From: a virus
Strand: one strand, 5' to 3'
Virus record (IMG/VR): IMGVR_UViG_3300006802_000753
Location: 1 to 20,741 of that record
Length of the DNA stretch: 20,741 nt
Position numbers and translations under genes: made by a program. This document shows positions 1 to 20,741 of the stretch, piece by piece. Below the pieces are notes generated by a model. It had not been told where the DNA came from and did no database searches. It saw nothing but the letters and a program-made list of their open reading frames with translations. Within the stretch, counting starts at the first letter, position 1. Every line of letters begins with the position of its first letter.

Positions 1-550
1 AAACCTCAACATTCCCTTGTGCAGCCTTTCCTAGTAAATTGGATGCCGTCGAGAGGTCAACGCCAATGGCAGATGAAAGATCCAATGCTGCTTGCGTAGC
101 TCGTCTCAATCCTTGTTGGTCCAACTGGCCAAGTGATTGAATTAAAGCCGCGTTCTTTACAATAACTTCGTCGCCGAACTTAGATGCATTTTGCAATTCA
201 GTGGCAAACTGAAGAAAGCTTCGTGATGTCTCTTCCGAGTACTTACCACTTTGAGCGAGAGCCACATTGAGCGAATTGATAGCATCTTCTTGCTCGTTTG
301 CGGCATTTATCGATTCACCAATAAGATTTTTAAGATCTGAAAATCCGCTTTTGATAGCACTGAAAGCGGCAGTAACCGCATTGGCTCCCAAATTCCCAAG
401 GAAAGACGCAAAGGCATTAGATGCTGTACTGCCAGCTTTGTCAGCATCGTCGGCAAACCCACCGAGTAGTTTTTTAACTTCGCCCAATGCCTTTCCAAGC
501 TCTTTTGGGTCACCGGAAATTTTAATTACAACGCCACTAGAATCTGCCAC
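1..550 (-). CDS. Tail tape measure protein, N-terminal part (runs off the window)
   Basis: The minus frame is open from a GTG at 550 to the window edge, about 183 codons. The product is rich in Ala, Gln, Ser and Asn and reads as a long alpha-helical protein (for example SFLQFATELQNASKF and LIQSLGQLDQQGLRRATQ), typical of the helical N-terminus of siphovirus tape measures, which fix tail length and line the tube. The GTG start is chosen because GGCAGGGA lies just upstream and because it overlaps by 14 bases the end of the frameshifted chaperone frame (stop at 537-539). The order tube protein, G/GT chaperone, tape measure is the classic one and is the strongest support. The 3' end is missing, so total length and any lytic domain are unknown. 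Confidence 0.85.
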   Translation of the reverse strand, partial: MADSSGVVIKISGDPKELGKALGEVKKLLGGFADDADKAGSTASNAFASFLGNLGANAVTAAFSAIKSGFSDLKNLIGESINAANEQEDAINSLNVALAQSGKYSEETSRSFLQFATELQNASKFGDEVIVKNAALIQSLGQLDQQGLRRATQAALDLSSAIGVDLSTASNLLGKAAQGNVEV

Positions 551-1174
551 TCCCTGCCCCCATTTTGGCCATTTTTTTGGCCAGTGCATCGGCTATCTTT
601 TTTTCATCTTCAGGAGATATATTTGTTTGCTCCTGAGATTGTTTATAGCCGGACTTACGATTTTGAATCGCTTCTATCAGCTCGCTGAGCTCTCTCCTTG
701 TAAGCTTTCCGTATTCGTCTTTTGAGTATCCGTACTCGCTGGCGATGAGGTCGAAGACTTGTGTGTCACTGAGGGTGATCCCGCCGGAACTTTTTTTTTC
801 TCATTTAATTTTAAATCCGGGCTGGACTTCTTTCGAGTCTCAACAAACGCTCGAATAATTCCGGTCAACTCATCGGCTCCGCATATGATATGTTTCAATT
901 TTTCAACAGGATCATCAAATGTAAGTATTTTCTCATCGAGCCCATCCCATTGAGTGATCACCGCATTTTTGACAATTCGTTTTGCATCGTCATCCATAAG
1001 GCGCCAAAAGATTGCGAAAACGATATTTACATTTACGCTCTTTAGGCCTTCAATGAGTTCTTCTTGAGTCCAGTTTTCAAGCATCCATTCATCGTCTTGG
1101 ATAGTAATAAAATTCATGAAAACGTCGCGGTTCATTTTCTTTACGAATACTGACTCTCTAACAAGTTTAGACAT
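537..1174 (-). CDS. Tail assembly chaperone, long form made by -1 frameshift (GT-like)
   Basis: Ribosomes that slip back one base on the nine A's at 799-791 leave the 0 frame after about 128 residues. They read a second open frame of 84 residues, ending at the TAG at 539-537, for a product near 212 aa. The -1 frame encodes a coherent, charged helical segment (ITLSDTQVFDLIASEYGYSK, then LTRRELSELIEAIQNRKSG), whereas the 0-frame tail is low-complexity Ser/Thr. This mirrors lambda gpG/gpGT, where the fused T domain recruits the tube protein and the G part binds the tape measure. The long form overlaps the tape measure start by 14 bases. The frameshift itself is inferred from position and reading-frame quality. 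A homopolymer sequencing error is the alternative explanation. Confidence 0.75.
677..1174 (-). CDS. Tail assembly chaperone, short form (G-like)
   Basis: This is a 165-aa product read in frame 0 from the ATG at 1174, which has AGGAG five bases upstream; the frame is open further upstream but without a better site. Residues 1-128 (starting MSKLVRESVFVKKMNRDVF) are acidic and mostly helical, as in gpG-type chaperones that coat the tape measure during tail assembly. The last 37 residues are almost only Ser, Thr, Pro, Gln and Gly, and look like an unselected frame used as a tail after the slippery A-run. Its place between the major tail protein and the tape measure is diagnostic of the family even though sequence identity between such chaperones is usually low. 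Confidence 0.8.
   Translation of the reverse strand: MSKLVRESVFVKKMNRDVFMNFITIQDDEWMLENWTQEELIEGLKSVNVNIVFAIFWRLMDDDAKRIVKNAVITQWDGLDEKILTFDDPVEKLKHIICGADELTGIIRAFVETRKKSSPDLKLNEKKKVPAGSPSVTHKSSTSSPASTDTQKTNTESLQGESSAS
791..799 (-). promoter_or_regulatory. Slippery A9 site for -1 frameshifting
   Basis: Read on the minus strand, codons GAG-AAA-AAA-AAA-GTT give an A AAA AAA heptamer on which both tRNAs can re-pair one base back. It sits exactly where the coding-looking frame changes from 0 to -1 within the tail chaperone gene. No clear downstream stimulatory hairpin was worked out. Confidence 0.7.
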
Positions 1175-1212
1175 TACGGCTCCTGGGAAAATGATACGGT
1201 TGATTTTTGTCT

Positions 1213-1246
1213 CTTTCAATGAAAGCTTATTAATGTGTGGCCACAC
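1213..1246. promoter_or_regulatory. Two palindromes upstream of the RHH gene, candidate operators
   Basis: CTTTCA-A-TGAAAG (1213-1225) and the perfect 12-bp palindrome GTGTGGCCACAC (1235-1246) lie between the divergent starts of the plus-strand RHH gene (1262) and the minus-strand chaperone (1174). Ribbon-helix-helix dimers typically bind such short palindromes, so autoregulation, and control of the divergent chaperone/tape measure genes, is plausible. On the minus strand a TTGAAA sits just before the second palindrome and might be a -35 box. No convincing -10 was found on either strand. Confidence 0.45.
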
Positions 1247-1261
1247 TTTCAAGGGTTTTTG

Positions 1262-1447
1262 ATGAATAAAAAAGACGATATGCACCGACGGACTATTACC
1301 ATCAAATTGCGTTTATCACCGATTGAATACTCTAGACTAAAGATCCGGGCGGATGAGTTTTGCAATGGGAATATTTCAGAGTTAATCAGACACGCCATAA
1401 CGAATATGCGTGTGAGGCCAAATAAAAAACGGGGACCTAGCTTTTAA
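1262..1447 (+). CDS. Small ribbon-helix-helix (CopG/Arc-like) DNA-binding protein
   Basis: A 61-aa basic protein. HRRTITIKLRLSPIEYSRLK gives the beta strand and first helix, and GNISELIRHAITNM the second helix of an RHH fold. The fold binds DNA as a dimer through the strand pair, usually as a repressor. The ATG at 1262 is chosen because AAGGG lies six bases upstream; a GTG at 1235 would run through a palindrome. It is the only plus-strand gene in the late block and lies antisense to the spacer between the major tail gene and the tail chaperone, so it looks like an inserted moron. Its stop codon lies in the loop of the terminator hairpin at 1431-1457. The target and role are unknown. Confidence 0.7.
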   Translation: MNKKDDMHRRTITIKLRLSPIEYSRLKIRADEFCNGNISELIRHAITNMRVRPNKKRGPSF

Positions 1448-1457
1448 CTAGGCCCCC
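1431..1457 (-). terminator. Intrinsic terminator after the major tail protein gene
   Basis: GGGG-A-CCTAG / CTAGG-C-CCCC forms a strong hairpin with loop CTTTTAA. On the minus strand it is followed by GTTTTTTATTT, giving the U-tract, so it ends or attenuates late transcription just after the major tail protein. A second stem-loop (TCATCA/TGATGA, 1471-1488) sits between the stop codon and this hairpin. On the plus strand no T-run follows, although it may still stop the RHH transcript. Confidence 0.75.
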
Positions 1458-1490
1458 GCCCCAGGAGTCATCATCAGGAAGGTGATGAAT

Positions 1491-2360
1491 CTACTCGACT
1501 TCAGAAATACGGCAGACGGCGTTTTGAACTGAATCGTAACTGGCTTTTGCAGTGTAATCGTTTTGAGCCCATGTTTTACGTTCCGCACCAAGAGTGATTC
1601 CGATTGCTTTCATTTTATAAGCTTCGATTTCAAAAATCGCGCCGTTACCACGTTTTTGGCCATAAGCAATCAAACCAAATTCTGGGAAAACATCAGAAAT
1701 GCCACCAATTTTTACTGTGCGGTTGAAAGTGTTGATCGGACGAATTTCAAATGTCGCCGAATCTCCAGTGACAAAAGCCGTGGCCGATCCACCGCCGGTC
1801 AAGGTAATGCCGTAGTTAGCAATTAAATCCGTACCGCCAGTGGATATCTCGATAGCCGAAGCAATTTTCAAGCTGTCATCCAAGAAATCTCCAGCAGTAC
1901 CACGGCCAAAATCAACATCAGATGCACAATAGACATCAATGTCGTTATCGCTGGTAGCTACAATTGTATAACGGCCAAACTTTAGATCAGAAGGAGTAGT
2001 TAATGTTATAGTCGACAATAACCCTGTCGCAGCAACAATCGATGTACCTTTTTTGTTTGAAATAGCTGTAGCGTAACCGCCGCTTTCAGCTGTTCCTTGT
2101 GTTGGGGCCTTACCACCAAACAAGGTAAATAACCAATTTGGATATTCACTTACCGAGAAAGAAAGCTCGGCAGTGATGTCGCCATCCTCAATCGCCCATG
2201 CAAAGCGGTTAGAGCCACCAAACAATTCAATAGTGTCACCCTCTAGTGTGAAGGTAGAACCTTGAACAACGCGTGCTGTACCATAAGGTACGCCATTTGT
2301 ACGGTTAATTGGTGTGACGGAATGCACTCCAAATAATACTCTAGGATCTGATAAAGCCAT
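1491..2360 (-). CDS. Major tail (tube) protein
   Basis: A 289-aa protein starting MALSDPRVLFGVHSVTPINR. It is rich in beta-forming residues, Gly and Thr, has no signal peptide or membrane segment, and has a C-terminal region ending in AKASYDSVQNAVCRISEVE. Composition, length and position (directly after the tail terminator-like gene and before the G/GT chaperone) fit the protein that polymerises into the tail tube. The start has AAAGGGGGA nearby. A terminator hairpin follows, as expected for a protein needed in many copies. The internal stretch from about residue 80 to 200 (GGYATAISNKKGTSIVAA onward) could be an added surface domain. The assignment rests mostly on synteny. Confidence 0.8.
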   Translation of the reverse strand: MALSDPRVLFGVHSVTPINRTNGVPYGTARVVQGSTFTLEGDTIELFGGSNRFAWAIEDGDITAELSFSVSEYPNWLFTLFGGKAPTQGTAESGGYATAISNKKGTSIVAATGLLSTITLTTPSDLKFGRYTIVATSDNDIDVYCASDVDFGRGTAGDFLDDSLKIASAIEISTGGTDLIANYGITLTGGGSATAFVTGDSATFEIRPINTFNRTVKIGGISDVFPEFGLIAYGQKRGNGAIFEIEAYKMKAIGITLGAERKTWAQNDYTAKASYDSVQNAVCRISEVE

Positions 2361-2371
2361 AAATTCCCCCT

Positions 2372-2848
2372 TTAATCTGCAATTGCAAAATCAATCGAAA
2401 CGCCAAAGACCTTGTGATACTGGCTTTGGTTATTTATTTTTATATCAATAGCTGCTGTGGTTGAAATAGTCGGGGAATCAAATCCCTTTCCTATTTTCCC
2501 CCAAGTTGCGACTACCGCTTCTTTCAAAGCCCGTCTGTAGCGCAATATTCTCTTTTCCACATTTAAATCTTGCCTGTCGATAATAAACAGGTCCACCTCA
2601 ATCGTATAATTCTCGGCAACGATTGGCCCATTTATTATCGTCTGAACATTATCTAGATAGTAAAAAACAAAGTTTTTATAGTTTTTTGCTTTGTCATCGA
2701 GTGATTGAAAAATCCATGCGCTCGCTGGGATTTGATCCAACAACGTATCGTTTTTCTCCGCATTGATGCTTGTAATGGCCGAGGCCAGGTTGGCTTTAAG
2801 CGCCGTCTCAAATGCACCTAAAAATGTCTCTATATCAAACCGCGCCAT
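2372..2848 (-). CDS. Probable tail terminator / tail completion protein
   Basis: A 158-aa protein beginning MARFDIETFLGAFETALKAN; the frame extends to 2941 but that extension only overlaps the upstream gene. The size, the N-terminal helix, the alternating beta strands (NYTIEVDLFIID) and the end VFGVSIDFAIAD resemble the gpU/gp37 kind of protein that caps the tail tube and joins it to the head. It overlaps the virion morphogenesis gene by 14 bases and precedes the major tail gene by 11, the usual place of this function. No decisive motif is visible; the ribosome binding site is weak and coupled translation is likely. Confidence 0.6.
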   Translation of the reverse strand: MARFDIETFLGAFETALKANLASAITSINAEKNDTLLDQIPASAWIFQSLDDKAKNYKNFVFYYLDNVQTIINGPIVAENYTIEVDLFIIDRQDLNVEKRILRYRRALKEAVVATWGKIGKGFDSPTISTTAAIDIKINNQSQYHKVFGVSIDFAIAD

Positions 2849-3491
2849 CGCCAGACCCCTGTGTACTACCCGTTGCCTCTCCCAAAGTTGAACCCAATAC
2901 TCGAAGAATATATTGATTGATAATATTGTTCCACCGTTCAAGGCGTCCGGTCATGTCTTTATTTGCAGCAAACCTACTAGACTCTGGTCCTATAAACAAA
3001 AATTTGCGAAGTGGTATTTTCTTTCTAGGGTCATCGGACTGGTGATATTTCCCATATGGGACAGTTGTGCCTAGTGTAAGAGAGCGTTTTTGTATATCTG
3101 TAATATTACCAGGCCCCCCAATTTGGGTGACTGATTTTTCTAATACGCCAGAGAATTTTAAAAGTGGGTATCCTTTACGAAGGCCGGTCTTTTTTTCTTT
3201 ATAATATTGGTAAGGCGTATATGAGTCATACCCCTTTGATATTGGGGTGCGGTCTGCGGTAGCGACCTGCAGTGGAGCCTTACGGATCTGGCCAATTTTC
3301 TTTCCTTTAAAATCCTCGTATTGTCCTGGACCTTTCAAATTAAAAATCGCCTTTTGAGATTTGTAAAAATCTTTTGCGATTAATTGAAATGGAATTCTTA
3401 AGTCGGTCACAGCGTCAAGTGCCCTTGCGACTTGATCCGCAAACGCCTTGTCTGCCTTTACGCTATAAGAGACAAAGCCTGGATCAGACAT
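2835..3491 (-). CDS. Phage virion morphogenesis protein (Mu gpG / P2 gpS-like)
   Basis: A 218-aa protein. The segment VPYGKYHQSDDPRKKIPLRK followed by FLFIGP (about residues 145-170) matches the pattern of the virion morphogenesis family, in which a Tyr-x-x-x-His-Gln segment is followed by a basic stretch and an Arg-x-Phe-Leu motif near the C-terminus. Such proteins act in tail completion or head-tail joining. The long basic N-terminal half (KGPGQYEDFKGKKIGQ) is also usual. The gene stands between the gp36-like connector and the tail terminator-like gene. The Gly/Ser-rich last residues overlap the next start. Confidence 0.75.
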   Translation of the reverse strand: MSDPGFVSYSVKADKAFADQVARALDAVTDLRIPFQLIAKDFYKSQKAIFNLKGPGQYEDFKGKKIGQIRKAPLQVATADRTPISKGYDSYTPYQYYKEKKTGLRKGYPLLKFSGVLEKSVTQIGGPGNITDIQKRSLTLGTTVPYGKYHQSDDPRKKIPLRKFLFIGPESSRFAANKDMTGRLERWNNIINQYILRVLGSTLGEATGSTQGSGDGAV

Positions 3492-3499
3492 TTACGGCC

Positions 3500-3955
3500 T
3501 CACCACTGCTGCTTAGTCACACTAAAAGTATGACATTCGCTGGTCGTACCGACGCAAAAAGCATTAAGCGAGCCATTTGGTGACTTAAGTGGTACATCTT
3601 TTAGTAAGAGATCACCTTTTACAATGAGATCTAAATCATCGTTGAAGGTTCGCACGCGATTGTCTTTATACTTTTCGTCGGACTCACGCTGTTGGGTTGC
3701 GTTGTTTTTTACTTCAATAATATTTCTGACACGTTCTGAAACTCTGAATATACAAATCCGCTTCAAGATCGAATAGGCTTCCGGGTACGATACATTGTCT
3801 ACCGGGACGACGTATTTAAGGCCTACCCGAGCATCGATATAATTGGACTCTTGAAGAATTAATTCTTCAAGCTCATCTTCGGTGATCGCAAAATTGTCAC
3901 CGAATTCTATTTCCTTAAAGTCCGCCTCGATATCAGTTTGCTCGCAGTAGGCCAT
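3500..3955 (-). CDS. Head-tail connector, Mu gp36-like (DUF1320)
   Basis: A 151-aa protein starting MAYCEQTDIEADFKEIEFG, which closely follows the family's usual N-terminus (MAYxTxxDI). It continues with an acidic helix (EDELEELILQESNYIDARVG) and a helical core with SILKRICIFRVSERV. Members are head-completion proteins next to the capsid genes of Mu-like phages. The last 40 residues, after VPLKSPNGSLNAFCVGTTSE, look like an added tail and contain two Cys. Its place between the capsid and morphogenesis genes agrees with the call. Confidence 0.8.
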   Translation of the reverse strand: MAYCEQTDIEADFKEIEFGDNFAITEDELEELILQESNYIDARVGLKYVVPVDNVSYPEAYSILKRICIFRVSERVRNIIEVKNNATQQRESDEKYKDNRVRTFNDDLDLIVKGDLLLKDVPLKSPNGSLNAFCVGTTSECHTFSVTKQQW

Positions 3956-3959
3956 TTAT

Positions 3960-4181
3960 TTACACCTTAGACAATGCGCCCATTTTAATGAGCTCATCTG
4001 TTACCTTAGATTCAGGGAACTCGTCGCCTTTTTTATAAATCACGCCACCATCGCCCATGATGTTTAACAAGCACACCCATTTCTTGGCGTTTGCTTTAGG
4101 CGTATCGACACGCATCTCCTCTTGAAACTCAAAAGGACCCTCTAGGGCTTCGATGTCATCAAGCTTTTTCTTTTTTGCCAT
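3960..4181 (-). CDS. Small head-region protein, unknown (Mu gp35-position)
   Basis: A 73-aa acidic protein with a Lys-rich start (MAKKKKLDDIEALEGPFEFQ) and the C-terminal motif GVIYKKGDEFPESKVTDELI, which reads as a small beta hairpin followed by a helix. Small proteins of this kind, with a K-G-x-x-F-P-E segment, occur between the capsid protein and gp36 in Mu-like phages and are thought to be connector or accessory head proteins. That is inferred from position. The stop is 4 bases from the next start and the gene starts 11 bases after the upstream stop, so it is part of the same operon. Confidence 0.55.
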   Translation of the reverse strand: MAKKKKLDDIEALEGPFEFQEEMRVDTPKANAKKWVCLLNIMGDGGVIYKKGDEFPESKVTDELIKMGALSKV

Positions 4182-4192
4182 GCTCGACCCCC

Positions 4193-4849
4193 TTAGTTGT
4201 CGCAGCGAAAATTCTGAATAAACAAGAAATCAAAAACGCGTGAGCCGTTTGCGGCTGGATTCGGGATCACAGTGTTGCTAGCCATTTCGGTGGCGTTGAT
4301 TGCCACGGTTTCGCCAGTCAATACTGCACCATCTACCAAACCCTTAATGAAATAGCCTGTGCCATTTAGGCAGCGGTTCAAGCCAAGCTTCTCGCCAATT
4401 CCGAGACTAAAAGATGCTCCGTAAGGAGAGTCTTCGGCGGGGAATTGAACAGATGTAATAGTCTTGAATGCTTTGTTGCCTGTGGTGGCAGTGCTTTGGT
4501 TTGCGATCAAAGCCAGAGTTTCTGTAATCACACGCCCCTTAGCGTCACGACCAGTGACGACAACGTTCCCGGCCGCCACGTCGGCAGTAGTTCCACCTGG
4601 AGTAAGCACGAGGTTTCGCGCCACATCTGGTTGAGCTAAAAACGTAGTGACTGTAGTGCCTGAAGCCCCACCTCCAGCGTTTGCACTCAGAATGTATGCA
4701 GTTGAAGACGCTGCAGGTGATGTGATTGTTTGATGTTGCAAGACTTCTTGGGTTGGGAACTTAGCATCGATAGGCATACGCTTGAACGAGGCTTCCGCTA
4801 CCAGGGCCACAAGTCCAACAACCAATGTGAACAAAATAGTTTTTTTCAT
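4193..4849 (-). CDS. Head-operon protein with a signal peptide, unknown function
   Basis: A 218-aa protein. Residues 1-20 (MKKTILFTLVVGLVALVAEA) are a textbook Sec signal peptide with two Lys, a hydrophobic core and an A-E-A cleavage site before Ser21. The remainder has Gly/Thr/Ala-rich beta repeats (NLVLTPGGTTADVAAGNVVV, then TGRDAKGRVITETL), resembling phage surface or fibre-like beta proteins, and two Cys near the C-terminus. A leader peptide is unusual for a protein encoded directly after the major capsid gene, because virion proteins assemble in the cytoplasm. Either the product is exported, or the N-terminus is a virion-targeted hydrophobic segment. GGGAGATTATACC precedes the ATG. I do not recognise the family. 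Confidence 0.65.
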   Translation of the reverse strand: MKKTILFTLVVGLVALVAEASFKRMPIDAKFPTQEVLQHQTITSPAASSTAYILSANAGGGASGTTVTTFLAQPDVARNLVLTPGGTTADVAAGNVVVTGRDAKGRVITETLALIANQSTATTGNKAFKTITSVQFPAEDSPYGASFSLGIGEKLGLNRCLNGTGYFIKGLVDGAVLTGETVAINATEMASNTVIPNPAANGSRVFDFLFIQNFRCDN

Positions 4850-4889
4850 TGGTATAATCTCCCTTTTAAAAATGTTCTTTTGCTAAGAA

Positions 4890-4914
4890 GGGCGAGCGTT
4901 TTCACAACTCACCC
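4890..4914 (-). terminator. Hairpin after the major capsid gene, probable attenuator
   Basis: Read on the minus strand, GGGTGAG pairs with CTCGCCC (one G-U) around an 11-base loop and is followed by TTCTTAGC, a weak U-rich tract. It lies in the 86-base gap between the major capsid gene and the signal-peptide gene, so it probably lowers transcription downstream of the capsid gene rather than ending it completely. Confidence 0.5.
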
Positions 4915-4935
4915 CTCCCATGCCAAAGCTTTTAA

Positions 4936-5874
4936 TTAAGCGATGGCCGCAGAAACCAAATACGCTGCGCTTGTATTGACTAGCTCGAAAGAATAATCGT
5001 CTTGAACGATAATTCCTTTCGCTCCAGGCGGGTTGTTTAGGTCATATTTGTAAACTTGACGAGCTGGACGGCTTGTCATTTTCATGTAGTAACCAAACGC
5101 AATCTGGCGTTTAGCAGGGGCCGTCGGTCGCACGAAGAATGTGATCGAATTGCCCCAAGCTTGAGCCAATACGTTTGTTTGGCCTTCTTTAGCCGAGTTG
5201 TAGGCCACTGAACCAACGTACAACAATTGAACGCCCATGGCCTTTGCAACTTCTTCTTTAGTCAATGTGCCAGCGCGATTAGCTGCATAACCCAACGTCT
5301 CAAGAATTTGAGGATGGTAGATCAAAGTGTTAAATACTTTCTGGCTCATAACGGCTGCGTTTGGCTGCATACCACAACCATCCAAAACGGCGTTGTGCGC
5401 ATCTTTAAACACGACGGTTGGGTTAGAGTTGCCATAGTCGCTGAACTGTGAAGTGCCAGACAAAATGACCTGTTGAGTGATCACGCCAGTGTCTTGAACA
5501 ACAGAGGCTAGTGCGCGCTCTTTATTAGTAAGAACTAAATGAGTCACACCCATTGTTTCGTCTGATTCCGCATCGAACGGTTCTTCAACGTTGTCATAAT
5601 CATCTTGAGTTACAACGCCTTCAAGGGCGTGGCTTCCGATGAGATAGGTATTACTTAAATCACGAGTGATTGGATCAACCCTGCGGGCTTCGCCACGACC
5701 AGAGATCAAGTCGGACTCGACTCGAATATGGTTTAAACCATATGCACCGATGATACCGGACTTTTGTTTTACGTTTAGAGTTGGGAATACCTGTTCACTG
5801 ATGTAACCATCAGGGAAATAGCCGTTTGATACGTTTGTAAGTAACTTGTCTACTAATGCTTTATTTTGTGCCAT
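4936..5874 (-). CDS. Major capsid protein
   Basis: A 312-aa protein, MAQNKALVDKLLTNVSNGYF onward. Features expected of the HK97-fold capsid family of Mu-like and related phages include an N-terminal helix, an early E-loop-like segment (ESDLISGRGEARRVDPITRD), and the central segment NAVLDGCGMQPNAAVMSQKV followed by FNTLIYHPQI, which matches the family's typical (P)N-x-x-V-M-x-x-x-x-W/F-x-x-L pattern. It continues with the late beta segment SITFFVRPTAPAKRQIAFGY. It lies after the DUF2190 gene and protease/scaffold, as is usual. AAGGGGGA near the ATG gives strong translation, and a hairpin follows the gene. Confidence 0.88.
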   Translation of the reverse strand: MAQNKALVDKLLTNVSNGYFPDGYISEQVFPTLNVKQKSGIIGAYGLNHIRVESDLISGRGEARRVDPITRDLSNTYLIGSHALEGVVTQDDYDNVEEPFDAESDETMGVTHLVLTNKERALASVVQDTGVITQQVILSGTSQFSDYGNSNPTVVFKDAHNAVLDGCGMQPNAAVMSQKVFNTLIYHPQILETLGYAANRAGTLTKEEVAKAMGVQLLYVGSVAYNSAKEGQTNVLAQAWGNSITFFVRPTAPAKRQIAFGYYMKMTSRPARQVYKYDLNNPPGAKGIIVQDDYSFELVNTSAAYLVSAAIA

Positions 5875-5896
5875 TTTATAAATCCCCCTTATTTAA

Positions 5897-6265
5897 TTAT
5901 ACGCTGCGGCCAACGTGACGGTCGATAATTACAGCGATGACATCGTTTTGAACTGCATCTTGCATAGCTACTGCGAAAGCGGCACCTGTGGTGATTGCTT
6001 TTCCTTGTCCGCTCGCCGCAGATCCGATAGAAGCGTTCAAGCCGATAACGCCACTTGACTTAAGTTTTGCGCCACCAGCAACGGCCACTTCGGCCATCTG
6101 GCCAGATGTAGGTGCATTCATCAAAATGCCCATTGGAATTTCATCGTTTCCACAGCCAACTACTTTTTCAAGGTCAGCACCGAATTTTACGAATGAATAT
6201 TGCAAAGCAGACAAATCAGCGCCTGCGGTAAAAGCCTGAATTTCTGGTTTTAAATAAGCTGCCAT
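5897..6265 (-). CDS. Capsid cement/decoration-like protein (DUF2190-like)
   Basis: A 122-aa Ala/Gly-rich beta protein. The stretch GVIGLNASIGSAASGQGKAI around residues 70-90, followed by VAMQDAVQNDVIAVIIDR, reads like the DUF2190 family, whose members are small proteins placed next to the major capsid gene and shown or proposed to decorate the capsid. No signal peptide or Cys cluster is present. AAAGGGGGA precedes the ATG. It lies between the protease/scaffold and the capsid gene. Confidence 0.7.
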   Translation of the reverse strand: MAAYLKPEIQAFTAGADLSALQYSFVKFGADLEKVVGCGNDEIPMGILMNAPTSGQMAEVAVAGGAKLKSSGVIGLNASIGSAASGQGKAITTGAAFAVAMQDAVQNDVIAVIIDRHVGRSV

Positions 6266-6288
6266 TTTAAATCCCCCTTTAAATTAAA

Positions 6289-7446
6289 TTACTTACGTTT
6301 TTCAGCTAAAGATTTGTTGGTTCTTAGAACTTCTGAAACTGCCTCTTTAAAGGTAAGTTTCTTTTCCTCAGCCAACTTTTTTGCGAGTTTTTCAATCTCT
6401 CCGTCTACATCGTCTACATCTTTAGGTGTAGTCGCCACACCTTGTTCTTCCATTTTCATTGGTTCCGACAATTCGATGAACTTTTTCATGTCGCCGGCAA
6501 GGTAGGCTTCACGTTGAGCAGCAACGGCTTTTCCTTCTGAAAGAAGCTTGGTGAATTCAGTTTCTTTTTCCATTTCCACGAGTTTCTTTTCAGCCAACAC
6601 AAGCTTCTCTTTTGTTTCAGAGAGTTGTTTTTCCATGTCGTCTTTTTTCTCAACCTCGACTTCAACTTGAGCTGGCCCTTTTTTCATTTCGGCAATTTTG
6701 CTCATGAGAGCTTCAATGCCATCGACGCCCATTTCTTCTTCCAACTTTTTGTAGTCGCCGAGTTTTTTTTGCATGTCTGCACATTGTGCTTCCAAGTCAG
6801 CTAATTTTTTTTGATCATCTGTTTGCACAGTTCCCCCTTGATTTGGATTTAATTCGGAAAGTTTTCCGTCACGTTCCATTTGAGATGCGATTGCAACGGC
6901 TTGCTCTTGAGGGTAACCTTCGTCAATAAGCTTCGCAATCTTTTCGGAAACCGCATCTTTTTCAGATAACTGAATGACCGGTTCCATACGTTTAATAACC
7001 GGACGATTTGTAAGTGCTGCACCTTTAAGCACACATCCATATTTTCTACCGGTCTCATTATCCTCATAGGCATCCTCAAAATCAGCTGAGATATACCCAT
7101 AGTCTTTATCGGATAAAGACTTTTGACCTCGAGGCGTAAATTCGATTTTGGCCCAGAGTTGACTTTCTGGTCCGATATCTTTTATGTAAAGTTCCTTAAA
7201 CCATCCAGCCGCAGGACCTTGTGTATCATGGTCGTAATCAAGCGCGGGCACAACACCACGGACACCATTGCGGAAATTGCTCACCATCTCTTGGAGCATT
7301 TTTGCGGTGACATCGAATTGTTTGTAACGTGGGTCATAGAACGTGCCAGATTTGAGCACCTGAATGTCTTTCAGCACAGGCAGGTCCTGCGGCTGAAACG
7401 ACTCGTCTAAAAAATAAATCTGATTGCCGTATCTCTTTGTTGCCAT
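6289..7446 (-). CDS. Capsid maturation protease with C-terminal scaffold (Mu gpI-like)
   Basis: A 385-aa two-part protein. Residues 1-160 match the Mu protease I family: DYDHD with a probable catalytic His73, followed by GPAAGW, and YGYISADFED with a probable catalytic Ser120. A linker carries NPNQGGT. Residues about 205-330 are highly charged Glu/Lys/Leu coiled coil, as in the internal scaffold that guides procapsid assembly and is then digested. Internal Met codons in the coiled coil could start a separate scaffold protein, as with Mu gpZ, but no strong ribosome binding site was confirmed. It follows the portal gene by 45 bases. Confidence 0.82.
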   Translation of the reverse strand: MATKRYGNQIYFLDESFQPQDLPVLKDIQVLKSGTFYDPRYKQFDVTAKMLQEMVSNFRNGVRGVVPALDYDHDTQGPAAGWFKELYIKDIGPESQLWAKIEFTPRGQKSLSDKDYGYISADFEDAYEDNETGRKYGCVLKGAALTNRPVIKRMEPVIQLSEKDAVSEKIAKLIDEGYPQEQAVAIASQMERDGKLSELNPNQGGTVQTDDQKKLADLEAQCADMQKKLGDYKKLEEEMGVDGIEALMSKIAEMKKGPAQVEVEVEKKDDMEKQLSETKEKLVLAEKKLVEMEKETEFTKLLSEGKAVAAQREAYLAGDMKKFIELSEPMKMEEQGVATTPKDVDDVDGEIEKLAKKLAEEKKLTFKEAVSEVLRTNKSLAEKRK

Positions 7447-7491
7447 GTCCCATTATCGTGTCTGAAATTGTGGATAAATCAAGTCCAAAAG

Positions 7492-9867
7492 TTAACAGCA
7501 TCTACTTTCGGACAAATTAATTTCGCCCTGTGCGCGTTTAGAAAGTTCTAGTTTATCAGTTGAGATCTCTGGGTTGCCACGGAAGGACCGCAAGTTAATG
7601 GCCAAATAACTTCGGCAATTGTAATGCAGAGGAGGGCTGTAGCGGTCTAGATCTGGATCATTTGCGGCAAATGTACGCCCATTAAGTTCGCTGCATATTT
7701 CAGTTGTTCGATCGTCATCTACGGCAATGAACGTGTAGCTTTCTACCTCATCGGCAATCTCATCAGCACCATCAAAGCGACCTTCGTTGACAGTCTGGTT
7801 TGCAAGTACGCCTGGACCTGCACTACTAACTGGACCAGTTACAATCTGGTTCATCCGCTCGGTCATATCCCCGACTATAATTTTATCTGAATCGGTCGAT
7901 GGTAAAGATGTTTGGTACTGGAGTCCTATGCCTTTTTCTAGATCTCCAGCTTGCGTAGAGACAAGTGTCTCAACTCGACCTTGGACTCGTTGTTTTGTTT
8001 TTGAATCCAAAGCATAAATGTTTTCAAGGCCCGCGCGCGCGTCCCTTGCCGCCTCGGCATATGCCAATCGCTTGGCATTGAATTGTCTTTTGATATCTAA
8101 ATTGTCTGGGTTGGAGACGTATATGTTGGTTAATTCTTCGAGCTCAATTTCAAGCCGTCGAACTCTTGCCAAGGTATTTTCCGCGCGCTCGTTTTTGGAA
8201 CGAGCAAGCCGGTACTCTTGAAGCTTCTTTTTGGCCGACATACTTTTGACTTGCTCGATGGCTGCGATTGTCGCTTCTGTGACAATAAGTCTGAGTCCTT
8301 CATAATAGGCATCCGATGCGTCGAAGTTAATTTTATTAGGCGCTTTAAATTCTGCACTAGATGAAAGCTTGCTTTTCTCTTTCATTATTTTGCTAATGTA
8401 ATCAACGCCTTCGGCAGGAAGGTTCAAGAGGATGAATGATTTTATTCTATCCTCTGTCTTACGAATTAGCTTTTCAGCTTCCCGCTGTTTAGTTACAGAT
8501 TTTGGACTTTTTTTTTCCGCTAACTGTAGACTTATATTTGAGGGGTCGCCTGGCGGTGGCGTATTAATTGTCGGTTGCGCTGCCGCTCGGCTCTCCTCAT
8601 CTACTTTTGGGTACTTATATTTTTCTCTAACAAAGTCTTCCAACGGTCGGTCTTTAACAACGACACCGGATCCGGCCAAAATGCTTAGAGTTTCAGCCCA
8701 TACTTTATCAGCTTTCTCTTGCAAACCATCACAACGAAGCTCAACGAGAAGCGGCATCTGTGGGCCAAAATTCATGCGCAGCAGTGGTTTAAATACCCTT
8801 TCGGCATATACTTCTGCCACATGATCGGCGGCGAACAATAGGCTTTGACCGAAGAAATCAGATAGAGACTCGCCAAGGGCTCTGGATCCAGACTGGTTTT
8901 GGCCGAGCAAAAGAAATGAAGCCAGGACTGAGTTTACCATCTCTTGGTTTTCAAAATTAATGGTCTGGCGAATCTTTTCTGAATCAAAGGTCACTGTTTT
9001 AATATCAAGTTCCCATCCGGCCGGGAAAGTGATGTAGGCGGCTTGATTGGATGTATAGCATTTCAATGCCTTAATAGCGTTGGCATATTCAGGGCTAGAC
9101 TCTTTACCGTCTGGTACTGAGAGTGTTGGGGTGGGGATTGCGTATTTTTCAATACCCACAGCCATTAACTGCAAAAACTTGTTTTTCCTCAACCAGTTCC
9201 CATACATTGCGCGCAGAATGGATATGCCTTCATAGTTGTCGCCCTCTTGATCTGGTGAGAAGTGCACAATGAATCTTGCATCCATTTCAACTAAACGACC
9301 AGTATCCCCATCTGCAATTTGGGTGACGGATATAAGTGATCCGTCTGGCCTTACGTTCCAGCGTTCAATGGTCCTTTGTGATCTATAGGCTATAGACTTT
9401 AGCGTGTTATAACTGCCCAGATCTGGGTCATCTAGTTTTGGTCTAAAGGTTAATTCAAATAGGGAATAACCATATTCAAGGAAAGTTAAAATTTCGCCAA
9501 GCTGCCTGGTGAAGCTTTTCCCAGTGTCCTCAAAAATTGCCTTTTCGAGTAGCTTCTTTTGGAGCTTAGCTTCTGGGCTATCATCAATTGGGTGGATATA
9601 CCAATTTGAACTTTTAAGTGGCAGTTTTAGGGCGTTCAAACACATACGAACATTGGCGTCACTGCGCCTCATCTTGTCGATAGTATCGGCCCACTGTGTC
9701 CCAGTAAGTTGTGAGAGATATTCTTCGGAAATATATCCACCGAAAATCTCTGTCCCTGAGGTTCCGACTTCTACAACTTTTACAGGTTGTTTGTTTATGG
9801 TTCGGACGTCATTAGTTGGCAGTTGTGATTGCGCAAAGGTACTCTTTAAAAATTCAACCAATCCCAA
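7492..9867 (-). CDS. Portal protein (Mu gp29/DUF935-like) fused to MuF minor head domain
   Basis: A 791-aa protein, far longer than a portal alone (about 500 aa). Residues about 30-430 follow the DUF935 portal family (MRRSDANVRMCLNALKLPLK and FLEYGYSLFELTF, then FDSEKIRQTINFENQEMVNS). The C-terminal part ends in a MuF/gpF-like motif: RTTEICSELNGRTF, then PPLHYNCRS near residues 745-753, the family signature. In Mu these are two genes (29 and 30), here joined by a Lys/Glu-rich helical linker of about 200 residues. The portal dodecamer is the DNA entry vertex and MuF is a minor head protein made in few copies. No break or frameshift is seen in the fusion. Confidence 0.87.
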   Translation of the reverse strand: MGLVEFLKSTFAQSQLPTNDVRTINKQPVKVVEVGTSGTEIFGGYISEEYLSQLTGTQWADTIDKMRRSDANVRMCLNALKLPLKSSNWYIHPIDDSPEAKLQKKLLEKAIFEDTGKSFTRQLGEILTFLEYGYSLFELTFRPKLDDPDLGSYNTLKSIAYRSQRTIERWNVRPDGSLISVTQIADGDTGRLVEMDARFIVHFSPDQEGDNYEGISILRAMYGNWLRKNKFLQLMAVGIEKYAIPTPTLSVPDGKESSPEYANAIKALKCYTSNQAAYITFPAGWELDIKTVTFDSEKIRQTINFENQEMVNSVLASFLLLGQNQSGSRALGESLSDFFGQSLLFAADHVAEVYAERVFKPLLRMNFGPQMPLLVELRCDGLQEKADKVWAETLSILAGSGVVVKDRPLEDFVREKYKYPKVDEESRAAAQPTINTPPPGDPSNISLQLAEKKSPKSVTKQREAEKLIRKTEDRIKSFILLNLPAEGVDYISKIMKEKSKLSSSAEFKAPNKINFDASDAYYEGLRLIVTEATIAAIEQVKSMSAKKKLQEYRLARSKNERAENTLARVRRLEIELEELTNIYVSNPDNLDIKRQFNAKRLAYAEAARDARAGLENIYALDSKTKQRVQGRVETLVSTQAGDLEKGIGLQYQTSLPSTDSDKIIVGDMTERMNQIVTGPVSSAGPGVLANQTVNEGRFDGADEIADEVESYTFIAVDDDRTTEICSELNGRTFAANDPDLDRYSPPLHYNCRSYLAINLRSFRGNPEISTDKLELSKRAQGEINLSESRCC

Positions 9868-9888
9868 ATGGGCCCCCAGAGTTTTGGT

Positions 9889-10149
9889 TTACCAGAATAC
9901 AAAAACAGATGTAGCGTCGGTGCCTTCCAAAATGCGGCGGGTGCGAATTGGATGAATGACTCCTGTTGCTAGACCTTGAATAGTGACAGCGTTGCCGGCT
10001 TCGTCAAATATTTCAAGGTCTGGCGTAGTTCCAACCAGCATAATGCCGCGGCTAATCAAAGCTTTGCCGGTTGAGATCTCCATATCGTTGTCATCGTCTG
10101 GAGTAATAAGTTTGGCATTTTTATAAACTTCGTAAAACGATTCAATCAT
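9889..10149 (-). CDS. Small virion-associated protein, paralogue of the next gene
   Basis: An 86-aa protein ending GVIHPIRTRRILEGTDATSV followed by FVFW. It aligns with the neighbouring upstream product over its C-terminal 50 residues: both have RG-hydrophobic-M, an E/D-A/G-G/T-A-x-T-I turn, a VIHPI-x-T-x-R-I motif and a Phe-Trp end. Small proteins with this IHPI-R-TTRI pattern occur near the portal genes of many tailed phages and are sometimes called spike or spike-base proteins. The function is unproven. The ATG is at 10149 with AAGGAG nearby. Confidence 0.65.
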   Translation of the reverse strand: MIESFYEVYKNAKLITPDDDNDMEISTGKALISRGIMLVGTTPDLEIFDEAGNAVTIQGLATGVIHPIRTRRILEGTDATSVFVFW

Positions 10150-10158
10150 TGTAGCTCC

Positions 10159-10413
10159 TTACCAAAACGCAAAAATAATAGTGGCCGTGGTCCCGGTTGC
10201 TCGAATCCTTGTAGTAGAAATTGGGTGGATTACGTCTGGGTTAAGGCCTGTGATTGTAGTAGCGGTGCCGTCTTCATTAACAATGGCGATGGCCCCTGTG
10301 CCTGCGGTTGGAATCATAAGTCCTCGGCAACGAATGTCGTCGCCGCCTGCATTTTTTAAGTCTTCGGTATTGCTTGGTGTAACCTGAATGGTGTTTGCGT
10401 ACGGAAATCTCAC
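10159..10413 (-). CDS. Small virion-associated protein, paralogue of the previous gene
   Basis: An 84-aa product from a GTG at 10413 (MRFPYANTIQVTPSNTEDL). This start is favoured because TAGGGGGG, overlapping the terminase stop codon, lies just upstream; a TTG at 10428 would add five residues. It ends DVIHPISTTRIRATGTTATI followed by IFAFW, clearly homologous to the adjacent 86-aa protein. The pair probably arose by tandem duplication and diverged at the N-termini. A role as a small virion or head-vertex protein is inferred from position between terminase and portal. Confidence 0.65.
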   Translation of the reverse strand: MRFPYANTIQVTPSNTEDLKNAGGDDIRCRGLMIPTAGTGAIAIVNEDGTATTITGLNPDVIHPISTTRIRATGTTATIIFAFW

Positions 10414-10421
10414 GGCCCCCC

Positions 10422-11804
10422 CTACCAATCTAGATCTTGCTCTTTAGGATCAAATTGTGCCATCTCTTTTGAGAAAGTTCCAACTCTACCGCTCGTCAAC
10501 ATGTTAAACGCCCCAGATAGCGTGTCAACGATGTCGTCATGGGCACCATCTGGAAATGCCTCGAGCTCTTGAAAAAGGTCATCGTTCCACGGGGCTTCAA
10601 CTACCAATATATTGCCAAGCTCAGCTTGGGCTGAAGCTGGCAACGACCTTGTTATTTTATCCTTAGTAGCTGGGAACAATTGCACATTGTAACCATAAAG
10701 TTTTTTGGCCAATGCCTCGGCCTCAGACTTTCCAGCCTGGCCCGGGTCTTGCTCTAAACCAATAGCAACTGTTTTGTTGTCCTGCGTTGCGGTATTTTTA
10801 ATAGCAGTCTCGACTTTAGCCGGGCTGCCTCGAAATCGGACCATATCGATGATAACGACTCTGCCGTCTGGCATTTGTCCGAGCTTAAGGCCGACGGTCC
10901 AGTCTGCGGTTTCAGATTCGGAGGCGGCTCGATCCCAGTACCTAACGACCTTAGTAAATTTTAATGGTGCTTGGGAGAGTATAGGGAACCACTCTTTTTT
11001 AAATAGTTCGCCTGCAGATTCCTCGGCATCCCAGTTGCCGTCTAACAATTTGGCTCTTTCAACACGCGATAGGGCTTTTAAATTGGCCAGGTATCCTGGG
11101 TCTTTTCCCATCAGGATTTTGTTGTCTTGAAGCTTTGCAGATATGAACGTGAAGGATTTGGCAAACTCACGCATATGTTTTGGTAGTTGAGTTGGGGAGT
11201 CTGCCCACACAACGGTATCATTATCGACAACAAAATATCGAATGACTCCAGATCTATCTGGGTTTGCAAAGCCTGCCAACGGATGATGTTTGGGATAGAT
11301 CCACCAGTCGATGAATGACCGAACCCATGATTTTTTATCTGGGTTTGTCGTTGCGCGCACGTATGGTTTCACCCCACATGTCGATCTATTTCGTGAAAGC
11401 ATGTAGAAGAATTGTCGTTTAGAAAAATGGGTTAACTCATCGAAGCAGATCAGCGGGATCTGAGCACCTTGCCAGTTGAATACATCCTTGTCCTGTTCAA
11501 GATAGCCGAATGAAACTGTGGCTCCGCTTTTAAATTTCCAATACAAATCTGTCATATTTATACTTGCATCTAGATAGGGATACAGCTTGGACGACTCATC
11601 TAACAATCCACCTTCGTTCTTTACTTGTTTAAGTGATTGTCGAAAGATTACCGACCCAAAATCTGGATTCCCGATATGCCTGATATTTTCAAGTAGGAGG
11701 GCGAATGTTTTCCCGCCACCAGCAGCACCGCCGTAAAAGGCTATGTCTGCAGAAGTTGAGAGAAACATTTCCTGAGGTCCTGGCTGCGGTCGAATCTCAT
11801 TCAT
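10422..11804 (-). CDS. terL: Terminase large subunit
   Basis: A 460-aa DNA packaging motor. The ATPase domain has Walker A GGAAGGGKT (residues 25-33), Walker B LICFDE (118-123) and coupling motif ATTNP (151-155). The nuclease domain has the RNase H-like acidic residues in VVRYWDRAA (Asp291), GLEQDPGQAG (Glu351) and AHDDIVD (Asp423/424). It cuts concatemeric DNA and drives it through the portal. It overlaps the small subunit by 8 bases, and the next gene's ribosome binding site overlaps its stop. All key residues are present. The phage packaging type (pac or cos) cannot be told. Confidence 0.95.
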   Translation of the reverse strand: MNEIRPQPGPQEMFLSTSADIAFYGGAAGGGKTFALLLENIRHIGNPDFGSVIFRQSLKQVKNEGGLLDESSKLYPYLDASINMTDLYWKFKSGATVSFGYLEQDKDVFNWQGAQIPLICFDELTHFSKRQFFYMLSRNRSTCGVKPYVRATTNPDKKSWVRSFIDWWIYPKHHPLAGFANPDRSGVIRYFVVDNDTVVWADSPTQLPKHMREFAKSFTFISAKLQDNKILMGKDPGYLANLKALSRVERAKLLDGNWDAEESAGELFKKEWFPILSQAPLKFTKVVRYWDRAASESETADWTVGLKLGQMPDGRVVIIDMVRFRGSPAKVETAIKNTATQDNKTVAIGLEQDPGQAGKSEAEALAKKLYGYNVQLFPATKDKITRSLPASAQAELGNILVVEAPWNDDLFQELEAFPDGAHDDIVDTLSGAFNMLTSGRVGTFSKEMAQFDPKEQDLDW

Positions 11805-12132
11805 CTTTTTGAGGCAGATAGAATTGCACCATTGGCTTCATACTTCCGTCTGAGCTAGTGCTGTCGATTTTAATTCGTTCGGAGTATCCGAGATGCCGTT
11901 TGCAAATAATCTCGATCGCTTTCATATTTCGTTTATTAATAGCTTCATCGAATAAGACTTCTGCAATTTTGCCTTTAGCAATTGACCTAGCGGTGCGTAC
12001 TTTGTCCGCAAAACGTCTCTCAAGTGTGTCAACCGATATATTTAAACAATCGGCAATAACCGCATCGGACAAATGGAGTTTAGCTAGTTTTTGGAGCAAT
12101 ATTTCATCCACTTTTTTTCTAGGTCTTGCCAT
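11797..12132 (-). CDS. terS: Terminase small subunit
   Basis: A 111-aa protein. An N-terminal helix-turn-helix (residues about 18-42, LHLSDAVIADCLNISVDTLE) would recognise the packaging site. A following helical segment (ARSIAKGKIAEVLFDEAINK) and RHLGYSERI match small terminases of the Mu-like/HTH group that form ring oligomers. It overlaps terL by 8 bases and the methylase gene by 14. Position directly before terL supports the call. Confidence 0.85.
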   Translation of the reverse strand: MARPRKKVDEILLQKLAKLHLSDAVIADCLNISVDTLERRFADKVRTARSIAKGKIAEVLFDEAINKRNMKAIEIICKRHLGYSERIKIDSTSSDGSMKPMVQFYLPQKDE

Positions 12133-13120
12133 TGCTGGTCTCCTTGAGAGCTATAAGGGCAGCATGGTTGGCGTACAACCTCTCATTAGTTTTTCCCCCA
12201 CCATTTAATTTGGCTATGGCGGCGCGGTTCCCATATAAACGTTCGACTGTTCCAGAATCCTTCTTTGGGGGCGAAAAGGTGGTTCGATGTTGGATTTCCT
12301 TAATCAAAGTAAATCTCTTATCGCTCACATTGTATTCGGAAATAAAGACTGGGTTTTGTTGAGCGTTGGCCCATTCAAAAAATGCATTGTGATCAAACTC
12401 TGAGCCGTAATCGACGGTCCCTTTATAAGGAATATCACAATAAATTACGGAGTTTGATTCAATTGGTACGACTCTGTAATCTAGATTGGTAAATTTAATC
12501 TTTTGTTCGAGCCGTTGGAGCCGTTGGAGCCGTTGGAGCCGTTCGAGCTGTTCGAGCTGTTCGAGCCGTTGGAAGTCCATACGGACATTTTGTTTTCTAA
12601 TAATCGCTTTTAAAAGAAAGCGTTTACCTAATATTGAAAGCCCTTTGGGCCACTTATCAATACCAAATGTTTCAACCATAAATTCGTCAAATTCATTGAA
12701 AATGACTGCTTGGTGCATGCTTCTTTTCTGGCTCTCTAAATGCTCGCCGAAGATGTAATATTTGCCATTATTCCCAAAAGACCAAAGTATTTTAATATAT
12801 GCATTGGTTTCTTTTTCTTTAAAAAACCTCTCTCTGTCAATCCACTCTGGCTTGAATACTTCATAATTATATTTACCGGCGATTGCATCTTTGATTAGTT
12901 CGCAAATACCTGTCCGTATTTCATTGAAGTGGAATTGTTTATAATTGTTTGATTTTCTTTCAGCCATAAAGTGGGTGACAGAAAAGCCACCACCAAACAA
13001 ATCATAGAAGTGATCTGCTTTGGGAAAGTATTTAGAGATTGTTGGGATCAGCTTATATTTAGATCCTTGATATGTAAGGCCATATTTATTTGGATTCCCA
13101 CGTATTTTTGATTTAGTCAT
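12119..13120 (-). CDS. dam: DNA adenine N6-methyltransferase, D12 class
   Basis: A 333-aa protein from the ATG at 13120, overlapping the ParB-like gene by 8 bases. The N-terminus has YQGSKYKLIP and FYDLFGGG (residues 38-45, the AdoMet-binding motif). The catalytic motif is CDIPY (229-232), a variant of DPPY. An insert of leucine-rich triplets at about 184-206 is encoded by 9-bp repeats. The C-terminus carries a near duplicate, ERLYGNRAA and ERLYANHAA, beyond the usual end. It likely methylates phage DNA to avoid host restriction or to mark packaging or replication sites. Target sequence is not visible. Confidence 0.88.
   Translation of the reverse strand: MTKSKIRGNPNKYGLTYQGSKYKLIPTISKYFPKADHFYDLFGGGFSVTHFMAERKSNNYKQFHFNEIRTGICELIKDAIAGKYNYEVFKPEWIDRERFFKEKETNAYIKILWSFGNNGKYYIFGEHLESQKRSMHQAVIFNEFDEFMVETFGIDKWPKGLSILGKRFLLKAIIRKQNVRMDFQRLEQLEQLERLQRLQRLQRLEQKIKFTNLDYRVVPIESNSVIYCDIPYKGTVDYGSEFDHNAFFEWANAQQNPVFISEYNVSDKRFTLIKEIQHRTTFSPPKKDSGTVERLYGNRAAIAKLNGGGKTNERLYANHAALIALKETSNGKT
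12506..12568. repeat. Seven tandem 9-bp repeats inside the methylase gene
   Basis: Units are TTSGAGCYG (S is C or G, Y is C or T), seven in a row, with a partial eighth. On the coding strand they give repeating RLQ/RLE/QLE triplets with Leu every third residue. Being a multiple of three, gain or loss of units keeps the frame. Comparable Leu triplet runs are known in other D12 methylases of phages. Confidence 0.95.
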
Positions 13121-13667
13121 CGGACACGGATCCAAAAGAATCTTTAATTACAAGAGCCTGTCCCTCCTCAAACTTTTCATTGCAATGAGGGCATATAATA
13201 AACTTGAATCGCTTAGGTTTATCATCATCGTCTTTTTCCGGCTCATCCTCAAAAGGCTCAAAGTCTAATTTGAAATGTTTTATGCCAAGCAGGTCTAGGT
13301 CGAAATCAGGCCCTAGTTCCGCTAGATCTGTATTGATTCCAGACAGGTCTAGTTCAGCCCATGAAGCAATGGCGTTGTCACTTTGAACGTCGGCGTACTC
13401 TTGAGTTTCGTCCTCATAGTCTTGATAAACGACTGGGACGAGAGAGCCCATTTCGATGGCGGCCATTTTTCGGCCATGTCCGCTTGTAATAAAGCCTGAT
13501 TGTTTTGAGACTTTGATTGGATAACGCCAACCTTGATACTCAATGATTTTAACAAGTCGCTGGATCTGGTCGTTGTTGTGCTTATTGCGGTTTTTTGGGT
13601 GATTCAAAAGTGAATTTGGATCAACCAAATCATCATATTTACAATGAACTTTTACGTCCTGCGCCAA
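13113..13667 (-). CDS. ParB/Srx-fold domain protein linked to the methylase
   Basis: A 184-aa protein if the TTG at 13667 is the start, which is preferred because GGGCGGGGGG lies just upstream; an ATG at 13700 has no such site. The fold is marked by NPRNRN-like HPKNRNKHNNDQIQRLVKII, GWRYPIKVS and SGHGRKMAA, the GHGR being the nucleotide-binding motif of ParB-like N-terminal domains. The C-terminus is very acidic (about 130-160) and ends with CPHC, half of a zinc site. In phages such domains often precede or are fused to adenine methylases, and the present gene overlaps one. The role is likely DNA binding or modification, not partition. Confidence 0.72.
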   Translation of the reverse strand: MAQDVKVHCKYDDLVDPNSLLNHPKNRNKHNNDQIQRLVKIIEYQGWRYPIKVSKQSGFITSGHGRKMAAIEMGSLVPVVYQDYEDETQEYADVQSDNAIASWAELDLSGINTDLAELGPDFDLDLLGIKHFKLDFEPFEDEPEKDDDDKPKRFKFIICPHCNEKFEEGQALVIKDSFGSVSDD

Positions 13668-13745
13668 AGTGCCCCCCGCCCTTATTGAAAAGAATAACAT
13701 ATGAATACTGAAATAAAATTCTAAGTGTGTCCACAAATTAACAAA

Positions 13746-13754
13746 TGTGGATAA
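13746..13754 (-). other. Consensus DnaA box
   Basis: TTATCCACA on the minus strand matches the consensus DnaA box exactly. It lies in the gap between the ParB-like gene and the tRNA. TCCACA 10 bases away (13731-13736) forms an inverted repeat with it. A second exact copy lies at 7469-7477, between the portal and protease genes. A single box may be chance. Confidence 0.35.
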
Positions 13755-13775
13755 GGCTGTGTGTGTTGTATGAAT

Positions 13776-13850
13776 TGGCTGGGATGGGAAGATTCGAACT
13801 TCCGATTTTCGCCTTAACAGGGCGCTGCCTTACCGCTTGGCCACATCCCA
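13776..13850 (-). tRNA. tRNA with GUU (Asn) anticodon on a tRNA-Gln-like body
   Basis: A 75-nt cloverleaf with CCA encoded. The acceptor TGGGATG/CATCCCA pairs over seven bases. The D arm is GCC AAGCGGTAA GGC, the anticodon stem GCGCC/GGCGA (last pair G-A mismatched), the loop CTGTTAA with anticodon GTT, the variable loop AAATC, the T arm GGAAG TTCGAAT CTTCC, and the discriminator G73. The U1-A72 pair, GCCAAGCGGTAAGGC and G73 are typical of bacterial glutamine tRNAs, while the anticodon loop is that of asparagine tRNA. Decoding of AAC/AAU is predicted from the anticodon; charging is uncertain. It reads toward the late genes. Confidence 0.9.
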
Positions 13851-13984
13851 ATATGATTTAAATAATCAATGGTCTAGGTACTTATCATCTATAAAAACAA
13901 AGTATTCATATTAAATGCATCTGTTTTTACAAACCTTTCTGAGAATTGACTTAAATATCAATGATCTCAATTAAATTTGAATTG
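13851..13984. other. AT-rich intergenic stretch between tRNA and structured RNA
   Basis: No gene is seen here. It must hold the promoters for the minus-strand tRNA and the plus-strand RNA, because they diverge. The only promoter-like element I could mark is the plus-strand TTGACT at 13946. An AATTGA/TCAATT inverted repeat surrounds it. Confidence 0.5.
13946..13976 (+). promoter_or_regulatory. Possible promoter for the large structured RNA
   Basis: TTGACT (13946-13951) is a good -35 box. TTAAAT (13971-13976) at 19 bases is a fair -10, and AATTAA at 17 bases is poorer. Initiation near 13983 would start the transcript just before its first hairpin. The host sigma factor preference is unknown. 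Confidence 0.35.
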
Positions 13985-14470
13985 TTCGGAGCGCCGATTG
14001 TTGTCCAATGATTGAACGCTAGTGTAAGGTTTTCGTCTAACGGAGAATGTGAGAGCTGCAAAACTCCTTAAATCAGCTTGATGTAAAGGGCTTAATAAAC
14101 CTGGTGGTTTTCGTTCACTTCCTTTGGGGGCTATTCCCGAAATCTATTTTTAGGGGGCTGGATAGCAAATGGACAAAAGGTGTACGAAAACCGTCCTATA
14201 GTGATTGGAAGTTTGTCTCGGAAGGAATAGCAAGCGGGCGACCGACCCGAGCCTGGGCTTTATAGATTCGCTAGGGCTAAACTCACCGTGATGGTTAAGG
14301 CGCTTAAGGTAAAAAAAAGCGCAATCTTGCTGCCCGAAGACAAACGAGATCACGCCTACAACTGCGACTCAACCGACCAAAGTTTTGTTGCAGCTTCTGA
14401 ACCTAATCAACTTGCTAACCAAAGGCAAGTGGAAGTGGGTGGGGAGTTAGGCCCCCTCTATTCTTAATCT
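13985..14470 (+). ncRNA. Large structured noncoding RNA, GOLLD/ROOL-like candidate
   Basis: About 480 bases without a credible gene fold into nested helices. A closing helix joins 14054-14065 (AGCTGCAAAACT) to 14381-14395 with a 3-base bulge. An arm 14103-14114/14184-14195 has 12 pairs enclosing 14121-14125/14176-14180 and 14130-14136/14160-14166. An arm 14211-14221/14334-14345 has 11 pairs and one bulge, enclosing 14229-14234/14326-14331, CGGG/CCCG 14235-14249 and GCGCTT/AAGCGC 14300-14322. Hairpins also form at 13990-14020, 14030-14046 and 14410-14430. G-U pairs in three helices are stable only in the plus sense, which sets the strand. The setting (tailed phage, beside a tRNA) and size recall GOLLD and ROOL RNAs. 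Identity to either could not be checked. Confidence 0.65.
14441..14466 (+). terminator. Possible terminator ending the structured RNA
   Basis: GGGG (14441-14444) pairs with CCCC (14452-14455) around AGTTAGG, followed by TCTATTCTTAATCTTTT, a loose U-rich tract. The 3' arm could instead pair with AGGGGGC at 14152-14158, so this may be a conditional structure. Confidence 0.4.
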
Positions 14471-14540
14471 TTTATAGAACAATGCATTATTAACTTAACG
14501 AGGCGCTGAAAAGTTTTTCGTGTTTGTTGAGGTTCATCAA

Positions 14541-14590
14541 TAGGCCTGAAAGACAAAAACCCAATGGGGTTACCATCGGGTTTGTGCCTA
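14541..14590 (+). other. Long stem-loop in the leader of the early operon
   Basis: TAGGC (14541-14545) pairs with GCCTA (14586-14590), and AAACCC-A-ATGG (14557-14567) with CCAT-C-GGGTTT (14573-14583), closing a five-base loop GGTTA. The inner stem has 10 of 11 pairs. It sits between the structured RNA and the first early gene and may be part of the same RNA, or a leader or termination element. No coding is seen from 14470 to 14717. Confidence 0.6.
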
Positions 14591-14613
14591 CCTATTAATG
14601 ATTCTGAAAAGGC
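14586..14613 (+). repeat. Repeated stem-loop, copy 1
   Basis: GCCT (14586-14589) pairs with AGGC (14610-14613) around ACCTATT-AATG-ATTCTGAAA. The loop sequence recurs in the second copy at 14681-14714. The stem differs by a compensating change (G-C here, C-G there). The GCC of the left arm can alternatively close the larger stem-loop just upstream. Confidence 0.55.
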
Positions 14614-14679
14614 CCTTTGGGAAGCATGCCTGTTCGAATAAAAAAACATTTCCTTAAATATGCAAAATGCGCAATTGTT

Positions 14680-14714
14680 TTCCCTACCTATTCGTAAATT
14701 CTGAAAAAAGGGAA
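14680..14714 (+). repeat. Repeated stem-loop, copy 2, covering the ribosome binding site
   Basis: TTCCCT (14680-14685) pairs with AGGGAA (14709-14714) around ACCTATT-CGTAA-ATTCTGAAAAA. AGGGA is the ribosome binding site of the gene starting at 14718, so folding would hide it and might control the first early gene. The loop matches copy 1 at 14590-14609. Confidence 0.55.
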
Positions 14715-14717
14715 TGT

Positions 14718-15542
14718 ATGGCCAAACGGTTTACAGATTCGTCTAAGTGGGACCAAGCCTGGTTTAGAACACTAACACCCAAAATGAAATGCGCCTGGAT
14801 TTACATTTGTGACAAATGTGACCACGCTGGCATATGGGACGCCGACTTTCCAGCTATGAGTTTTAATGTTGGAGAGGACATTTCCCGACAGGAAATAGAA
14901 GACGTATTTTCAGATAAAATCCAGCCGGTACCGGGGAGGGCCCAATACATCATAAAGGCCTTTATAGATTTTCAATACGGCCCGCTGAATCCAGACAATA
15001 GAGTGCACAAATCAGTCATCGATCGGATCAATATGGTGCTTGGAAGGACCTTACAAGGACCTAATAAGGACCTAATAAGCCCCTTACAAGCCCCTAATAA
15101 GCCCCTTACAAGGACCTTAAAAGGACCTAATAAGGACCTTCGTGCACGCACAACAAAACAAGAAAGCCCATTTGGCGCGAACAATCTTGCCGCACTGTGG
15201 AATACATATGCCTCCAAAACTACCGCGCTGTCCGGCAAAAATATGCCAACTGTGGATCTAGAAAAGTTTAAACCAGGTCAACCTAGATTTCGCTCTGCGC
15301 AAGAACGTTTGGCTTTCGAGCCAAGCGAGAGCTACTGGACAGATGTGATTGAAAGAATAATGCGATCAGACTTTTGTCGCGGGAAAAACGACCGAGGCTG
15401 GCTTGCCGACTTCGACTTTCTTGTGCGTGTTGAAACCCACGTAAAGGTCATGGAAGGCAAGTATGACTCGCGAGGAACGATTACAACCACAAATACGAAT
15501 TGGGCTCGAGTGTTTGGCGATGAACCGCGAGGTGAGAAATGA
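14718..15542 (+). CDS. Probable phage replication initiator / replisome organiser
   Basis: A 274-aa protein from the ATG at 14718, with AAAAGGGA upstream. The N-terminal 120 residues (MAKRFTDSSKWDQAWFRTLT, then CDKCDHAGIWDADF, FIDFQYGPLNPDNRVHKSVI) match a winged-helix-like domain widely found in phage and prophage replication proteins. A middle linker at residues 109-142 has three 11-residue repeats (TLQGPNKDLIS, PLQAPNKPLTR, TLKGPNKDLRA) encoded by nine 11-bp DNA repeats. The C-terminal part (EPSESYWTDVIERIMRSDFC, KNDRGWLADFDFLVR) resembles the C-terminal domain of DnaD-like/O-like proteins that bind the helicase loader. It overlaps the next gene by four bases (ATGA). It is the first early gene. 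Confidence 0.75.
   Translation: MAKRFTDSSKWDQAWFRTLTPKMKCAWIYICDKCDHAGIWDADFPAMSFNVGEDISRQEIEDVFSDKIQPVPGRAQYIIKAFIDFQYGPLNPDNRVHKSVIDRINMVLGRTLQGPNKDLISPLQAPNKPLTRTLKGPNKDLRARTTKQESPFGANNLAALWNTYASKTTALSGKNMPTVDLEKFKPGQPRFRSAQERLAFEPSESYWTDVIERIMRSDFCRGKNDRGWLADFDFLVRVETHVKVMEGKYDSRGTITTTNTNWARVFGDEPRGEK
15044..15142 (+). repeat. Nine tandem 11-bp repeats, candidate iteron origin
   Basis: Nine contiguous units fit AAG(GA or CC)CCT followed by TAC, AAT, TAA or TCG: units 1-3 and 7-9 are AAGGACCTnnn, units 4-6 AAGCCCCTnnn. The 11-bp period is close to one DNA turn and is not a multiple of three, so protein repeats arise only every 33 bases. GTGCAC palindromes flank the array at 15003-15008 and 15143-15148. 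Lambda and related phages carry iterons inside their initiator gene in the same way. That this is the origin is inference. Confidence 0.9.
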
Positions 15543-16117
15543 CTCGCGAAGAATTCCAAGATTTGGTTTCGCAGCTTGTTAGAGCCTATGGAGATCGGGC
15601 CTATCCAGAAGAACGCATTTCTAGACTTTGGAACCGGCTTCAATACATTCATCCCAAAATCGCCCAGAATGCGATTGATAATCTCATCGCCGATAACTTG
15701 CAGCCACCCCTGATGACTAAGATTCTAGAGGCCTGCCATGCGCAAAAAAAGCTATTCCCAAGCCTCGACCAGGACCCATACTCGCAAATTCGTGACCACC
15801 TGCGCCAGATGCAAAATGACAAACAGCTCTGCGACAAGTGTTGGAACCTAGGTGTCTTGACAGCTTATCGTAAGGACCGGTTTGGCAATCCAAGCGAGGA
15901 ATTCTTGTGCACCTGTCCGTCTGGACAAATCGCTGGGAAATTGCCAGAAAATAAAATCCTCCCGGAATGGCTTCATTATTATAAAACGTACTACGTCCTG
16001 CACTCCGATCCAAATGGCACGGAAGAACTGCAGAAGGTGTCTCATATACTAAACCTTCCAGTCGAGGAGCGCTTGAAAGCCTTGGTAAAATTGTCCCTGA
16101 ATGATCCGCGAAGTTGA
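15539..16117 (+). CDS. Possible helicase loader (G39P-like N-terminus) with zinc ribbon
   Basis: A 192-aa protein. Residues 1-65 (REEFQDLVSQLVRAYGDRAY, PEERISRLWNRLQYIHPK, DNLQPPLMTKILEA) follow the helical pattern of small phage helicase loader/inhibitor proteins of the G39P type: a helix pair, a Trp in the middle and a final hydrophobic-Pro-Pro segment. A zinc ribbon follows with Cys98, Cys101, Cys124 and Cys126. No Walker motif is present, so it is not a DnaC-type ATPase. It overlaps the initiator gene by four bases, the same order as lambda O and P. Loader function is inferred from this pattern and place. Confidence 0.6.
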   Translation: MTREEFQDLVSQLVRAYGDRAYPEERISRLWNRLQYIHPKIAQNAIDNLIADNLQPPLMTKILEACHAQKKLFPSLDQDPYSQIRDHLRQMQNDKQLCDKCWNLGVLTAYRKDRFGNPSEEFLCTCPSGQIAGKLPENKILPEWLHYYKTYYVLHSDPNGTEELQKVSHILNLPVEERLKALVKLSLNDPRS

Positions 16118-16170
16118 TTTGTTTGCATATCACAGGTATATCAGCAGAAATCTTTTCATAGGATAGCACC

Positions 16171-16701
16171 ATGAAAAACCGCCTCTCACTCATTGCAGAG
16201 TCTGCTGAAATTGAACGCATGCTAGTTGAAAGCGAAGGCGAAATCACGCCAGAGATAGAAGCCCTGCTGCGCCCAACATCTTTATCCGAACCTTCGCGCA
16301 TAGATATTGAAGGACGGAAAATTGATCGACTTGTATCTACAGCGGAAGAATACCGAGCCATTGGCAAAAGCTATCTTAGAGTCGCAAAAGCAGCCGAACG
16401 GGCGGCAAAACAAATACACTCAAGCATTACAGAGTATATGGCTGAAAATGGGCTAAAAGAAATCTGCGGCGAAGAAGTTGTTTTTAAGGAAAGAAATAGC
16501 CCGCCCGCCGTTTATATCCCGGACGAATCACAGCTAGATCAGGCCTACGTTTTAATAGAGACCATAACCCATGTTGATCGCAAAAGAATCGCAGAGGACC
16601 TCCGCATGGGCTACCCAGTTAAGGGCGCCGAACTCAAGCAATCAACCCATGTTCAAAAACAAATAGCAAAACCCAAACTCATCGGAGGAACGAATGAGTG
16701 A
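16171..16701 (+). CDS. Siphovirus Gp157-like protein
   Basis: A 176-aa protein. The N-terminal half is helical and charged (EYRAIGKSYLRVAKAAERAA, KQIHSSITEYMAENGLKEI). The C-terminal half has the family pattern PPAVYIPDESQLDQAYV, then VDRKRIAEDLRMGYPVKGAE, close to the Gp157 signature of a conserved 'D-K-x-x-I-x-x-x-L-K-x-G-x-x-V-x-G-A' end. Members lie next to recombination genes in many phages; their exact function is unknown. It overlaps the Bet gene by eight bases, consistent with a shared recombination role. The 54-base gap upstream holds no other gene. GGATAGCACC precedes the ATG. Confidence 0.8.
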   Translation: MKNRLSLIAESAEIERMLVESEGEITPEIEALLRPTSLSEPSRIDIEGRKIDRLVSTAEEYRAIGKSYLRVAKAAERAAKQIHSSITEYMAENGLKEICGEEVVFKERNSPPAVYIPDESQLDQAYVLIETITHVDRKRIAEDLRMGYPVKGAELKQSTHVQKQIAKPKLIGGTNE

Positions 16702-17602
16702 CCTGTCCCCGGCAAGCGTCGAATCTTTATCTTGGGATAGAGATAAAATCGATTTACTTAAGAGACAAATATGTAAGGGGGCTTCTGACGACGAGCTGCA
16801 AATTTTTATACATGTCGCGAAAAGAACTGGGCTGGATCCATTCGTAAGACAGATCTATGCCGTCAAGAGATGGGACCAGCAGGAAAATAAATATGCTATG
16901 TCAATTCAGGTCGGCATCGATGGCCTTCGCCTGATCGCAGACCGCACCGGCAAATACCAAGGACAGATAGGCCCACAGTGGTGTTCCGAAGACGGTGTCT
17001 GGCGAGACGCGTGGCTGTCAAACGAGCCGCCAGTGGCGGCCCGAGTAGCTGTGTTAACGTCAGATTTTAAAGAACCATTGTGGGGAGTTGCCAGGTGGAA
17101 CTCCTATGTCCAAGTAAAAAAAGATGGCACGCCAACAGCCATGTGGAAGAAAATGCCAGATCTCATGTTGGCCAAGGTGGCCGAAGCCCTCGCGCTTCGG
17201 AAAGCCTTCCCAGCTGAGATGTCGGGGATATATACAGATGATGAGATGGCTCAGCTTAACGATCCCGCCGATGTTGTGTTGCCAAGATCAAAAGCATCAA
17301 ACAGATTGGCGCCTGCGCCGAAGCAAGTTCAATCGCCCGATGACTATATACCTACTGGGGGGAAATTTAAAGGGCGCAAACTAAAAGATATACCATCTGA
17401 GGAGCTCGCTCTCTATATCGGGGAGATCGAGAAACAGGCAAAAGTTGATGGCCGCCCTTTATCAGCGAGGGCTCTCGAGTTTGTAGAAAAAGCCACCGCC
17501 TTAATTGAGTCAAGACATCCGTCTCAAAATGAGACTGCCCAAAATTCTTCCACAGATTTCGACGTTCCTGAGTTTGACGAGAGCGAACCTATACAGTTTT
17601 AA
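16694..17602 (+). CDS. bet: Phage recombination protein Bet (RecT family)
   Basis: A 302-aa single-strand annealing protein. Residues about 20-185 are the Bet/RecT domain: DELQIFIHVAKRTGLDPF, RQIYAVKRW, MSIQVGIDGLRLIADRTGKY, and MPDLMLAKVAEALALRKAFP, followed by GIYTDDEM. Residues 218-268 add a small domain (TGGKFKGRKLKDIPSEELAL) that resembles the DUF3820/ExoX-C type module with a G-K-x-K-G-x-x-L-x-x-I-P motif. The acidic C-terminus (FDVPEFDESEPIQF) resembles the SSB tail that ends in D-D-x-P-F. No partner exonuclease is found in the window. The gene is preceded by GGAGG and overlaps Gp157. Confidence 0.9.
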   Translation: MSDLSPASVESLSWDRDKIDLLKRQICKGASDDELQIFIHVAKRTGLDPFVRQIYAVKRWDQQENKYAMSIQVGIDGLRLIADRTGKYQGQIGPQWCSEDGVWRDAWLSNEPPVAARVAVLTSDFKEPLWGVARWNSYVQVKKDGTPTAMWKKMPDLMLAKVAEALALRKAFPAEMSGIYTDDEMAQLNDPADVVLPRSKASNRLAPAPKQVQSPDDYIPTGGKFKGRKLKDIPSEELALYIGEIEKQAKVDGRPLSARALEFVEKATALIESRHPSQNETAQNSSTDFDVPEFDESEPIQF

Positions 17603-17663
17603 ACATAAACTGTCTAACTTTGATACACCGCATGGAAATATCTCGCAATTATAACACGCAGTG

Positions 17664-17685
17664 ATATACTGTGTATATATGGAGG
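17664..17685 (+). promoter_or_regulatory. Promoter -10 with overlapping palindrome, plus ribosome binding site
   Basis: ATATAC-TGT-GTATAT (17664-17678) is a perfect 6-bp-arm palindrome over TATACT (17665-17670), which with TG at 17662-17663 makes an extended -10. GGAGG (17681-17685) serves the ATG at 17690. It suggests a repressed promoter for the small-gene run, with the -35 being poor (TCGCAA). The regulator is unknown, though RHH and XRE proteins are encoded just downstream. Confidence 0.5.
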
Positions 17686-17689
17686 CTAT

Positions 17690-17977
17690 ATGGACCGCAT
17701 TATTTTTGAGGTCGAAACAAAGGATGGCTTGGGTTACCCAGTTGTCCTTAAGGTTTACAAAATATACGCCAATTGCGAGGAGGTTGACTTTGACGCTTTT
17801 AAATATGTTGGCGACGATTTTCAAGGCATCAACATTACGCACAACCTCAAATTGTCCGAATACTATGCTTATACAAAGCTTATCCTTGAAAAATTTGAGG
17901 AAGAATTTCCGTTTCAATGGTGGGACATGCTTAAGGAACGAAATGAAAATAAAGGCAGGAGACATCACTATGAATAA
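17690..17977 (+). CDS. Unknown small protein
   Basis: A 95-aa protein starting MDRIIFEVETKDGLGYPVVL, with GGAGG four bases before the start. It reads as alternating beta strands, then a helix (YAYTKLILEKFEEEFPFQWW) and a charged end. I recognise no family. It is the first gene after an extended -10 promoter with an overlapping palindrome, and overlaps the lipoprotein gene by eight bases, so the two are probably co-expressed. No signal peptide or Cys pair is present. Confidence 0.6.
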   Translation: MDRIIFEVETKDGLGYPVVLKVYKIYANCEEVDFDAFKYVGDDFQGINITHNLKLSEYYAYTKLILEKFEEEFPFQWWDMLKERNENKGRRHHYE

Positions 17978-18389
17978 AGCGATAGCGTCAATTATATTGT
18001 GCCTGATGACAATGTTCATTATTGGATGCGGCGGTGGCGGCGGGGCCTCTGGACCGTCTGGGGTTGGGATTACGGTTCCAACACCTACGCCAGCCCCAGA
18101 TATAATTTATCAATATGATATATATATGGATGGCCAGGGAGGATGGTTTGCGTCTGTGATATACACGGACTTTACATTGCCAACACAGGTTGAGACACCA
18201 TTTCAAGTTAACGGAGTTTCGGCGCAAGGCGCCGGGATCACAAAATTCGGTCGCAATTTATTTGGACAGATTGTAAACCGAGGCACAACAAATATCACAT
18301 TCAGGATTGTCCGTGATCAGGTCGAAATTCTAAACATGGTATTACAACCAGATGATACACATAATTTTATTTACGACGTAGGGCCTTAA
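17970..18389 (+). CDS. Phage-encoded lipoprotein, unknown role
   Basis: A 139-aa protein from the ATG at 17970 with GGCAGGAG upstream; the frame is open far upstream but the N-terminus there is not coding-like. Residues 1-20 are a lipoprotein signal with the lipobox IIGC, so Cys20 would be lipidated, and a Gly run (CGGGGGASG) follows. With Gly at +2 the outer membrane is expected. The mature part has beta strands and a Pro/Thr spacer (GVGITVPTPTPAPD). Phage lipoproteins often block receptors or superinfection, which is only inference here. The stop overlaps the next start (TAATG). Confidence 0.75.
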   Translation: MNKAIASIILCLMTMFIIGCGGGGGASGPSGVGITVPTPTPAPDIIYQYDIYMDGQGGWFASVIYTDFTLPTQVETPFQVNGVSAQGAGITKFGRNLFGQIVNRGTTNITFRIVRDQVEILNMVLQPDDTHNFIYDVGP

Positions 18390-18553
18390 TGAAAAAGAAA
18401 ACAGTTAATAAGAAAACATCTAAACACAAAACTATGTTGATACGTGTCCCAGCGCAGATGCATTCTGATTTTCAGACCGTATGTAAACGTAAAGACATGG
18501 CGATGAGTCAGGTAATACGACGACTAATTTCAGATTATGTTCATAATACATAA
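18389..18553 (+). CDS. Small ribbon-helix-helix regulator
   Basis: A 54-aa protein with a basic N-terminus (MKKKTVNKKTSKHKT) followed by a strand MLIRVPAQMH, helix SDFQTVCKRKDM and helix AMSQVIRRLISDYV, the layout of CopG/Arc proteins. The start codon overlaps the lipoprotein stop (TAATG), giving translational coupling. It is the second RHH gene in the window, and its sequence differs from the one in the tail block (1262-1447). It might repress the palindromic promoter at 17664, which is a guess. Confidence 0.7.
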   Translation: MKKKTVNKKTSKHKTMLIRVPAQMHSDFQTVCKRKDMAMSQVIRRLISDYVHNT

Positions 18554-18665
18554 TTCGGGGGGAGGCCCTTGGAATTTTGGACTGTCATCATGCATACTAT
18601 TTTGCTTTGTTTCGTTGCGAATATTATATATGACCTTATACAAAATAAATGACGGTAAAAATCTT

Positions 18666-18947
18666 ATGGAAAAGCCTATAGATTTCAAGAAATGGGAGCG
18701 CTTGCTTCGTGGGGCTTTCCCAGCCACTGACCACAAGGAAATTTTGGAAATTATTCGTCTTGCAAAATTAGGTTCAATGTTTGCAAAACCCTCAGTTCGC
18801 AGGAGATCTAAACAAGACGACATTACAATTCAGGCGCTGCGAAAGCGCGGATATACAATCAGGGCGATCGCTATGGATGTTGGAGTAAGTTATGCCTCTG
18901 TTCAGAGGAGCCTGTATGCATGGGATGAAAAAACAAATGGAAATTAA
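18666..18947 (+). CDS. Small helix-turn-helix protein
   Basis: A 93-aa protein from the ATG at 18666 (MEKPIDFKKWERLLRGAFPA). The frame is open upstream to 18537, but that part is hydrophobic, lacks a ribosome binding site and overlaps the RHH gene, so the start is uncertain; 18630 is another choice. The C-terminal TIQALRKRGYTIRAIAMDVG followed by VSYASVQRSLYAWDE is a resolvase-type HTH, as in phage and transposase regulators. The preceding basic RRRSKQDD fits DNA binding. It overlaps the next gene by 32 bases. Confidence 0.6.
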   Translation: MEKPIDFKKWERLLRGAFPATDHKEILEIIRLAKLGSMFAKPSVRRRSKQDDITIQALRKRGYTIRAIAMDVGVSYASVQRSLYAWDEKTNGN

Positions 18948-19218
18948 AATAGGCGATATAGTTGAATGGTATGGAGTCAGAGGCAAAGTTATAGCCACTG
19001 ATATGTCTGGTGATTACCCCATACTAGTCTGGTTTGATGAAGCATCTGATATAGCTCAGTTTACGAAAGAGGGGAAATTCTGCGGCTGGCACAAAAACCC
19101 GGCCATTACAGTCATTGAACAAAATATATTTGAATGTTTCTGGCCACCGCAAAACATTGACTACTCATCTGAGCTTGTTGGTAAACGTGTGAGAGTTACA
19201 GTCGAGGTGATTGAGTGA
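18916..19218 (+). CDS. Small SH3-like phage protein, unknown
   Basis: A 100-aa protein from the ATG at 18916, chosen because AGAGGAG lies five bases upstream. MEIKIGDIVEWYGVRGKVIA, then YPILVWFDE, and AQFTKEGKFCGWHKNPAITV make a small beta barrel-like pattern seen in many uncharacterised phage proteins (G-x-V-I, P-I-x-V-x-F, F-T-x-x-G-x). Function unknown. It ends in a stop that overlaps the GTG of the next gene. Confidence 0.6.
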   Translation: MHGMKKQMEIKIGDIVEWYGVRGKVIATDMSGDYPILVWFDEASDIAQFTKEGKFCGWHKNPAITVIEQNIFECFWPPQNIDYSSELVGKRVRVTVEVIE

Positions 19219-19454
19219 GGTGTGATGTCTGCAACACTCAGCTGCCAGTAGAATCGAAGTCAGTTGCTGGGTATAAAGAACAGCTTGAGAAAGAGCGCGA
19301 GCTCAGTCGGAAGTTGGCGACTGCAATTTCGAACTTCCTAAGATTGTCTGAAGTAGTAAGTAGCATAGATTTCATGAAAGAAAGACATAGTAGATTCGAG
19401 GCAATGGTTACGTCCTATGCCGAGTACGAGAAGTCAGGAGGGGAGCGGGAATGA
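19215..19454 (+). CDS. Small coiled-coil protein with N-terminal Cys pair
   Basis: A 79-aa protein starting at GTG 19215, which overlaps the previous stop (GTGA). N-terminal CDVC is half of a zinc site; the rest is a charged helix (YKEQLEKERELSRKLATAIS) that could form a coiled coil. It ends SGGERE, encoded by the GGAGCGGGA ribosome binding region of the next gene. No family is recognised. Confidence 0.5.
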   Translation: MRCDVCNTQLPVESKSVAGYKEQLEKERELSRKLATAISNFLRLSEVVSSIDFMKERHSRFEAMVTSYAEYEKSGGERE

Positions 19455-19672
19455 CAGGCTTTAAAGGTGGCCTCGATCGCCAGCATAGAAAAGCAAAAAT
19501 TATTTTTGGCGAAACGAATAAATGTTTGCCAGCACTTTCTATGCCTTGTTTTGAGCAACGCCATGGCGAATGTACCATTTATTATTCTAATCTTGTTTTT
19601 GCCATAGAAGAAAAATGCGAATGTCCCTGTCATAAAATAACAACCAACAACCCAAAGGGGGAGCGGGAGTGA
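19451..19672 (+). CDS. Small Cys/His-rich protein, possible zinc binder
   Basis: A 73-aa protein whose ATG overlaps the previous stop (ATGA) and follows AGGAGGGG. It contains CFEQRHGEC, then KCECPCHK, a C-x5-H/C and C-x-C-x-C-H arrangement found in small phage and actinobacterial proteins and likely to bind zinc. The last residues (TTNNPKGERE) are encoded by a repeat element that also forms the next gene's leader. Function unknown. Confidence 0.55.
   Translation: MTGFKGGLDRQHRKAKIIFGETNKCLPALSMPCFEQRHGECTIYYSNLVFAIEEKCECPCHKITTNNPKGERE
19639..19672 (+). repeat. CAA-rich leader repeat, type A, copy 1
   Basis: AACAACCAACAACCCAAAGG then GGGAGCGGGAGTGA. It spans the 3' end of the 19451 gene and the GTG of the XRE gene. 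Same type as 20211-20241. The GGAGCGGGA core also precedes the start at 19451, where no CAA part is present. Confidence 0.8.
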
Positions 19673-19869
19673 AACCTGAAAACTTCGGGAAAAACCTTAA
19701 AGTCGTTATGGAGGTTCTCGGCATGAGTCAATCGGACTTGGCATGGAAAACAGATTTAACCCAAGCTGCAATATCTCAAATATTAAATGGCAAGCGAGAG
19801 CCGAGCCTAAGTACCATTTGTCGTATTTTAGATTGCATCCCAGTTAAGTTTGAGAAACTTGTTAAATAA
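19669..19869 (+). CDS. XRE/Cro-like helix-turn-helix regulator
   Basis: A 66-aa protein from a GTG at 19669 with GGGGGAGCGGGA upstream. The whole chain is an HTH_3 domain: FGKNLKVVMEVLGMSQSDLA, TDLTQAAISQILNGKREPSL, STICRILDCIPVKFEKLV, with SQSDLA as helix 2 and TQAAISQILNG as the recognition helix. Such Cro-sized proteins are usually repressors of phage early or lysogeny promoters; here the target is unknown. It lies inside the run of small genes, not next to a divergent promoter. Confidence 0.82.
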   Translation: MKPENFGKNLKVVMEVLGMSQSDLAWKTDLTQAAISQILNGKREPSLSTICRILDCIPVKFEKLVK

Positions 19870-19902
19870 CAACCAACAACAAAACCTAAGAGGGTTTGAA
19901 TG
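19868..19902 (+). repeat. CAA-rich leader repeat, type B, copy 1
   Basis: AACAACCAACAACAAAACC, then TAAGAGGGTTTGAATG. AAACC (19882-19886) pairs with GGTTT (19893-19897), leaving TAAGAG in the loop, so part of the ribosome binding site AAGAGG is exposed there. It precedes the start at 19900. Confidence 0.8.
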
Positions 19903-20241
19903 AGCAAAACATTTAAGATCCAAGGAAACGATATTTCCGATGGGTTTCATACTTTTGATGAGCTTTATGAGCATCGATGCTTGCTGTTTCTAAACCTATG
20001 CCTGCAGTCACCGCAGCTTTGCTGTTATAAACAGGATTACGACGAGTGGTTTTGTTTATATATGGACTCGACCTGTGGTCAACTAAGCTATCACATTCCG
20101 AACAAATATTTGCCTCTTATAGAAGGCAAGATAGGCGCGATTGTTAAAGAGTTAGATCATTGGGATGGACATACTTCTGCCCAGGTGATTGAGCGTTTAC
20201 AAAAATTAGCAACCAACAACAACCCAAAGGAGCGGGAGTGA
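19900..20241 (+). CDS. Conserved phage protein (DGHHTFDELYEHR-type), unknown
   Basis: A 113-aa protein with the motif DISDGFHTFDELYEHRCLLF near residue 10-30, a middle Cys/Trp part (LCCYKQDYDEWFCLYM), LSYHIPNKYLPLIEG, and WDGHTSAQVIERLQKL near the end. This pattern (DG-HTF-ELYEHR, YHIP, DGHTS-V--R) is widespread in phages and unplaced in function. The start ATG is at 19900 with AAGAGGG in a small stem-loop. The last residues ATNNNPKERE come from the repeat element shared with the gene at 19451. Confidence 0.72.
   Translation: MSKTFKIQGNDISDGFHTFDELYEHRCLLFLNLCLQSPQLCCYKQDYDEWFCLYMDSTCGQLSYHIPNKYLPLIEGKIGAIVKELDHWDGHTSAQVIERLQKLATNNNPKERE
20211..20241 (+). repeat. CAA-rich leader repeat, type A, copy 2
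   Basis: AACCAACAACAACCCAAAGG then AGCGGGAGTGA. It overlaps the 3' end of the 19900 gene (residues TNNNPKERE) and the GTG at 20238. Shares the CAACCCAAAGG and GAGCGGGAGTGA parts with copy 1. Confidence 0.8.
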
Positions 20242-20459
20242 AAAAGATAACAGCATTCGTAGCATTACAACTTTTCGTTATGTGCCCAGAATGTGAATCT
20301 ACGTTTGATATTATTACGGAGCCAGGCGAAGAGGTGGGCGTCAACACTTGGGAGCTGGCTTTGAAATGTTTGAATAGTGGCCGGATCGAAGGTCCAAATA
20401 TTGTTAAGAAGTGCCCGGCATGTGGCATAGAGATGATGATCGAACAGATAGTTTACTAA
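20238..20459 (+). CDS. Small zinc-ribbon protein
   Basis: A 73-aa protein from the GTG at 20238 overlapping the previous stop (GTGA), after AAAGGAGCGGGA. CPEC (residues 16-19) and CPAC (near residue 60) form a likely zinc ribbon. The stretch between is acidic and helical (EEVGVNTWELALKCLNSGRI). Members of such small zinc-ribbon families are common in phages and may bind host proteins or nucleic acid. No more specific function can be read. Confidence 0.55.
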   Translation: MKKITAFVALQLFVMCPECESTFDIITEPGEEVGVNTWELALKCLNSGRIEGPNIVKKCPACGIEMMIEQIVY

Positions 20460-20488
20460 CCAACAACAAAACCTAAGGGGGTTTTATG
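20458..20488 (+). repeat. CAA-rich leader repeat, type B, copy 2
   Basis: AACCAACAACAAAACCTAAG, then GGGGTTTTATG. AAAACC (20468-20473) pairs with GGTTTT (20480-20485), with TAAGGG in the loop exposing the ribosome binding site. It precedes the start at 20486 and shares CCAACAACAAAACCTAAG with the other type B copy. Confidence 0.8.
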
Positions 20489-20716
20489 AAAGCAATTCTA
20501 TTCACACTGGCACTCGTTGCCACAACACCTGCAATGGCGAGCTACTACCAAGCTAGCTGTCAATGCATGGCAGACGGCAAAAACGTAGGCCCTACATTCG
20601 GTATGGACTTTTCATACGATGGCGCATTGGCACAAGCTGAAGCACAATGCACAGATGCAGGCGGTACTGTGGGCATGTGTTCAGTGACTGAGTCTGGCGA
20701 CGGCGGTGGTCAATGA
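20486..20716 (+). CDS. Small secreted Cys-containing protein
   Basis: A 76-aa protein from the ATG at 20486 with AAGGGGG in the preceding hairpin. Residues 1-18 (MKAILFTLALVATTPAMA) are a Sec signal peptide with an A-M-A cleavage site. The mature part (SYYQASCQC, GMDFSYDGALAQAEAQCTDA, VGMCSVTESG) has four Cys, enough for two disulfides in the periplasm. The family resembles small exported proteins of Gram-negative predators and others, a weak impression. It ends with ATGA overlapping the next gene. A host-envelope effect is possible but unproven. Confidence 0.65.
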   Translation: MKAILFTLALVATTPAMASYYQASCQCMADGKNVGPTFGMDFSYDGALAQAEAQCTDAGGTVGMCSVTESGDGGGQ

Positions 20717-20741
20717 GTAATACCGACGATAAGGGAAAGGT
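20713..20741 (+). CDS. Partial gene at the right edge
   Basis: An ATG overlapping the previous stop (ATGA) opens a frame reading MSNTDDKGK to the window end. The overlap matches the habit of neighbouring genes. Too short for a function. Confidence 0.4.

Follow-up and report, generated by a model that had tools for sequence, protein, structure and literature searches.

The DNA analysed here (the window) is the IMG/VR virus record IMGVR_UViG_3300006802_000753, positions 1 to 20,741, with a length of 20,741 bases. According to PHROG matches, its leftward genes encode a terminase (phrog_979, E 1e-154), a portal protein, a major head protein, a DNA methyltransferase and a ParB-like protein (13113-13736, minus strand), and its rightward genes encode a replication initiator of the lambda O/DnaD-like type (14718-15542, plus strand), a Mu Gam-like protein and RecT. 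The ParB-like and initiator genes form the left and right borders of a divergent spacer of about 980 bases (13736 to 14718). This spacer contains a tRNA gene and a candidate noncoding RNA of about 490 bases, located at 13985-14470 on the plus strand and designated here the island. An initial, sequence-only reading of this DNA had noted a nearby tRNA, which both ARAGORN and Rfam (RF00005, 65.8 bits) confirmed as tRNA-Asn with anticodon GTT and an encoded 3' CCA (13776-13850, minus strand). The GC content of the island reaches 52%, compared with 24-29% in the AT-rich left flank and 38-39% in the right flank.

Some additional features of the window lie within its genes. The initiator gene contains about nine 11-bp repeats (AAGGACCTTAT) at 15044-15140, whose iteron-like character suggests a putative lambda-type origin within this gene. 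In the DNA methyltransferase gene, a 9/18-bp tandem repeat (12505-12573) encodes a run of LEQLERLQRLQRL-type residues. Three small proteins have signal-peptide-like starts (4193-4849 on the minus strand; 17967-18389 and 20486-20716 on the plus strand); one of them has a lipobox-like motif and one is encoded within the head gene cluster. A Pfam scan of the proteins at 4193-4849 and 20486-20716 revealed no family above the cut-off.

Relatives of the phage were retrieved through the ParB-like protein, the terminase (both as a single protein and as a 16-sequence alignment), the initiator and RecT. The nearest ones match the terminase with about 55% identity and RecT with 62% identity over full or nearly full length, and none carries the island. 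A DNA search of 50,697 phage and 72,556 plasmid records yielded only tRNA matches and chance matches of 24-27 nt. When IMG/VR was scanned for exact occurrences of three 15-16-mers taken from the island, 89 stretches matched, and the alignments made with the island were no longer than 26 bases. The island was also absent from more than 250 loci fetched via neighbouring proteins and patterns, and from the whole records behind many of these loci. Single-sequence covariance models of the two robust arms of its predicted fold, searched against the window and 85 loci, matched the window alone. Neither nucleotide nor covariance-model searches detected relatives of the island in any collection or related phage searched. 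Since these collections contain no close relative of the phage, the missing homologues are a weak argument against an RNA; they probably reflect, for the most part, an unsampled lineage. A cyanobacterial host was considered on the basis of matches of RecT to a Microcystis phage (56%) and of the initiator to a Pseudanabaena phage (35%), and these matches were too few to assign it.

One relative, L218, has the same layout, with terminase and ParB-like genes leftward and initiator and RecT genes rightward (56% identity to the window for RecT, 32% for the initiator and 29% for the ParB-like protein). Its spacer between the ParB-like and initiator genes is 191 bases long and has neither the tRNA nor the island, and both therefore look like accessory cargo. 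Judging from this one syntenic relative, they were probably acquired together in the lineage of the window. A second locus, L044, encodes an initiator with 57% identity over 104 residues, and the DNA upstream of it is only AT-rich. Another related viral contig, L013, contains a complete tmRNA gene (595-955, minus strand, tag ANDESYALAA) 313 bases upstream of its terminase match (position 1269), where the gene may be either host flank or phage-borne.

The sequence-only reading had described the island as a set of nested perfect helices, and the complementary segments it named are present, at most 1 base from the positions given. How they behave in the predicted ensemble differs from helix to helix. 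The proposed closing helix (14054-14065 with 14381-14395) can form 12 pairs around a 3-base bulge, but has a probability of 0.00 when 13985-14470 or a longer stretch is folded, because its 3' strand is occupied by a hairpin at 14362-14368/14387-14393 (plus strand, predicted probability 0.99); its outer half pairs solely when the RNA is shortened to 14048-14400. A hairpin at 14030-14036/14040-14046, also proposed, proved weak (0.13-0.31). The two main arms fared better, and most of their pairs have probabilities near 1.0 in four different sequence contexts. The arm 14103-14114/14184-14195 has its 12 pairs, with probabilities of about 1.0 for 14106-14113 and 0.03 for the two outermost pairs. The arm 14211-14221/14334-14345 has 8 pairs followed by a bulge, the first seven at probability 1.0.

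In the predicted plus-strand fold, these arms belong to two independent domains. The first (14105-14193) is a long arm made of 14105-14114/14184-14193 and 14116-14119/14179-14182 with an inner hairpin, and the segment 14100-14200 that includes it has a folding energy z of -2.17. The second (14201-14353) is branched, with pair probabilities of 0.94-0.99; its helices 14201-14206/14348-14353, 14211-14218/14338-14345 and 14228-14234/14326-14332 enclose hairpins at 14235-14249, 14250-14278 and 14300-14322. A further plus-strand hairpin is predicted at 14410-14416/14424-14430 (probability 0.97).

The total folding energy of the island is ordinary for its composition. On the plus strand it is -145.1, compared with -140.5 +/- 6.0 in shuffled sequences (z -0.77; 24 of 100 shuffles match or beat it), and on the minus strand -129.2 compared with -123.1 +/- 5.5 (z -1.13). 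Such values are in line with a quite plausible alternative, namely, that the island is regulatory spacer DNA (promoters, operators or decayed cargo) whose fold is typical of its composition. This view is also favored by its location between divergent operons, by sliding z-scores in 200-nt windows, which are unremarkable relative to the rest of the window (coding regions fold comparably), and by other elements in the same spacer, the duplicated 10-mers at 14587-14610 and 14683-14707. However, L218 manages with a spacer of only 191 bp, and the core of the island (14100-14435) is richer in GC than its flanks and has a fold definition above that of all shuffles. We discarded the energy z-score as evidence for or against structure, because the L013 tmRNA, used as a control, reaches just -0.40; the value for the tRNA-Asn in the window is -1.14.

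Two other statistics lean towards structure in the modelled fold. Helices of at least 11 bp number 7, compared with 2.3 expected (p 0.015), on the plus strand only. In addition, the plus strand of a core at 14100-14435 has an unusually well-defined predicted fold, with 68 pairs of probability above 0.9, compared with 24.7 in shuffles, and a level reached by 0 of 120 of them; the bounds of this core were picked post hoc from the inspected fold. The ensemble diversity of the core is 0.106 (0.241 in shuffles). Its minus strand has a count of near-certain pairs reached by 10% of shuffles, and for the full stretch 13985-14470 the corresponding figure is 7.5%, which is merely suggestive. Among about 410 windows of 336 bases in the record, the core ranks fourth (approximately the top 1%); the three that equal or outscore it in fold definition include coding stretches. 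The tmRNA control also scores poorly on the near-certain-pair statistic, which is neither necessary for nor proof of a structured RNA.

The island had been described as lacking credible genes. Its frames indeed match nothing in Pfam or PHROG at E up to 10, and tblastn detected nothing significant in phages or the fetched loci. There is, nevertheless, a 58-codon open frame at 14291-14467 (plus strand) with no recognised homologue but with gene-like codon usage; its score of 0.19 per codon falls among those of the genes of this phage, and 3.6% of shuffles reach the best coding score of the region. On this basis, the island could be explained by a small protein gene, or two, either intact or decayed, with this frame as the chief candidate. 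This explanation appears rather unlikely, as the frame spans only the 3' part of the island (about a third to half) and an open run of 78 codons is present in 45% of shuffles.

An argument for a plus-strand RNA, based on G-U pairs available on that strand only, was not supported. The two strands differ by 16 kcal/mol and their shuffles by 17, and the argument therefore reflects base composition. A sigma-70 scan of the region yielded promoter matches no commoner than in shuffles, with only two, overlapping, on the plus strand, both ending at 13866, and a terminator-like 3' end at 14437-14475 was no better than chance. The strongest hairpin in the spacer is oriented for leftward transcription: at 14557-14583 on the minus strand, an 11-bp stem is followed by a T-rich tail, and the segment 14540-14600 has a z of -4.89 on the minus strand (0 of 200 shuffles) and -1.64 on the plus strand. 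A functional transcript might accordingly be read from the minus strand, upstream of and together with tRNA-Asn, and be insulated by this hairpin. Consistent with such a transcript are the minus-strand orientation of the tRNA, the strength of the hairpin on that strand only, and a minus-strand energy z slightly below that of the plus strand. The helix excess and the significant fold definition lie on the plus strand, however, and we consider the minus-strand version improbable; it is one version of the RNA interpretation, with which its probability overlaps.

The hairpin at 14557-14583 sits immediately left of the initiator gene, a position like that of the oop terminator beside lambda O, and a short leftward oop-like RNA could end there. 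To its right, an element of the form CCTACCTATT-N4/5-ATTCTGAAAA is duplicated, its copies being 96-97 bases apart, and the second adjoins the ribosome-binding site of the initiator. Between the copies lies a 23-codon frame (MPVRIKKHFLKYAKCAIVFPTYS, frame +3), possibly a leader peptide.

The sequence-only reading had likened the island to GOLLD and ROOL RNAs. GOLLD RNAs are large and branched and occur in phages or prophages, often beside tRNA genes (PMC12286853), and a corresponding setting is found here, with terminase, portal and major head genes and the tRNA-Asn at 13776-13850. The Rfam models of the GOLLD and ROOL families remained unmatched. GOLLD (RF02032), which was also searched singly, was missing from 13860-14720 at E up to 10 and was not detected in the window as a whole either; ROOL (RF03087) likewise went undetected at E up to 10. 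At both normal and the most permissive filter settings, Rfam yielded only chance matches for the island. ARAGORN found no tmRNA in the window, and no Rfam tmRNA family matched. For calibration, other genomes were examined for GOLLD and ROOL RNAs as positive controls, and none was found. As judged by covariance models, the island is outside GOLLD and ROOL. That it is a divergent member of GOLLD, ROOL, tmRNA, RNase P, or group I or II introns, as its size, phage context and adjoining tRNA might suggest, is very improbable in view of the chance-level Rfam matches (E up to 10), the unmatched GOLLD model and the ARAGORN result.

The interpretation that we favor is that the island encodes a large noncoding RNA of the phage, a predicted orphan unplaced in any family, to which we assign a probability of roughly 0.45. 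It draws on the location beside a tRNA, the GC-rich composition, the lack of protein families in the frames, the plus-strand helix excess, the well-defined predicted core with its two independent domains (14105-14193 and 14201-14353), and the absence of the island from L218, which would be expected of accessory cargo; unclassified lncRNAs of phage K and ICP1 provide precedents. Counting against it are the ordinary total energy, the post hoc bounds of the core and the equally high scores of three other windows, promoter and terminator signals at chance level, and the overlapping 58-codon frame. Homologues are absent, and the interpretation therefore stays plausible but unproven. A more specific proposal, that the island represents an undescribed class of large structured phage RNAs, as its first member, unrelated to GOLLD and ROOL and carried as cargo beside a tRNA, is tentative and somewhat doubtful. 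Together with tRNA-Asn, the island would be accessory cargo in the spacer that separates the leftward packaging/head operon from the rightward replication operon. If it does encode an RNA, this would be transcribed from the plus strand, and the transcript would end short of the minus-strand terminator-like hairpin at 14557-14583. The RNA may fold stably and be produced in the course of infection, as is thought for other large tRNA-adjacent phage RNAs. Our working guess is an abundant, non-essential RNA of the lytic phase that would act through its structure.

Few large phage RNAs have been described, and their functions have yet to be established, although some form RNA-only cages (PMC12286853). 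GOLLD shares the phage and tRNA setting with the island, but many GOLLD RNAs exceed 800 nt and the island is below 500. ROOL RNAs likewise occur in phages near tRNAs; the Rfam model of this family has 574 positions and does not match the island. RNA-seq has revealed unclassified lncRNAs in two phages. Two lncRNAs of phage K resemble GOLLD and ROOL in their location beside tRNAs and in abundance (PMC9241854), and in ICP1 a transcript of about 800 nt lacks ORFs (PMC7567579); in both phages, the comparison with GOLLD and ROOL extends only to location or size. The island has in common with both an ORF-less stretch, and with the phage K lncRNAs also the adjoining tRNA. Those RNAs are abundant transcripts, whereas the island is known here from sequence alone. 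As a single orphan known in this way, it is too little yet to bear a link between large RNAs and phage tRNAs; should the predicted RNA be real, another RNA class beside a tRNA gene would reinforce that link.
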